From positions 1 to 64,000 of the forward strand of contig CABVRX010000006.1 in the NCBI GenBank assembly GCA_902500825.1: a stretch of DNA of 64,000 nucleotides. Direction: 5' to 3'. The notes under the pieces are model-generated. The model saw only the letters and a list, made by a program, of their open reading frames with translations. It was not told the DNA's origin and searched no databases. Below are positions 1 through 64,000 of the stretch, in pieces (within the stretch, counting starts at the first letter, position 1; every line of letters starts with the position of its first letter). This DNA is from an uncultured Nitrospira sp. (GTDB lineage Bacteria > Nitrospirota > Nitrospiria > Nitrospirales > Nitrospiraceae). The translations under genes were made by a program, and so were the position numbers.

Positions 1-29
1 GAGACACATCATCGCCGAAATTCTCGCGT

Positions 30-473
30 TCATTCAGCGTCCTCCCACGGTAAAGAAACCATGTGCTTCGACGAATTGGGGTCGTGCAATCTGAGATTCG
101 TCAGTCTCTCGTCAATGGTCAGTGCGGCAATCCGAGACGATGGCGTCTGCATGAGACTCGACTCGATCCTCGGTTCGGCTGGTGCGGTTCTTGACATAAA
201 TGTCCACCTATCCGCCTCCAGAGCGATCAGAAAGTGATGCTCTTCTGGCACCATAGGGGCGAACGGCGCCCACAGTAGCAACCCCGCGTTCAGTTTTGAA
301 AATAGATAAAACGGATTGGAGCTATCGGTAAATCCAATATCCCACCAGGCATGACTGTGGCGACGGAATCCGTGACTCTTGCTCGAGCCTTTGGTAGCCG
401 TCGGCACGAGTCGCTCTTCATCTGACTCCGGAACACCAGCGAATAACTCATTGAAAGACATGACCATCGCCAC
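30..473 (-). CDS. hypothetical protein
   Basis: A 147-codon open frame lying downstream of sucD on the same strand. I do not recognise the family. The protein is aromatic-rich in its middle part (WWDIGF, LLLWAPFAP) with no signal peptide or clear membrane segment, and ends in an acidic WEDAE. The longest version starts at a GTG; two in-frame ATGs follow at 467 and 461, and none has a convincing Shine-Dalgarno sequence. Because neither start signals nor homology can be seen, this could be a non-coding frame; it is included because no better gene covers the first 570 bases. Confidence 0.38.
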   Translation of the reverse strand: MAMVMSFNELFAGVPESDEERLVPTATKGSSKSHGFRRHSHAWWDIGFTDSSNPFYLFSKLNAGLLLWAPFAPMVPEEHHFLIALEADRWTFMSRTAPAEPRIESSLMQTPSSRIAALTIDERLTNLRLHDPNSSKHMVSLPWEDAE

Positions 474-572
474 ACCCGTGTCACTGAGCAGAAGCGATGG
501 GCATCCCAGCGAGATGAGCCAGACAAGGTTGTGACAGAGATTGATGCCAACCGGAAGAGCAACCTAGGGGAA

Positions 573-1445
573 CTACCGTCCCAATGCTTGTTTGACCGCC
601 GCCCCGATCTCAGCCGGATTCTTGACGACTTTGACCCCGGCGGCTTCCAGCGTCTTCATCTTTTCAGCGGCGGTGCCCTTGCCACCGGAGATAATCGCGC
701 CGGCATGACCCATGCGGCGGCCTGGAGGCGCCGTGATACCGGCGATGAAGCTGATCACCGGTTTCTTCACGTTTTTCTTGATGAACTCGGCGGCCTTCTC
801 CTCGGCATCGCCTCCGATTTCGCCGATCATGACGACCGCCTGCGTCTCAGGATCTTTCTCGAACAACGGCAGAACGTCTACAAACCCTGTGCCGTTCACC
901 GGATCGCCGCCGATCCCGACACAGGTCGTTTCTCCCAATCCCAAGGTCGAGAGCTGATGCACGGCTTCATAGGTGAGAGTGCCGCTGCGAGAGACGACTC
1001 CCACAATGCCCTTCTTATGAATGAAGCCCGGCATGATACCGATCTTGGCTTCATCCACCGTGATCACGCCAGGACAGTTCGGGCCGATCAGCCGCACGTC
1101 ACGACCACGAAGCGCGCGTTTCACCCGGACCATGTCATTGACGGGAATTCCTTCCGTGATGCAGATGACTAACTTCACACCGGCATCGGATGCTTCGAGG
1201 ATCGCATCGGCGCAGAACGGCGGCGGTACGAAGATGAGCGACGTATCGCAGTCGGTCTTCTTCACCGCATCGGCCACCGTATTGAAGACCGGAATACCCT
1301 CGACTTCCTGCCCGGCCTTCCCCGGCGTCACACCGGCGACTATCTTCGTCCCATAGGCCTTGCACTGCGTCGCATGGAACGAGCCTTCCTTGCCCGTAAT
1401 CCCCTGCACCACCACTCGTGTATTCTTATTAACGAGAATGCTCAC
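573..1445 (-). CDS. sucD: succinyl-CoA synthetase (ADP-forming) alpha subunit
   Basis: Alpha subunit of succinate-CoA ligase, which interconverts succinate, CoA and ATP with succinyl-CoA; in an rTCA organism it makes succinyl-CoA for the ferredoxin-dependent carboxylation to 2-oxoglutarate. Its 290 residues match the family length. An N-terminal CoA-binding Rossmann fold ([11 protein letters not shown] near residue 11) is followed by the ligase domain, with the phosphorylated histidine in GHAGA at His247. The start is a GTG (1443-1445) preceded by an AAGAGG-type ribosome site. It is the last gene of the rTCA operon, 286 bp after sucC. Its N-terminus closely resembles that of AclA in the same operon, as expected from the common ancestry of the two ligases. 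Confidence 0.97.
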
Positions 1446-1731
1446 GATAAACCTCTTTTCTTCTTTACTCTCTCCCCACCACCGGGCCGAAGCCAGCTTT
1501 TTGCGGGTGGCGCCGAGCGGGAGACTCTATCTCACCCTCCCATCCCTGGCCTGCGCCGAGACGCAGGCCTTACCCTAGCGCGCGCAGGTGACCTATTTCG
1601 CTTCTACTTATCCTACGCATCCCAGCGGTGCAGGCTGCTGAGAGCGACATTGCCGAAGGCTTCCGCTCGGACGAGCCCGGAAGGGTCGCTCCGAGAGGCG
1701 GGAAGCGATCGGCAGTCTGCGCCGCATCCTC
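1446..1731. other. sucC-sucD intergenic region with hairpin
   Basis: This is the longest gap inside the rTCA operon (286 bp). It holds a perfect 8-bp hairpin, GGCCTGCG (1548-1555) with CGCAGGCC (1562-1569), and further GC-rich short inverted words near 1660-1710. No U-run follows, so it is not a classical terminator. It could be an mRNA processing or stability element that sets different levels of the two subunits, or a decayed repeat. No gene was seen. Confidence 0.4.
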
Positions 1732-2910
1732 TCACGCCGCTTTGCCGGTCAGCTTGACGATTTTCTGCGCGGCCTCCCAGAGATCATTAGCCACTTCGAG
1801 CTTCAGACCCGATTCGGCCAAGAGCTTGCGGCCCTCATCGGCATTGGTCCCTTGCAAACGCACGACCAACGGCACCGTGATCTTGACTTCTTTGGCCGCT
1901 TCGATGACACCATGCGCAATCCGCTCACAGCGGACGATGCCGCCGAAGATGTTGATGAAAATCCCTTTAACGTTCGGATCGCTCAGGAGAATGCGAAAGC
2001 CCGCTGCCACCGTCTCCTTCGTCGCACCACCGCCGACGTCCAAGAAATTCGCCGGTTCACTACCGGCCAGTTTGATGACATCCATCGTGGCCATGGCGAG
2101 GCCCGCGCCGTTCACCATGCAGCCGATGTTCCCGTCAAGTTTCACATAATTCAGATTGTTGGCTGCCGCCTCGATTTCCAGCGGTTCTTCTTCATTCAAA
2201 TCCCTCATCTTTTGCACGTCTTCGTGCTTGAAGAGGCCGTTGTCGTCGAAGGAAACCTTCCCATCCAACGCCACCAGCGTCTTTTCCTTCGTGATGATCA
2301 ACGGATTGATTTCGACCAGCGCAGCGTGCTTCTCCATGAAGAGTCGATACAGATTCTCCAGCATCTTCACGAAGGGATTGATGACCGCCGGCTCGATGTT
2401 CTGGAGGCCCAGCGCAAAAGCGACGTTGCGGCCGTTGTGGCTCTGAAATCCGACGGCAGGGTCAATCGCTTCCTTGATGATCTTTTCCGGCGTGTGGGCG
2501 GCTACTTCCTCGATTTCCATCCCGCCTTCGGTGCTGGCAATGAAGGTCGGCCAACCGGTATCGCGATCCACAAGAATCGAGAGATACAATTCCTTGGCGA
2601 TGTTCGCCCCTTCTTCCATCAAAAGGCGGTGAACCTGGCGTCCCTTCGGACCGGTCTGGTGCGTGACCAGTGTTTTGCCGATCAGCTCTTTGGCAAAACC
2701 GGCGACTGCGCCTTTATCCTTCGTAATCTTGACGCCGCCTGCCTTGCCCCGTCCGCCGGCATGAATCTGCGCCTTGACGACGAAGACCGGCGTGTTCAGC
2801 TCGTTGGCCCAAGCCGTCGCAGCTTCCGGAGAAGTGATCTCTTTCCCGCGAGGCACCGGCACACCGAACTGAGCGAACAGCGACTTGGCCTGAAATTCGT
2901 GCACATTCAT
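1732..2910 (-). CDS. sucC: succinyl-CoA synthetase (ADP-forming) beta subunit
   Basis: Nucleotide- and succinate-binding subunit that pairs with SucD. Its 392 residues match the family. The start MNVHEFQAK is typical, with an ATP-grasp fold behind it (KAQIHAGGRGKAGG near residue 46, and NPLI near residue 200). The C-terminal ligase domain carries GCMVNGAGLAMATMD and NIFGGIVRCE. An ATG with a GAGGTAGAGA leader supports the start. It lies 139 bp after frdA in transcription order, so fumarate reduction and succinate activation are co-encoded. Confidence 0.97.
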   Translation of the reverse strand: MNVHEFQAKSLFAQFGVPVPRGKEITSPEAATAWANELNTPVFVVKAQIHAGGRGKAGGVKITKDKGAVAGFAKELIGKTLVTHQTGPKGRQVHRLLMEEGANIAKELYLSILVDRDTGWPTFIASTEGGMEIEEVAAHTPEKIIKEAIDPAVGFQSHNGRNVAFALGLQNIEPAVINPFVKMLENLYRLFMEKHAALVEINPLIITKEKTLVALDGKVSFDDNGLFKHEDVQKMRDLNEEEPLEIEAAANNLNYVKLDGNIGCMVNGAGLAMATMDVIKLAGSEPANFLDVGGGATKETVAAGFRILLSDPNVKGIFINIFGGIVRCERIAHGVIEAAKEVKITVPLVVRLQGTNADEGRKLLAESGLKLEVANDLWEAAQKIVKLTGKAA

Positions 2911-3049
2911 TCTCTACCTCTTCCTCCCTGAGGGCGGTGGTGGGAGCGTTTCTTACTGCGCGCATTCACCGAACACCGACCGACATCCAACAATTTCATT
3001 GATCCTGGGTGTGCGGTGAGCGAGCACGAGAAACGTCCCGCCGCCGTCC

Positions 3050-4633
3050 TCACCCCACTTTTCTCGTGTACGCCGGCAGGATCATCGGTGAAATGACACC
3101 GCTGACATTGCCATGCTTCCTGGCTTCGGCTCGGAACCCCTGCAAATGTTTCAGCGTGAGCTTGCCCTGCTTCATCGCTGTCGCACGGCCGGCCGCGGTC
3201 AACCCGGACCGCTTGCCGAACACCATGAGATCGAGCAGTGAATTGCCCATCAGGCGGTTGCGCCCATGCAGTCCACCGGAGGCTTCGCCTGCCACGAAGA
3301 GGTTGTTCACGTTCGTTTCCGAGTTGGTATCGATTTTTACTCCGCCGTTCTGATAGTGCAGCGTCGGATAGATCAAGACCGGGTCCTTGCTGATATCGAT
3401 TCCGAACCGTTCGAACTGGAGCATCATCGCTGGAAAATGCTTTTCCACCGTGCCGGGCCCATGCTCCGCATCCAGCAGCGGCGTATCCAGCCAGACCCCG
3501 ACGCGGCCGGACATCGTTCTGATTCCACGGCCTTCTTCGCACTCACGGATGATCGAGGACGACACGACGTCGCGTGTGTCGAGTTCGTTCACGAATCGCT
3601 CGCCCTTCGCATTCACCAGCTGCCCGCCCTCGGAACGGATGCCCTCCGTCACCAAGGCGCCGATCAATTGTTCTGGATACACCGCGCCTGATGGGTGGTA
3701 CTGAAACGTATCGATATGGGCCAGTTTGGCGCCCATGCGGTAGGCCAGACAGAGTCCATCGCCCGTCGCCCCATAGTGATTGCTCGTCGGGAACCCCTGA
3801 ATATGCAGCCTGCCGATGCCGCCGGTTGCGAGAATGACGGCCTTGGCCGCCACCACCACCTGCCGCTGATTATCGAGATCTTTGAAGATCGCGCCGGTAC
3901 AGGCTCCGCTTTCATCACTCAATAACTCGACGGCCGCTGCGAACTCCAACAACTGAATCTTTTGATTGATGACCTCGTCCTTGAGCACGCGCATGATTTC
4001 GAGGCCGGTATAATCGGAGCACGTCAGCAGGCGAGGTTTGGAACTGCCGCCGCCCTTCTTCACATGGAGATTGCCGTCGGCCTGCCGATCAAACAACACA
4101 CCTAATTCGAGCAGCCATTTGGCGATCGACGGCCCGTCTTCCACCATGACCTTGAGCAAGGCATGGTCGTTCTGCATGTGACCGCCCTTGAGCGTGTCGA
4201 TGAAGTGCGTGACCGGCGAATCTTCCGGCGCGACAGAAATCTGCATCCCCCCCTGCGCCATGACGCTGTTTGAATCCCCCAGCCGCAATTTCGTGGCCAG
4301 GATCGTCTTGGCGCCGGCTCCGTGCGCATGCAACGCGGCCGCACACCCGGCGCCGCCTCCGCCGATGACCAGAACATCGGCCGTGTACTGAGGCGTCAGG
4401 TCGAGGTCGTCTTGAATCGAGCTGTCGCCTTCAAGCAGCATCGCCAACTCGACGACTGTCTTGTCGCTCTCGTTAGGACCGAATGCGATCGGCCGATAGG
4501 CGCTGGCGCGGAAGTCGGGGTGATACTTGTGAATCAGCTGGTCGCGGTCTGCGGAAGAAAACTTGGGGATGGTCTGTTTGCGGCGGGCATCCCGAGTTTT
4601 GTGCACAATTTGTTGGAGTGCGTGAATATCCAT
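3050..4633 (-). CDS. frdA: fumarate reductase/succinate dehydrogenase flavoprotein subunit, soluble-type
   Basis: Flavoprotein expected to reduce fumarate to succinate in the rTCA cycle. An N-terminal extension of about 85 residues precedes the FAD dinucleotide fold (DVLVIGGGGAGCAAA, residues 86-100). Substrate-site motifs are present: HPSG, TEGIRSEGG, DTRDVVSS, LHYQNGG and the terminal FAD motif LHGRNRLMGNSLLDL. The position that carries the covalent-FAD histidine in SdhA/FrdA (SHT..A) reads SNSVMAQGG here, with Asn122, so FAD should be bound non-covalently. The protein stops soon after the FAD domain (527 residues), so the usual C-terminal helical part is largely missing. It sits 22 bp after frdB; no membrane-anchor gene is adjacent. 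It could also be described as a thiol/other-donor fumarate reductase flavoprotein. Confidence 0.92.
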   Translation of the reverse strand: MDIHALQQIVHKTRDARRKQTIPKFSSADRDQLIHKYHPDFRASAYRPIAFGPNESDKTVVELAMLLEGDSSIQDDLDLTPQYTADVLVIGGGGAGCAAALHAHGAGAKTILATKLRLGDSNSVMAQGGMQISVAPEDSPVTHFIDTLKGGHMQNDHALLKVMVEDGPSIAKWLLELGVLFDRQADGNLHVKKGGGSSKPRLLTCSDYTGLEIMRVLKDEVINQKIQLLEFAAAVELLSDESGACTGAIFKDLDNQRQVVVAAKAVILATGGIGRLHIQGFPTSNHYGATGDGLCLAYRMGAKLAHIDTFQYHPSGAVYPEQLIGALVTEGIRSEGGQLVNAKGERFVNELDTRDVVSSSIIRECEEGRGIRTMSGRVGVWLDTPLLDAEHGPGTVEKHFPAMMLQFERFGIDISKDPVLIYPTLHYQNGGVKIDTNSETNVNNLFVAGEASGGLHGRNRLMGNSLLDLMVFGKRSGLTAAGRATAMKQGKLTLKHLQGFRAEARKHGNVSGVISPMILPAYTRKVG

Positions 4634-4655
4634 CTCGGAAGCCTCGACGATCGAA

Positions 4656-5369
4656 CTACTTTACCGCAGCACAATGCTCGGCCAGTTCCTTGTCGTTCAT
4701 CTTTAAAACCTTGTTCCACTCATCGTTGAACCGACCGTCTTGAATCTCCTTAATGCGCGTATCGAGACCCACCGGCTGTTCGGCAAAATGCGCGCCCTGC
4801 GCGCGACTGACGTACAGCGCCACAAGATTGGGCGCGATGTCCGCGATGCAGACCGGCGTGCACATGCCGCACATGACACAATCCATGAACATCTCGGAGA
4901 CGCTTTTGAAGTCGCCGAAGACGGCTTTCCAGACACCTTCGCGCACGTCGATTTTTTGCGGACAGGCTTCGGTGCACGCGTTGCAATTCCGGCAGAGCGG
5001 CGCTTCCGGATAGAGATTGAACAGATCCTGCTTGGGATCTTGGAGTGTTTGAATGTCGTAAGTGGCCTTGCGCGCCGGAAACGGCGGCATCATCGTGAAG
5101 GACATGCCGTCCTGCACCGCGGTCTGACAGGCCAAACAGGTGCGGACTTTGGGGTCGTCTTTCGTCCGGTAGTACGTCGCGCAGGCGCCGCAGAATCCGC
5201 CCAAGCACCCGACACCCCGCACCACGTCGATCCCTGCGTACCACATCGCCTTGATGACCGTGATCCCTTCCGGCACGTCCGCCTTCTTGCCGGCAATCTC
5301 GATCGTCACCATCCGGGGCTTCAACACCTCGGGTTGGTCGATGACATTCTGGGTATCGTCTGTTGCCAT
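4656..5369 (-). CDS. frdB: fumarate reductase iron-sulfur subunit
   Basis: Electron-transfer partner of FrdA, 237 residues. An N-terminal plant-type ferredoxin domain has CLGGFCGAC plus a fourth Cys in VRTCLACQ, giving a [2Fe-2S] site. The C-terminal alpha-helical ferredoxin domain has CRNCNACTEACP and then CVMCGMCTPVC. The second motif has four cysteines, whereas canonical SdhB/FrdB has three there and binds [3Fe-4S]; this implies two [4Fe-4S] clusters, as in HdrC/TfrB-like proteins. The quinone-contacting cluster may therefore be replaced. It is followed 22 bp later by frdA and preceded by a 96-bp gap after icd that contains an inverted repeat. The electron donor is not evident from the locus. 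Confidence 0.92.
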   Translation of the reverse strand: MATDDTQNVIDQPEVLKPRMVTIEIAGKKADVPEGITVIKAMWYAGIDVVRGVGCLGGFCGACATYYRTKDDPKVRTCLACQTAVQDGMSFTMMPPFPARKATYDIQTLQDPKQDLFNLYPEAPLCRNCNACTEACPQKIDVREGVWKAVFGDFKSVSEMFMDCVMCGMCTPVCIADIAPNLVALYVSRAQGAHFAEQPVGLDTRIKEIQDGRFNDEWNKVLKMNDKELAEHCAAVK

Positions 5370-5399
5370 GGCTTGTAGCTTTCAGTCTCCATCAGGGCT

Positions 5400-5464
5400 G
5401 AGGACTGAGACCGATGCGCATCCCCACTCAAAAACTCGGCCCTCAGTCCTCGCTACTCAGTCCT
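5400..5464. repeat. inverted/direct repeat in icd-frdB gap
   Basis: GAGGACTGAG (5400-5409) is a perfect inverted partner of CTCAGTCCTC (5442-5451), and a further CTCAGTCCT lies at 5456-5464. The loop contains the 10-bp palindrome GATGCGCATC (5413-5422) and the word ACTCAAAAACTC (5426-5437). A very similar word set occurs in the aclB-aclA gap of the same operon. It may form an intercistronic mRNA hairpin. Confidence 0.6.
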
Positions 5465-5465
5465 G

Positions 5466-9972
<4,507 letters not shown>

Positions 9973-10108
9973 TGCGCTCTCCTTACGAACAGGCTTGGGA
10001 ATCTGGAGCCAGGAGCCAAGGAGTTGCGCTCCCCGGCCACGCCCCGTCACCAACCTTGGGTTAGGGCGGCATGCCCCGCCACTCGCTGAGCGGCGGAACC
10101 TCCCGCAA

Positions 10109-11929
10109 TTATTTCAACGGCGGAACTTCGCGTCGTTTGGGCGCCGCGTAGTTCACCAAATAATCGAACAGCCGGATCAAACGGCTATCCTGGCGCTTCT
10201 GATCAACCCAGTGGCCGATCAACCCGATCGTGCGAGACAGGATGAAGAAGCCGTTCAAACTGTCGACCGGGAAACCCAGATCGACGAGCACGGCCGCCAT
10301 CGTGCCGTCCACGTTCAGAATCAGATTGTCTTTCTTCACAGCCGTCACCTGCTCGACTTGTAACGCGAAGTCGAGGCAGGGCGTCTTGATATTCAAACTT
10401 TTCACATAGCCCACAAGTTCTTTCACGCGCTTGTCCGGATTGCGCAAGCTCTTCACGCGATGCCCGATACCGGGCACGGGTCCCACGTTCTTTTTCATGT
10501 AGGCCAGGAATTCGTCTACATTCATCTTGTTGTCGACGGCGTACTTGAACCAGCGCCCGGCATCCGTCACGGCGCCGCCGAAGCGCGGACCGATCATGAT
10601 CAAGCCGGCCGCCACCGCTTGCGACAAGCCGATACCGGCGCAAGCCGCGAGAATCGTCGCATAGGCGCCGCTCACGCAGGGGCCATGGTCGGCAGACAGC
10701 ATCATGATACGCTTAATGATTTCCGCTTCCTGCTTCGAGATCAACCGCTTGTCCCAGAGCAGCCCGATGACATGAGGGATTTCATAACCCTTATTGATAA
10801 GTTCGGAGGCCGGATACCCGTCGTAGCAAGGTTCGTCTCCTCGGTCGTCGCTGATGGTGGTGCGGATGAGCGGCGCGACCATGACTTCGTCGGCCTTCAT
10901 CGCCTCTTCGATCGACTTCGGCAGCCGCGGCAGGACAGCCGGTTCAACGGGCTCCTTGACCTGTCCGGACTTGAGCAATTCCTGGTAGGCATCCTTAATC
11001 GCGGGACCGAGCGCACCGAATGTCGGCGGGACGATCGCGCCGGATTTCTTGAGCGCGTCGGACTTCGAACGGGCCGAACCTTCACCCTTCATCCCTTCCT
11101 TGGCGCCGGCATGGCCGAATTTCATCCCCTTCGGCAAACTCTCCTGACAGAATCCCGAAACGACGCCGATGAGCTTCACCCGGCGCTTCTTTGCGCCGTA
11201 CCACTCGGCGGCCCGCTCTTCGAGGTCGCCGCCCATCTCACCGACAATGACGACCGCCTTCGTCTGCTGATCGTTCTCGAACATTTCGAGATAGCTCACG
11301 TAGTCGGTGCCGGGGTAGGCATCGCCGCCGATGCCGATCGCCGTCGTGATGCCGTCGGCGAACTGCGAACAAATCCAAATGATTTCGTTGGAAAGACCGC
11401 CTGACTTGGTGATGACGCCGAATGAACCTTCCCGATAGAGCTTGGAGAGTACCAGGTTGTCGAAAGCCCCGCCGATCACGCCCAACCGGCACGCGCCGGC
11501 AGAGATAATGCCGATCGAGGACGGGCCATTGAACACCTTACCGAGCTTGCGCGCATGGGCGCCGAGCAGTTTCGCATCTTTCTCCGGCACACCCTCGGTG
11601 ATCATCGAGACCACCTTGATATGTGAATCATCCAGCGCTTCCATCCCACCCTTCATGGCACGGTCCGCGCCGATATAGACAAGGCTCGTGTTGATGGTCG
11701 GGTGGTTCTTCGTCGCTTCCGCTATTGTCTTATAGATGGGAATCGCGATCAACCCACTGCCGTAGGGAATCTCGTTGGTTTTGCCGGCGTCAGGCGGATA
11801 GACGAACGCCTCGACGTTGAGCGGGCGCTTGACCAGGTAGCAGAACTCCGCCATGCGGCGGGCTGCGTTGACACCTGCCGCCCCCCCCTGAATCACCACG
11901 CGGGTGTCTTTATTTGCCAGAATACTCAT
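10109..11929 (-). CDS. aclA: ATP-citrate lyase alpha subunit (ligase/citryl-CoA lyase part)
   Basis: Larger subunit of the key rTCA enzyme, which splits citrate with ATP and CoA to acetyl-CoA and oxaloacetate. From the ATG at 11929 (GGGAG just upstream) it has 606 residues; the open frame runs 26 codons further up but without a ribosome site. Residues 1-300 resemble SucD, with the phospho-histidine in FGHAGAKEG (His273). Residues 340-606 are a citrate-synthase-like lyase domain, with SADHGPCVSGA (His415) and PGIGHRVKS (His490). It follows aclB by about 97 bp. A run of eight G (11881-11888 on the plus strand as C) lies in codons 14-17. Confidence 0.97.
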   Translation of the reverse strand: MSILANKDTRVVIQGGAAGVNAARRMAEFCYLVKRPLNVEAFVYPPDAGKTNEIPYGSGLIAIPIYKTIAEATKNHPTINTSLVYIGADRAMKGGMEALDDSHIKVVSMITEGVPEKDAKLLGAHARKLGKVFNGPSSIGIISAGACRLGVIGGAFDNLVLSKLYREGSFGVITKSGGLSNEIIWICSQFADGITTAIGIGGDAYPGTDYVSYLEMFENDQQTKAVVIVGEMGGDLEERAAEWYGAKKRRVKLIGVVSGFCQESLPKGMKFGHAGAKEGMKGEGSARSKSDALKKSGAIVPPTFGALGPAIKDAYQELLKSGQVKEPVEPAVLPRLPKSIEEAMKADEVMVAPLIRTTISDDRGDEPCYDGYPASELINKGYEIPHVIGLLWDKRLISKQEAEIIKRIMMLSADHGPCVSGAYATILAACAGIGLSQAVAAGLIMIGPRFGGAVTDAGRWFKYAVDNKMNVDEFLAYMKKNVGPVPGIGHRVKSLRNPDKRVKELVGYVKSLNIKTPCLDFALQVEQVTAVKKDNLILNVDGTMAAVLVDLGFPVDSLNGFFILSRTIGLIGHWVDQKRQDSRLIRLFDYLVNYAAPKRREVPPLK

Positions 11930-11955
11930 CGCAATCTCCCTCTTTTTCTCAGTGG

Positions 11956-12021
11956 TGAGTGCTGCATCCCGAGTGAAAGAGCAGCTCCGCCACTCAGCAC
12001 CCAGCACTCAAAACTCAGCAC
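11956..12021. repeat. inverted/direct repeat in aclB-aclA gap
   Basis: TGAGTGCTG (11956-11964) pairs with CAGCACTCA (12002-12010), and ACTCAGCAC occurs twice in direct orientation (11992-12000 and 12013-12021). The central word ACTCAAAACTC matches the repeat in the icd-frdB gap. It probably folds in the operon mRNA between aclB and aclA; function unknown. Confidence 0.55.
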
Positions 12022-12026
12022 TGCCT

Positions 12027-13223
12027 TTATTTTTGGAGCGCTTTGTCGACGATGTCCGTCAGCGGGGTGTTGCGGTCGAAGACATGGATGTCGAAGCCCT
12101 CGTCCTTCAGCAGGCGCATCGCATCAAGCCCCTCTTTTTCACGAGGTCCACCGCGGCGCACCCAAATTTTTACACCCTTCAGCTTGCCGCCCCCCTTTGC
12201 CTTGCGGAATCCATTGATGATGCCGCCGAAGGTCTTCTTCACGTCGGTAAAATTGGCAATCGCCCCGCCGACGATGATATTTTTGATGCCGGGCAACGAG
12301 CAGACCTTTTCCGTCAGCACTTCCACGGCCCAATCTGGGGGATCACCCGAATACTCGGCATAGTTCGCCAATTTGCCGCCTCGCGCCACGACGGCATCGG
12401 AATAATAGACGCTCGCGCCGCCGCCGGCCGGCAGCATCGCCGTATCGCCGCCAGGAATTTCGATGAATTTGACGGACCCCTTGATCTTGCTGTCAACCGC
12501 CATGACTTCCACTTCATCTTTACTGTAGGCACGCCCGAACTCCGCGGCAAACTGGAAATTCCAATCTGGGTGGCGGAATTTGGCATCACCGTCCAGCAAC
12601 GTCACGGCATCGAGCGCGACCAACTCCCCGTCGCTCTCGCGCGTCACGACGGGATTCACTTCGAGATACTGCGCATCTTCGCTGTCGAAACAGGTAAACA
12701 TCTTTCCGGCAAAGTCCGTCATCCTTTTGGCGACCGATCCGGTAAATCCTGCATCCTTAGCGAGTTTTTCAAGCTGTTCCGGGGAAGGAGTTTGGCCGAC
12801 ATCAAGACATAATCGCTTCACGCGCTCCCAATTCGATTCCACTTCGATACCGCCGCAATTGGCAACGAGGATTTCGGCCCCTTCACGAGTGGATTTCACC
12901 GCACAATAATATTCTTCTTTATGGGGAACCATTTCCGAGATGATGACCTGAGAGACGGTGATGCTGCCGACTTGGCGTCCGATCATTTCTTTGGTGGCCG
13001 CAACGGCACCGTTCAGATCGAGACCGACCTTTACCAAACCGAGCTTAAACCGGGAACCCAGCGCTTCATGCGCCTTGGCGACCAATTTGGTCTGCTTCAT
13101 CCAATCGTTGACTTGACCAAGCTTGGAGAGTTCATCCGCGGAGGTGACCACCACATAATGTGGAACGTGGATTCCCCACTTCTTCATCAGTCCCATTCCG
13201 GGACCTTCCAAAACCTTTGCCAT
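12027..13223 (-). CDS. aclB: ATP-citrate lyase beta subunit (ATP-grasp part)
   Basis: Smaller subunit of ATP-citrate lyase, homologous to SucC; it binds ATP and citrate and works with AclA. Its 398 residues match the two-subunit enzyme of green sulfur bacteria and Nitrospira. Visible blocks include KLVAKAHEALGSRFKLGLVK (ATP-grasp, near residue 46), a YLEVNPVV segment, the glycine-rich MLPAGGGASVYYSD and IVGGAIANFTDVKKTF. The ATG at 13223 has AAGGAGAA upstream. It is the first gene of the rTCA operon, 43 bp after the -10 box of a good sigma70-like promoter. Confidence 0.97.
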   Translation of the reverse strand: MAKVLEGPGMGLMKKWGIHVPHYVVVTSADELSKLGQVNDWMKQTKLVAKAHEALGSRFKLGLVKVGLDLNGAVAATKEMIGRQVGSITVSQVIISEMVPHKEEYYCAVKSTREGAEILVANCGGIEVESNWERVKRLCLDVGQTPSPEQLEKLAKDAGFTGSVAKRMTDFAGKMFTCFDSEDAQYLEVNPVVTRESDGELVALDAVTLLDGDAKFRHPDWNFQFAAEFGRAYSKDEVEVMAVDSKIKGSVKFIEIPGGDTAMLPAGGGASVYYSDAVVARGGKLANYAEYSGDPPDWAVEVLTEKVCSLPGIKNIIVGGAIANFTDVKKTFGGIINGFRKAKGGGKLKGVKIWVRRGGPREKEGLDAMRLLKDEGFDIHVFDRNTPLTDIVDKALQK

Positions 13224-13266
13224 GAGAGTTCTCCTTCGTATTCAACTCAATCGATCGGGGAGCCGG

Positions 13267-13296
13267 ATTGTAGCGGAAATCAACAGGATGACTCAA
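13267..13296 (-). promoter_or_regulatory. sigma70-like promoter of the rTCA operon
   Basis: On the minus strand TTGAGT (13291-13296) is followed after 18 bp by TACAAT (13267-13272), 43 bp before the aclB ATG. No other gene start is close on this strand, so this is the best candidate for the start of the aclB-to-sucD transcript. No operator palindrome was obvious. Confidence 0.6.
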
Positions 13297-13404
13297 GACA
13301 CCAGAGGGACTAAGTGAAAACGGATCAAAAGACCTAGCGTGGAATCTCCAGACCGCCTTTTCAACTAACCAGGTAAAATATCAATGATTTTTTTCTTCCC
13401 ACCA

Positions 13405-14244
13405 TCACTTTGCAGACCGAAGCGACTGGCAGCGCGGGCAATAATATGCGCTTCGTTCCTCCTGAAGACGCCGAATGGTCCCACCACAGCGATGCGGACA
13501 GGATTGCCCCCCCTTCCCATAGACCAGATGCCGCCGCTTGTATTGTCCCTCTGTCCCATCGGGGGCAAAAAAATCTCGAACGCTCGATCCTCCGCAGGCA
13601 ATCGCCTCCTTGAGAACCTCCCGCATAATGCGATAGAGCCTTTCCACTTTTCCCACGGAAAGCCGTCCGACCTGCATGTTTGGGTGTAAGCCGGCCCTGA
13701 AGAGTATCTCATTCGCGTAAATGTTTCCGATGCCGGCAATAACTTGTTGATGCATCAAAAGCGGCTTCAGCCGACCGCGTCGCGTTCCCAGAATTCGCAC
13801 AAAATCAGGCTGCGACACAAGAAGCGGGTCGACCCCGAATCGACGAGCGAGATACCGCTCAAGCCCAGGCTTGTCCAGCAGGGAAAGACGGCCGAAGCGA
13901 CGAGGGTTCCAGTAGCGGAGCTCCGGCTCACGGGAGCCGTCGAACAGCAACCTGACATGAATGTGTTGTGGGGATTTTGCCTTGGTGGACTGAAACAGAA
14001 GGAGTCCCGTCATCCCAAGCTCAGCCACCACATAGCGACAGGCCTCTTCATTCACAAATTCAAGGACAACGCTCTTGCCGAATCGCTCGACCGATTGCAG
14101 GCTGGCGCCTCGATACCACGGCACGGTGGTGTAGCCTTCCCGAACGATATCCTCACGTCCAACCCATATCTCTCTTAGCCGGGCCCCGAGGAGACGAGTC
14201 CGGATCTGTCTGGCAACAACTTCTGCTTCTGGAAGCTCCGGCAT
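13405..14244 (-). CDS. mutM: formamidopyrimidine-DNA glycosylase (Fpg)
   Basis: Base-excision repair glycosylase/AP lyase that removes 8-oxoguanine and ring-opened purines. It starts MPELPEAE, giving the catalytic Pro2 and Glu3; a conserved lysine lies in FGKSV near residue 57. The helix-two-turn-helix (IGNIYANEILFRAGLHP) and the C-terminal zinc finger (CPHRCGGTI and YYCPRCQ) are complete. The length of 279 is normal. It lies upstream of the rTCA operon on the same strand, separated by a 181-bp gap holding the aclB promoter, so it is probably transcribed separately. Confidence 0.96.
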   Translation of the reverse strand: MPELPEAEVVARQIRTRLLGARLREIWVGREDIVREGYTTVPWYRGASLQSVERFGKSVVLEFVNEEACRYVVAELGMTGLLLFQSTKAKSPQHIHVRLLFDGSREPELRYWNPRRFGRLSLLDKPGLERYLARRFGVDPLLVSQPDFVRILGTRRGRLKPLLMHQQVIAGIGNIYANEILFRAGLHPNMQVGRLSVGKVERLYRIMREVLKEAIACGGSSVRDFFAPDGTEGQYKRRHLVYGKGGQSCPHRCGGTIRRLQEERSAYYCPRCQSLRSAK

Positions 14245-14337
14245 ACTTCGACCAGGTTAAAGAGAGGAGGAGTGCGACATTAGGCCACGAAGACGACGGA
14301 AAGGCAAGACGACAGTGGATGATTGGGGAAAAGATCG

Positions 14338-14766
14338 CTACCGAGGGACGGCAGAGTTACCAGCGCGCCGGAGTTGGCGGACCTGTTCAATGGCGACCTG
14401 AAGATTCGGCAGCGGCATGGCACCCGGGCGTCGAGCCATGACCAACTTCAAGACATCATCGTATGTCCGGCCTTCAACACAGCATAGATAGGCCATGACC
14501 ACTGAAACGGAGCGTCCCATGCCTGCCCGACAACAGACCAGCGTCCGACCTTTCGGTGCACGAGGTTCAAGCCATTGGATCGCTTCCATCAGCTTCAGAG
14601 GATCGGCCTTGGCAAACTCTCGAAAAGGCACTTGATGATAGTCCAGCCAGGCAGCCGGTGTAATCAAAAACTCTTCTGCCACAAGCAAAAGCGTACCGAT
14701 CACCTCAGGAGGCTCTTGGGCATCGCCGATGCTTCCCACCAACAGATTGTCCGTAATCAGATGCAT
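14338..14766 (-). CDS. dual-specificity/tyrosine-type protein phosphatase
   Basis: A small 142-residue phosphatase with the Cys-based signature CRAGMGRSVSV (CX5R) at about residue 78, and an aspartate candidate general acid upstream (WLDYHQVPF). It most resembles atypical dual-specificity phosphatases (DSPc/PTPLA-like); the substrate cannot be told. The ATG lies only 9 bp after a TATACT box, with no Shine-Dalgarno, suggesting leaderless translation. It is divergent from the zinc-ribbon gene at 14869. Confidence 0.85.
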   Translation of the reverse strand: MHLITDNLLVGSIGDAQEPPEVIGTLLLVAEEFLITPAAWLDYHQVPFREFAKADPLKLMEAIQWLEPRAPKGRTLVCCRAGMGRSVSVVMAYLCCVEGRTYDDVLKLVMARRPGAMPLPNLQVAIEQVRQLRRAGNSAVPR

Positions 14767-14775
14767 TGCGTTGTC

Positions 14776-14803
14776 AGTATATCGCGACCTTGACGGGCGT
14801 CAA
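14776..14803 (-). promoter_or_regulatory. promoter of the phosphatase gene (leaderless type)
   Basis: On the minus strand TTGACG (14798-14803), a 16-bp spacer and TATACT (14776-14781) end 9 bp before the ATG at 14766. Transcription would begin at or within a base or two of the start codon. Confidence 0.6.
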
Positions 14804-14829
14804 GCGTTCCCACTGGCTCTACGGTATGG

Positions 14830-14859
14830 TTGCGATTCCATTTCCCCGCCCGCTATACT
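14830..14859 (+). promoter_or_regulatory. promoter of the zinc-ribbon gene (leaderless type)
   Basis: TTGCGA (14830-14835), an 18-bp spacer and TATACT (14854-14859) are followed by the ATG at 14869 after 9 bp. There is no ribosome site in between, so the mRNA should be leaderless or nearly so. Confidence 0.55.
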
Positions 14860-14868
14860 CGCGTCAAC

Positions 14869-15228
14869 ATGGTCACTATTACTCAACAGGAAGTTGAACG
14901 GCGGCTGAACACGGTCCCTTGCGCCGTCTGCAAACAGTCGAGCTTCGCAATCGATGAACGGTTCATGGGAACCGATGGTGACTGGCGGGGCATCTGCAAG
15001 AAATGCTTCTACACCTTCCCGGTCCATACCGATATGGAGTTTTATCTCCGGACGCAGCCGGACGTGCCGTTTCGCTTAAAGGAGATTTCTTGCACGGCCT
15101 GTAGCCATCGCGGAGTCGACCTCGACTTCCGAGCCACGTTGTCCGTCCGAGATGCCTATTACTTCGTGACCTGCAAGGGCTGCAAACGGCAGTTCCCGGA
15201 GAAATCGTCCCTTGAGGCATTTGAATAA
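14869..15228 (+). CDS. four-CXXC zinc-ribbon protein, function unknown
   Basis: A 119-residue protein starting MVTITQQEVERRL. It has four CXXC pairs: CAVC near residue 22, CKKC near 46, CTAC near 79 and CKGC near 105, arranged as two probable zinc ribbons. A TTG 39 bp upstream would give a longer frame but falls inside the promoter, so the ATG is preferred. No enzyme motif is visible. Possible roles are nucleic-acid or protein binding, but nothing in the context proves one. Divergent from the phosphatase gene. Confidence 0.75.
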   Translation: MVTITQQEVERRLNTVPCAVCKQSSFAIDERFMGTDGDWRGICKKCFYTFPVHTDMEFYLRTQPDVPFRLKEISCTACSHRGVDLDFRATLSVRDAYYFVTCKGCKRQFPEKSSLEAFE

Positions 15229-15233
15229 GCGCC

Positions 15234-15273
15234 AGGATGTTCAAACAGAGCCTGCGGACTTTTTCAACATCCT
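15234..15273. repeat. 40-bp inverted-repeat element (decayed MITE-like copy)
   Basis: AGGATGTT at the left end is the exact inverted partner of AACATCCT at the right end, and the right half (GCGGACTTTTTCAACATCCT) matches the right end of the 120-bp element at 31636-31755 almost base for base. This looks like an internally deleted member of the same family, lying between two plus-strand genes. Confidence 0.65.
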
Positions 15274-15278
15274 AGGTG

Positions 15279-15284
15279 TATACT
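15279..15284 (+). promoter_or_regulatory. -10 box of the 60-residue acidic protein gene
   Basis: TATACT ends 7 bp before the ATG at 15292 and lies 5 bp after the 40-bp repeat, whose T-rich right end could serve as a poor -35 region. No ribosome site is present between it and the ATG. Confidence 0.4.
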
Positions 15285-15291
15285 AGATCCT

Positions 15292-15474
15292 ATGACAGAC
15301 CATCCCAATCAGCCTGATCCTTCCTCGCCAGAAGAAAAACCCAAGGCGAGAAAAGAAATTCCCCTGATCGCCATTCAAGATGATGATGCGGTTATGGCCG
15401 AAGAAATGGAGGATCTGTTCGAAGAAGACAAGGTCTCCCACCAGCACGGCAGCTCAGAGCCGGAAGCGGACTAG
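15292..15474 (+). CDS. small acidic protein, function unknown
   Basis: A 60-residue protein very rich in Glu, Asp and Pro (DDDAVMAEEMEDLFEEDK in the middle, HGSSEPEAD at the end), probably disordered. I do not recognise a family. Its base use resembles its neighbours and the frame is closed by a normal stop. The start is an ATG 7 bp after TATACT, i.e. possibly leaderless. Evidence that it is a gene is the promoter box and the coherent charged composition only. Confidence 0.5.
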   Translation: MTDHPNQPDPSSPEEKPKARKEIPLIAIQDDDAVMAEEMEDLFEEDKVSHQHGSSEPEAD

Positions 15475-15942
15475 CTGACCTAATAGCCAGCAATCGACTT
15501 CAGGAAACTTCTCGATAAAATCAGCTTGATCAGCGCCGATCAGTTCTGCCCTGCTCACACGCTTCTGCTCGACCACGCTAACCTCAGGTCGCTCGGCGTC
15601 ACAAACTTGTTCAGGCTTCGCGTTGTTAGGCCTGAACTTCAAACATGCGCCGACGTCCTCATGCCTCAGACCGGCAACCTTTCGGCAAGCGCAGTAACTT
15701 ATCCTGCGCGACGCTGCTCCAAAAAACGAGAAAGCGACGACCGTCATTACGAAACGAGACTGATCCATCAACGATTTGTCCCGTTTCCATACCTTCGCTC
15801 TTGATGTAGGACGGATGGAGCCACCAATGCTCAACGCATTATGGCAGACCGCAGCTGCCCCATCCTTCGTCGGCCGAGACTATTTGTCAGCATGTCGCGG
15901 CAGAAGACGCGCCCCGTTGGTCACCTACGCTATGGCATCTCA
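15475..15942. other. 468-bp gap without a clear gene
   Basis: Between the acidic-protein gene and the convergent Rsm22-type gene. Open frames on both strands here have no ribosome sites and no recognisable products. An inverted repeat GTTCAGGC/GCCTGAAC (15609-15616/15630-15637) is present. It may be a decayed gene or spacer. Confidence 0.4.
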
Positions 15943-17103
15943 TCATGCTGATCGAACGATCTGCGCAGCGCCATCTCGCTCAATTCGTCCCAGTGCCGAC
16001 ACTTTTCCCCTTCGTTCCTTGTGAACGATCTTTTCGATCTGCACGATCGCGCCGCGATGCCACTGATCGAAGGCTTCGTTGCGAGGAGACACCAGTCGAT
16101 CTTGCCGTCCGACTTCTTGTCGGCCTTGTTCATTACAGAGCCAGGCCCGCTTCTCGCCTTTCAGTTCCCGCAGTTCGCTCACGACTCGATAGACGTCAGG
16201 TTGCCGTTCAGTTATTGTCTTTCCGTCTTTTCGCAACAGCAGATATGAAAACTTGAGGGCATCTTTGATGAACCCCACTGCTTCATCTATTTCCAGGATC
16301 GAAATTGGCGGTTCCCAGGCCCGCTCTTCATGGCACCAATCGTCGGGCTTTGCTAAGGCTGGGCAGTTCTGCTCATGCAGGCAGGGGCTATAGATAGTGC
16401 AACGCTTCTCTTGGAGCAATCGATCTCGCACCTGATGCAGTGCTCGGGAGGTTTCTCGTAAGGCAGGCTCCACAATCATCATCGTGCCGTGCGGTGCCAG
16501 TAACATTAAGGCCTCGTCCACAAAGGCAGTTCGCGCCATGATGGGATCGCCTGTATTTATAAGAATCTCATTCAAGCAGTTGGCAAGGATGATGAGATCA
16601 AATGGTCCCTTTTGCCTCACCTGCTGCAGCCAGGCTCGTCGTTCCAAATCTCCCACATACGTCTGCAAGTCTGCTTCCTGAATACTCACCGCCCGACTGT
16701 ACCGTTCCCACAACTGTCCGGTTTGGTTAAGCGCTCTCGACGAATGATCGACAGCGGTCACTGATAACACACTGGGCAGCTTTCGCTGACGCCACCAATC
16801 GAGGACTGCTAGAGTCCCAGTCCCTGGCCCTGATCCAATGTCGAGAACAGAAAATCTTTCGACCGGTTCCGGAGTCGGCATCTCATCAAGCAACAACTGG
16901 ATTTTGGCAAGATTGACCGGCAGGAAATACTGAAGGTACGCCGCCCCCAGGAGGCCATCGTCTAAATATGTTCGAATGAGACGACTTCGCGCTTTGGTAA
17001 ACAGGCGAGACAATTCGACCACAGCCGGCACCAATCTCTCTTGTGAAACTCCTTCCCGCTCAGCAAGTTCTTTGATGGTGTTAAGGAGTATGGGTGCAAC
17101 CAT
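15943..17103 (-). CDS. Rsm22-family SAM-dependent methyltransferase
   Basis: A 386-residue protein from the ATG at 17103 (a TTG 54 bp further up has no ribosome site). The SAM-binding fold starts FSVLDIGSGPGTGTLA, with the acidic residue after strand 2 in TAVDHS and a LIILANCLNEIL strand. Downstream, a cysteine cluster CTIYSPCLHEQNCPAL...DWCHEE matches the metal-binding signature of the Rsm22/small-subunit ribosomal methyltransferase family. A role on the ribosomal small subunit is inferred from mitochondrial homologues; the bacterial target is unknown. The last 60 residues are basic. It is divergent from the small gene at 17160 and overlaps that gene's promoter. Confidence 0.8.
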   Translation of the reverse strand: MVAPILLNTIKELAEREGVSQERLVPAVVELSRLFTKARSRLIRTYLDDGLLGAAYLQYFLPVNLAKIQLLLDEMPTPEPVERFSVLDIGSGPGTGTLAVLDWWRQRKLPSVLSVTAVDHSSRALNQTGQLWERYSRAVSIQEADLQTYVGDLERRAWLQQVRQKGPFDLIILANCLNEILINTGDPIMARTAFVDEALMLLAPHGTMMIVEPALRETSRALHQVRDRLLQEKRCTIYSPCLHEQNCPALAKPDDWCHEERAWEPPISILEIDEAVGFIKDALKFSYLLLRKDGKTITERQPDVYRVVSELRELKGEKRAWLCNEQGRQEVGRQDRLVSPRNEAFDQWHRGAIVQIEKIVHKERRGKVSALGRIERDGAAQIVRSA

Positions 17104-17107
17104 GGCG

Positions 17108-17137
17108 TTGAGGCCTCGTATGAGCCTAGTGTATGCT
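17108..17137 (+). promoter_or_regulatory. probable promoter of the 82-residue gene
   Basis: TTGAGG (17108-17113), 18 bp, TATGCT (17132-17137), then GGAGGA (17149-17154) and the ATG at 17160. It lies partly inside the start of the divergent methyltransferase gene. Confidence 0.45.
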
Positions 17138-17159
17138 CGGCTTATTACGGAGGACAACC

Positions 17160-17408
17160 ATGACAGATGAAATTCTGAAGGCTTATAAAGAAGTCGAATC
17201 GGCTGTGGAACGGTATATTAGGCTCCTGCACGACCATGTTACGATGCTGCAGAACATAGAACCCCCCGGCTCCGACAAGATTATCCGATTGACGGCCGGT
17301 TCAAAAGCCATGACCGATAGTGCGGCAATCTATCTATCCTATGCGAAATATGTGGCCTATGGCATGCCGTCCAGTGAGGAAATGATTGAGGACGAGATCC
17401 AAGGATAA
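17160..17408 (+). CDS. small conserved-looking protein, function unknown
   Basis: An 82-residue, mainly helical protein starting MTDEILKAYKEVESAVERY, with an excellent GGAGGA ribosome site 5 bp before the ATG. It contains no Cys and no membrane segment; the C-terminus is acidic (MIEDEIQG). I do not recognise a family. It is monocistronic, between a likely promoter and the bidirectional terminator at 17522. Confidence 0.7.
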   Translation: MTDEILKAYKEVESAVERYIRLLHDHVTMLQNIEPPGSDKIIRLTAGSKAMTDSAAIYLSYAKYVAYGMPSSEEMIEDEIQG

Positions 17409-17521
17409 CCACATTGCTCGTATCTCGTGACGCATCGTTCCTTGAATGTTTGCAACATCCACCTGCCTCGCTGAACCGAAGCGAGCTTCACGAATCGTGA
17501 GCCATGTAGCACGGTGAAAAC

Positions 17522-17557
17522 AAAAGAGCCTGTCCGGCTCCCCGGACAGGCTCTTTT
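17522..17557. terminator. bidirectional rho-independent terminator
   Basis: A perfect 16-bp inverted repeat: AAAAGAGCCTGTCCGG (17522-17537), 4-base loop, CCGGACAGGCTCTTTT (17542-17557). The A-run and U-run make it active in both directions. It lies between convergent genes and should end both the small plus-strand gene and the minus-strand porBGDEA operon, whose last stop is at 17581. Confidence 0.92.
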
Positions 17558-17580
17558 GTCATTTACTAAGAAGCGCCGGA

Positions 17581-18915
17581 TTAAATGCTGCGCATGAAGT
17601 GGGTGACTTCGTCCTGACTGACGGCGCCTCCCATGACTTGCGACATCGCGACGTTCGTGGACTTCTTGCCGGTCAGACCAGATTCGACTTCGTCCAAGAT
17701 CAACTCCACCGGCATCGACTGACCACCATACACACGTGGGCCGCCGATGATCTTAGCTTTGGAGTAACCATAAATCGCCGTTGCCACTTCTTTGGCCAGC
17801 CACCCGACATAATTGAACTCCGGCACGACGATCAGCTTTGCATTCTTGCACAGCTCGCGCAGTTCCTTCGTTGGGAATGGACGGAGCGACCGCACTTTGA
17901 TCAACCCAACGTTGAGGCCTTTGTCCTTGCACAAACGAACCGCTTCGCGCGATTGGGCAGCTGCGCTGCCGGAGGCGATGATGATAGCCTCCGCACCTTC
18001 AACGTTTTCCGCAGTCAGCAAGCCACCCATGTACTTATTGATGTACTTGCGGGAACGTTCGACCGCCGCCCAGACTTCTTGCTGCCACACAGCGTGAATA
18101 TTGTAAGCCATGAAGTTCGACTTCTGGACCGGGGCATCGCGGGACAAACGTGCGGGAGGATTCTCCGCATCGAGGACCGGGACCGCGCCCCGCCAAGCTT
18201 CTCGCGGAGGTAACTTCATACCACGATCCTGCATGCGCACATACCCGCGGGCATGAGTGACGAAGAACCCATCGCAGCAAACTCCGACCGGCAAGGTCAC
18301 ATCGTTCTTTTCACTGATCGTGAATCCTGCCATTGTGAAATCGAACATGTCCTGCTGGTTCTCTGCATGAAAGACAATCATCCCACAATTCAGCAGGTAG
18401 GACACTTCGATATTGTCCGGTTGAATCGCAAGCGGCGCGTTGACCACCCGGCAGGTAAACATGGCAACGACCGGGAGACGGTGACCAGGCCAAGAGGCAA
18501 TACCCTCTAGACCGCGTAGCGTACCAGGTCCGGCGGTCGCGGTATAGCAACGGACACCTGCGCGGGACCCACCGGCGATTGCCGCCATGACACCGACTTC
18601 TTCTTCACCACGATAATACTCTTTCACGTAGCCTTCACCGTAGAGCACGCCGACCAGCTGCATGGTTTCGCTCTGTGGGGTGATCGGATAGGCGATGGCC
18701 AAATCCACGTTCGATCGACGGATGGCTTCCTTTGCCGCTTCGCTTCCCGTAATGAACTCTTTTGTCCGAGGCGCCTCATGAAACAGGTATTCAGGGGTCA
18801 CCACTCGCTGACTCTTCGCTTCACCATGAGGATCCTTTTTCCCATCGGACTTCGGCACAGCGACGCTGGTAATCGGATCACCCTGCGGATTCGTTTTCAC
18901 TTCGGTCTCGCTCAT
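17581..18915 (-). CDS. porA: 2-oxoacid:ferredoxin oxidoreductase alpha subunit
   Basis: Alpha subunit of a five-gene pyruvate or 2-oxoglutarate:ferredoxin oxidoreductase that carboxylates acetyl-CoA or succinyl-CoA with reduced ferredoxin in the rTCA cycle. Its 444 residues carry an N-terminal extension of about 50 residues, then the pyrimidine-binding domain: ITGSEAAKEAIRRS, YPITPQSE, YYRGEEEVGVMAA with the catalytic Glu, and ATAGPGTLRG. The transketolase C-terminal-like domain II follows (EAIIIASGSAAAQSREA, IKVRSLRPFPTKEL). It is the last gene of the operon, 41 bp after porE. Whether the substrate is pyruvate or 2-oxoglutarate cannot be decided from sequence alone; the symbol is provisional. 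Confidence 0.9.
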   Translation of the reverse strand: MSETEVKTNPQGDPITSVAVPKSDGKKDPHGEAKSQRVVTPEYLFHEAPRTKEFITGSEAAKEAIRRSNVDLAIAYPITPQSETMQLVGVLYGEGYVKEYYRGEEEVGVMAAIAGGSRAGVRCYTATAGPGTLRGLEGIASWPGHRLPVVAMFTCRVVNAPLAIQPDNIEVSYLLNCGMIVFHAENQQDMFDFTMAGFTISEKNDVTLPVGVCCDGFFVTHARGYVRMQDRGMKLPPREAWRGAVPVLDAENPPARLSRDAPVQKSNFMAYNIHAVWQQEVWAAVERSRKYINKYMGGLLTAENVEGAEAIIIASGSAAAQSREAVRLCKDKGLNVGLIKVRSLRPFPTKELRELCKNAKLIVVPEFNYVGWLAKEVATAIYGYSKAKIIGGPRVYGGQSMPVELILDEVESGLTGKKSTNVAMSQVMGGAVSQDEVTHFMRSI

Positions 18916-18956
18916 AGTTGCACCTCTTTGGCTAGTTCGAGCGTTGCCGCCCGGCC

Positions 18957-19721
18957 TTATCCTTCCCGTTTCATGTGCTCGGCAGAATGACCGAACATTG
19001 CCGCACTGCCCGTCCCGCCAGGAGTCGGGGCGAACGCCATCGGATTGGTGTGGGTCTTACCGCCGTGCACCTTCGACTGCGTGCCGGTAAAGCGTACATT
19101 TTCACCGTTCTCCGGCAGTTTGATCCCCATCTCTTCGCGAACACGCTTGAAAATCTGAGCCACTCGCTTGATCTTGAGTGTATCGGAGTCTCGGATCGTC
19201 AACATCGCATCCTCATGGCCCTGTTCCGCACAAACGGCCATCGTACAGCAATTCGTGCCCGCCCGGATCATCTTGAGAGTCAGATTCGCATAATGACAAT
19301 GCACTCCGATGAAAATGCAGGCCTCAATCTTATTGCCCCAGATCGTGAGATTAGGATGATTGGGGTTAATAACTTCTTCGGGATCGATCTTTGGATACTT
19401 CGGTCGATAGTCCGGCATCGGAATGATCATGACTTCCGGAATCTGCGCGGCAATTTCCAGAGTCGCCTTTGCTTTTTCCACTGCATGATCGTTCCAAGCC
19501 CAGAGCAACAGCGGTCCAGGGAAGAGAGTCGCGTTGGGGCTCGTCAGCATTTTACGAGCCATCTCTTCAATCACCACTTCCTCGTTCGGCTCGAGCAATC
19601 CGTAAAATAATCCCTCCCCTGGATCCGGCAGCGCCACACCCAATTGCGCGGCTGACGGAGGATGGAAACCCGCAGGTCCGGGTACGATGATACGCTCTCT
19701 AGTATCCTGTGTTGTTGCCAC
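18957..19721 (-). CDS. porE: fifth (epsilon) subunit of 2-oxoacid:ferredoxin oxidoreductase, CODH beta-like
   Basis: A 254-residue accessory subunit characteristic of the five-subunit enzymes known from Hydrogenobacter and Nitrospira. A central segment (TIWGNKIEACIFIGVHCHYANLTLKMI cut here at its core: IFIGVHCHYAN) resembles the acetyl-CoA decarbonylase/CO dehydrogenase epsilon-type fold often named CO dehydrogenase beta-subunit-like. Cysteines lie in HCHYAN, TNCCTMAVC. A Gly/Ala-rich tail ends GHSAEHMKREG. It lies between porD and porA. Its exact function is unknown; a structural or CoA/nucleotide-binding role is an inference. Confidence 0.82.
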   Translation of the reverse strand: MATTQDTRERIIVPGPAGFHPPSAAQLGVALPDPGEGLFYGLLEPNEEVVIEEMARKMLTSPNATLFPGPLLLWAWNDHAVEKAKATLEIAAQIPEVMIIPMPDYRPKYPKIDPEEVINPNHPNLTIWGNKIEACIFIGVHCHYANLTLKMIRAGTNCCTMAVCAEQGHEDAMLTIRDSDTLKIKRVAQIFKRVREEMGIKLPENGENVRFTGTQSKVHGGKTHTNPMAFAPTPGGTGSAAMFGHSAEHMKREG

Positions 19722-19743
19722 GCCCTTCCCCTTTCCTCAGGTC

Positions 19744-20067
19744 TTATCCGACGACCGGACTGGCCAAAACGGCCGTCGTGCTCTTTTCGCCGTACGTAAT
19801 GTTGTCCGTCAACGCCGCCTTCGGCAACTGATCGATCATGATCATCTTAATGGCATTGTTCTTAGCCATGTTGTCACAGACCCATACACACTGCGCACAC
19901 CCTTTACAACGGTCCACCGCGACATAAGCGGAACCATACTTGAACCCCTGTTCCTTGCCCATTTCATCGCTGTACTGAATAGTATTGGCCTCCGGGCAAT
20001 ATTGCGTACAGAGCTTACAGCTTTTCGCGGCACAGATTTCAACACTGATATCGGCTACAAGGTACAT
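19744..20067 (-). CDS. porD: 2-oxoacid:ferredoxin oxidoreductase delta (ferredoxin) subunit
   Basis: A 107-residue two-cluster ferredoxin subunit carrying electrons between the TPP site and external ferredoxin. Cluster motifs are CAAKSCKLCTQYCP and CKGCAQCVWVCD; the second lacks the proline that usually follows the last Cys. The start is the ATG at 20067 with AAAGGAG upstream; the frame can be read 34 codons further into porG but no site supports that. Genes are tightly spaced (20 bp to porG). Confidence 0.9.
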   Translation of the reverse strand: MYLVADISVEICAAKSCKLCTQYCPEANTIQYSDEMGKEQGFKYGSAYVAVDRCKGCAQCVWVCDNMAKNNAIKMIMIDQLPKAALTDNITYGEKSTTAVLASPVVG

Positions 20068-20087
20068 GAAGACTCCTTTGTGACCGG

Positions 20088-20804
20088 CTACGCGGTGGCC
20101 GCTGCCACTGGCTCTTCCGCCCGTTTGACATCGGCCGCAGCCCAACCATGATCGACGGCATAGTTCCATCCGGCCCGCATGACGGCCACGTTCTTCTCGA
20201 TCAGTTCCTGTTTCTTCTTGAACTTCCGCTCAACGACACTGTCGAGGGCGGCGGTGCCGCCTGACACCACGAAGCCTTTTCCGAGAAACCGATCCTTCAC
20301 GGCCTGATCCAATCCAGCCATGCTCGTCAGCCCTGTAATCGCGCCGATACAGCCCATCAGCGCCATGTTGGTGGCGAGGTCCATGCCTGCAACCTCTAAC
20401 GAGATCTTCGTCGCAGGAAAGTAATAGAGCTTCGCGCGAAGCTTCTTCAGCTCAGCCGCTTGATCTCTGTGAAGATTCATCGGCCCATCGTTGTTGATCA
20501 GGGCAACCCCATCTTCTTTCAAGCCGAAATAGAACGGCATCGTATAGGACTTGCCGTGGGTGATGACCTGTGGATGGAAGATGATGATGATGTGCGGAAA
20601 CGTGATTTCACCGATTTCGTAGATAGGCTCATCCGAAACACGGACATAGCTTTCGACCGGCGCCATTCGCTTTTCCGACCCATAAAACGGGACAATGGTG
20701 CTTTCACCGCCGGCATTGATGACAGCCGTACTGAGAATATGCGAGCCAGTGACGACACCCTGGCCCCCGACACCTGCCATCCGAATATTGAATCTCTTTG
20801 CCAT
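20088..20804 (-). CDS. porG: 2-oxoacid:ferredoxin oxidoreductase gamma subunit
   Basis: A 238-residue gamma subunit with the family start FNIRMAGVGGQGVVTGSHIL, then FYGSEKRMAPVESYVRVSD and the LINNDGPM segment. It completes the alpha-beta-gamma-delta core around TPP and CoA. ATG with a GAGGTC-type leader, 21 bp after porB. An Ala/Glu-rich tail of 15 residues follows the domain. Confidence 0.92.
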   Translation of the reverse strand: MAKRFNIRMAGVGGQGVVTGSHILSTAVINAGGESTIVPFYGSEKRMAPVESYVRVSDEPIYEIGEITFPHIIIIFHPQVITHGKSYTMPFYFGLKEDGVALINNDGPMNLHRDQAAELKKLRAKLYYFPATKISLEVAGMDLATNMALMGCIGAITGLTSMAGLDQAVKDRFLGKGFVVSGGTAALDSVVERKFKKKQELIEKNVAVMRAGWNYAVDHGWAAADVKRAEEPVAAATA

Positions 20805-20825
20805 GATTGACCTCCTCGTGAACGT

Positions 20826-21728
20826 CTAGGCTTTGCCCGGAATCGCGGCGGCAGGAGCAGCCGGCTTGGCGAGGAATTCTTTGTAGCCATAGCGCTCAGT
20901 GAGGTATTGCTTCGCTTCTTCACTGACGTATTCGGTGAACTGATACCGATCATTCTCAACTGTCTTTGCATCTTCCATGACCTTGTCGGTCGGAATGGCA
21001 TACTCGATATTGCAGGAGGTATACGCCTGAATATAGGTCGAGCCGACTTCGCGAGCGATCAACACAGCCTTCTTAATGACACTTTCTACACGTCGTGGGT
21101 TATTCGGCACTACAGTCGCCACATAAGCACAACCCGCGACCTTGGCCATCTGCAGCATATCCATCTTCTCGAACTTCTTACCGAGCGGGGCCATTTTCAG
21201 CACGGCACCCCGATTGGTCATGCCGCTTTCCTGTCCGCCGGTATTCCCGTAGACTTCGTTGTCCAACATGATTGTTGTGAACCGCTCTTTGCGGAACCAA
21301 GAGTGGAGAACCTGCTGGAAGCCGATGTCCGCTGTACCGCCGTCGCCGGCCATCACAACCACATCCTTCGGCTTGTCGCCGAAGCGAAGACGGAGACCTC
21401 TGGATAAACCACTCGCCACTCCATTCTGGTCACCATAGTTGCCATAGACAAATGGAATTGCCGCCTGAGAGATGGCCAGACGACCACACCCAGCCGTCCC
21501 GACAGTAATGGTGTCTTCAGGATTGGGAAATGCAATCATGGCTAGCCGAATGAAGAGCGTCATAGCACAGCCGGCACACATGGGATGCTCTTCCAACACT
21601 TCCTTGAAGCTTCCCATTTGTGAAACAGTGACCTTTTTCCCAAATGGTCCATGCTCCACCATGTCCCGATATTCCTTTGGCATAAACTTCTCAAATCCAT
21701 TGGAAAACTTTACATAATCAAGACTCAT
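20826..21728 (-). CDS. porB: 2-oxoacid:ferredoxin oxidoreductase beta subunit (TPP-binding)
   Basis: First gene of the por operon, 300 residues, binding thiamine diphosphate and a proximal [4Fe-4S] cluster. Cluster cysteines are in HPMCAGCAMT and TAGCGRLA; the TPP motif runs GDGGTADIGFQQ to LDNEVYGNTGGQ. A third cysteine region lies in YTSCNIEYAI. The ATG at 21728 has GGGAGG upstream. The 450-bp region before it must hold its promoter. It works with PorGDEA and supplies 2-oxoacids to the rTCA cycle and biosynthesis. Confidence 0.92.
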   Translation of the reverse strand: MSLDYVKFSNGFEKFMPKEYRDMVEHGPFGKKVTVSQMGSFKEVLEEHPMCAGCAMTLFIRLAMIAFPNPEDTITVGTAGCGRLAISQAAIPFVYGNYGDQNGVASGLSRGLRLRFGDKPKDVVVMAGDGGTADIGFQQVLHSWFRKERFTTIMLDNEVYGNTGGQESGMTNRGAVLKMAPLGKKFEKMDMLQMAKVAGCAYVATVVPNNPRRVESVIKKAVLIAREVGSTYIQAYTSCNIEYAIPTDKVMEDAKTVENDRYQFTEYVSEEAKQYLTERYGYKEFLAKPAAPAAAIPGKA

Positions 21729-21827
21729 CAGGCACCTCCCTTATATATCGTTAGCAACGGCCGGACGTTGCTCATACTCTTTAACACGACTCCACATGCA
21801 TCGAAGAAAACTTGAGGACTTGCGGAT

Positions 21828-21854
21828 TTGACAATCGGACGACGACTTTATAAT
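21828..21854 (+). promoter_or_regulatory. promoter-like pair, plus strand
   Basis: Exact consensus hexamers TTGACA and TATAAT but with a short 15-bp spacer. Direction is toward metV-queF-apaH. Confidence 0.4.
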
Positions 21855-21942
21855 CACCGGGCCTCAAGGCATCCTAGCAAAGCCGAAAAAAGACTGTCAA
21901 TCTTTGCTCAGCCTTTTCACGTCTCTGTAACTCACACCCACC

Positions 21943-21964
21943 TTATGAATTTGTTATGAATTTT
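21943..21964. repeat. tandem 11-bp repeat
   Basis: TTATGAATTTG followed directly by TTATGAATTTT; one helical turn apart, as expected for a protein-binding direct repeat. Function unknown. Confidence 0.5.
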
Positions 21965-22180
21965 TGATGATACCGTTTGATAGTATAACGTCATGAAAAT
22001 CAAAGCAACTTCTAAGAGGACCCAAGGTATCCCAAAGAAGGCCTAGATTCAGCTGGCGAAATAGGCCATTCGCCCCAAACGGTCAGGATAAGAAGCAGGA
22101 AAGGATAAACCTCTTCCGAATTTTTAACAATTCACGTTTAGACATTGCCCATCTGCCGCATTCCGTTTACACTGCACGTC

Positions 22181-22429
22181 ATGCCACTGCGCGTTCTCAT
22201 CCCGGGAGAAGATGATGCCGGTGTCCATGTCGGCGGAGTTCACAAACGCCCGCCGATTCCGGACGATTCGGTCAAGGCCGAATGTCCGAAATTCATGGCA
22301 CACGGCCCGTGCGGAGGAGTCCGCAAAGGTGGGTTCTGCGAAGTCTATCCCGAGATGAAATGCCCATGGGTTTCGCTTTATGTGGAACTGGAGAAAATCG
22401 GCCAAACTGAATGGATGAAACAAGTATGA
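22181..22429 (+). CDS. metV: stand-alone methylenetetrahydrofolate reductase C-terminal domain (MetV-like)
   Basis: An 82-residue protein from the ATG at 22181. The core CPKFMAHGPCGGVRKGGFCEV, followed by a further Cys in MKCPW, matches the MTHFR C-terminal domain family (MetV in acetogens), a zinc- or cluster-binding partner of MetF. The longer TTG-started frame is less likely. No good ribosome site precedes the ATG. metF itself is about 3 kb away on the opposite strand; here the partner lies 7 bp upstream of queF. Inference: it assists the MetF at 25469-26356. Confidence 0.8.
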   Translation: MPLRVLIPGEDDAGVHVGGVHKRPPIPDDSVKAECPKFMAHGPCGGVRKGGFCEVYPEMKCPWVSLYVELEKIGQTEWMKQV

Positions 22430-22436
22430 GTGGGAA

Positions 22437-22838
22437 ATGAGGACTACGCAAAAGACCACGAAATTGGGTTACAACGAGCGGCACGCGAAGAGCGGAATCA
22501 GCGCCCCGCTACCCGACATCGAGACTTTCCCGAACCAATATAAGGGATACGAAATTACGATTGAGATCCCCGAATACACCGCGATTTGCCCCAAAACCAA
22601 CTTGCCGGACTTCGGAACCATTACGCTGCACTATATGCCCGACAAAGAATGCCTTGAGCTGAAAGCGCTCAAAATGTATATCCATGCCTACCGCAATCTC
22701 GGCATCTTCTATGAAAATGCCGTCAACAGAATCCTTCACGATATCGTCACAACCTGCCGGCCCGTCTGGGCGAAAGTCACCGGCACCTTCACTGCGCGCG
22801 GCGGGCTGTCGAGCAAAATTGAAGCGAAGTTTCCATAG
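22437..22838 (+). CDS. queF: NADPH-dependent 7-cyano-7-deazaguanine reductase
   Basis: Reduces preQ0 to preQ1 in queuosine biosynthesis. The 133-residue length marks the short unimodular QueF form. The catalytic Cys is in YTAICPKTNLPD (near residue 51) with the following Asp; the QueF motif ECLELKALKMY supplies the NADPH/substrate Glu, and YRNLGIFYEN continues the T-fold. It is 7 bp after metV, so probably co-transcribed. Other que genes are not in the window. Confidence 0.95.
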   Translation: MRTTQKTTKLGYNERHAKSGISAPLPDIETFPNQYKGYEITIEIPEYTAICPKTNLPDFGTITLHYMPDKECLELKALKMYIHAYRNLGIFYENAVNRILHDIVTTCRPVWAKVTGTFTARGGLSSKIEAKFP

Positions 22839-22937
22839 CTGATAGACGGCGAACTCGGCCGAGATTCGGCGTTCCGTACTTCCTACTTCTTGCTTCATCC
22901 ATCAGCAGGCTAGAAACGAACGGAGACCTTTTCGCCT

Positions 22938-23753
22938 ATGGCGACATATGCAATCGGCGATGTGCAGGGATGCCACGATGCCTTGCAACGCCTCGTTCAA
23001 CACATCCGATTCGACCCCACGATAGATCGACTGTGGTTCGTCGGTGATCTCGTCAACCGCGGGCCGGACTCACTCCAAGTCCTGCGCTATGTGAAGACTC
23101 TCGGCGGCTCCGCACGCACAGTGCTCGGCAACCACGATCTGTTTCTGCTCGCTGCTGCAGAAGGGGTGGTCAATCTCCGCGTCAAAGACACGATCCACGA
23201 CGTACTGGACGCCGAGGATCGCCACGAACTGCTCCAGTGGCTGAGACACCGCCCCTTGCACGTCTTTGAATCTCCTTTTTTTATGGTCCACGCGGGATTG
23301 TTACCTCAATGGACCGTCGCGGAAGCAGTATCCCTCGCCCGACAAGTAGAAACCGCCTTGTCCGGCCCCGACTATCGAACCGCCCTTCAGGCGATTTTCC
23401 ACGAGAAAGCCACGACGTGGAATCCCACCTTGCAAGATTCCGCTCGGCTCGCCACCATCGCGAGGGTTCTTACCAAACTTCGCGCCTGCACGGCGACCGG
23501 CGAGATGTCCGATTTCTCCGGCCCTCCGCAAGAGATACCGCTCGGTTACGAGGCCTGGTTCAACATTCCCGGTCGCAAAAGCGCCGACACCACTCTGATT
23601 ACAGGGCATTGGGCGGCGCTCGGCCTACACATCGAGCCGAATCTGCTGGCAATCGACAGCGGTTGTGTGTGGGGGCGGCAGTTGACGGCGGTCCGATTGG
23701 ACGACCGGCAGGTGTTTCAGGTGAACCGCAAGGATACGGTACGCAAAGCGTAG
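22938..23753 (+). CDS. apaH: bis(5'-nucleosyl)-tetraphosphatase, symmetrical
   Basis: Hydrolyses Ap4A to two ADP and can decap Np4-RNAs. A metallophosphatase fold with IGDVQGCHDAL, VGDLVNRGPDSL and LGNHD in the first 70 residues, then MVHAGLLPQW and GHWAALGL. The 271 residues match E. coli ApaH. GGAGA precedes the ATG. It ends 15 bp from a convergent gene, with no obvious terminator between. Confidence 0.95.
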   Translation: MATYAIGDVQGCHDALQRLVQHIRFDPTIDRLWFVGDLVNRGPDSLQVLRYVKTLGGSARTVLGNHDLFLLAAAEGVVNLRVKDTIHDVLDAEDRHELLQWLRHRPLHVFESPFFMVHAGLLPQWTVAEAVSLARQVETALSGPDYRTALQAIFHEKATTWNPTLQDSARLATIARVLTKLRACTATGEMSDFSGPPQEIPLGYEAWFNIPGRKSADTTLITGHWAALGLHIEPNLLAIDSGCVWGRQLTAVRLDDRQVFQVNRKDTVRKA

Positions 23754-23768
23754 GCTCACGTACGTATT

Positions 23769-24545
23769 CTAGACCCCCAGTACGAGGCGAAGAGGTGGCA
23801 CCTCCTCTCCAATCCCAAACGAAAGCTCTCCCTTCACTGACTCCGGATCCACATACGTCCCAAAGAGACGGTCCCAGACAGTAAACAACGCCGCAAGATT
23901 GGCCATGTAGTGCTCAGGTCTATCGCTGTGGTGGATGTGGTGATAGCGCGGAGTTACGATCAGCCATTCGAGCCAGTTGGAGCGCCATACAATGTTGGCA
24001 TGCATCCAATCGTTTTGCAGATTATTGAAAATGCCGATCGCGAGTTCCATCCATGAAGGCGAGAGATCCAAAAATGAATAGGCAAACAGATAGGGGAGAT
24101 TGACGATGGCATGTTCCGGAATCGTGGCTCGAAAGCCCGCGAGCCAATACATGTGGGTAGGCGAATGGTGCCACTTATGAATCCTCCAGACAGGCTTCAT
24201 GTGCATCACGCGATGAATCCAATAATGCCCGAAATCGGCGATGAGGAAGTAGCAGAACAGGCGAAGCAGCAACGGCATCTCGTGAATGATCTGAGGCAAG
24301 TGCGGACGGATGGCGATCAGCCGATCGATAGACTCGGCGATCGGGACCATGCCGAACCAATAGATGGAGATCAGGAGCATATCCCGCCCGATGAGCTTAC
24401 GATAGGGCACCGTTCGCGCCGGCCGGAGCAGTTCAAGAGCGGTCACGCCGAACAGGCGTAGGACGAAAATGAGTGGATAGACAAGATGGTGGTCCAAAAC
24501 AAACTGCCGAACTTCCAGACTCACAAGCCAGTCAACCCAATCCAT
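23769..24545 (-). CDS. sterol desaturase/fatty acid hydroxylase family membrane protein (copy 1)
   Basis: A di-iron membrane oxidase of the ERG3/fatty acid hydroxylase superfamily. From the ATG at 24545 (AGAGG upstream) it has 258 residues and several hydrophobic segments. The histidine ligand set is complete: HYWIHRVMH, HKWHH and YHHIHH, plus a further His in DWMHAN. The substrate is unknown; candidates in bacteria include fatty acids, hopanoids or carotenoids. A second, clearly related gene occurs at 41265. An in-frame 36-codon upstream extension has no ribosome site. Confidence 0.85.
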   Translation of the reverse strand: MDWVDWLVSLEVRQFVLDHHLVYPLIFVLRLFGVTALELLRPARTVPYRKLIGRDMLLISIYWFGMVPIAESIDRLIAIRPHLPQIIHEMPLLLRLFCYFLIADFGHYWIHRVMHMKPVWRIHKWHHSPTHMYWLAGFRATIPEHAIVNLPYLFAYSFLDLSPSWMELAIGIFNNLQNDWMHANIVWRSNWLEWLIVTPRYHHIHHSDRPEHYMANLAALFTVWDRLFGTYVDPESVKGELSFGIGEEVPPLRLVLGV

Positions 24546-24680
24546 CACAGCGCGCCTCTTTACGGCGCACCTTATCGTATTCGATTCGACCTGTCTTGCT
24601 TTCCGGGGAAATCGACGAGTCGGATCTGGTGAGAGCGCAATGTGGGTGTGCAACCTAAACGAATTGCGAAGAGAGAGGAA

Positions 24681-25469
24681 CTAGTGGTAGCTCTCGGAAT
24701 CGCTCGGGAACTTCCCTTGTTCCACTTCTTCTTTATAACGACTCAGGGCTTGGAGAGTATCGGCTTTGAGGTGGGCGTAGGTCTTCACGAACTTCGGCAT
24801 GAAGGTATCAAACAGTCCAAGAAGATCATAGAGCACAAGCACTTGCCCATCGCAGTGAGGGCCAGCTCCAATCCCGATGGTAGGGATTGAAAGGGCTTGG
24901 GTGATCTTGTTGGCCAGGGCTGCCGGCACCGCTTCCAGCACGACAGCGAATGCCCCAGCAGCTTCAATGGCTCTTGCATCTTCCAGAAGCCTGGCGGCTT
25001 GATCGTCGGCCTTGCCTTGGACTTTGTATCCGCCCAATGCATAAACTGATTGCGGAGTCATACCAAGGTGGCCCATGACAGGAATCCCAACATTCGTCAT
25101 GGCCTTGATTCGATCCGCCATCACGGCCCCCCCCTCCAACTTCACCGCAGCGGCGCCTGCTTGCAGCAACCGGCCCGCATTGCGCAAGGCCTCCTCTATG
25201 CTGGTCTGATAGGACATAAACGGCATATCTGCAATCACCAGCGCTCGCTGCACCACGCCGGCGACCAGCTTGGTGTGATACAGCATGTCATCCATCGTGA
25301 CCGTGAGCGTATTGGGTTTCCCCTGTACGACCATGCCCAGCGAATCCCCAACCAAAATCACCTGAATCCCCGCTTGTTCGACGATACGTGCAAACAGTGC
25401 ATCATAAGCCGTCACGACGGCGAGTTTCTTCCTATCTCGTTTGAACTGCTGGAAATCAAGGATCGTCAT
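24681..25469 (-). CDS. panB: 3-methyl-2-oxobutanoate hydroxymethyltransferase
   Basis: Transfers a hydroxymethyl group from 5,10-methylenetetrahydrofolate to 2-oxoisovalerate, giving ketopantoate for CoA synthesis. The 262 residues hold VTAYDALFARIVEQAG, VGDSLGMVVQG, KLEGG and MGHLGMTPQS, and the catalytic Glu in VLEAVPA. Its ATG overlaps the metF stop (TGATG), so translation is coupled to the gene for another folate-C1 enzyme. Confidence 0.96.
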   Translation of the reverse strand: MTILDFQQFKRDRKKLAVVTAYDALFARIVEQAGIQVILVGDSLGMVVQGKPNTLTVTMDDMLYHTKLVAGVVQRALVIADMPFMSYQTSIEEALRNAGRLLQAGAAAVKLEGGAVMADRIKAMTNVGIPVMGHLGMTPQSVYALGGYKVQGKADDQAARLLEDARAIEAAGAFAVVLEAVPAALANKITQALSIPTIGIGAGPHCDGQVLVLYDLLGLFDTFMPKFVKTYAHLKADTLQALSRYKEEVEQGKFPSDSESYH

Positions 25470-26356
25470 CAGTTCAATTCAGACCTGGTGATGATCTCGG
25501 CCAACCGATGCGTGGCCTTAATCGCCATGATATGAACGCCGTCGCAGTGCGGCCGAACCGCCTTGATCGTCCGTACGGCAATGTCGACCCCCACATCCTC
25601 TGCCTTCTCACCGGCGGCTTTGAGCTCATCGATCATCTCGCTTGGAACCGAGATGCCCGGGATATTCCCGTTCATGAACTCCGCCATCTTATGGTTACGC
25701 AGCACAAGGATACCGGCAAGGACCTTGACCTTATAGGGCCGGACCGCTTTCATGAAGCTCGCAAACTGCTCCGGATGATATACCGCTTGCGTCTGGAAAA
25801 ATTCGGCGCCTGCCTTCACCTTCACCTCAAACTTGGCGAGCATCGGCCCGAGTGGGTCTGCCTCCGGTGTGACGGCGGCACCGATCGTAAACGCCGTCGA
25901 GCCGTCCAGCTTGTGCCCGGCCAGGTCATGTCCCTTGTTCAATCCTTGCACCAGTTGCATGACTTGGACTGAATCGAGATCATAGACCGGCTTGGCATCC
26001 TTATGATCGCCGACCGTCGGATAATCGCCCGTAAGACACAGAATATTTCGAATCCCCAGCATATGCGCGCCCATCAGGTCCGACTGCATGGCGATCCGAT
26101 TGCGATCGCGACAGGTCAACTGCATCACGGGATCGTGCCCCAATTCGTACAGCAGGCGGCAGACAGGAAGTGACCCGGCACGAACCACAGCGGCGGTATT
26201 GTCGGTGACGTTCACACCGTGTACGCGCCCGACAAGCTGTTTGGCGCTCTCGAGAACGGACGAGATGTTGGTGCCCTTCGGAGGATTATACTCAACCGTA
26301 ACAACAAACGTCCCTTGGTTGAGGGTATCGATTAGGCGCTGTGGCTCTCGACTCAT
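25469..26356 (-). CDS. metF: methylenetetrahydrofolate reductase catalytic subunit
   Basis: FAD-dependent TIM-barrel enzyme interconverting 5,10-methylene- and 5-methyl-tetrahydrofolate. 295 residues with VTVEYNPPKGT (catalytic Glu), VNVTDNTAA, LTCRDRNRIA, NILCLTGDYP and the FFQTQAVY segment. The sequence is of the short MetF type that in several autotrophs works with the MetV C-terminal domain protein, which is encoded at 22181. GAGGGG precedes the ATG. It lies 10 bp after folD and overlaps panB. Confidence 0.92.
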   Translation of the reverse strand: MSREPQRLIDTLNQGTFVVTVEYNPPKGTNISSVLESAKQLVGRVHGVNVTDNTAAVVRAGSLPVCRLLYELGHDPVMQLTCRDRNRIAMQSDLMGAHMLGIRNILCLTGDYPTVGDHKDAKPVYDLDSVQVMQLVQGLNKGHDLAGHKLDGSTAFTIGAAVTPEADPLGPMLAKFEVKVKAGAEFFQTQAVYHPEQFASFMKAVRPYKVKVLAGILVLRNHKMAEFMNGNIPGISVPSEMIDELKAAGEKAEDVGVDIAVRTIKAVRPHCDGVHIMAIKATHRLAEIITRSELN

Positions 26357-26366
26357 TGATGGCCCC

Positions 26367-27227
26367 TCATAACATCCCGGCTGCTCTCTTAGCGGATTCC
26401 ACGGTATTTTCGAGCAGCATTGCGATGGTCATCGGGCCCACCCCACCGGGAACGGGGCTGATCCAACCGGCCTTTCGGCTGACCGGGTCAAAGTCTACGT
26501 CGCCGCACAGCTTCCCTTCGGGAGTTTTGTTTGTCCCCACGTCGATGACGACCGCACCTTCGCGCACCATGTCGGCCGTCACAAACTTCGCCTTTCCGAT
26601 CGCGACGAGAAGCAACTCCGCCTCACGGCAAACCGCGGGGAGGTCTTTGGTTTTTGAATGGCAGATCGTGACCGTCGCATTTCTCTGAAGAAGCATGAGC
26701 GCCAGCGGCTTTCCCACAATGTTGCTCCGTCCCACCACAACTGCCCGCTTGCCTTCTATTGTCACCCCGGTCGATTCGATCATTTTGATGACTCCCTTGG
26801 GAGTACAGGCTTCAAAAACAGGGTGCCCCTCCACCAGTCGGCCGAAGTTGTAGGGATGAAACCCATCCGCATCCTTGAGCGGGGAGACGGATTCTAGAAT
26901 GACCTTGCTGTCGATGTGTTTGGGCAACGGGAGCTGGACCAGGATTCCATGGATTTTCGGGTCAGTATTCTTTTTGTCGATCAGTGCCAACAACTCGGCC
27001 TGTGTCGTGCTCGCCGGGAGCTTGTGGTCGTCGACATAAATTCCTGCCAATTCGCAGGCCTTTTGCTTGTTTCGAACATACACGTGCGAGGCGGGATCGT
27101 CCCCCACCAAAATGGTCGCAAGACCTGGTTTTATCGCTTTCTTGGCAAACAGTTCCGTCGATTCTTTTGCCAGACGATCGCGAACCTGTTGCGCGAGCAT
27201 TTTCCCATCAATCAATTGTGCAGCCAC
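26367..27227 (-). CDS. folD: bifunctional methylenetetrahydrofolate dehydrogenase/cyclohydrolase
   Basis: Interconverts 10-formyl-, 5,10-methenyl- and 5,10-methylene-THF with NADP(H). The 286 residues carry YVRNKQKACE with the catalytic Tyr/Lys, ILVQLPLP, DGFHP, the Rossmann GRSNIVGKP and PGGVGPMTIAML near the end. A GTG start has GGGAGGGGGG upstream. First gene of the folD-metF-panB operon. Confidence 0.97.
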   Translation of the reverse strand: MAAQLIDGKMLAQQVRDRLAKESTELFAKKAIKPGLATILVGDDPASHVYVRNKQKACELAGIYVDDHKLPASTTQAELLALIDKKNTDPKIHGILVQLPLPKHIDSKVILESVSPLKDADGFHPYNFGRLVEGHPVFEACTPKGVIKMIESTGVTIEGKRAVVVGRSNIVGKPLALMLLQRNATVTICHSKTKDLPAVCREAELLLVAIGKAKFVTADMVREGAVVIDVGTNKTPEGKLCGDVDFDPVSRKAGWISPVPGGVGPMTIAMLLENTVESAKRAAGML

Positions 27228-27345
27228 GATCCCCCCTCCCTATAACCATTCAGCCGGATAAATCGTCGCAACTTAGCAGGGGATTTTTATGCAAGTCAAC
27301 GCTTACCATCTCTCTTTTGGCCTCCAAACCCGTCAGGGCTCTTTC

Positions 27346-27375
27346 TTGACACTCTCTTTGCTCCTCCAGTACGAT
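27346..27375 (+). promoter_or_regulatory. promoter of the secreted beta-propeller gene
   Basis: TTGACA (27346-27351), 18 bp, TACGAT (27370-27375). The -10 box overlaps the first in-frame ATG (27374), so that ATG would not be in the mRNA; this favours the GTG at 27413 as start. Confidence 0.5.
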
Positions 27376-27412
27376 GACCCTCACCGAAACCTTGGACGAC
27401 CCGCCTTTGTTC

Positions 27413-28375
27413 GTGAAATTCTATCACCGCTTGTTGTTGTCTCTCGTCCTCATCCTGGGCATGACGTTCCGCGTCGAAGCCGCGCAAATCACCGGTTTGG
27501 AGTCACCCAACAGCTTTGTCGGCGACCCGTCCGGAAAGGAATATTTCATTTCCAACATCAACGGCGAACCGGAAGCACGAGACAACAACGGCTTCATCAC
27601 AAAGTTGAATGCCGAGGGAAAGGTCACCGACCTCAAGTTCATCCAAGGCGGTGTGGCGGACGTGTTGCTGCATGCCCCGAAAGGGATGGCTGTGGTGGGA
27701 CCGATCCTTTACATCGCAGATCTCGATCAACTGAAAGCATTCGACAAGACGTCAGGCAAACTCATCGCCGCAGTTTCGTTCCCCACATCATCACTCACCG
27801 ACGTGGCGGCCGCGCCAGGTGGTCTGTTGTACGTTTCAGATGAGGGGGCGAACTCCATTTATCGAATTGACCCGTCAGCCGATCATCGAGTTGACCTGTT
27901 AATCCATGATGAACGGCTCGCAGGACCATCCGGAATCGCGATTCATCCCAGGACGAATCATCTCATCACCGTGAGTCGGCAAAAAGGGAAGATTCTGGAA
28001 ATCACTCCCGACGGACAACTGACCGAACTGGAATCGAATGGGTTTTTTACCAGTCGTTTCCAGAACCTGAGCGGAGTGGATTTCGATCAGTGGGGGAACA
28101 TGTATGTCTCAGACATCGCAAAAGGCAAGATTTGGCGCATGACCCGAGATCATCGATTTCAAGTCATCGCAGAGTATCTGCCCGCTCCGGCTGATATCAG
28201 TATCGACCGGGTGAATAACCTGATCTTGGTTCCCTACCACTATGTGCATGCCGCCGAGATGAATGGGCTGGAAACCCCATCATCGGCGAAGCCAAAGGGC
28301 GAGAAGCGTACATTGGCCGATTACGGTTTTATCCCTCCCCCTCCCAAGCCCGAGCCTGAAGGAACGAAGAAATGA
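27413..28375 (+). CDS. secreted SMP-30/NHL-like beta-propeller protein
   Basis: From the GTG at 27413 the 320-residue product begins with a clean signal peptide, (M)KFYHRLLLSLVLILG with cleavage near VEAA. An ATG at 27374 gives 13 more residues but lies in the promoter. The mature part shows repeated YVSDEGANSIYRID- and MYVSDIAKGKIWRMT-like blades, typical of the SMP-30/gluconolactonase/NHL propeller superfamily. Enzyme activity or a binding role cannot be told apart. The C-terminal 30 residues are Pro/Lys-rich. Its stop overlaps the ATG of the next gene (ATGA), suggesting linked function. Confidence 0.78.
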   Translation: MKFYHRLLLSLVLILGMTFRVEAAQITGLESPNSFVGDPSGKEYFISNINGEPEARDNNGFITKLNAEGKVTDLKFIQGGVADVLLHAPKGMAVVGPILYIADLDQLKAFDKTSGKLIAAVSFPTSSLTDVAAAPGGLLYVSDEGANSIYRIDPSADHRVDLLIHDERLAGPSGIAIHPRTNHLITVSRQKGKILEITPDGQLTELESNGFFTSRFQNLSGVDFDQWGNMYVSDIAKGKIWRMTRDHRFQVIAEYLPAPADISIDRVNNLILVPYHYVHAAEMNGLETPSSAKPKGEKRTLADYGFIPPPPKPEPEGTKK

Positions 28376-29073
28376 GCTCGTGCTCGTATTGTCACCATCG
28401 AAAGGGCAAACGCCCGTGCCCCGCCCTCGGAGGATTGATCTGCAGCCCCTGCTGTGGAGAGCATCGCCTGACACGGATCTCATGCCCGGCTGATTGCGCC
28501 TATCTCGATAGTGGGGCAGATTACCAGCAGAAACGCCTTGGTCAGCAATTCTTGCCCATTCGGCGAGATTTCTATCGGGAGCTGGATGAGTCGGGAGGTC
28601 AGAAGGCGGTTGCGTTATTCAACCTGATCGAAGTAATTACGTTCAGTTACTTTGAAGGGCGTCGAGACGGGCAGGATGCCGAGGTCATCACGGCCCTTCA
28701 GGCTCTCCGGCGCACACTCAGCCCGCTGCATGTTCCTGCCGCTCCCATACCGGTATTCGCCGAACACCTCCGGAAGGAATATGAGACCTTCAGAAAGCAA
28801 AACCCCGAGCAGATCGCGGATTCATCGGACGCCCCGGCCATCCTGGATCGGATCGACCGATTCGTCTCTACCTTTTCAGGAAATGTTGTTCAGTCGAGCC
28901 GATTTCTGGGAGGGCTGCTTGGGTATGTGAAGATACAGCACCCGGAGATCGCCGCACATCTCAAGAAGCAGCATGAACCGGGACACATCCTATTGCCAGG
29001 GCGATCGTTCCTGCCACCGCCCGCCGCCGAGGAACACACCCATGGCCCTGACTGCGGGCACCATCACAAGTAG
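28372..29073 (+). CDS. Cys-rich N-terminus/His-rich C-terminus protein, function unknown
   Basis: A 233-residue protein. The first 45 residues contain nine cysteines (CSYCHHRKGKRPCP, CSPCCGEHR, CPADCAYL), likely binding zinc. The middle is helical. The tail EEHTHGPDCGHHHK is a metal-binding-type sequence. I do not recognise the family. Translation is coupled to the upstream secreted propeller gene, yet this protein has no signal peptide. A metal-sensing or metal-handling function is possible but unproved. Confidence 0.72.
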   Translation: MSSCSYCHHRKGKRPCPALGGLICSPCCGEHRLTRISCPADCAYLDSGADYQQKRLGQQFLPIRRDFYRELDESGGQKAVALFNLIEVITFSYFEGRRDGQDAEVITALQALRRTLSPLHVPAAPIPVFAEHLRKEYETFRKQNPEQIADSSDAPAILDRIDRFVSTFSGNVVQSSRFLGGLLGYVKIQHPEIAAHLKKQHEPGHILLPGRSFLPPPAAEEHTHGPDCGHHHK

Positions 29074-29222
29074 CTCTCCCTAGCAACGAACGAGAACAGG
29101 CATCCTAACAGACCGGCGAGACAGCGGGCCGAGAACGCCATCCTATAAACTACCCAGTACCTTCCCCAGTGCAAGTCGGAACATCTGTCATGGTAAGCTA
29201 TGGTCTCCAAAGGAGACCGCTT

Positions 29223-30125
29223 ATGGCTCTTCCCAACTCGCTCAACGTCCCTATCCTTCGGAACATCTTTCATCCAACCGATTTCACCCCGGCGAGCGAA
29301 GCCGCGTTCGCTCATGCCTTGAGGGTTGCCTTGATGGCTCAAGCCAACCTGACCATCCTGCATGTCTCCTCCGATCGGGATACGGAGTGGATAGAGTTTC
29401 CCGGCGTACGTGCAGCGCTGGAGCGATGGGGCCTGCTGCCCATGAACAGTCGGCGATCCGATGTCGCTGAATTGGGTATCCATGTCAAGAAGGTCCAGGC
29501 GGTCCATCCGGATCCCGTTGAATCAGTTACGTCCTACTTAGCCGAACACGCGACAGATCTGATTGTGCTCGCTACTGATCAAAGCAATGGGGGCCTTCCA
29601 TGGCTCAGCAAGTCCGTAGCGGTGCCCGTTGCGCTGGAGTCACGGCAGATGACCCTCTTCATCCCGAAAGGGGCAGCCGGATTCGTGTCTTCGCATGATG
29701 GTTCCATCTCGTTGACGAACATCTTGCTTCCCGTCGCCTCCACGCCGCCGGGCCAGGCGGCACTCCAAGCCGCGGTGCGGATGGCATACCGGCTCAATCG
29801 CCCGGTCGGCGTCTTTACGGTTCTACATGTCGGCGGGGAAGAAGACCTGCCCGACCTCCACTACTCCGATATGCCGGGCTGGCAGTGGGATACAGTCATC
29901 AAGCAAGGAGATGTGGTGGACGTGATCTGCGGGACCGCGGAGGAAATCAAAGCGGATCTCATCGTGATGACGACCGAAGGACGCCATGGTTTTCTCGATG
30001 CGCTGCGCGGAAGCCATAGCGAGCAGGTGCTTCACAAGGCCCCCTGCCCGCTGCTGGTGATTCCAGCAGACGGATTTATGGCTTCGGTGCTGGAGGTGGA
30101 ATCAAAAAGCCGGCCGGCATCTTAA
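29223..30125 (+). CDS. tandem universal stress protein
   Basis: From the ATG at 29223 (AAGGAGA upstream) the 300-residue product holds two UspA-like Rossmann domains. Domain 1 starts NIFHPTDFTPASEAAFAHAL. Domain 2 starts NILLPVASTPPGQAALQAAV and ends GRHGFLDALRGSHSEQVLHKAPCPLLVIP; its G-2x-G-9x-S nucleotide-binding motif is only partly visible. An upstream in-frame GTG at 29169 is less likely. Role presumably stress survival; no regulatory partner nearby. Confidence 0.88.
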   Translation: MALPNSLNVPILRNIFHPTDFTPASEAAFAHALRVALMAQANLTILHVSSDRDTEWIEFPGVRAALERWGLLPMNSRRSDVAELGIHVKKVQAVHPDPVESVTSYLAEHATDLIVLATDQSNGGLPWLSKSVAVPVALESRQMTLFIPKGAAGFVSSHDGSISLTNILLPVASTPPGQAALQAAVRMAYRLNRPVGVFTVLHVGGEEDLPDLHYSDMPGWQWDTVIKQGDVVDVICGTAEEIKADLIVMTTEGRHGFLDALRGSHSEQVLHKAPCPLLVIPADGFMASVLEVESKSRPAS

Positions 30126-30168
30126 AGACGCGCCGCACATGAGCACCCGACACAAATGTCGGCGGAAA

Positions 30169-30774
30169 CTACTCCACAATCGTCACCGTCATTTCCACAC
30201 GCTCTTTAGGATTGTCCCGCTCATCGCGTGTCAGGTTGACGATCTTGTCGGCCACGCCGATTCCCTTCGTCACTTCACCAAACACGGAGTATTTGTGGTC
30301 CAGATATCGTGAGTCCTCGACCACGATGAAAAACTGGGAGCCGGCCGTATCAGGATCAGCCGCTCTGGCCATAGACACAATGCCACGTTTGTGTGGGATG
30401 TCGCTGAATTCCGCCTTGACGGTATGGCCGGGGCCGCCTTGCCCATAGGTCTCCTTTTTGAGCGTATCCTTCGTATTGGGATCTCCGCCTTGAATCATGA
30501 AACCTGGAATAACGCGATGAAAAATCGTCCCATTGTAGAATCCAGACTTCGCCAGCTTGATAAAATTCTCCACATGTTTTGGCGCAACATCGGGATACAA
30601 CTTGATTTCGATATCGCCGAATTTCGTTTTAATGATCCCTCGCGGCCCTTTCGGTGTGTCAGTCTTTGAACTCGGTGTCTTATCAGCCGCTACAACCGAC
30701 TCAAGACCTGATACTGACAGAGCAATTCCTACCAACACCCCCATAAGAACTCGCCATCCTGTGCGCTTCAGCAT
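30169..30774 (-). CDS. secreted cyclophilin-type peptidyl-prolyl isomerase
   Basis: From the ATG at 30774 (GGGAGG upstream) 201 residues. A signal peptide (MLKRTGWRVLMGVLVGIALS, cleavage near VVAA) and a Ser/Lys/Pro linker precede the cyclophilin domain. Catalytic-core blocks are present: FHRVIPGFMIQGGDP, GPGHTVKAEF, SMARA and GSQFFIVVEDS. It probably helps fold exported proteins in the periplasm. The 51-codon upstream extension of the frame is rejected because the signal peptide would be internal. Confidence 0.93.
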   Translation of the reverse strand: MLKRTGWRVLMGVLVGIALSVSGLESVVAADKTPSSKTDTPKGPRGIIKTKFGDIEIKLYPDVAPKHVENFIKLAKSGFYNGTIFHRVIPGFMIQGGDPNTKDTLKKETYGQGGPGHTVKAEFSDIPHKRGIVSMARAADPDTAGSQFFIVVEDSRYLDHKYSVFGEVTKGIGVADKIVNLTRDERDNPKERVEMTVTIVE

Positions 30775-30835
30775 CACCAGACCTCCCCTACGTTTCAAGT
30801 GACAGTCATCTGTCATCCTAGCACGGAATCGCGCG

Positions 30836-31546
30836 TCAACGCTCAACGTGCTCCAGTGCTCGTTGTGCCGCCTCCTGTTCCGCCTCCTTCTTGCTGTGTC
30901 CTCGGCCGATCCCAAGCACTTCATCATTCACGTGCACTTCCACCTCAAAGAACCTGTGGTGATCCGGCCCGGTTTCGCTGACAACCACATATCGAGGTAA
31001 CAGTTCATGCCGCTTTTGGCACCATTCCTGGAAACGCGTTTTGTAATCATCGCTCCCAGGTTTTTCCTGCCGGACGTCGATCCGGCGCAGTTCATCTGTC
31101 AGCGCCTCAATGGTGAAGCTTCGACTCGCATCCAAACCTCCATCAAGATAGACGGCCGCAATGACGGCCTCAAATGCATCAGCCAACAGTGACGCTTTGT
31201 CCCGCCCATTCGAGAGTTCTTCGCCACGGCCAAGTTTCAATCGGGCGCCGAGATCCATCCGTCTGGCGGCATTGGCCAATGGCGCTTCGCTCACGAGTCT
31301 GGCCTTGAGTTTTGAGAGGGCTCCCTCGCTCAACTCAGGATACCGCCTCGCAAGATAATCGCTCATGATGAGCGACAACACGGCATCCCCTAGGAACTCG
31401 AGTCTCTCATTGTGTTTTCGACCGGATTCTCGTCGTTCGTTCACATACGATCTGTGTGTCAACGCCTCAGTCAAGAAGCTCGGATCCGTGAATCGATAGT
31501 TCGATATGGCAGGAGAAAAATCGGCTGAAGGAGCCGGCGTCATCAT
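30836..31546 (-). CDS. rnc: ribonuclease III
   Basis: Double-stranded-RNA endonuclease for rRNA and mRNA processing. The signature NERLEFLGDAVLSL lies near residue 50, the second metal-binding region DAFEAVIAAVYLDGG follows, and a dsRNA-binding domain occupies the last 70 residues (DYKTRFQEWCQ, GHSKKEAEQEAAQ). 236 residues from the ATG at 31546, or one fewer from the adjacent ATG; the ribosome site is weak. The region just upstream contains a 120-bp repeat element separating it from fabF, with which it is usually linked. Confidence 0.95.
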   Translation of the reverse strand: MMTPAPSADFSPAISNYRFTDPSFLTEALTHRSYVNERRESGRKHNERLEFLGDAVLSLIMSDYLARRYPELSEGALSKLKARLVSEAPLANAARRMDLGARLKLGRGEELSNGRDKASLLADAFEAVIAAVYLDGGLDASRSFTIEALTDELRRIDVRQEKPGSDDYKTRFQEWCQKRHELLPRYVVVSETGPDHHRFFEVEVHVNDEVLGIGRGHSKKEAEQEAAQRALEHVER

Positions 31547-31635
31547 GGCACGCACTAGCAGGCTGTGAAGAAACTTGGTTGATGCCAACGATATGGCAAG
31601 AATGTTCCGATCGATGCCAACGCCAGAATGCCTCC

Positions 31636-31755
31636 AGGATGCTCAAAAAGGCCGTCCAGCAAGGCCGCAGCGAGCGAAGAGGCGAGGCGAACGCTTCGGT
31701 ACGTTGAGCCTCTGAGCGAGGCGAGAACGCCGTTGGCGGACTTTTTCAGCATCCT
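31636..31755. repeat. 120-bp inverted-repeat element (MITE-like)
   Basis: Left end AGGATGCTCAAAAAGGCCG and right end (read inverted) AGGATGCTGAAAAAGTCCG match over about 24 bp with few differences; the interior is GC-rich and carries CGTTGAGCCTCTGAGCG. CTAGCAGG/CCTGCTAG copies lie just outside (31555 and 31753-31760). A 40-bp relative is at 15234-15273. It ends one base from the fabF stop codon. It has no coding capacity, so movement would need a transposase supplied elsewhere. Confidence 0.8.
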
Positions 31756-31756
31756 G

Positions 31757-33019
31757 CTAGGCGTCCAGTCTCTTGAAGATCAAACAGGCATTGACTCCGC
31801 CGAATCCAAAGGAGTTCGACAATGCCGTTGTAACGGCGACAGGTCGCGCCGTATTGGGAACATAGTCCAAATCACAGGCCGGATCCGGATGATCCAGATT
31901 GATCGTGGGGGGAAGAATCCCATGAAACAGCGCCAGCAGACTGAAGACGGCTTCGATCCCACCCGCAGCTCCAAGCAGATGTCCTGTCATAGACTTGGTC
32001 GAGCTGACCGGGATGCGAAACGCCTGTTCCCCGAACACCCGTTTGATCGCTCGAGTCTCGATGGCATCGGCCATCGTCGACGTACCGTGCGCATTGATGT
32101 ACCCGATCTGATCGCGAGTGATTCCGGCATCCTTAAGGGCCAATTCCATGCAGCGAACGGCGCCCTCACCTTCCTCCGGCGGGGCCGTAATGTGGTAGGC
32201 ATCGCTGTTCATGCCGTATCCGATGATCTCGCCGTACATTCTGACCCCACGCCGAAGGGCATGTTCCAGTTCCTCGATCACCACAACCCCCGCGCCCTCG
32301 CCCAACACAAATCCGTCTCGGTCCTTGTCGAACGGACGGCTGGCCTTCGTCGGTTCGTCATTCCGGAACGACAATGCCTTGGCCGCCGCAAATCCCGCTA
32401 CACCCAGCGGAGTGACCGCCGCTTCGGCACCGCCGGCCACCATGACATCGGCCTCACCTCGTTGAATCAGGCGGTAGGCATCCCCAATGCAATGATTACC
32501 CGTGGCGCAAGCCGTTACCGCACAAGAATTGGGCCCCTTGGCTCCGATCCGAATCGCCACCTGCCCGGACGCCAAATTGATGATGGTCATGGGAATGAAA
32601 AACGGGGAGACCCGGCCCGGCCCTTTACCTTTGAGCACATCATGATAGTGCTCGATCGATCCGAGCCCACCGATCCCGGAGCCGATGTACACGCCCACCT
32701 TCGCCGCCTCTTCAGGCATTACTTTTAATCCGGCATCATCCACCGCCAACTGGGCGGCGCCCACGGCGTAGTGGATGAACGTATCCATCTTCTTGATCTC
32801 TTTCTTTTCGATGAACTGAGCAGGATCAAAATCTTTCACCTCACCCGCAATTTGGGCGTCATATCCCGTCGGATCGAATCTGGTGATTCGATCGATCCCG
32901 GACTCGCCGGCGCAGATCGCTTTCCAGGTCTTCTCAACACCCGTGCCCAACGGTGTCACCAGCCCGAGACCGGTGACCACGACGCGCCGCGCTGCGTGAT
33001 CAGGTATTCCTGCCGGCAT
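31757..33019 (-). CDS. fabF: 3-oxoacyl-[acyl-carrier-protein] synthase II
   Basis: Elongating condensing enzyme of type II fatty acid synthesis. 420 residues starting RRVVVTGLGLVTPLG after a short leader. Catalytic Cys is in TACATGNHCIGDA, the two histidines in NAHGTST and TGHLLGAAGG. It follows acpP by 2 bp, so the two are translated together. Its stop codon abuts the 120-bp repeat. Confidence 0.97.
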   Translation of the reverse strand: MPAGIPDHAARRVVVTGLGLVTPLGTGVEKTWKAICAGESGIDRITRFDPTGYDAQIAGEVKDFDPAQFIEKKEIKKMDTFIHYAVGAAQLAVDDAGLKVMPEEAAKVGVYIGSGIGGLGSIEHYHDVLKGKGPGRVSPFFIPMTIINLASGQVAIRIGAKGPNSCAVTACATGNHCIGDAYRLIQRGEADVMVAGGAEAAVTPLGVAGFAAAKALSFRNDEPTKASRPFDKDRDGFVLGEGAGVVVIEELEHALRRGVRMYGEIIGYGMNSDAYHITAPPEEGEGAVRCMELALKDAGITRDQIGYINAHGTSTMADAIETRAIKRVFGEQAFRIPVSSTKSMTGHLLGAAGGIEAVFSLLALFHGILPPTINLDHPDPACDLDYVPNTARPVAVTTALSNSFGFGGVNACLIFKRLDA

Positions 33020-33021
33020 GC

Positions 33022-33255
33022 CTAGGATTTTTCCTTGATGTAGTCCAGCGCCTTCCCAACGGTCAGAATCTTTTCCGCGTCCTCATCGGGAATTTCGATC
33101 GAGAACTCTTCCTCCAGGGCCATGACAAGCTCGACGGTATCGAGCGAATCAGCCCCAAGATCTTCGACGAAAGAGGCCTCCGGCGTCACCTCATCCTCTT
33201 CCACACCGAGCTGCTCAGCAATAATCTTCTTGACTCGCTCTTCAACAGTTGCCAT
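33022..33255 (-). CDS. acpP: acyl carrier protein
   Basis: 77-residue acidic carrier of fatty acyl intermediates, starting [17 protein letters not shown]. The phosphopantetheine serine is in [12 protein letters not shown] (Ser near residue 37). AAGGAGGT precedes the ATG at 33255; a 24-codon longer frame is not supported. It sits between fabG and fabF as in many bacteria. Confidence 0.98.
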
Positions 33256-33345
33256 TGCTATGACTACCTCCTTCCCCGGAATGACTCCCGCTGCACCGCC
33301 GCATGGGGATCTGTGACGGCCGTACATCCAAACGATTCGACGATC

Positions 33346-34089
33346 TTATACCATCAACATCCCGCCGTTCACGTGCAAGACGTGGCCGGTGATGTAGGCC
33401 GCATCCTCGGACACCAGAAACCGCACGGCCGCCGCAATATCCGCCGGCGTACCCAATCGCGCCAACGGGATCTGTTTCAGCAACGTTTCCTTCACATCAG
33501 CTGGTAGCCCATGGGTCATGGCCGTGTCGATGAAACCGGGCGCCACCGCATTCACCGTGACGTTACGGCTGGCATATTCCCGTCCAACGGTTTTTGTAAA
33601 CCCGATGACGGCGGCCTTCGAGGCCGAGTAATTGGCCTGCCCCGCGTTCCCGATCACCCCAACGATCGAGGCGATATTGACGATGCGACCATATCGTTGC
33701 TTGGTCATCGGCTGCAAGACGGCTTTCGTGCAGTTAAACGTACCATTGAGGTTGATCTGAAGCACCAGATTCCAATCCTCTTCTTTCATCCGTAACAACA
33801 AGCCGTCACGAGTAATCCCGGCATTATTGACAAGAATGTCCACTTTCCCCCAAGCCTTCAGGACTTGCTCGACCATCGCCTTGGTTTCAGTGGCATCGGC
33901 GACGTTGACTTTTATGTTCAGCGCCTTCCGCCCCAGCTTTTCGACGGAGGCAACCGTTTCCACAGAACGGCCTGGATCGAGATCGGCCACGGCAATGTCG
34001 GCCCCTGCTTGGGCCAGACATTCGGCAATGGCCCGGCCGATGCCTTGCGCCGCGCCGGTGACGATAGCTGTTTTTCCTTGTAATGGCAT
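33346..34089 (-). CDS. fabG: 3-oxoacyl-[acyl-carrier-protein] reductase
   Basis: NADPH-dependent reductase of the elongation cycle. 247 residues of the SDR family, with TGAAQGIGRAIAE near the N-terminus, NNAGITRDGLL, catalytic Ser in IVNIASIVG and YSASKAAV (Tyr/Lys). AAAGG precedes the ATG. 76 bp after fabD. Confidence 0.97.
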   Translation of the reverse strand: MPLQGKTAIVTGAAQGIGRAIAECLAQAGADIAVADLDPGRSVETVASVEKLGRKALNIKVNVADATETKAMVEQVLKAWGKVDILVNNAGITRDGLLLRMKEEDWNLVLQINLNGTFNCTKAVLQPMTKQRYGRIVNIASIVGVIGNAGQANYSASKAAVIGFTKTVGREYASRNVTVNAVAPGFIDTAMTHGLPADVKETLLKQIPLARLGTPADIAAAVRFLVSEDAAYITGHVLHVNGGMLMV

Positions 34090-34165
34090 TTCAGACCTTT
34101 CAGACGATACGTTACCAGGCCGACAGGGAATTCGTCATCTGGTTTTCCATGTGGGCAGTCAGGAC

Positions 34166-35101
34166 TTAACTGACCGCCTTGAGTGTCGCGTCCAACGACT
34201 TCGGATCGTTCACATTCAACAGTTTCGCCTCAGGTAAAATTCGTTTGATCAAGCCGGTCAGTACCGTACCAGGGCCGATTTCTATAAACGTCGTGACGCC
34301 CATCCTTCCCATTGTCTGTACGGTATCCTCCCACAGTACAGAAGAGGGCAGCTGACGCACCAACGACGCTTGGATCTCGTGCGCCCGGCTGATCGCTTTC
34401 GCCTCTGCATTGTTCACGAGAGGTGCGCTCAGGTCCGACCACCGAACCGTGGCTACATCTTTCGCCAACCGGTCGGCTGCTTGTTGCATTAACGGGGTAT
34501 GAACCGGCACGCTGACCGGCAATGGAATGGCCTTTTTACAGCCTTGTGCTTTGGCCAATTCAATCGCTCGCTCCACCGCCGCCTTTTCACCGGCAATCAC
34601 CACCTGGCCAGGCGAATTGAAGTTCGCTGCCGCGACAACCCCGACCGACGATGCCGTGCGGCACACATCCTTGACCGCCTCGGCGGTTAAACCCAACAGG
34701 GCAGCGACACGTCCGGCTCCCGGAGCCACGGCTTCGGACATGTAGCGCCCCCGTTTCTGAACCAGGCCAACGGCATCACGGAATAATACGCCTCCTGCCG
34801 CAACCAACGCCGAATACTCCCCTAAACTGTGCCCCGCCACCGCAACCGGCCTGATCCCGACCGGCTCAAACAGTTTCAACGCTGCCACACTGCTCACGAG
34901 CAGAGCCGGCTGGGTGAATTCCGTGAGATTAAGTCGTTCAGCCGGTCCAGCGAAGCACAAGTCGGCGACATCATAACCCAAGACCGTAGAGGCCTCATCA
35001 TAGACACGTTTCAATGAGGGATGCGCGTCATAAAGCGCTTTCCCCATCCCGACCGACTGAGAACCCTGTCCAGGAAAAACAAGCCCGATTCCAAGAGTCA
35101 T
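34166..35101 (-). CDS. fabD: malonyl-CoA:acyl carrier protein transacylase
   Basis: Loads malonyl groups onto ACP. 311 residues; FPGQGSQSVGMG near the start, the nucleophilic Ser in GHSLGEYSAL (near residue 92) and the catalytic His in PVSVPVHTPLM. It lies between fabH and fabG in the usual order, though the 125-bp gap to fabH is wide. Confidence 0.97.
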   Translation of the reverse strand: MTLGIGLVFPGQGSQSVGMGKALYDAHPSLKRVYDEASTVLGYDVADLCFAGPAERLNLTEFTQPALLVSSVAALKLFEPVGIRPVAVAGHSLGEYSALVAAGGVLFRDAVGLVQKRGRYMSEAVAPGAGRVAALLGLTAEAVKDVCRTASSVGVVAAANFNSPGQVVIAGEKAAVERAIELAKAQGCKKAIPLPVSVPVHTPLMQQAADRLAKDVATVRWSDLSAPLVNNAEAKAISRAHEIQASLVRQLPSSVLWEDTVQTMGRMGVTTFIEIGPGTVLTGLIKRILPEAKLLNVNDPKSLDATLKAVS

Positions 35102-35226
35102 GGGGCGTTAGATATCTTCGAAATCCCATGTAAAGTCAACGGGAAAAGTTTTCACGAGCCGCCGTCTTGCCACAATCATAGTAGAGGTTCCACATCGACC
35201 GCTCTGGATCACGACCCGGCCGTTCT

Positions 35227-36201
35227 TTACCATCTGATGACCGCAGAGGCCCAGGTCAACCCTGCCCCAAACGCTCCGAGCATTACCAATGAACCATCCT
35301 TGATCCGCCCTTCGCGAACCGCTTCATCCAGGGCGATCGGGATAGACGCGGCAGACGTGTTCCCGTAACGATCGAGGTTCAGGAGCACTTTTTCGATCGG
35401 AAGACCCAGCCGCTCCATCACCGCCTTCAGAATACGCACATTGGCTTGGTGCGGCACATACAGATCAAGATCTTCCACCCGAAGACCATTGGCCGAAAGG
35501 GTCGTACGAGCGATCTCCTCCAAGGTGCGTACTGCAACTTTGAACGTCTCGTTCCCTTTCATTTTGATGTACTGCAAACGTTCGGCGATGACCTTGTCGG
35601 ACGGTGGAGTACGCGAGCCTCCTCCCGGCACCATGATCAGCTCACAGAGTGCGCCATCGGAACGAAGGTGGGTTGAGAGAATCCCTCGTTCTCCATCACT
35701 TGCACCGACGACAACCGCGCCGGCTCCATCTCCAAACAGCACGCAAGTGTTCCGGTCGGTCCAATCGGTAATGGCGGACATCACCTCTGATCCGATCACC
35801 AGGACATAACGCATTCCGTTTTTGACATAGGCATCCGCCACCGAGAGTGCATAGACAAATCCACAGCAGGCGGCCGAAAGATCGCACGCCGCGGCGTTCG
35901 TCGCGCCAAGCTGATGCTGGACAAGGCAAGCCGTTGCAGGGAGAGGATAATCGCCAGTACAGGTCGCGACCAAAATCATATCGAGATCGGTTGCCGCCAG
36001 ACCGGCCGCCGCCAACGCCCGCTTCCCCGCCTGAACCGCCAAATCCGAACAGGCTTCACCGGTGGCTGCGATACGCCGCTCACAGATCCCTGTTCGTTCT
36101 CGAATCCATTCGTCGGAGGTGGCAACCATCCGTTCGAGATCCGCATTCGTCAGGGCCCTGGCAGGCGCATAGGAGCCGGTTCCGGCAATACAAGCCTTCA
36201 T
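35227..36201 (-). CDS. fabH: 3-oxoacyl-[acyl-carrier-protein] synthase III
   Basis: Initiating condensing enzyme using acetyl-CoA or a branched acyl-CoA with malonyl-ACP. 324 residues with the active Cys in DLSAACCGFVYAL, His in VPHQANVRI and Asn in YGNTSAASIPIAL. Its ATG overlaps the plsX stop (ATGA-type, 4 bp), so translation is coupled. Confidence 0.97.
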   Translation of the reverse strand: MKACIAGTGSYAPARALTNADLERMVATSDEWIRERTGICERRIAATGEACSDLAVQAGKRALAAAGLAATDLDMILVATCTGDYPLPATACLVQHQLGATNAAACDLSAACCGFVYALSVADAYVKNGMRYVLVIGSEVMSAITDWTDRNTCVLFGDGAGAVVVGASDGERGILSTHLRSDGALCELIMVPGGGSRTPPSDKVIAERLQYIKMKGNETFKVAVRTLEEIARTTLSANGLRVEDLDLYVPHQANVRILKAVMERLGLPIEKVLLNLDRYGNTSAASIPIALDEAVREGRIKDGSLVMLGAFGAGLTWASAVIRW

Positions 36202-37217
36202 GTTTCCATTTCCATCGGTCGGTGAGAGCGACTCTCTTCAATATCTCGTTGGATCAGCTCTCGCACTCTACCCTCAGCCATGCCCTTCGCTCGTCGGATC
36301 GCATTCTTGATGGCCTTGGCCGACGATCGGCCATGACAGATCATCGTGATCCCATTGACACCTAGCAACGGGGCACCGCCGAATTCGGCATAGTCGATTT
36401 TCCGCTTCAAATTCATGAGAGGCCCGGCAATCAAGGGATACGCGAGTCGGCCGAGAAAGTGGCCGGAGATTTCCTTCAGGAGTAGTCGCTTGATCATCTC
36501 GGCCACACCTTCGGAAATCTTCAATGCGACGTTGCCGATAAACCCATCGCAGACGACGATGTCGGCGATTCCGCTATACACATCGCGTCCCTCGACATTC
36601 CCCACGAAATTCATCGAACTGCCCTTGAGGAGCTTGAATGCCTCTTTGGTGACTTCGTTGCCCTTGCTGTCTTCCTCCCCGATGCTCAGTAGACCGACAC
36701 GAGGATTCGGTTTTCCGAGCAGATGTTTCCCATACTCATTGCCCATCAAGGCGAATTGTTCGAGATGCTTGGCGGTACAGTCGACGTTGGCCCCCACATC
36801 AAGCATGATGGCTTCGCCACTCAGCGTCGGTAGACTGGTGGCGATCGCCGGCCTCTCAACCCCCTTGATCAGTCCTAAGACAAAGAACGACGCCACCATG
36901 CTCGCCCCCGTGTTACCGGGGCTCACGACCGCATCGGCATGACCGTTCTTAACCAGCTCTGTTGCGACCCAAATCGACGAGTCTCGTTTCTTCCGAGCAA
37001 CCGCGGCAGGCGACTCATGCATTTCGACAACCTGGGAAGCATGCTGAATGGTGAGGCGGGAATCGTGACCAGACTGACGCTCACATTCCTGTTTCAGGGT
37101 GGTCTCGTCGCCGACGAGAATGACTTCGGCGTCGAACTCTTTCACAGCCTGAAGTGCGCCTTCCACGCAAGGTGCAGGGCCATGGTCACCCCCCACCGCG
37201 TCGAGCGCGATCTTCAT
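36198..37217 (-). CDS. plsX: phosphate acyltransferase PlsX
   Basis: Converts acyl-ACP to acyl-phosphate, the donor for glycerol-3-phosphate acylation in phospholipid synthesis. From the ATG at 37217 it starts MKIALDAVGGDHGP, the family start, and has 339 residues; a GTG at 37235 adds six residues. Other blocks: VSPGNTGASM, LDVGANVDC and GVAEMIKRLL. First lipid gene after rpmF. Confidence 0.96.
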   Translation of the reverse strand: MKIALDAVGGDHGPAPCVEGALQAVKEFDAEVILVGDETTLKQECERQSGHDSRLTIQHASQVVEMHESPAAVARKKRDSSIWVATELVKNGHADAVVSPGNTGASMVASFFVLGLIKGVERPAIATSLPTLSGEAIMLDVGANVDCTAKHLEQFALMGNEYGKHLLGKPNPRVGLLSIGEEDSKGNEVTKEAFKLLKGSSMNFVGNVEGRDVYSGIADIVVCDGFIGNVALKISEGVAEMIKRLLLKEISGHFLGRLAYPLIAGPLMNLKRKIDYAEFGGAPLLGVNGITMICHGRSSAKAIKNAIRRAKGMAEGRVRELIQRDIEESRSHRPMEMET

Positions 37218-37332
37218 GCGAGATGGTGTACTCACGGATGGCGCTTAAAGGACAGGCTGATCACGTGTCGCCCCCCGGCTCACGCTAGACGTGCTGGGAA
37301 ACTCGCGCAATGGACCGACTTATACAACCTGC

Positions 37333-37518
37333 TCACGCCTCTTCGACTTGAATGACTGCCTTACCCTTATAGGTACCACAGTTCAAACAGGTATAATGCG
37401 GCAGCTTCAGTTCATGGCACTGTGGGCACACAGCCATTCCCGGCGGGGTCATACGCAGCTTTTGGGTGCGACGCTTATCGCGTCTTGCCCGTGAATGTTT
37501 ATGTTTGGGATTGGGCAT
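37333..37518 (-). CDS. rpmF: 50S ribosomal protein L32
   Basis: 61 residues, starting MPNPKHKHSRARRDKRR, with a zinc-binding set CPQCHELK and CLNCGTY. AAGGAG precedes the ATG. Its position between the yceD homologue and plsX is the conserved one. Confidence 0.97.
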   Translation of the reverse strand: MPNPKHKHSRARRDKRRTQKLRMTPPGMAVCPQCHELKLPHYTCLNCGTYKGKAVIQVEEA

Positions 37519-37553
37519 GATGACTCCTTCTTCCGCTCGATTCGGACCACCGC

Positions 37554-38204
37554 TCAGCGCTCACCGGGGTCCCTCAGTTTTTCTTTCATAGTGCGCAACA
37601 CCTGAAACGGGCTTTCCGTCGGTTCTTCGCCACAACGGCAAGGGCTTTCATTCAAATCTTTTCCACAACGGATGCACAATCCGCGGCAGTCCTCGGAGCA
37701 TAACGGGTGCATGGGAGAAGCAAGAATCAATTGCTCCCGCAGCATCGAGGCCAGTTCCAAATGATCACCCGTAAAGTAGTAGAGATCGTCGTTCGGTTCT
37801 TCCGCTTCGCCTTCCGGAGGCGCTGCCGACTTCCTCTTCCGTGGATCGTCTCGCTTTGCGACCGCACCCGTCGCTTTGACTTCCCGCTCATAGGCCACGC
37901 GTAACGAAAACGCCAGTGGGTCGTCAAAATCCTTGAGGCACCGCACACATTGGCGAACCGCCGTCCCTTCCACAACCCCGGTCACATAGATGGTACGTTC
38001 AATCGCGCGAAGCTCCAGCCCGACCGATACGGTTCCACGAATGGACACATCCGCATCCGTCAGTCCTAGATCGTCGCCCGTGAGATCTCCCGACAAGGAA
38101 AGACCTTCGGCCGTGATGTCCGTGATTTTCGGTGTCAATACATCCATGGTCATTCTCGGCAGCGTGCCGCTGCCCCACCTCGGTGCATCGAAATCGCCGA
38201 TCAC
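37554..38204 (-). CDS. yceD: YceD/DUF177 family protein
   Basis: Member of the family always found next to rpmF and implicated in 23S rRNA/ribosome maturation in other organisms. The central CVRCLKDF motif and the C-terminal cysteines (CSEDCRGLCIRCGKDLN, CRCGEEP) are typical, and the latter probably bind zinc. The start is uncertain: the GTG at 38204 (GAGGAG 11 bp upstream, within rpsR's end) gives 216 residues; ATGs at 38153 or 38147 give about 198. Confidence 0.9.
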   Translation of the reverse strand: MIGDFDAPRWGSGTLPRMTMDVLTPKITDITAEGLSLSGDLTGDDLGLTDADVSIRGTVSVGLELRAIERTIYVTGVVEGTAVRQCVRCLKDFDDPLAFSLRVAYEREVKATGAVAKRDDPRKRKSAAPPEGEAEEPNDDLYYFTGDHLELASMLREQLILASPMHPLCSEDCRGLCIRCGKDLNESPCRCGEEPTESPFQVLRTMKEKLRDPGER

Positions 38205-38209
38205 GTTCG

Positions 38210-38458
38210 CTATCGCTCCTCGGCAAAGCTGATGATGGCGATATGCCGAGCCCGCTTGACGGCTACCGTCAGTTCACGCTGATGCCGCATGCAATTCCCG
38301 GAAATACGGCGCGGAACGATCCGTCCCCGCTCCGTCAAGAAGTTCCGAAGAAGCCCGGCGTCTTTAAAGTCGATCGGCACTTTTTCCAGACAGAATCTGC
38401 AGGGACGCCTTCGCTGGAATAACCGTCCCCCGCCACGTTCGTTGTCGCTTCGGTCCAT
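38210..38458 (-). CDS. rpsR: 30S ribosomal protein S18
   Basis: 82 residues with CRFCLEK and the conserved core [20 protein letters not shown], then [23 protein letters not shown] precedes the ATG. Third gene of the rpsF-ssb-rpsR operon; no rplI follows, which is unlike E. coli. Confidence 0.97.
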
Positions 38459-38468
38459 TACTGCCTCC

Positions 38469-38882
38469 TCATGCTCCTGTCATTGAACCTTCTTCACCCA
38501 TATCATAGCCGGGGTCGTCGTGCATCGGAGGTTCCGCACTCGCCCCACCGTCTTGGCGTTTGGGCATGAACGTCACGGTCTGGGCGACCACTTCATGCTT
38601 GCTGCGCTTTTGGCCATCCTCGGTTTCCCATCGGCGCTGCTGCAACCGACCTTCGATGATCGCCCCGTTGCCTTTACTGAGATACTGCCCGCAATGTTCC
38701 GCTTGTCTGCCGAACACCACGATATCGACGAAGCAAACCTCTTCCTTCAAATCGTCACCCTGTTTAAATCGACGGCTCACCGCCAAGCCGAAACTCGCTA
38801 CCGGTGTCCCACTCGGCGTATACCGGAGCTCAGGGTTACGGGTGAGGTTCCCCATCAGGATGACTTTGTTAAATCCGGCCAC
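38469..38882 (-). CDS. ssb: single-stranded DNA-binding protein
   Basis: 137 residues with the OB fold start [35 protein letters not shown] and [20 protein letters not shown]. The flexible tail ends GEEGSMTGA and lacks the DDDIPF-type acidic tip through which SSB recruits repair and replication proteins. It overlaps the end of rpsF by 14 bp. Other ssb copies outside this window cannot be excluded. Confidence 0.94.
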
Positions 38883-39216
38883 CGTCTGACTCCTGTGCCG
38901 AGGCTTCCACCGGACGTCGCTCCATCAAGGGCTTCTCGTGATGGATCGTCAGAAACTTGATGATGTTGTCTTCCAATCGATAGGCCCGTTCGAGCTCACC
39001 GACCGTGTTGTTCGGCGCTTTAAAATAGAAATAGGCGTAGGTCCCCTTCCGCTCGCGACGCACTTCGTAGGCGAGCTTTTTCTTCCCTAAATTCTCAGCT
39101 TTGATGAATTGGGCGCCGGTCTTATCGGCGACGTTCTTCATCTTGTCGATGAGCGTCTTGGTCTCCTCATCGGAGACGGACGGACGAATAATAAACAGAG
39201 ACTCGTAGAGCTCCAT
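38869..39216 (-). CDS. rpsF: 30S ribosomal protein S6
   Basis: 115 residues, starting MELYESLFIIRPSVSDEE, with GKKKLAYEVRRERKGTYAYFYF and RAYRLEDNIIKFLTIHH. The ATG has GGAGGA upstream. First gene of the operon; the 299-bp region before it has no gene and shows a short fragment (ACGTTGAGCCT near 39357) also seen in the 31.7-kb repeat. Confidence 0.97.
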   Translation of the reverse strand: MELYESLFIIRPSVSDEETKTLIDKMKNVADKTGAQFIKAENLGKKKLAYEVRRERKGTYAYFYFKAPNNTVGELERAYRLEDNIIKFLTIHHEKPLMERRPVEASAQESDGGRI

Positions 39217-39455
39217 GCAGCGATCCTCCTGGACAAAGGCCCCCGAACCAGTCGGGAGCGAGGTGTAGGTGCCTATTTGGCGTAAAGAACGGTGGACGGT
39301 AGCACAGGGATCAGCGGACTGTCAAACAAACGGCCAGAGAAACGGGAGGTTGCTGTACGTTGAGCCTGCCTCTTTCAACTCTGCCCATATGACCGATTCA
39401 CGCCTCAAGCGACACCTTGTTGTCGAGATGCGCACACATGAATCAGCGTGAGATC

Positions 39456-39500
39456 TTGACGTTGCTCATCATCTCAGCATAGTATCTACGTCGTAGATAC
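39456..39500 (+). promoter_or_regulatory. mazEF promoter with palindromic operator
   Basis: TTGACG (39456-39461), 18 bp, TAGTAT (39480-39485). The -10 box runs into the palindrome GTATCTACG-T-CGTAGATAC (39482-39500), 9-bp arms around one base, 15 bp before the mazE ATG. GTATCTAC/GTAGATAC words are also found in mazEF operators of other bacteria, so autorepression by MazE/MazEF is likely. Confidence 0.75.
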
Positions 39501-39515
39501 ACATGAGGGCAGTGC

Positions 39516-39758
39516 ATGAAGACGACGGCGAAGAAGTGGGGTAATAGTCTGGCGATTCGTGTCCCAAAGAGTGTCGCGGTGCAAGTCGGGCTCAAAGCTC
39601 AGGATGATGTGGAGATCGAAGTGCAGGACGGCAATGTCGTGTTGAAACCCCATCTCCGGCGAGTATACCGCCTTGATGACCTTGTCAAACGGATCACCAC
39701 GAAGAACCTGCATGGCGAAATCAATACAGGTATCCCGACTGGTCGAGAGATTTGGTGA
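39516..39758 (+). CDS. mazE: MazE-family antitoxin
   Basis: 80-residue antitoxin with an AbrB/MazE swapped-hairpin DNA-binding domain: KKWGNSLAIRVPKSVAVQVGL, then VEIEVQDGNVVLKP. The C-terminal half would wrap the toxin. GAGGG precedes the ATG, and a strong palindrome overlaps the promoter. Its stop overlaps the mazF ATG. Confidence 0.92.
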   Translation: MKTTAKKWGNSLAIRVPKSVAVQVGLKAQDDVEIEVQDGNVVLKPHLRRVYRLDDLVKRITTKNLHGEINTGIPTGREIW

Positions 39759-40096
39759 TGAAGAGGCCTTCCTATGTTCCAAATCGAGGAGATATCGTGT
39801 GGCTGCAATTCAACCCTCAATCCGGCCATGAGCAGGCTGGGCATCGCCCTGCGCTCGTCCTTTCACCGGCCAGCTACAATCGGGCCAGCGGGTTGATGCT
39901 CTGTTGTCCCATGACTAGCCAGCAAAAGAGTTATCCCTTCGAAGTCGTTATCAGCGACGACCCTCAGCGAATAAGCGTCGTGCTGTCGGATCAAGTCAAG
40001 AGCCTGGATTGGAAGACACGCAAAGCCGTCAAAAAAGGTACGGCCTCCCTCAACGTCGTCATGGAAACCTTGAGCAAGCTCCAAACGCTGCTTTAA
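39758..40096 (+). CDS. mazF: MazF-family endoribonuclease toxin
   Basis: 112 residues from the ATG at 39758, which shares a base with the mazE stop; TTG and GTG codons just before it are also in frame. PNRGDIVWLQFNPQSGHEQAGHRPALVLS is the PemK/MazF start (GDIVW, the conserved Gly/Arg/Pro), followed by CCPMTS and VVLSDQVKSLDW with the conserved D/Q. An mRNA interferase; cleavage site not predictable. Confidence 0.93.
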   Translation: MKRPSYVPNRGDIVWLQFNPQSGHEQAGHRPALVLSPASYNRASGLMLCCPMTSQQKSYPFEVVISDDPQRISVVLSDQVKSLDWKTRKAVKKGTASLNVVMETLSKLQTLL

Positions 40097-40250
40097 CCAC
40101 CTTCCTGCCATTGAGCACACACGCTTTGCTGCTGACCAGCAAGCCCTCACCTCGTCACAGCTTGACTATCGCAGTTGCGGCGAACGACACACGTGATTTG
40201 CAGGATCAGACAAACAAGGGTATTTTCGTGCGGCAACCGGGGGTAGGAGC

Positions 40251-41150
40251 ATGCAACCTTTCTCAATCCGTCACGGGAAAGCACTCGTCGAACAGCGTAT
40301 TCGAGTCACGATGAAAGACCGTTTGCGACAGCGTCTATGGCTGACGGTTCAAAAATACAATGAATTCTATCGGTATCAGCCGGATCCAGCAGACAATTGG
40401 AGTTCAAAAATCAGTATTGCGGAGCAAACCGAGATTAAGTTGAGGCGGCTCCTCGGGTTTTCTGAGCTTAAATCACGTGCTGCGGAAGATGCGGTAGGAC
40501 TTGAAGGATACTTTATGAAGGGGTATCCCTCATGCGCGCTTGAAGTAATTGAACAGTTTACCGAAGAGCTATCTACATTCGGCGAACATGGTCATGGCAA
40601 GGGTCGGGCATCAAATTTCCAAGCAGAAATTAACGAAGCAATGATGGACTTTGAATGCCCCTGGCGCCTTTCTGATGGACGGTTCTTTCAGATCGATGCT
40701 GAATTTTTCCAAGCTGAAATCATTCAGAAAGGTGAAGATATTCTGAGGGAAAAGGGATTTGAAGGTGCTCATGATGAGTTTCGAGAGGCTCGTGAAGATC
40801 TTGTGGATGGAAAGACTAAAGACGTAATCTTGAAGGCATTCAAAAGCTTCGAGAGCACACTTAAGACCGTGCTCAATCAGCATAATGGGGATATCATGGA
40901 GCTACTCCGATTGTTCCGGGAGCGGGGATTTATGGACGATATCCCTGAAGCTCCCGCAAAGGCAATTGGGAAGGCGGTGCTTGGATCACTGGCAACACTT
41001 GGTAATGAACTGGCGGGACACGGGCAAGGGAACGCTGTCATAGATGTGCCTCGTCATTACGCTGTCTTAGCGATTCATCTTGCTGGCTCTTTGAATCAAC
41101 TCTGCCTAGATCAATATCTAAGAAAGCAATCAGCATCTCCTGAGGTATAA
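40251..41150 (+). CDS. Abi_C-like (abortive infection C-terminal domain) protein
   Basis: 299 residues with GGAG before the ATG. The C-terminal segment GNELAGHGQGNAVIDVPRHYAVLAIHLAGSL (core AGHGQG and HYAVLAIHLAG) resembles the C-terminal domain shared by several AbiJ-like abortive infection proteins. The N-terminal 200 residues are helical and charged and not recognised. Its bases are about 47% GC in lines I counted, against about 62% in ychF nearby, so it was probably acquired. It follows mazEF by 155 bp. Phage defence is an inference from the domain and neighbours. Confidence 0.65.
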   Translation: MQPFSIRHGKALVEQRIRVTMKDRLRQRLWLTVQKYNEFYRYQPDPADNWSSKISIAEQTEIKLRRLLGFSELKSRAAEDAVGLEGYFMKGYPSCALEVIEQFTEELSTFGEHGHGKGRASNFQAEINEAMMDFECPWRLSDGRFFQIDAEFFQAEIIQKGEDILREKGFEGAHDEFREAREDLVDGKTKDVILKAFKSFESTLKTVLNQHNGDIMELLRLFRERGFMDDIPEAPAKAIGKAVLGSLATLGNELAGHGQGNAVIDVPRHYAVLAIHLAGSLNQLCLDQYLRKQSASPEV

Positions 41151-41264
41151 TCCGCATCGGAATAAAACGGTCGGGAGTCTTTTCTGACTAAAAAGAGCAA
41201 AACCAAGGAATTGGGTTATTTCCTATGGCCGATACTGCACAGCTGATTAAAGCTGGCTCTCCAC

Positions 41265-42008
41265 TTAGACCCCGACTGCCATGCGGACGGGATGGACTTT
41301 GTCTGCTATCCCGTAAGGCCCCGTCAATTCTACCTGCTCAGGATCGACATACGTACCGAACAGCCGATCCCACAGGGTAAACAGGACCCCGAAATTCGCC
41401 CCTGTCCTCCCGATCTCTCTCAGATGGTGCACACGATGATAGCGAGGCGTGACGAAGAGCCACTCCAGTTTTCTCGACTGCCAGGTCACGTTCATGTGCA
41501 TCCAGTTATTGGTGAGGACCAACATATAGCCATAGATCGGAAAAAATGCTGCGGGCACCGGTTTGAGGAGTGGAAACGCCAACAGATAAGGGACACTGGT
41601 CAGGACGACTTGCGGAAAGCTCGCCCGGATACCGGCCAGCCAGTATAGTTCGGTGGGCGCATGGTGCCATCGATGGATCGGCCAGACCCACGGTGTATGC
41701 CAAAACCGATGCATCCAATAGCCGATTCCGTCGAGGACAAACAAGAACACGATCAGCTTGAAAGCAAATGGCAGCGCCTGCCAACGCCAGTAGGAGTAGT
41801 GGGGAAACGGGATTCGATTCGTCACCTGTGTGGCAAAGACAAAGAAGATCTGGTAGGTCGTGAAGGCCGCCACATCCTGCAGGAACACCTGCCGGTAACG
41901 GAGTGGACGCGACGGCCACCAATACTCCAGCGCGAAAAAGAGCAGGCCGATTCCCCAATAAATGGCCAACCACTCAAACGAAATGAAATCGGTCAGCCAG
42001 TCGACCAT
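41265..42008 (-). CDS. sterol desaturase/fatty acid hydroxylase family membrane protein (copy 2)
   Basis: 247-residue di-iron membrane oxidase, paralogue of the gene at 23769-24545. Ligand motifs: GYWMHRFWH, HRWHH, NWMHMN and YHRVHH; the end GTYVDPEQ...HPVRMAVGV is like copy 1 (GTYVDPES...PLRLVLGV). Four or more hydrophobic segments. It is monocistronic between the acquired islet and ychF. Substrate unknown. Confidence 0.86.
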   Translation of the reverse strand: MVDWLTDFISFEWLAIYWGIGLLFFALEYWWPSRPLRYRQVFLQDVAAFTTYQIFFVFATQVTNRIPFPHYSYWRWQALPFAFKLIVFLFVLDGIGYWMHRFWHTPWVWPIHRWHHAPTELYWLAGIRASFPQVVLTSVPYLLAFPLLKPVPAAFFPIYGYMLVLTNNWMHMNVTWQSRKLEWLFVTPRYHRVHHLREIGRTGANFGVLFTLWDRLFGTYVDPEQVELTGPYGIADKVHPVRMAVGV

Positions 42009-42205
42009 TCGTTACAACTTAGGAAACAGACCTAGTAACAGCAGGAAAAGCAAGGCAAGAGGATCGCCCATCTTGAAGGCGCCAGTCAAGTCAACAGGCT
42101 ACTCCAGCCACCCCCCCCCAAATGAGGGGTGAAGCGGCATAAGGCATCTGACACGATCAAGGCTCCTTGGTTGGTCGGAAAGAGTGGTGCGGTAGCTGGG
42201 GATGG

Positions 42206-43297
42206 CTACACGTTGAATCTAAAATACACAATATCCGCTTCTTTGATGACGTAATCTTTGCCTTCTAGCCGGAACAACCCCTTCTCCTTTACCTTCGCTT
42301 CCGACCCACAGGCCAGCAGATCATCGTAGTGGTAGACTTCGGCACGAATAAAACCCCGTTCCATGTCGGAATGAATTTTGCCAGCGGCTTGCGGCGCTTT
42401 CGTGCTTCTTGGTATCGGCCAGGCACGAGATTCGATTTCACCGGCGGTGAAGAAGGTAATCAGGTCCAGCAGGGTATAGGCTTCTCGCGTCAATCGAACA
42501 AGCCCTGATTCGGTCAGCCCCATTTCGTTCAGGAACTCCGCCCGTTCGCTCTCAGGCAATGACGACAGCTCGGCTTCCAGCTGTCCGCAGATGGTCACGA
42601 CCCGCGCTCCACGCTTCGCCGCGAACTCGCGCACGGTTTGGACCATGGCCTCATCGGCATTCTTCCCTTCGGATACATTTGCGACAAATAGAACCGGTTT
42701 GGAGGAGAGCAATTGACACTCATTGAGAATCACCTGTTCTTCCGACGTATATTCCCGATTGCCCAGCCATTCGCCCTTGTCGAGCAGACCGATAAGCTTG
42801 GCAAGAAACTCCACTTCAAACGCAGCTTTTTTATCGCCGGCTCGGACTTTCTTTTCCGTCTTCTGTTTACGCCGATCGAGTGTCTCCAGATCGGACAACA
42901 TGAGTTCGGTTTCGATCACACCGATGTCACGGAGCGGGTCAATCCCGCCGCTGACGTGCACCACATCAGTGCCCTGAAAACAACGGACCACATGGAGGAG
43001 GGCATCCACTTCTCGAATGTGGCCAAGAAATTGGTTGCCGAGGCCTTCACCTTTGCTGGCCCCTTCGACAAGTCCTGCAATGTCTCGCACTTCCAACGTA
43101 CTGTAGGTGGTTTTCTTCGAGATAAAGATCTTCGTCAGTTTGATGAGGCGAGGGTCCGGAACTAATGCGATGCCGGTGTTCGGGTCGACGGTGGCAAATG
43201 GATAATTAGCCGCCAAGGCGCCGCCACTGGTCAGCGCATTGAAAACCGTCGTCTTGCCGACGTTCGGAAGACCGATCATACCGCAACAGAGACCCAT
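42206..43297 (-). CDS. ychF: redox-regulated ATPase/Obg-family YchF
   Basis: 363-residue translation-associated NTPase of the Obg family. P-loop [34 protein letters not shown], and the ATP-specific NVSE in place of NKxD; a C-terminal TGS-like domain with [21 protein letters not shown]. Its ATG overlaps the pth stop by one base (TAATG). Last gene of the pgsA...ychF stretch; the 197 bp after it holds a C9 run at 42111-42119. Confidence 0.96.
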
Positions 43298-43890
43298 TAG
43301 TTCGCACCCTCTCTTTCGTCCACGACCTTCTCTCTGACATTAAACTGATTCATCGCCACTTCCGGTCCGCGATGAATCAGACATTCCAGAGCATCCACTG
43401 CCCGTTCCAAGCAGGTTTCAAAGACAGCCATCTCATCTTTCGTCACCGGTTCTAAGACATAGTCAGCGGAATCCTGGCCAGGGGCAGGCCGGCCGATCCC
43501 AATTTTCAATCGCATGAATTGCGGAGTTCCAAGCGCTTCGATAATGGATTTGATCCCGTTGTGTCCGCCATAGCCACCGGCAATCTTGATCCGCAGCCGG
43601 CCCGGCTCTAAATCCAGATCATCGTGCACGATGATCAGTTCATCGGCGGTGAGATCGAATTCTCGTAGGAGACCTTTCAACGGAGGGCCGGAAATGTTCA
43701 TCCAGTCGAGCAGGCCAGCCAGCTCGACCAATTCCCGTCCGAGTCTCCCCGAACCTCGTTGAGCGGTGCCGCGCGGCGAGAGTCGGATCGACCATCGAGC
43801 GGCAGCCCGCTCGATGACCCACATGCCGACATTGTGGCGGGTCTGGGCGTAGGTTTTGCCTGGATTGCCCAGTCCAACGAGCAGGTGCAA
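43297..43890 (-). CDS. pth: peptidyl-tRNA hydrolase
   Basis: Recycles tRNA from aborted peptidyl-tRNA. 197 residues with LVGLGNPGKTYAQTRHNVG (catalytic His), a FMRL... stretch and DDLDLEPG. 2 bp after rplY, 1-bp overlap with ychF; the rplY-pth-ychF order is common in bacteria. Confidence 0.97.
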   Translation of the reverse strand: MHLLVGLGNPGKTYAQTRHNVGMWVIERAAARWSIRLSPRGTAQRGSGRLGRELVELAGLLDWMNISGPPLKGLLREFDLTADELIIVHDDLDLEPGRLRIKIAGGYGGHNGIKSIIEALGTPQFMRLKIGIGRPAPGQDSADYVLEPVTKDEMAVFETCLERAVDALECLIHRGPEVAMNQFNVREKVVDEREGAN

Positions 43891-43892
43891 CG

Positions 43893-44675
43893 TTACTTCT
43901 TCTTTTCAGCTTCTTTCTTTTCAGCCTTCGGAGCGGCTGCAGCTTCTTTCTTCTCGCCACCCTTCGCTTCACCGGCCGGCGCTGCAGCACCGGCTTTGGC
44001 CGGTTCGGCACCCGCCGCGCCTTCAGCCCCGGCTTCCTTGCCTTTTGCCAGGACTTCCGGCTCACCCGCTGCTCCGGCACCGCTGGTGAGCAACGCTTCG
44101 AGTTTGGCATCCGACATCGGCGCGGCGACACTGACAACCATCTGGTCAGGATCATCCAGGAAACGGACGCCTTCGCGCGCTCCGATTGCTTTCAGATGGA
44201 TACCACTGCCGATAATCAACGCTGACGCGTCGACTTCGATATGGTCCGGCAGTGCGGCCGAAAGACATTCAACGTGCACCTCGCGCATGTTGTGATGCAG
44301 CACGCCGCCTTCCTTGACGCCGGCTGGAATCCCACCAATGACTTTGATCGGAACCTTCACCCGAATCGGCTTGCTCATGGAGATCTCAAAGAGGTCCACG
44401 TGCAGGAGCGCTCCGGTCACCGGGTCGACTTGATAATCGCGTAAGAGGGCCGTGCGATTCTGCTTGGACTTTGCTCCGTTCACCGTGAGCGAAATGAGCG
44501 CGGTGCTGCCCACATGAGACTTGAGGATCTTGACTAATTCCTCCGGATTGACGGTCAGCAAGAGACATTCCCCTTGACCGTAGAGCACGGCCGGGATTTT
44601 TCCCGCCCGCCGCATAGACCGCGCAGCTCCTTTCCCCGCTTCTTCTCTCACTGCCACTGTCAAATCGAATTTCAT
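43893..44675 (-). CDS. rplY: 50S ribosomal protein L25/general stress protein Ctc
   Basis: 260-residue CTC-type L25 that binds 5S rRNA. N-terminal L25 domain (GAARSMRRAGKIPAVLYGQG), then the beta domain with VHVECLSAALPDHIEVD. The last 60 residues are an Ala/Lys/Glu low-complexity tail (ends KKEAEKKK), longer than usual. GGAGGATC precedes the ATG. Confidence 0.96.
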   Translation of the reverse strand: MKFDLTVAVREEAGKGAARSMRRAGKIPAVLYGQGECLLLTVNPEELVKILKSHVGSTALISLTVNGAKSKQNRTALLRDYQVDPVTGALLHVDLFEISMSKPIRVKVPIKVIGGIPAGVKEGGVLHHNMREVHVECLSAALPDHIEVDASALIIGSGIHLKAIGAREGVRFLDDPDQMVVSVAAPMSDAKLEALLTSGAGAAGEPEVLAKGKEAGAEGAAGAEPAKAGAAAPAGEAKGGEKKEAAAAPKAEKKEAEKKK

Positions 44676-44726
44676 GATCCTCCTCCGTCTCCTCTGCTTC
44701 TTGCGCAGCGCCCAATCGATAATGGC

Positions 44727-45668
44727 TTAGGCAAATAGTGAACTCACCGACTCGTCCTCATGAATGCGTCTGATAGCCTCACCCAGCAGAGGCGCCACCG
44801 ACAATTGATGCAATTTGGGACAGGCCAACTCTTTCCCGCGCAGCGGAATCGTGTTGGTCACTATCACTTGCGAGAGACACGACGCCTGTAACCGTTCCAG
44901 AGCCGGCCCCGACAGCACCGCGTGGGTGCAGGCCGTGATCACGTCTCGAGCCCCGTGATCGAGACAGGCCTGAGCCCCTTGGACAATGGTGCCCGCCGTA
45001 TCGATCATGTCATCAAGGAGCAACACGCTTTTCTCTTGCACGTCTCCGATGATATTCATGATTTGCGCTTGGTTCGGACCTTCCCGTCGCTTATCGATGA
45101 TGGCCAGGTTGGCCTGAAGCCGCTTGGCGAATGCTCGGGCTCGTTCGACGCCACCTGCATCAGGCGAGACGACGACGAGGTCCGATATTTTTTTCTTCAC
45201 AATGTAGTCCAGCAACACCGGAAGGGCGTACAAATGGTCAACCGGCACATTGAAAAATCCCTGGATTTGTCCGGCGTGAAGATCCATCGAGAGAACACGA
45301 TCGGATCCGGCGGTGGTCATTAAATCCGCGACCAGCTTTGCGGTGATGGGGACACGTGGTTGATCTTTGCGATCCTGACGCGCATATCCGAAATAGGGAA
45401 TGACGGCCGTGATACGATTGGCTGAGGAACGTTTCAGCGCATCAATGATGATCAGCAGCTCCATCAAGGAATCGTTGACCGGTTGACAACAGGACTGCAC
45501 AACGAACACGTCGGCGCCACGCACATTTTCATCGATCTTGACGCGAATCTCTCCATCGCTGAAAGACGAGACCGTCGCCTCACCTAACTTTTGTCCAAGA
45601 TAGGCGCAAATCTCATGGGCAAGCGCAAGGTTAGCGTTCCCAGAGAAAATTTTTAGTTCCCTGTTCAT
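44727..45668 (-). CDS. prs: ribose-phosphate pyrophosphokinase
   Basis: Makes PRPP from ribose 5-phosphate and ATP. 313 residues from the ATG at 45668 (AGGAAA upstream), starting [14 protein letters not shown]; the frame is open 36 codons further up without a site. Blocks: [28 protein letters not shown] and the PRPP loop [11 protein letters not shown]. Between ispE and rplY, the usual place in many bacteria. Confidence 0.97.
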
Positions 45669-45876
45669 CAGACTTTCCTGAAACGTCGTCTTTCTATAGC
45701 GTATTGAATTCTCTGGTGGTTCTTGTGCGATGAACGGCATCGGCCTTCTGTAGGCCAACGCTCTCGTTCGATGCACACACGACCGGCGAAGCCAATCAAA
45801 GGGTGAAACTGTATCGGAAATCGCGGGGCCCTGTCAACAAACGATCTATGGAACGTTTGTACATTACGGCCAGGGG

Positions 45877-46779
45877 TCAGAGGGGGGTGGAAACGGTATA
45901 GACCTTGACATGAGGTTCGGTCCGAAACTCGATCTCGGCCCGCCGAGCTGTCGTCTCATCACGAAACACCCCAAAGACCGTTGCTCCGCTCCCCGACAAT
46001 AGAGCCGCCTCGGCCCCCTCAGCGAGGAGCTTCTGCTTGATTTTGTGAAGGACAGGGTGAGCCTTGAACACCGTGGCTTCAAAATCGTTTTCGGCGACTT
46101 GGAGCACTTCTTCCCATGAGAGATCAGATGCTTTCCCCAGCCCCACATGCACATCCGAAAGCGGCTGTACCCCTGTGCGGTTTGCAGAAAGCTGCTGATA
46201 CGCCCACTTCGTTTCGACCGGGAACCCAGGATTAACCAGCACAACCCATCGACTCCCTTTGATTCGTGCCGGTGCGACCGTTTCACCTCGCCCTCCCACG
46301 ATCGCAGAAGGAGCGAAAAAAAAGAACGAGACATCGCTTCCGAGAGTTTGACCGATGCGGGCCATCTGCTCCCTCGACCACCCCAAACTCAATAGTCGGT
46401 TCAGCCCGATAATGGTCGCTGCAGCATCGCTGCTTCCTCCTCCCAACCCCGCTCCCATTGGAATTCGCTTTATGAGAACCATGTCCAAACCAACAGTTCG
46501 GCTGCTGCTTTCGAGTACCGCCGCTGCGGCGCGATACACCAGGTTGGAAGGGTCGGTCTTTAAGGACGGCTCATCGCATCGCAAGATGATGGTCGAATGG
46601 TTATCGCTCATGGAAAGCACGAGCTCATCCTCCAACTGCACGGTCTGCATCAGAGACCAGAGGTTGTGATAACCGTCAGGCCGGCGGTCGAGAATACGAA
46701 GGACTAGGTTGACCTTGGCGGGTGCGCAAACGGTAATGGAGGCAGGTAAGACGGTCGACCGGGAAGCAGGGTTAGTCAC
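45877..46779 (-). CDS. ispE: 4-diphosphocytidyl-2-C-methyl-D-erythritol kinase
   Basis: GHMP kinase of the MEP isoprenoid pathway. 300 residues: CAPAKVNLVLRIL, then the ATP motif IPMGAGLGGGSSDAAATI near residue 95 and SGSGATVFGVF near the end. Its ATG overlaps the last 8 bases of pilR, so it is translated from the regulator's mRNA. Confidence 0.96.
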   Translation of the reverse strand: MTNPASRSTVLPASITVCAPAKVNLVLRILDRRPDGYHNLWSLMQTVQLEDELVLSMSDNHSTIILRCDEPSLKTDPSNLVYRAAAAVLESSSRTVGLDMVLIKRIPMGAGLGGGSSDAAATIIGLNRLLSLGWSREQMARIGQTLGSDVSFFFFAPSAIVGGRGETVAPARIKGSRWVVLVNPGFPVETKWAYQQLSANRTGVQPLSDVHVGLGKASDLSWEEVLQVAENDFEATVFKAHPVLHKIKQKLLAEGAEAALLSGSGATVFGVFRDETTARRAEIEFRTEPHVKVYTVSTPL

Positions 46780-48157
46780 GACCTCCTTTTATAGCATACT
46801 TCTCCAAGCGATACCGAAACGATCTGGTGTTCAGACGGAGCATTCGCGCGGCTTTCTTTTTGACCCATTTCGATCGTTCGAGCGCCTTCAACAAGAGATC
46901 CTTTTCAATTCCATTGATGAGCCCTTCGAGGTCCAATCCCTCGTCGGTCAGGTCCATCGGCATCGCAGGTTGCTGCGGCTGCGTCGTGGGTCGATGAAGC
47001 CATCCGCGCATTTCGGTGTCGGTCACCGGCCCTTCCGTGGAGAATGCAACCACCCGTTCGATCAAATTCTCCAACTCACGGACGTTGCCGCGCCATTCAT
47101 GGCCCAGCAAGACATGCATCGCCTCCGGACTGATCACGGATTTTGGCTTGCCGCTCTCCTTCGAAAACCGTTCCAAAAAGTGATCGACCAGTAGCGGAAT
47201 ATCACCGGTACGCATACGCAAGGGCGGGAGGCGAATAGGGATGACATCCAAACGATAGTACAGATCTTCTCGGAACGAACCTTCCGCGACCGCCTTCTCG
47301 AGTTCCTTATTGGTGGCGGCCACCACACGCACGTCGACTTTGACATCTTGATTGCCACCCACTCGCCGAAACTCCCGTTCTTGGATGACACGCAGCAACT
47401 TCACTTGAATGGTCGGAGTCGTATCGCCGATCTCATCGAGAAAGATAGTCCCTCCGTCGGCGATTTCGAACAACCCCGCTTTGTTCGAGATCGCTCCGGT
47501 GAACGATCCCTTCATGTGACCGAACAGCTCGCTCTCCAACAGCGTTTCGGGCACTGCACTGCAATTCACGGCCACAAATGGGAGCGCACTTCTGGCGCTG
47601 TTGTAATGAATCGCGCGCGCGACTAACTCTTTTCCCGTTCCGCTTTCGCCGCAGATGAGAACATTGCTTTTCGAGTCGGCGACTTTCCGCACGACGTCGA
47701 ATACTTTCTGCATCGCCTCGCTTTGGCCGACGAGTTGCGCGAATGACGACTGGCTCGCCATCTCCCGCTTAAGCAGCATGTTCTCGGTCGTGAGGCGCCG
47801 CTTTTCCAGTGCATTCCGAATGATCAGCTGGACTTCATCGACCTGAAACGGTTTCGTCAGATAATCGTACGCGCCATGTTTCATGGCGTCAACGGCGGAG
47901 TCCGCAGTGGCAAAGGCCGTGATGATCAGCACAACGGTTTCCGGCGAGACGGACTTGACGGCCTTCAGGACCTCCATTCCATCGATCTTCGGCATCCGCA
48001 AATCGGTGATAACCAGATCAAAAATTTCTCTATTCAGAAGCTCGATGGCTGCTTCGCCGTCCATCGCACTCGTCACGGCATATCCGGCCCGGTTGAGCAT
48101 AATGCTCAATACGTCGCGCAAACTTGGTTCGTCATCGACGACTAGGATCTTTTCCAC
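46772..48157 (-). CDS. pilR: sigma54-dependent NtrC-family response regulator, PilR-like
   Basis: 461 residues: receiver domain (ILVVDDEPS; phospho-Asp in VITDLRMP near residue 54), AAA+ domain with GESGTGKE, GSFTGA, the Walker B GGTIFLDEIG and the R-finger region, then a Fis-type helix-turn-helix (KKAARMLRLNTRSFRYRL). The loop GSFTGA, in place of GAFTGA, is also found in PilR. Encoded after pilS (16-bp overlap) and near pilC, so control of type IV pilus genes with sigma54 is likely. GTG start. Confidence 0.92.
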   Translation of the reverse strand: MEKILVVDDEPSLRDVLSIMLNRAGYAVTSAMDGEAAIELLNREIFDLVITDLRMPKIDGMEVLKAVKSVSPETVVLIITAFATADSAVDAMKHGAYDYLTKPFQVDEVQLIIRNALEKRRLTTENMLLKREMASQSSFAQLVGQSEAMQKVFDVVRKVADSKSNVLICGESGTGKELVARAIHYNSARSALPFVAVNCSAVPETLLESELFGHMKGSFTGAISNKAGLFEIADGGTIFLDEIGDTTPTIQVKLLRVIQEREFRRVGGNQDVKVDVRVVAATNKELEKAVAEGSFREDLYYRLDVIPIRLPPLRMRTGDIPLLVDHFLERFSKESGKPKSVISPEAMHVLLGHEWRGNVRELENLIERVVAFSTEGPVTDTEMRGWLHRPTTQPQQPAMPMDLTDEGLDLEGLINGIEKDLLLKALERSKWVKKKAARMLRLNTRSFRYRLEKYAIKGGRD

Positions 48158-49824
48158 GGTTCTCTACCTTCGTGCCAAAGTCGCACTCCTGAGTCCTCCG
48201 TATGAGGCAAGCAGACTCCAAATCGTGTCCCTTGCCCCTCCCGGCTTTCCACTTTGATCCACCCTCCGTGGAGATCGACGATGCGATGGACAGCGGCCAA
48301 ACCTAATCCGGAGCCTCTTTTTTTGGTGGTAAAGAATGGGAGAAAAATTTTGTCGAGATTCTTCTTCGGGATGCCTTCTCCCGTATCCTGGAATGAGACC
48401 TCTACCACCTCGGCTTTTCGCCCAGCGACATCGACCTTCCTGCACCCTGTTGTAATCGACAGTTGCCCACCTTTGGGCATGGCGTCAAAGGCATTCACCG
48501 CTAGATTCCAGAACACTTGTTTCATTTGATCCTGATCTACTTGCGCAGGCAAAGCCCCGATGCACAGGACAGTCGCGATGGTGATGTTCGTTCTGCTTCG
48601 TGCCTCATGTTGTACTAGATCAAGAGTCTCAGCAAGGACTTTGTTTAAATCGTACTCAGCCAAATTGAGCGCGGGCGGCCTGGCGTACTGAAGAAACTCC
48701 GTGATAATGGCATCCAATCGAGTCGCTTCCCGAACCGCAATCTCGATGAGACGTTGGCTGGTTTCATCGTGGCCCAGATCTTTCCGAAGCATTTGCATGG
48801 CTCCAGCCAGTGCGCCCAAGGGATTCCGGATTTCATGCGCCATCCCCGCCGACATTTCTCCAAGGCTGGCGAGCCATTCCTTGCGCCGCATTTCTTCTTC
48901 GAGGTCGCGGATCTGAGTGAGATCCTTGAACACTCCAACCAGTCCCGTTTTCTCTCCTCGCTCGTGCAAAGGGGCAAGCGTCATGCCGAGGGCCAACCGA
49001 TTGCCGTCTGACCGTTTGCACTCCACTTCAAACCGCATGTTATCTGAAACGTCTTCGTCCTGTTGATGCGGGTGCCAATCGAACACCTCCCGCCAGGGAC
49101 GGCCCTGTACTTGCTCAAAACCATAGCCTGTGGCTTCCTGTGCTGCAGGATTAAATGAGGTGATCCGTCCTTCGTCGTCGGTCGTAAACACACCGCTACT
49201 GATACTACGAACGATATTTTCATGAAACGCCTGTAGGCGGCTGATCCCCTGTTCTTTTTCACGGATCGATTGATCGGCAAGCCGGAGCTGGTCCGCAAGG
49301 GCTCCGCTCAGAAAACCGACGACGAGAAAGGCCAGGCCGTAGACTCCGAATGCATGGAGCGTCTCAGCGGCACTGAGATTAGCGTGAGGCAACCATCCCC
49401 ATGCTTCGGCAAGGCCGTGCAGTTGCACATTGGTCAAAATTCCAAACAAGATGATGCAGAGGCTGGCAGTCAAAAGGCCCACGCGTCGACGCGGGACCAA
49501 ACTCGCAACCGTCACGCTGATCACATAGAGCACGGCAAACGGGCTTTCAATTCCGCCCGTTCTTGCAATCAACACCGTCTCGAGTAGGAAATCGACGGTG
49601 ATCTGAGCCCAGGCGAATTGGGCGAGAACTTGAGGAGTGGTGAGCCTCCGAAACAAGAACGCGTAGAGAATCGTGACGACATACGTGAAGATGATCAGAG
49701 CGTAGAACGTTTCAACGCGCTCCCCCTTGGTCACCTCGAACGCGAGGGACAACCCCAAGAGAAGCGTAACGAGAACGACTCGCCATCCCATCAACCAGTA
49801 AATTCTGGCTTTAATATCTCCCAC
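48142..49824 (-). CDS. pilS: sensor histidine kinase, PilS-like
   Basis: 560 residues: about six membrane segments in the first 180, a PAS domain (FTTDDEGRITSFNPAA), then the phospho-acceptor H in MAHEIRNPLGAL and an ATPase domain with NLAVNAFDAMP, DTGEGIPKK and GSGLGLAAVHRI. The layout matches PilS. GTG start with AGGAGG 11 bp upstream; an ATG between is out of frame. Partner of the PilR-like regulator it overlaps. The membrane signal is unknown. Confidence 0.92.
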   Translation of the reverse strand: MGDIKARIYWLMGWRVVLVTLLLGLSLAFEVTKGERVETFYALIIFTYVVTILYAFLFRRLTTPQVLAQFAWAQITVDFLLETVLIARTGGIESPFAVLYVISVTVASLVPRRRVGLLTASLCIILFGILTNVQLHGLAEAWGWLPHANLSAAETLHAFGVYGLAFLVVGFLSGALADQLRLADQSIREKEQGISRLQAFHENIVRSISSGVFTTDDEGRITSFNPAAQEATGYGFEQVQGRPWREVFDWHPHQQDEDVSDNMRFEVECKRSDGNRLALGMTLAPLHERGEKTGLVGVFKDLTQIRDLEEEMRRKEWLASLGEMSAGMAHEIRNPLGALAGAMQMLRKDLGHDETSQRLIEIAVREATRLDAIITEFLQYARPPALNLAEYDLNKVLAETLDLVQHEARSRTNITIATVLCIGALPAQVDQDQMKQVFWNLAVNAFDAMPKGGQLSITTGCRKVDVAGRKAEVVEVSFQDTGEGIPKKNLDKIFLPFFTTKKRGSGLGLAAVHRIVDLHGGWIKVESREGQGTRFGVCLPHTEDSGVRLWHEGREPWKRS

Positions 49825-50024
49825 GAAACGACATTCCTCCTACAAGATGGTCGGCATCATGCCGTCCCGGCTGGCTTCGTGGAGGTGCCGACCGACGCAA
49901 CAATGTCTTGGAAATACATCGCTCGTTAGCGTAAGGATGAAGGGGGCTCGTTGAGAAGTCGGTGGTTTCATCCCTTTTGCTTGAAGGGGTGAAGCCGTTT
50001 CGCAAGGTCGAATCGTCGATTTGC

Positions 50025-51239
50025 TTACCCGATAGCTGACGCCATCGTAAAGATCGGCAGATACATCGCGACCACGATAAAGCCGACGGTGACACCCAAG
50101 AACACCATCATCATCGGCTCGAGGAGAGCGGTAAGATTCGTCACGGCCTGGTCCACTTCGTCTTCGTAAAAATCGGCGATTTTCCCGAGCATGTTATCCA
50201 GCGCACCCGTTGACTCTCCGACGGAGATCATGTGAGTCACCATCTTGGGGAATGTCCCGCTTTTTGCGAGCGGTTCAGCGATCGTCTTCCCTCCGCTGAT
50301 ACTGACTTTGGCATCAAGGAGCGCCCCCTCCACCACCTTGTTTCCGGAAGTTTTTGCACAAATCGTCAATGCTTCCAGCAGCGGGACCCCGCTGGCCAAC
50401 AGAGTCCCCAACGTCCGTGTGAATTTTGCAACCGACGCTTTCCTAATGAGGTCTCCAAACACCGGCAGTTTCAGTAAAAGCTTATCGATAGCCAACTTGC
50501 CTTGTGGAGTTGCATAGTATTTTTTGACCGCCACCATCAACGCCACGATCACTCCCAGGATGATGTACCAATTTCCTTGGGCGAAATTACTCATGTCGAT
50601 GACAAGCTGTGTCGGCGCTGGAAGTGCCATCTTCCCGCCAGACATTTCTTTGAACATTTTTTCAAATACCGGAATAACCCAAATCATCAGGACTGTAATC
50701 ACGATACCGGCGATGCCGACGATGGCGGCAGGGTAGACCATTGCGCTTTTGATTTGCCCCTTCAACTTCATGGCCTTCTCGATATGCTTGGAAAGGCGAC
50801 CAAGAATGGTATCCAGCAATCCTCCGACTTCACCGGCATGGACCATATTGACATACAGGTCATCGAAGATCTTGGGATGTTTGCGGAGGGCATCTGAAAA
50901 CGTCGACCCTCCCTCGACCTGGACTTTGATCTCACCCACAGATTTTCTGAGAGCCGCATTCTCCGATTGCGTCGATAAGATTTCCAGACATTGAATCAAA
51001 GGTAAGCCGGCATTGATCATGGTCCCGAATTGCCTGGTAAAAACGACCAAGTCCTTTTCGCTCACTCCGCTTCCGAGCTTAAGGCTGAATCCCTCTTTGG
51101 CCGCCTTCTCCTCAAGACTCGTCACCACCACGCTTTGTTTACGTAGTTGGTCCACCGCTTCGTCGCGCGACTTCGCAACGAGCTCGCCTTTTTTTACCGA
51201 TCCAGATTTGGTCCGACCAACATATGCAAACGTGGCCAT
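50025..51239 (-). CDS. pilC: type IV pilus assembly inner-membrane protein PilC (GspF family)
   Basis: 404 residues starting ATFAYVGRTKSGSVKKGE, with two T2SSF domains (FTRQFGTMINAGLPLIQCLE and FTRTLGTLLASGVPLLEALT) and three membrane segments (near residues 170-190, 220-240 and the C-terminus). It organises the platform for the pilus ATPases. pilB, pilT and pilin genes are not seen; they may be just outside the operon or elsewhere. Confidence 0.96.
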   Translation of the reverse strand: MATFAYVGRTKSGSVKKGELVAKSRDEAVDQLRKQSVVVTSLEEKAAKEGFSLKLGSGVSEKDLVVFTRQFGTMINAGLPLIQCLEILSTQSENAALRKSVGEIKVQVEGGSTFSDALRKHPKIFDDLYVNMVHAGEVGGLLDTILGRLSKHIEKAMKLKGQIKSAMVYPAAIVGIAGIVITVLMIWVIPVFEKMFKEMSGGKMALPAPTQLVIDMSNFAQGNWYIILGVIVALMVAVKKYYATPQGKLAIDKLLLKLPVFGDLIRKASVAKFTRTLGTLLASGVPLLEALTICAKTSGNKVVEGALLDAKVSISGGKTIAEPLAKSGTFPKMVTHMISVGESTGALDNMLGKIADFYEDEVDQAVTNLTALLEPMMMVFLGVTVGFIVVAMYLPIFTMASAIG

Positions 51240-51382
51240 AGATTCTCGTCCGGTTGTGGCTCTTGATCTCCTGTATGGAAAACTAGGGCTACGAAGCGAG
51301 TCTACTGGTGGGTCGGGAACCTGTCAAAAACAATTGAATTATTTACCGAGCGCTGAAGAGGTCGTAGGCACAATGGAAGTCG

Positions 51383-51925
51383 CTAGGCAAACGGAGGAGC
51401 CGCATTCGTGTCTCGATACCCTCTATAAAGGTAATGTAACCCTGAGGCGAGGGTGAACCCAACCATCAGCATGAGAAGTGGAGTGAGCATAGAGCGGTCG
51501 AGCCCTCGCCATGTCAAGAGAACGATCAAAAGAACGTAACTCAACTGAAGGAGGGTCGTTCCTTTTCCCAAGAATGTCGGAGTCGTGTTAATCGGTGTAC
51601 TAGTGACGTGAGCCACCACTGTTCCCAGTAGGAGAATAATGTCCCGGCTCACGACCAAGATGACAAGCCAGGACGGAGCCAGATGCAGTATCGCCAACGA
51701 GATGAAGCTCGACGTCAGCAACAGTTTGTCTGCAAGCGGATCAAGCAAAGTCCCCAATCGTGTTCGCTGATTCAGTTTACGTGCCAGATGACCGTCGACG
51801 GCATCTGTCAATCCCGCGACGAGGAGCGTCAGCAGTGCAAACCCATAGGAACCATAGGTCATGAACCCTATGTAGACAGGGACCAGGAGGATTCGAAGAA
51901 TCGTGAGGCTATTGGGGATGTTCAT
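51383..51925 (-). CDS. pgsA: CDP-diacylglycerol-glycerol-3-phosphate 3-phosphatidyltransferase
   Basis: 180-residue membrane enzyme making phosphatidylglycerol phosphate. Start NIPNSLTILRILLVPVY is typical; the CDP-alcohol motif DGHLARKLNQRTRLG..LDPLAD fits DGx2ARx8Gx3Dx3D. Hydrophobic throughout. Separated from pilC by 143 bp. Confidence 0.93.
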   Translation of the reverse strand: MNIPNSLTILRILLVPVYIGFMTYGSYGFALLTLLVAGLTDAVDGHLARKLNQRTRLGTLLDPLADKLLLTSSFISLAILHLAPSWLVILVVSRDIILLLGTVVAHVTSTPINTTPTFLGKGTTLLQLSYVLLIVLLTWRGLDRSMLTPLLMLMVGFTLASGLHYLYRGYRDTNAAPPFA

Positions 51926-51999
51926 GGAATGAAGCTGGACGGGCCTCTGACTGGATGAGGGGAGGCATCATAGTAAGCGAAGCCACGCTTGTCAACGAG

Positions 52000-52029
52000 T
52001 TGCAGGTTGCCCGAATCACCTCCTATAAT
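52000..52029 (+). promoter_or_regulatory. promoter of the 105-residue gene
   Basis: TTGCAG (52000-52005), 18 bp, TATAAT (52024-52029); the ATG at 52090 has AGGAAG upstream, leaving a leader of about 55 bases. Confidence 0.55.
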
Positions 52030-52089
52030 TGATTCATCTAGGTTTGTCGTCAACTGTTATTTTGGAGCGATTCGGAGGGATGAGGAAGT

Positions 52090-52407
52090 ATGAGCACGTT
52101 GCCATTGATGTTTAAGAAGGAAGGGTTGGTCGAGAAACATCAGCTTGAAGGGGTGGATCCGAGTGATCGATATTTCAACCGCACCGTTCTGGTCAATCGG
52201 ATTTCATCGGGGTACTCGGCGAAAATCATGTACGAAGCTTTCGTAGTTGAGAGTCGATCACACTCGACCATTACCGCAGCGATAAAAGAATTAGTGGATA
52301 AGCTCCAAGAATCCGGGTTCACTCGCATGAGAACACGGGCCAATTTCAAGGGGACACGCTATCTTGCTGAAAAAGAAACGTGGCTCGACTACCCAGACCG
52401 GTCTTAA
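52090..52407 (+). CDS. hypothetical protein
   Basis: 105 residues, mixed alpha/beta, no Cys, no membrane segment; starts MSTLPLMFKKEG and ends WLDYPDRS. I do not recognise the family. Supported by a good promoter and ribosome site. Its TAA overlaps the TAA of the convergent beta-lactamase-family gene. Confidence 0.7.
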   Translation: MSTLPLMFKKEGLVEKHQLEGVDPSDRYFNRTVLVNRISSGYSAKIMYEAFVVESRSHSTITAAIKELVDKLQESGFTRMRTRANFKGTRYLAEKETWLDYPDRS

Positions 52408-53540
52408 ATCGAGCCGATGAATTCCTGATAGACCAGATCATGAATCGCAGGACGGAATTCTCGGATCGCGTCATTCTTACTCGAAGGATGCACTCGATTG
52501 GAAAGCAGCACGACTTCCAATTCTCGCACTGGATCGATCCAGACGGAAGTCCCCGTATAGCCGAGATGACCGAATGATCGCGCTCCGAAATATCGTCCGG
52601 CAGATGACGGCGTTGATGGTGTATCCCACCCAAGCGCCCAACTGGAAGATCCTTCCGATTTCTGTCGTCGTATAAACTCCCGCGCAATTCCTTGATCGAG
52701 GATAGCCTTTCGACCATGGTAAGCTTTTAACCATTCACCTGTAATAGCTAATACCGCGTCGGCAGTCCCAAACAGTCCGGCGTGACCGGCTTCGCCGCCC
52801 AAAGCGGCTGCATTCTGATCGTGCACTTCTCCGCACAAGAGGCGACCTCGCCATGGGTCAACTTCGGTCGGTGCCACGCCACCGTCGTGCCTGTTTGCAG
52901 ATTCCAGGAACTCGTTCAATCGCTCTCTCAAGACGTATTCAATCCGCAGCCCGTCCAATGGAACCGTGATGTAATCATAAAAAAAGTGATCCAGGTCCTG
53001 TCGGCTGCACCGCTCGACGATCATGCCGAGTAACATGAAACCGAGGTCACTGTACAGACTGCGCGTGCCCCGTTCATACACCGGCGCCTCAGACCGAATG
53101 AGGCTGAGCATAGACTGTTTTGCATGGTCCCTTGCTTCTTGAGACGAAGGAATCTTTCCTTCGGGATTGATCCGCTCATAGTATGGTCGCCATCCGGGTA
53201 ATCCCGAGGAATGAGTCAGTAGGTCCCGAAGCGTGGGTGAGCCAATCGAAGCCTCTGCACATTGTGGAAGATACTTAGCGACGGTATCTTCGAGCCGAAG
53301 ATCACCCTGTTGAATCAGCAGGGCAATGGACGTAACGGTTGCCAAAGGCTTGGTCAACGAAGCCAAGTCATAGATCGTGGAATCGCTGACGGGAGGCCCT
53401 GGTGGGGAAATCGAAAGCCGACCGGCATGAAACCGAGCGACCGGCCGGTCTCCGCACCGCACCGCCAATACGGCCCCCGGAAACACCCCATCGGTCACGG
53501 CTCGATTGAGTGCTGTTTGAATGACACTAAGATCGGGCAT
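52404..53540 (-). CDS. serine hydrolase, beta-lactamase/class C family
   Basis: 378 residues with SxxK in ASLTKPLA (near residue 62), a Tyr motif YSDLGFML in the YxN position and HLGYTGTSVW in place of KTG. These place it with class-C-like esterases, D-aminopeptidases and penicillin-binding homologues. No signal peptide is visible, so it may act in the cytoplasm, for example on cell-wall fragments. It follows divIVA by 78 bp. Confidence 0.88.
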   Translation of the reverse strand: MPDLSVIQTALNRAVTDGVFPGAVLAVRCGDRPVARFHAGRLSISPPGPPVSDSTIYDLASLTKPLATVTSIALLIQQGDLRLEDTVAKYLPQCAEASIGSPTLRDLLTHSSGLPGWRPYYERINPEGKIPSSQEARDHAKQSMLSLIRSEAPVYERGTRSLYSDLGFMLLGMIVERCSRQDLDHFFYDYITVPLDGLRIEYVLRERLNEFLESANRHDGGVAPTEVDPWRGRLLCGEVHDQNAAALGGEAGHAGLFGTADAVLAITGEWLKAYHGRKAILDQGIAREFIRRQKSEGSSSWALGWDTPSTPSSAGRYFGARSFGHLGYTGTSVWIDPVRELEVVLLSNRVHPSSKNDAIREFRPAIHDLVYQEFIGSI

Positions 53541-53618
53541 CGAGATGATGATCGACGGGAGACGCTCAGGAGAAATAATCGAGCACTCTGCAGCGGCGGC
53601 ACCATCAACCGGAACTGG

Positions 53619-54131
53619 TCAACGGGTAGGGCTTGATTCCCCTTCCAATTTTTCTTCCTGCATGACGCCGTGGTCTTGGTACGCTTCACTTGCTTCCACG
53701 TCCAGCATCCGCTCGAAGGTATGAAGCGTCGCTCGCATCCGCTCCACCATGAGCAGCCGCTGCTTCTGCAGCACAGACAGGTCTCGCTGTGTGTTTGCCA
53801 GCTCGATTCGCGCTTGTCGGAACAATTCGCCGGCTTTCAACTCTGCTTCTTTGACGATCAACTCGGCATCGCGTTGCGCACTTCGCTTGACGTCCTCGGC
53901 CAAGGACTGCGCCGAGACCAAAGTGGTAGACAAGGTCGCCTCTGTCCGTTTCAATTCCGAGACCTGCTGTTCAAGCGACACTATGCGATCACGCAACACG
54001 GCATTGTCGCGATTCAGGAATTCGACGGTTTGTGCGATCTCTTCTAAAAAACGGTTGACTTCTTCACGGTCATAGCCACGAAGCTTCACTTGAAAAACCA
54101 TCTGTTGGATGTCGAGCGGTGTGATCTTCAT
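53619..54131 (-). CDS. divIVA: DivIVA-domain cell division/polarity protein
   Basis: 170 residues. N-terminal lipid-binding segment ITPLDIQQMVFQVKLRGYDREEVNRFLEE, followed by a long coiled coil (residues 40-130). At the end of the division cluster, after yggT. The ribosome site is a run of ten G (AAGGGGGGGGGG) ending 6 bases before the ATG, which makes the spacing variable if the run slips. Confidence 0.93.
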   Translation of the reverse strand: MKITPLDIQQMVFQVKLRGYDREEVNRFLEEIAQTVEFLNRDNAVLRDRIVSLEQQVSELKRTEATLSTTLVSAQSLAEDVKRSAQRDAELIVKEAELKAGELFRQARIELANTQRDLSVLQKQRLLMVERMRATLHTFERMLDVEASEAYQDHGVMQEEKLEGESSPTR

Positions 54132-54137
54132 AGCAAT

Positions 54138-54147
54138 CCCCCCCCCC
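54138..54147 (-). repeat. G10 homopolymer in the divIVA ribosome binding site
   Basis: Ten C on the plus strand (G10 in the mRNA) between the yggT stop and the divIVA ATG. Confidence 0.9.
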
Positions 54148-54156
54148 TTAATTGAA

Positions 54157-54453
54157 TCAATTCATCCGTACCGCGAAATCCTTAATCGATTGTACGACCG
54201 CAATCTGCAAAAACCAGATGATCACGATGACAACCAACGGCGACAAATCCACTCCCATGCGCCAGCCCAATCGCTGTCGGATCGGGGCCAAGACCGGTTC
54301 GGTGGCACGAGTAAGGAATTGAACGATCGGATTCCACGGGTCCGGATTCACCCAAGAGATCAGCGCTCGAGCGATGACGATCCACGAGTAGAACGTCAAC
54401 GCATAATCAAGTACCGTGGCGATCCCTAACAACGTATTCCCCACCACAAACAT
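54157..54453 (-). CDS. yggT: YggT family membrane protein
   Basis: 98 residues with two hydrophobic segments (VLDYALTFYSWIVIARALISW region and PLVVIVIIWFLQIAVV). Conserved RALISWVNPDPWNPIVQFL is typical. ATG overlaps the proC stop (TGATG). Exact function unknown; the family co-occurs with division genes. Confidence 0.93.
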   Translation of the reverse strand: MFVVGNTLLGIATVLDYALTFYSWIVIARALISWVNPDPWNPIVQFLTRATEPVLAPIRQRLGWRMGVDLSPLVVIVIIWFLQIAVVQSIKDFAVRMN

Positions 54454-55271
54454 CAGCCTCCCAGCTCCTGAGAACGTTTCGTCGCGGCCTCAACGGCGTC
54501 GATCAACAGGCCTCGGAGACCTCCCTGCTCCAGCCGATGCAACCCCGCAATCGTCGTTCCTCCGGGGGACGCCACTTGATCCTTGAGACTAGCGGGATGC
54601 TGCCCCGTTTCTAAGACCATCCGTGCTGCACCCAACATGGTCTGTGCCGCGAGAAGACTTGCCGTCTCTCTCGGCAAACCCATCTTGACGCCGCCATCGG
54701 CCATCGCTTCAATCATGAGAAAAGCGTAGGCCGGTCCGCTTCCGCTCAACCCCGTCACGACATCCATGAAACGCTCGTCAATACGCACAACCTTGCCGAC
54801 CGATTCAAAGATCTGCCGCGCACATGCCATCTCATGTTCCTTCACTCCGGGACCGGTCGCCAAGGCAGTCATCCCTTCGCCGACCATCGCCGGCGTATTC
54901 GGCATTGCGCGAATGACACGAGATTGCGGCCCACAAGCCTCAACAATCCGCCTGAGTCGCATTCCCGCGACCACCGAGATCACGAGCCGTTTCGCCAACA
55001 CATTCCCGATCTCTTTAAGGACGTCTTCCGATACCTGGGGCTTCACAGCCAGCACGACGACATCTCCCGAGATGACCGCCTCATGATTCGTAAGACCAAT
55101 CTGAACACCGTACTGTCTCTTAAGATGATCCAGGCGGCCCATATCCGGATCAGCGACGTAGATCTGCTCGGCCTTATAGCTCCCTGAGGAAAGCACTCCG
55201 CCGATCATTGCCTCCGCCATACGGCCCCCGCCCACAAACGAGATGTTTCGTGTAAGGGGCGGGCTAGACAT
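54453..55271 (-). CDS. proC: pyrroline-5-carboxylate reductase
   Basis: Last step of proline synthesis. 272 residues from the ATG at 55271 (GGAGAG upstream), starting SSPPLTRNISFVGGGRMAEAMI, a Rossmann fold; later VIRAMPNTPAMVGEGM, GLSGSGPAYAFLMIEAMADGGVKMG and a C-terminal SPGGTTIAG. The start overlaps the end of yggS by 8 bases. The 49-codon upstream extension of the frame is within yggS. Confidence 0.95.
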   Translation of the reverse strand: MSSPPLTRNISFVGGGRMAEAMIGGVLSSGSYKAEQIYVADPDMGRLDHLKRQYGVQIGLTNHEAVISGDVVVLAVKPQVSEDVLKEIGNVLAKRLVISVVAGMRLRRIVEACGPQSRVIRAMPNTPAMVGEGMTALATGPGVKEHEMACARQIFESVGKVVRIDERFMDVVTGLSGSGPAYAFLMIEAMADGGVKMGLPRETASLLAAQTMLGAARMVLETGQHPASLKDQVASPGGTTIAGLHRLEQGGLRGLLIDAVEAATKRSQELGG

Positions 55272-55974
55272 GACGCTCTCCAAAAATGGCGGTGCCGACA
55301 CGGACCAGTGTCGCTCCTTCCTCAATGGCGACCTCATAATCATTCGACATTCCCATCGACAGTTCATCCATCCGCACAGTCGGTAAATCAAATGTCGCAA
55401 TCTGCCGAGCAAGATCACGGAGTGTGCGGAAATACGGCCTGGCCGAATCCGGATCGATAGTTGGAGGAGGAATCGTCATTAAGCCTTTGATACAGGTATG
55501 AGAGAGCTGTGCCATCATTGGTACCGATCGCACAACATCCTCGGGATGAAATCCTGTCTTGGTCGGTTCTTTCCCAATATTCACTTCCAGCAAAACATTT
55601 TGCCGACGACCGGCCTCTCCCGCACGGCGATCGATTTCTTGCGCCAGGTCTAGGCTATCCACTGAATGAAGCAGGTCGAACAGACCGATCACGGACCGTA
55701 CCTTCCTTCGTTGCAGGTGTCCAATAAAATGCCAGTGAACCGGTTCCTTGGTGAAGACGGCTATTTTAGGAAGCGCCTCCTGAACGCGGTTCTCACCCAA
55801 GATGGACAAGCCGGCACGCACACCTTCGGCAATGTGTTCAATCGTCACGGTCTTCGTTGCAGCCACCAGCCGCACCGTCCCGACAGGACGTCCCGCTTTT
55901 TCTTCAGCCGACCGAATTTTCGTGAGCACCGACTGAACACGTTTTGCTATCGCTTCCGAGATGAGCGGTTCCAT
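55264..55974 (-). CDS. yggS: YggS family pyridoxal phosphate homeostasis protein
   Basis: PLP-binding TIM-barrel protein of the PROSC family, 236 residues from the ATG at 55974, which has GAGGG at a good distance; an ATG at 56004 adds ten residues. The PLP lysine is in LVAATKTV, then GENRVQEALPK, WHFIGHLQRRK and LSMGMSNDYEVAIEEG. Between pgeF and proC as in many bacteria. Confidence 0.94.
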   Translation of the reverse strand: MEPLISEAIAKRVQSVLTKIRSAEEKAGRPVGTVRLVAATKTVTIEHIAEGVRAGLSILGENRVQEALPKIAVFTKEPVHWHFIGHLQRRKVRSVIGLFDLLHSVDSLDLAQEIDRRAGEAGRRQNVLLEVNIGKEPTKTGFHPEDVVRSVPMMAQLSHTCIKGLMTIPPPTIDPDSARPYFRTLRDLARQIATFDLPTVRMDELSMGMSNDYEVAIEEGATLVRVGTAIFGERHV

Positions 55975-56058
55975 CGTTCCCTCGCACGACTCGCGGCCGC
56001 TCATTCAGCGAACCGTCCTTATTCTAGTGGAAGAACCTCACAATTGGCAGATCCCGAC

Positions 56059-56802
56059 CTATCTTCGCCTCATCGGCAACCCGATGGCACTGACCATGGT
56101 GCCGTTGACTTTCCTCTCCCGCCGATAAGAAAAAAAGAGGTCTTCATGACAAATCGTACAGAGATTGACGGTCGTGATGGACTTCGGGGCCGCCCCCAGG
56201 GCTTGCGCCTGTTCTTTGACGAGCGCTTTCAAATCAAGATGGGCTTTTCCGCCTCCTCTCGTTCGCACCACTTTGTTCCAATCCGGAAATTCTCCGTACA
56301 AACGATCGAGAACCGGTTCATCTACTTCATAACAGCAAACCCCGGCGGATGGGCCGATACTGATCCGTACATGCTCCAGACACGAGCCAAAGCGAGACTC
56401 CAACAGTGCCAGCGTTTTGGGGATAATGCCGGCCACCGCTCCCCGCCAGCCGGCATGGACGGCAGCTACCACCCGACGTTTAGGATCGTGTATCAGGATC
56501 GGAACACAATCTGCCGTCCGCACCGCTACCATAATCCCAGGTTGATTCGTAACCAAAGCATCCCAGCCGCCCACAAATCGGTCCGTCTGGGCCAAGGCAC
56601 GATCCACCACCAGCGCCTCCGTTCCATGGACCTGCTTCACCGAGAGGGTCCATGAAGACGATGCGGCGCCGGCGACCCCCTTCCTTGGAATCCCCGCTTC
56701 GAGCCCGAGACCCATGGCATGCCGACGCGTCCCGAAAAAATGGCGGACCTGACTCCCTGTATCCGCAAACGCCGGTACGGTAATGACTGATTCGCTTTTC
56801 AT
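56059..56802 (-). CDS. pgeF: peptidoglycan editing factor PgeF (YfiH, laccase domain)
   Basis: 247 residues from the ATG at 56802; the longer frame to 56883 runs into ftsZ. Metal site: KQVHGTEAL (His), RTADCVPILI (Cys) and AAVHAGWRGAVAGI (His), then GPSAGVCCYEV. The family is a purine nucleoside phosphorylase/oxidase; in E. coli it prevents misincorporation in peptidoglycan. Directly downstream of ftsZ. Confidence 0.93.
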   Translation of the reverse strand: MKSESVITVPAFADTGSQVRHFFGTRRHAMGLGLEAGIPRKGVAGAASSSWTLSVKQVHGTEALVVDRALAQTDRFVGGWDALVTNQPGIMVAVRTADCVPILIHDPKRRVVAAVHAGWRGAVAGIIPKTLALLESRFGSCLEHVRISIGPSAGVCCYEVDEPVLDRLYGEFPDWNKVVRTRGGGKAHLDLKALVKEQAQALGAAPKSITTVNLCTICHEDLFFSYRRERKVNGTMVSAIGLPMRRR

Positions 56803-56843
56803 ACTCAAGTTCAATACCTCATCGCGTGAAGAGATGCACGAAA

Positions 56844-58040
56844 TCAGTCTGTTTGTTTGCGAAGAAATGTCGGCACATCCCATTCATCTTCGGCAGTCAA
56901 CACCGCCCGGTCCATCGACTCTCGCACATCATTCATTCTTCTCAGAAAGGCAGGACGATCAAGGTCTTTCATCGGTCGATCCCCCGCCAGTGACGCACCC
57001 ATACCTGCCATCATTGATGGGACAGGTTTGGCCGGTCGACTCGTTCCCCTGTCAGCACCGATCGTGGCAGCCGCTGAGTCCTCTTCTCGTTCAAACCCGG
57101 TCGCGATCACCGTAATGATCAGTTCCTCGCCCATATCTGGATTGATGACCTGACCGACTATGATGTTGGCTTCAGGATCTGCCGTCTGTTGAATAATCGA
57201 GGCGGCTTCTTCGATTTCATGCAGCGACATGCTGAGTCCTCCCGTAATGTTCAAGAGGACGCCGCGGGCCCCCTCGACACTGCCCTCCTCAAGGAGAGGA
57301 CTGCACATGGCCTTTTGAGCCGCTTCGATCGCCCGATTCGGCCCATAGGAAACCCCCATGCCCATGACCGCTCGTCCGGTGTGTGACATCACGGTACGGA
57401 CATCGGCAAAATCGACGTTCACATGTCCGGTGGTGGTAATGACGTCGGCGATCCCTTGAATCGCCTGCCGTAACACGTCATCCGCAACTTTGAACGCTTC
57501 GAGCAGCGGAGTCGATTTATCCACGATCCCCAATAACCGCTGGTTCGGAATAACGAGCAAGGTATCGACGTGCCGACGCAAGTCTCGAAGTCCTTCTTCT
57601 GCCTGCTTGTTTCGCCGCTTGCCTTCATACTGAAACGGCTTTGTGACGACGCCCACCGTGAGGATGCCCATTTCTCGTGCGATGCTGGCCACAATGGGAG
57701 CGGCTCCGGTGCCGGTGCCTCCTCCCATCCCGGCTGTGACGAAGACCATGTCGGCCCCTTCGAGACATTCTCGGATATGCTCTTTACTCTCAAGCGCGGC
57801 ATCTCTCCCGATTTCCGGCTTTGCCCCCGCCCCCAACCCACGTGTTTTTTCCGGCCCGAGTTGAATCTTATAAGAGGCCAGCGATCGATCAAGCGCCTGA
57901 AGATCGGTGTTACCCGCAATAAAATCGACGCGCGCGAGTCCGGAGGTGATCATCGTGTTGATCGCGTTGCACCCGGCGCCTCCGACTCCGATTACCTTGA
58001 TGCGGACCGGCGACAGTAGATCATCTTGAAATGAGAACAT
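56844..58040 (-). CDS. ftsZ: cell division protein FtsZ
   Basis: Tubulin-like GTPase forming the division ring. 398 residues: [23 protein letters not shown], and the synergy loop [11 protein letters not shown]. The C-terminal conserved peptide [10 protein letters not shown] (binds FtsA/ZipA) is present. GAGGAGG precedes the ATG. 63 bp after ftsA. Confidence 0.98.
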
Positions 58041-58103
58041 TGGGGCACCTCCTCACATCGCCTCGCACGACGACCCACCTGCCGCCCGCAAGGGCCTTAA
58101 AGG

Positions 58104-59345
58104 TTAAAAGACCTCCAACACCCGTTTCGTCCACCTACGCATTTTATCCCAGGTTCCCCCATTGCGAAGCCCGGCCGTTTCCAGTTCATCGACATGTCGC
58201 CGGGCATGTAACAACAGACCGACCCCGGTCGAATGACTGGGATGGCCGACAATATCGCGTAATCCTCCGACACCGGCCGGTATGCCTCGGCGTGCAGGCA
58301 AGTTTAAAACCTTCTCAGCGGCATCCGGCATGCCGTCCAATAAGGACGTGCCGCCTGTAATCACGACACCGGCTCCCAGCATCCCTTCATAGCCGGCGCG
58401 CACAATTTCTCTTCGGACCAGCTCAAACATCTCATCGACACGCGGCTCCAAGATCTCGGCGATATCCCGTCTGGAAAATGTCCGAGCCGGTCGATCTCCA
58501 ACCGACGGTACGTCGACGACCTGATGCCCGGTTACCAATTCAGTCCGCGCAACGCCATGCTGAGTCTTGATTTTTTCCGCCTCAGTCTGTGAGGTGAGGA
58601 GGCCGATGGCCAAATCCTTCGTCAAATTTTGTCCGCCGATGGGAAGGACCGCTGAGTGCCGAATGCTGCCGTCCAGGAAAACAGCCAAATCCGTCGTTCC
58701 GCCTCCTAGGTCCACCATCGCTACGCCAAGATCGCGCTCTTCTTGGCTCAACACCGCCTCGCTGGACGCCAGTGGCTGGAGAATAATATCCACAACATCG
58801 AGTCCCGCTCGATTCACGCTCTTCACGATGTTCTGTGCGGAGGTCACGGCGCCGGTAATGACGTGTACATTGACTTCCAAACGATTACCCGACAGACCCA
58901 ATGGTTCTCGGACTCCCTCCTGCCCATCCACCATAAACTCTCGCGGTAACACGTGGAGAATCCTGCGTTCATGGGGGATCACGGCGAGAGTACGAGCGCT
59001 TTCGATGGCCCGATGAATATCTTCGCGAGTCACCTCCGCCCGTTTCAGGGCCACGACGCCCTTACAGTTTTCAGCGGAAATGTGGCTTCCCGCAATGCCG
59101 GTGTAGACCGAGTTGATCTGGACCGCTGCCATCAACTCCGCTTCTTCGACTGCTTTCTTGATGGACTCGACGGTGCTTTCGATATCAACGACGACTCCTT
59201 TACGTAAGCCGCGGGAAGGACATGATCCGACACCGATAATACTGATGCCTCCGGCGTCAGTCATCTCCGCCACGATCGCACAAATCTTCGTGGTTCCGAT
59301 GTCGAGTCCGACCAGAATTTGATCCCGCTTCGGCACCGCAATCAC
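58104..59345 (-). CDS. ftsA: cell division protein FtsA
   Basis: Actin-like membrane tether of FtsZ. 413 residues: ILVGLDIGTTKICAIVAEM, VDLGGGTTDLAVF, VVITGGTSLLDGM, and the C-terminal amphipathic helix KMRRWTKRVLEVF. The GTG at 59345 overlaps the ftsQ stop; a second GTG at 59336 has a better distance to AAGGGG and could be the true start. Confidence 0.97.
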   Translation of the reverse strand: MIAVPKRDQILVGLDIGTTKICAIVAEMTDAGGISIIGVGSCPSRGLRKGVVVDIESTVESIKKAVEEAELMAAVQINSVYTGIAGSHISAENCKGVVALKRAEVTREDIHRAIESARTLAVIPHERRILHVLPREFMVDGQEGVREPLGLSGNRLEVNVHVITGAVTSAQNIVKSVNRAGLDVVDIILQPLASSEAVLSQEERDLGVAMVDLGGGTTDLAVFLDGSIRHSAVLPIGGQNLTKDLAIGLLTSQTEAEKIKTQHGVARTELVTGHQVVDVPSVGDRPARTFSRRDIAEILEPRVDEMFELVRREIVRAGYEGMLGAGVVITGGTSLLDGMPDAAEKVLNLPARRGIPAGVGGLRDIVGHPSHSTGVGLLLHARRHVDELETAGLRNGGTWDKMRRWTKRVLEVF

Positions 59346-60208
59346 CCCCCTTCCCGTACGACGATTCGATTTTCGTACCGGAGGTCCACTTCGTTCGCCC
59401 TGCGTCCATGACCGTCAAAGTTCAGCGTTCTTAACGTCGGTTTGACGCGTCGGAACCGTTCCCACTGCTCTCCGACCGCTTCTTCCCCGAACTGGAATCG
59501 CACTCCCTGTACGAGTGCGACGAGGTTTGACGGGTTTTCGGCGTTCACTTGCAGTCGTCCTTCAAATGTTTTACCGACCAATTGTGCAAGCCCGATGCCC
59601 GACGCGATGACCTGTCTCACAGACTCAGCCCCTTCCAGCAGGCCTTTGGAATCGATTCCTGTCACGAGGGGTAAGGCCTCCTCATCGGTCTGACCGAGTC
59701 TGGTCAGCACATGCCCTTCCGCATCAGTCAGAAAGTTCTGAGAATCGGCACGGATGACCGCAGCGGGCACGCGTTCGACGAGAGCTATGCGTAACTCATG
59801 AAATGGAACGCGCGTCACTTCCGCTTCTTTGATCCATGGATGAGATTCCACCTGCTCCTTAATCTCTCTCGTGACAATATGATGGAGCCCGGTACCGGGT
59901 TTCACCTTTGCCAATTCGATCACTTTCTGTTTCTCAATGTGGCGGTCTCCTTCGACAGTGATGGTCTTGATTTCCAACAATGCTTGGAGGGTAGGGCCGG
60001 AATATCTCACCCCCATCACGACGAGCCCTGCCACGAACACCGTACCGGTCGCCAGTCCAACCCATCGAGCAAGGACTTTTCGTCGAGCGGTTTTCGTCCG
60101 GACGGCTTCCTTCGCCGCTCTCTCCCCTTGCGGATCCTTCCACTGATTCTTTCGCGGCCCCTCCGGAGAGAGTTGCCGCTTCTTTTTCAAGAATCGCATC
60201 ACACTCAT
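59342..60208 (-). CDS. ftsQ: cell division protein FtsQ
   Basis: 288 residues: a basic cytoplasmic region of about 45, one membrane segment (WVGLATGTVFVAGLVVMGV), a POTRA domain (TITVEGDRHIEKQKVIELA) and the FtsQ domain (WIKEAEVTRVPFHELRIALVERVPAA at its core WIKEAEVTRV). Links early and late divisome parts. 4-bp overlaps with ddl and ftsA. Confidence 0.94.
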   Translation of the reverse strand: MSVMRFLKKKRQLSPEGPRKNQWKDPQGERAAKEAVRTKTARRKVLARWVGLATGTVFVAGLVVMGVRYSGPTLQALLEIKTITVEGDRHIEKQKVIELAKVKPGTGLHHIVTREIKEQVESHPWIKEAEVTRVPFHELRIALVERVPAAVIRADSQNFLTDAEGHVLTRLGQTDEEALPLVTGIDSKGLLEGAESVRQVIASGIGLAQLVGKTFEGRLQVNAENPSNLVALVQGVRFQFGEEAVGEQWERFRRVKPTLRTLNFDGHGRRANEVDLRYENRIVVREGG

Positions 60209-61191
60209 TCCTTTCGGACTATTTGTGCAAAGCGACTCGCACGATCAATCGCCGATTTCAGAATTTGTTCGACCAAGTCGTCATACGTCATTCCCACTTG
60301 AGCTGCAGCCATGGGCAGCAGACTCGTTTCCGTCATGCCGGGAACCGTATTGATTTCCAAGACATACGGCCGACCTCTCGGAGTAATGCGAAAATCCACG
60401 CGAGCGGCTCCTTCGCACCCCAACACCTCATACGTTCGTCTGGCTAACTCACCGATGTGATGAGCCACCTTGGAAGGGAACGGAGCGGGGCACAGGTACT
60501 GGGTCCGGCCCTTCTGATATTTTGCGGAGAAATCGTAAAAACCATCGGGCGCCACGATCTCAATGGCCGGAAGTACTCTCGAACCTTCCGCTGATCCCAA
60601 GATAGACACGGCTGCTTCATGTCCGGGAATATAACTTTCCACCATCGCTTCCGGATCATAGCGATGGGCCACATTGAGAGCCTCCCTCCATTGGCCGGCT
60701 CGACGTACGACAGTCACTCCGATCGTGGATCCCTGAGAAACCGGTTTGACGACAATCGGTAAGGTAAGTTTTGTCTGTTTCAAGACCTTCGCCAATGAGG
60801 GCCTGTCACATCCCCGCACAACAGTCCCTGGAGGGAGCGGGATACCATGTGCAGCCAATAACATTTTTGTTGCCGCCTTGTGCATTCCCACGGCACTTGC
60901 GCGTACACCGGACCCGGTGTAGGGAATCCCCAATGTCTCAAGAAACCCCTGGACCGCTCCGTCTTCACCGCCCGGTCCATGCAGTGCGAGAAAGGCAATG
61001 GCGACTTTGTGATCCTCCAAATCTCGATGCAGGCGATCGGTGACGTCGATGGCCACGGCATCGTATCCTCGACGGATGAGCCCCTGATAGACGGCCTGCC
61101 CTGTCTTCAGCGAAATATCCCGTTCTGAAGAGCGTCCTCCCATGAGCACGCCGATCCGGGCATTTGTCATACGTCCCATCGACACAACCAT
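60205..61191 (-). CDS. ddl: D-alanine-D-alanine ligase
   Basis: Makes the D-Ala-D-Ala dipeptide. 328 residues of the ATP-grasp family: GVLMGGRSSERDISL, LHGPGGEDGAVQGFLE, VKPVSQGSTIGVTV, and ARVDFRITPRGRPYVLEINTVPGMT-like C-terminal site (core EINTVPGMT). ATGs at 61191, 61179 and 61170 are all possible; the first is closest to AAAGGG. Confidence 0.97.
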   Translation of the reverse strand: MVVSMGRMTNARIGVLMGGRSSERDISLKTGQAVYQGLIRRGYDAVAIDVTDRLHRDLEDHKVAIAFLALHGPGGEDGAVQGFLETLGIPYTGSGVRASAVGMHKAATKMLLAAHGIPLPPGTVVRGCDRPSLAKVLKQTKLTLPIVVKPVSQGSTIGVTVVRRAGQWREALNVAHRYDPEAMVESYIPGHEAAVSILGSAEGSRVLPAIEIVAPDGFYDFSAKYQKGRTQYLCPAPFPSKVAHHIGELARRTYEVLGCEGAARVDFRITPRGRPYVLEINTVPGMTETSLLPMAAAQVGMTYDDLVEQILKSAIDRASRFAQIVRKE

Positions 61192-61246
61192 TCCCTTTCG
61201 CTATCCCATATTACTCGTGGCGGTTCGTTACGAAACCGCCTCTGGA

Positions 61247-62191
61247 CTACGCTTCCCCCACGATTTTCAATTCCAACTCTAATTTGATCCCCGTCTGCTG
61301 AGCGATTCGAGCGCGCACTTTTTTGATGAGCGAAAGCACATCGGCAGCGCTGGCATGTCCTTGATTCACGATAAAATTGGCATGCTTGGTCGAAACTTGT
61401 GCATCTCCGACCGATGTTCCTTTGAGTCCCGCTGCCTCGACGACTCGTCCGGCCGAATCATTCAGCGGATTCTTGAACGCACAGCCGGCGCTCGGAAGCG
61501 TGAGCGGTTGTGTCTCACGGCGGTAATGGAGATACTCTTTCACAATCTTTTCGATGTCCGACCGCACTCCCGGCCTTAGCTGCAGCCATACCCCGACCAC
61601 GACACCCTGCGGCAATGTCGCTCGGCGATAGTGGAATTTGATTGCTTCTGCCGGGGAATCAATCAGCTCACCTTTCGGCGACACAATCCGGACGGCTTTC
61701 ACCGAGTCCTTCATTTCACCGAGTCGTGTGCCCGCATTCATCACAACACAGCCTGCAACAGTGCCGGGGATACCGGCCGCCCACTCCAATCCGGCCAAGG
61801 ACCGACGGATAGCATGGCTGATCAGCGTCGGCATGCCGACGCCTCCTTCGGCATACAACACGGACTCTGGTTCTTCTTTGATCACGCGTAATTTTTCCAG
61901 ACTGACCACCACACCTCGAATTCCTTTGTCCCGAACGAGGACATTGGTGCCGCCCAACACAAAGATCGGAAGTTTCTGTTCGTGCGTCTGTTTGGCAAGA
62001 CGGACGACATCTTCCACATCAGCCGGCTCCACCAACACATCGGCCGGACCACCGATGCGGAACGACGTGTACGCTTTAAGCGGCACATTGAAGTGAACCG
62101 CTCCATGAACACCCGCCACGGCAGAGTCCAATCTACGCTGAGCCGGCGTTGATCGTACCTTCGTTCCATCCTTTTGCACCCGATGCTTCAT
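61247..62191 (-). CDS. murB: UDP-N-acetylenolpyruvoylglucosamine reductase
   Basis: FAD/NADPH reductase giving UDP-MurNAc. 314 residues: TSFRIGGPADVLVEP, GGTNVLVRDKG, IPGTVAGCVVMNAG and the reductase site. At the proton-donor position of GSxFKNP this protein has Cys237 (AGCAFKNP). A 20-residue basic N-terminal extension. 6 bp after murC. Confidence 0.96.
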   Translation of the reverse strand: MKHRVQKDGTKVRSTPAQRRLDSAVAGVHGAVHFNVPLKAYTSFRIGGPADVLVEPADVEDVVRLAKQTHEQKLPIFVLGGTNVLVRDKGIRGVVVSLEKLRVIKEEPESVLYAEGGVGMPTLISHAIRRSLAGLEWAAGIPGTVAGCVVMNAGTRLGEMKDSVKAVRIVSPKGELIDSPAEAIKFHYRRATLPQGVVVGVWLQLRPGVRSDIEKIVKEYLHYRRETQPLTLPSAGCAFKNPLNDSAGRVVEAAGLKGTSVGDAQVSTKHANFIVNQGHASAADVLSLIKKVRARIAQQTGIKLELELKIVGEA

Positions 62192-62197
62192 GACCCA

Positions 62198-63685
62198 TCA
62201 CGCTGATTCAAGCCGGGCAAGAATCCCGGTTCCTGCCTTCCAGATATCGCCCGCGCCCAATGTGATGACGAGATCGCCAGGCCTTAGAGAAGGCAGTACT
62301 TGATCCGGGAGTGATTCTTTACGCTCGATGAAGGTCACCGACGGATGGCCTGCAGACTTGATTGTTTCAGCGAGTACGGCTCCGGACACCCCTGGTATCG
62401 GTGATTCACCGGCCGGATAAATTTCCGTCGTGAACAGCAGGTCGGCGTGATCAAAGGCATGGGCGAACTCTGCGATGCAATCCCTCGTCCGGCTGTATCG
62501 GTGCGGCTGGAAAAGAACGACCAATCGACGGTCCCAGCCTTGCTTCGCGGCAGCGAGGGTCGCTTTCACTTCGGTGGGATGGTGACCATAGTCATCGACC
62601 ACCATGATGCCGCCGGCTTCTCCTCGCAAGTGAAACCGCCGTTCGACTCCCGTGAAGGCGGCCAACCCTTTGCGAATCAGGTCTACAGGAATTTCCAGCT
62701 CGAGGCCGATGGCAATGGCCGCCAACGCATTTGAAACGTTGTGGATGCCCGGCACGGCCAATCGGAAGGGGCCAAGATTCTTTTCACGGAAATACGTCCG
62801 GAACTCGGCACCCCATTGTCTCAGGCTGATGTCGGTGGCTTTGAAATCCGGCGCCATCCCGTCCCGATCGCGAAGCCCATAGGTGTGATACCGCTTGACC
62901 AAGTGAGGGAACAACCCGACCAGACGATCGTCATCGGCACACAATACCGCCAACCCATAAAATGGGATTTTGTTGATGAACTCCAAAAAACTTTCGTTGA
63001 TGCGTTCCATCGACCCATAGTGGTCAAGATGCTCACGATCTAAATTGGTCACCGCCACGATGGTCGGCGAGAGACGAAGAAACGATCCGTCGCTTTCGTC
63101 TGCCTCCGCCACGAGCAGATCGCCTCGTCCAAGCCGCGCGTGACTGCCCAAAGCATTAACCTTCCCTCCAATCACCATCGTAGGATCGAGGCCACCCTGC
63201 GCCAATACGTTCGCGACCATCGATGTCGTGGTGGTTTTTCCATGAGCGCCGGCGATGGCCACCCCGAACTTCAGACGCATGAGTTCCGCCAACATCTCCG
63301 CCCGCGGAATGACTGGAATCTGCTTGGCCTTCGCCGCCACAACTTCGGGGTTACTCGCCGCCACGGCGGAAGAGATGACCACAACTTGCGCCTCCCCCAC
63401 ATTGCTGTCTTGGTGTCCGATGAACACTTTCCCACCAAGCTCTTCCAGTCGTTTCGTCGTCTCCGAAGCGTGGAGATCCGAACCGGTCACTTTGTATCCC
63501 ATCGTGAGTAAGACTTCCGCGATGCCGCTCATCCCGGCCCCGCCGATTCCGACGAGATGAATCTGCTGTGTCTTTCGAAAGTGCATACGGCTTAGCCTTT
63601 GTCGTCCTGCGGAAGTCTGTGATCGAACCGCACGTTCCCTGACACCACTAACCTCCGGTCGCTCGAGTAGATTGGTTGATGTCAT
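62198..63685 (-). CDS. murC: UDP-N-acetylmuramate-L-alanine ligase
   Basis: Adds L-Ala to UDP-MurNAc. 495 residues from the ATG at 63685 (GGGAG eight bases upstream, 38-bp overlap with murG); an ATG at 63586 would give the usual length of 462. Blocks: IHLVGIGGAGMSGIAEVL, the ATP loop GAHGKTTTTSM, TNLDREHLDHYG, and VDDYGHHPTEVKATL. Confidence 0.97.
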   Translation of the reverse strand: MTSTNLLERPEVSGVRERAVRSQTSAGRQRLSRMHFRKTQQIHLVGIGGAGMSGIAEVLLTMGYKVTGSDLHASETTKRLEELGGKVFIGHQDSNVGEAQVVVISSAVAASNPEVVAAKAKQIPVIPRAEMLAELMRLKFGVAIAGAHGKTTTTSMVANVLAQGGLDPTMVIGGKVNALGSHARLGRGDLLVAEADESDGSFLRLSPTIVAVTNLDREHLDHYGSMERINESFLEFINKIPFYGLAVLCADDDRLVGLFPHLVKRYHTYGLRDRDGMAPDFKATDISLRQWGAEFRTYFREKNLGPFRLAVPGIHNVSNALAAIAIGLELEIPVDLIRKGLAAFTGVERRFHLRGEAGGIMVVDDYGHHPTEVKATLAAAKQGWDRRLVVLFQPHRYSRTRDCIAEFAHAFDHADLLFTTEIYPAGESPIPGVSGAVLAETIKSAGHPSVTFIERKESLPDQVLPSLRPGDLVITLGAGDIWKAGTGILARLESA

Positions 63686-64000
63686 ATGTCACTCCCATGA
63701 GCGCGCAACATTCACCGACAATCATTTCGCCGGCATCGATTCGTCTCATCTCAAAACTCTTCTGTTGCATCTTCTCCAGCCGTTGAGGATCCGATAAAAC
63801 CGCTTCGATCATATCACTCAGCTTCGCCCTCGTAAGATCTGTCTGTGGAAGAACAATGGCACCTCCGGCTGCTTCCATCGCCCGCGCATTCTTCATCTGG
63901 TGGTCATAAATGGCCGTCGGCAGCGGAATCAAAATGGCGGCCTTCCCACAGGCCGTCAGTTCGGCGATCGTCATCGCACCGGCGCGGGCCACCACCAGAT
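63648..64000 (-). CDS. murG: UDP-N-acetylglucosamine transferase MurG (C-terminal part, cut by window edge)
   Basis: The last 117 or so codons of MurG, which adds GlcNAc to lipid I. LVVARAGAMTIAELTACGK and the acceptor-nucleotide loop ILIPLPTAIYDHQMKNA match the family C-terminal domain. The 5' end lies beyond base 64000. Its end overlaps the start of murC. Confidence 0.93.
   Translation of the reverse strand, partial: LVVARAGAMTIAELTACGKAAILIPLPTAIYDHQMKNARAMEAAGGAIVLPQTDLTRAKLSDMIEAVLSDPQRLEKMQQKSFEMRRIDAGEMIVGECCALMGVTYDINQSTRATGG

Follow-up and report, generated by a model that had tools for sequence, protein, structure and literature searches.

Which donor supplies electrons to the fumarate step of Nitrospira, the most widespread nitrite oxidisers, comammox included, is not settled in the literature that we found. 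The question is raised here by frdB and frdA, a gene pair in a 64,000-nucleotide stretch of DNA from an uncultured Nitrospira sp. (contig CABVRX010000006.1, positions 1 to 64,000; the window). The original prediction, made from the sequence of the window, described the pair as an atypical and apparently soluble fumarate reductase that may use a donor other than quinol.

The frdAB pair lies in a reductive TCA gene block

The two genes are separated by 22 bp on the minus strand, and the genes around them follow the order acl-acn-idh-frdB-frdA-sucC-sucD, which is the Nitrospira-type reductive TCA gene block (Table 1). In a contig scan that returned Nitrospira relatives alone, the closest named records for FrdB were from Nitrospira, with N. 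moscoviensis at 91% identity. The monomeric isocitrate dehydrogenase gene between those of aconitase and FrdB was seen in the window and in L069 (f1); it is absent from three f2 loci (L057, L065 and L068), in which aconitase is followed directly by frdB. Further along, positions 17581-21728 look by eye like a multi-subunit 2-oxoacid:ferredoxin oxidoreductase (POR/OGOR) cluster.

Table 1 Features of the frdAB locus and its neighbours, in window coordinates.
Feature	Position	Strand	Basis and remarks
sucD, succinate-CoA ligase alpha	573..1445	minus	474 bits, above cut-off
sucC, succinate-CoA ligase beta	1732..2910	minus	569 bits, above cut-off
frdA, flavoprotein subunit of anchorless fumarate reductase, 527 aa	3050..4633	minus	Pfam, NCBIfam, alignment
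Codon of FrdA Asn122, replacing the covalent-FAD His	4268..4270	minus	alignment
Conserved FrdA N-terminal extension, residues 1-82	4388..4633	minus	invariant P39, D40, G52, N54, E68, S71; helical model
frdB, iron-sulfur subunit, 237 aa	4656..5369	minus	ORF, Pfam, alignment
FrdB second CxxCxxCxxxC motif, C164-C174	4848..4880	minus	invariant; Cys at the [3Fe-4S]-determining residue of complex II
FrdB first CxxCxxCxxxCP motif, C126-C136	4962..4994	minus	invariant
FrdB putative [2Fe-2S] site, C55, C60, C63, C81	5127..5207	minus	invariant, 26 sequences
Monomeric NADP-dependent isocitrate dehydrogenase	5466..7694	minus	1308 bits
Aconitase	7726..10053	minus	profile match; listed ORF start probably too early, protein ~750 aa
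ATP-citrate lyase/citryl-CoA synthetase-like large subunit	10109..12007	minus	sucD-like and citryl-CoA lyase-like halves
ATP-citrate lyase/citryl-CoA synthetase-like small subunit	12027..13223	minus	sucC-like

Flavin site, extension and clusters of FrdAB

In the alignment, Asn122 of FrdA (GDSNSVMAQGG) pairs with the flavin-linking His of M. smegmatis SdhA (fgkaHtvmaegg), as the original prediction had read it, and Asn occupies this position in 30/30 family members, from Nitrospirota, Burkholderiaceae, Pseudoroseomonas and Ilyobacter. The canonical SdhA of the same genome is of the His type (RRAHSIAAQGG). The FAD of FrdA is probably non-covalently bound, to judge from Asn122. The catalytic His/Glu/Arg/His/Arg set is complete and invariant across the family alignment (H313, E330, R354, H426 and R460); from knowledge of E. 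coli FrdA, we take these residues to be the fumarate reductase active site.

The Pfam domain FAD_binding_2 begins at residue 86 of FrdA. The preceding segment, first proposed as an 85-residue extension, is real and conserved, with a length nearer to ~82 residues; it is predicted to be helical with pLDDT mostly 83-93, and its invariant residues (Table 1) indicate that the start was not mis-called. The other end is short, as had been suggested: E. coli SdhA (1nek, 588 aa) aligns no further than its residue 419, at FrdA residue 480 of 527, and most of the helical C-terminal part of SdhA has no counterpart in FrdA. VIA-align matched FrdA with flavocytochrome c3 and FrdA structures at Z 27-29 over residues 65-518, a span that covers little of the extension; the FrdA model has low confidence at residues 122-154 and 182-209.

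The cluster motifs of FrdB read CRNCNACTEACP and CVMCGMCTPVC. All twelve candidate ligands (C55, C60, C63 and C81; C126, C129, C132 and C136; C164, C167, C170 and C174) are invariant in 26/26 sequences, including the four cysteines of the second motif to which the original prediction had drawn attention. This set implies one predicted [2Fe-2S] and two predicted [4Fe-4S] clusters, with the fourth Cys of the last motif placing, as we infer from the ligands, a [4Fe-4S] cluster where complex II has [3Fe-4S]. The second motif of the SdhB encoded in the same genome, CGNQNECEAVCP, is of the [3Fe-4S] type. A PDB sequence search with FrdB had generic ferredoxin domains alone among the matches listed. 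Foldseek with the FrdB model gave partial [2Fe-2S]/ferredoxin-domain matches; SdhB/FrdB of complex II was not among the matches listed, which carries no weight against a relationship.

Membrane anchor and solubility

Inspection of ORFs and profiles from sucD to acl found no anchor gene, in agreement with the earlier reading of the neighbourhood, and no segment of FrdA or FrdB has a mean hydropathy above 1.6. A PF01127 search of the genome (99.78% complete) gave no match because its SdhC is a b558-type protein (TIGR02046). This SdhC is the sole one detected genome-wide; it is the anchor of another complete enzyme, encoded by an SdhCAB operon of its own. Full FAD_binding_2 proteins of this type number three in the genome: NadB, FrdA and the canonical SdhA.

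We hold with considerable confidence that FrdAB is a reductive TCA fumarate reductase that lacks an anchor and is probably soluble; a donor other than quinol is likely. The proposal of a soluble, non-quinol enzyme is upheld to this extent: the missing anchor stands, solubility is probable, and comparison with relatives points to NADH as donor.

FrdAB and its linked genes in relatives

A survey of 245 genomes of Nitrospirota detected FrdB, at E<=1e-40, across Nitrospiraceae (f1, f2), in other families of the class and in several further families, one f1 genome (G210) giving no match at this threshold; weaker matches in the 168-genome tally were mostly generic ferredoxin domains. Judged by sequence, FrdB homologues occur throughout Nitrospirota, and the FrdAB pattern is far beyond chance. 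The order acl/ccs-acn-(ccl or idh)-frdB(-frdB2)-frdA-sucC-sucD recurs across Nitrospirota loci, taking the form acn-ccl-orf1-frdB-frdA-sucC-sucD in the Leptospirillum-like family f19. In several families a tandem pair of diverged frdB genes precedes frdA (L051, L052, L053, L061, L062 and L070), with the Cys ligands kept in both copies among those aligned.

Elsewhere, frdAB adjoins genes for NADH-oxidising modules. The order frdB-frdA-nuoF is contiguous in 6/6 proteobacterial records, some of the relatives being plasmid-borne; five are from Burkholderiaceae and one from Acetobacteraceae, so few independent lineages stand behind this linkage. Ilyobacter has hdrB-hdrC-hdrA-flxD-flxC-flxB-flxA-frdB-frdA with aspartate ammonia-lyase close by, and f11 has frdB-frdB-frdA-sucC-sucD-flxC-flxB-flxA. 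In f16, one FrdAB copy accompanies hdrA-flxDCBA and another sucC-sucD; a sucC-sucD-nuoF contig of this family starts in sucC and the frdB-frdA contig breaks inside frdA, the join being deduced, and a sister genome has frdB-frdA-sucC-sucD. These relatives suggest, by analogy, that FrdAB may receive its electrons from NADH by way of a module of the NuoF or Flx type. Two genomes carry two FrdAB copies each (L058/L059 in G006, L219/L220 in G016), the copy with hdrA-flxDCBA having a GCRGG-type FrdB and the copy with sucCD a GCLGG-type FrdB.

A stand-alone NuoF in Nitrospiraceae

The genome of the window has two nuoF genes, one belonging to complex I and one orphan outside the window (C29:44638-45939). 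The orphan is followed by genes for a [2Fe-2S] ferredoxin and an IscA-like protein, with malate dehydrogenase two genes before it, and has orthologues in 77/77 sampled Nitrospiraceae genomes (f1, f2). It outscores the complex I NuoF of its own genome against all six FrdA-linked NuoFs (for example, 313 vs 265 bits). In the alignment, this orphan and the FrdA-linked NuoFs retain the NADH/FMN motifs and the four N3 cysteines, and share the signature SCGQCPPC, as opposed to SCGKCxPC.

A tree built from 63 NuoFs gathers the complex I-like sequences in one clade (support 100/100), outside which fall the cytochrome b-flanked and f19 NuoFs together with the orphan, FrdA-linked and sucCD-linked ones. 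The Nitrospiraceae orphans and the FrdA-linked NuoFs are not sister groups, and long branches come together; the tree therefore backs only a shared position on the side away from complex I. In f12, f18 and f36, the cytochrome b-flanked nuoF genes adjoin, or are enclosed by, genes for cytochrome b-like proteins of ~700 aa (L178, L179, L180, L181, L185 and L210), which suggests an NADH-linked bc-type complex; their NuoFs form a clade of their own. In f19 (L189, L207, L212 and L213), the gene after the stand-alone nuoF encodes a small protein with the Cys pattern of thioredoxin-like [2Fe-2S] ferredoxins, a partner that differs from the Nitrospiraceae ferredoxin.

In N. moscoviensis, a single nuoF gene, NITMOv2_4064, is highly expressed; it is reported together with an Fe-S insertion protein and a ferredoxin, and its product was suggested to serve the 2M complex I, which lacks nuoE/F (Mundinger et al. 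2019, PMC6606698). The same study found high expression of the flavoprotein gene NITMOv2_0695, labelled 'SdhA or NadB', and expression of complex II genes below the median. We located the sole third full-length FAD_binding_2 gene of N. moscoviensis at 658 kb and its NuoF orthologue at 3,840 kb; matched by gene density alone, these positions agree with NITMOv2_0695 and NITMOv2_4064.

A 2M-type NuoM orthologue is present in all sampled Nitrospiraceae and several related families. None was detected at E<=1e-80 in f4, f9, f11, f16 and f19 (f9 and some f19 genomes being drafts), and f4, f9, f16 and f19 have FrdAB and a stand-alone NuoF. This co-occurrence in the genomes favours, short of proof, a link between NuoF and FrdAB.

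The electron donor of FrdAB

From these comparisons we infer a route in which FrdAB would be the soluble, heterodimeric fumarate reductase of the Nitrospira reductive TCA cycle. NADH would be taken up by the separately encoded NuoF-type protein, with FMN and one [4Fe-4S] cluster, and a probable relay is the [2Fe-2S] ferredoxin encoded beside nuoF. Electrons would then pass through the one [2Fe-2S] and two [4Fe-4S] clusters of FrdB, with which NuoF may be in physical contact, to FrdA, which would reduce fumarate with the usual catalytic residues; the path would thus run from NADH to NuoF, optionally ferredoxin, FrdB, FrdA and fumarate. We lean slightly towards this reading as a whole, a soluble FrdAB with NADH as its most likely donor through NuoF and probably ferredoxin; NADH through NuoF taken by itself is our best donor hypothesis, to which we give an even chance. 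Several points weigh against it. NADH is costly for a nitrite oxidiser, and using it to reduce fumarate wastes energy. In Nitrospiraceae, nuoF is located outside the frd operon, the tree does not pair the FrdA-linked NuoFs with the orphans as sisters and has long branches that meet, and the cytochrome b-flanked NuoFs on the same side of the tree come from families without FrdAB. In addition, the same NuoF has been proposed for the 2M complex I, found in all sampled Nitrospiraceae (PMC6606698).

The last point underlies the alternative that survives best, in which FrdAB is still the reductive TCA enzyme but is fed by a different soluble carrier, for example a ferredoxin of the cell, while the orphan NuoF serves the 2M complex I. 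Fumarate reduction by low-potential ferredoxin would, however, also waste energy, frdA and nuoF are adjacent in Proteobacteria, and a stand-alone NuoF accompanies FrdAB in the four families that gave no 2M NuoM match at E<=1e-80. On the other side, the ferredoxin gene adjoins nuoF, ferredoxin-dependent POR/OGOR-type genes occur in the window, and all sampled Nitrospiraceae have both the orphan NuoF and the 2M complex I, which lacks nuoE/F (PMC6606698). On balance we judge this alternative rather unlikely.

That FrdAB works as a quinol:fumarate reductase, attached to the membrane through an anchor not yet recognised or through peripheral contact, appears improbable. To our knowledge, every characterised enzyme of that type has an anchor, and in Leptospirillum a small membrane protein gene just upstream of frdB, orf1, was proposed to encode one (PMC2607301; loci L054, L055 and L067). 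We rejected orf1 as a general anchor: it is missing from the window and other loci, and its match elsewhere in the genome is weak and partial, over 54 residues. Moreover, the quinone-proximal [3Fe-4S] cluster appears to be replaced in FrdB, and a complete quinone-type SdhCAB is present separately.

The original prediction also likened the pair to HdrC/TfrB-type enzymes. TfrA is the best NCBIfam model for FrdA (369 bits, cut-off 718), FrdB has an HdrC-like double cluster motif, and the sister subtype is accompanied by Hdr genes. Taken to mean a thiol or heterodisulfide donor, the likeness nevertheless finds no support, because FrdB lacks a CCG domain (no PF02754 match in the Pfam search) and no CCG or Hdr gene is encoded nearby. 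The two CCG loci of the genome, a GlcD/GlcF-like fusion and a GlpC-like iron-sulfur protein adjoining rubrerythrin (L018), are unlinked to frd and look unrelated, and were rejected as a source of a CCG/HdrB partner. In the sister subtype (Ilyobacter and the second f16 copy), the Hdr link always comes with the NADH-oxidising FlxA. We consider it very improbable that FrdAB is a thiol:fumarate reductase of the methanogen TfrAB kind or is linked to Hdr. That FrdA is an aspartate oxidase or another flavoprotein is scarcely credible: NadB is its second-best NCBIfam model and also binds FAD non-covalently, but a separate NadB is encoded apart from frdA (L001), frdA is paired with frdB among reductive TCA genes, and relatives lie beside fumarase (L063) or aspartate ammonia-lyase (L153).

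Relation to known enzymes and implications

FrdAB shares with complex II (SdhABC/FrdABC) the FAD_binding_2 fold, the catalytic residues and the plan of a [2Fe-2S] cluster followed by further Fe-S clusters, but it lacks an anchor, carries Asn at the flavin-His position and a predicted [4Fe-4S] for [3Fe-4S], and has an N-terminal extension and a truncated C-terminus. Methanogen TfrAB provides the best profile for FrdA and has two four-Cys motifs in its iron-sulfur subunit, like FrdB; TfrB, however, has the CCG/HdrB domain that FrdB lacks, and the score of FrdA is far below the TfrA cut-off.

Elements of our preferred reading, FrdAB supplied from NADH through NuoF, are already published, as far as the accounts cited describe them: the Leptospirillum FrdAB, the NADH-dependent enzyme of Hydrogenobacter and the Flx-Hdr-FrdAB combination. 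The reductive TCA operon of Leptospirillum ferriphilum, acn-ccl-orf1-frdAB-sucCD, had no known anchor, and its FrdAB was filed as type E with orf1 as the proposed anchor (Levican et al. 2008, PMC2607301). It resembles that of Nitrospira as an anchorless reductive TCA operon, and the FrdA and FrdB of f19, which has this layout, fall in one family with those of Nitrospira; the Leptospirillum operon differs in having orf1, absent from Nitrospira loci, and a NuoF donor was not proposed there. Hydrogenobacter thermophilus has a soluble NADH-dependent fumarate reductase of five subunits, FrdA-E (Miura et al. 2008, cited in PMC12743299), with homologues in Aquifex, where FrdD is the product of a gene named nox (PMC10052474). 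By these accounts, that enzyme and, putatively, Nitrospira FrdAB are both soluble, serve the reductive TCA cycle, use NADH and have scattered subunit genes; the five subunits, and an Aquifex FrdD that is nox and not NuoF, set it apart by description. In Pseudoclostridium thermosuccinogenes, frdAB lies beside an Flx-Hdr complex with an NADH-oxidising module (PMC7282089). Comparable operons carry FrdAB of the Nitrospira family in Ilyobacter and f16, but P. thermosuccinogenes is fermentative, with bifurcation to ferredoxin proposed, and the window has no Flx/Hdr genes near frdAB.

The proposed combination of FrdAB and NuoF was not found in the open-access literature searched. We tentatively suggest, at somewhat less than even confidence, that FrdAB, the stand-alone NuoF and the [2Fe-2S] ferredoxin may form an NADH-dependent fumarate reductase subtype that carries out the fumarate step when Nitrospira and its Leptospirillum-like relatives fix CO2, distinct by description from the five-subunit enzyme of Aquificota and with swappable modules (NuoF, FlxABC, Flx-Hdr) elsewhere. 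If this subtype is real, the NuoF credited to the 2M complex I would be reassigned. Dependence of FrdAB on NADH would alter what CO2 fixation costs Nitrospira in energy, and a conserved gene pair would gain a testable function.
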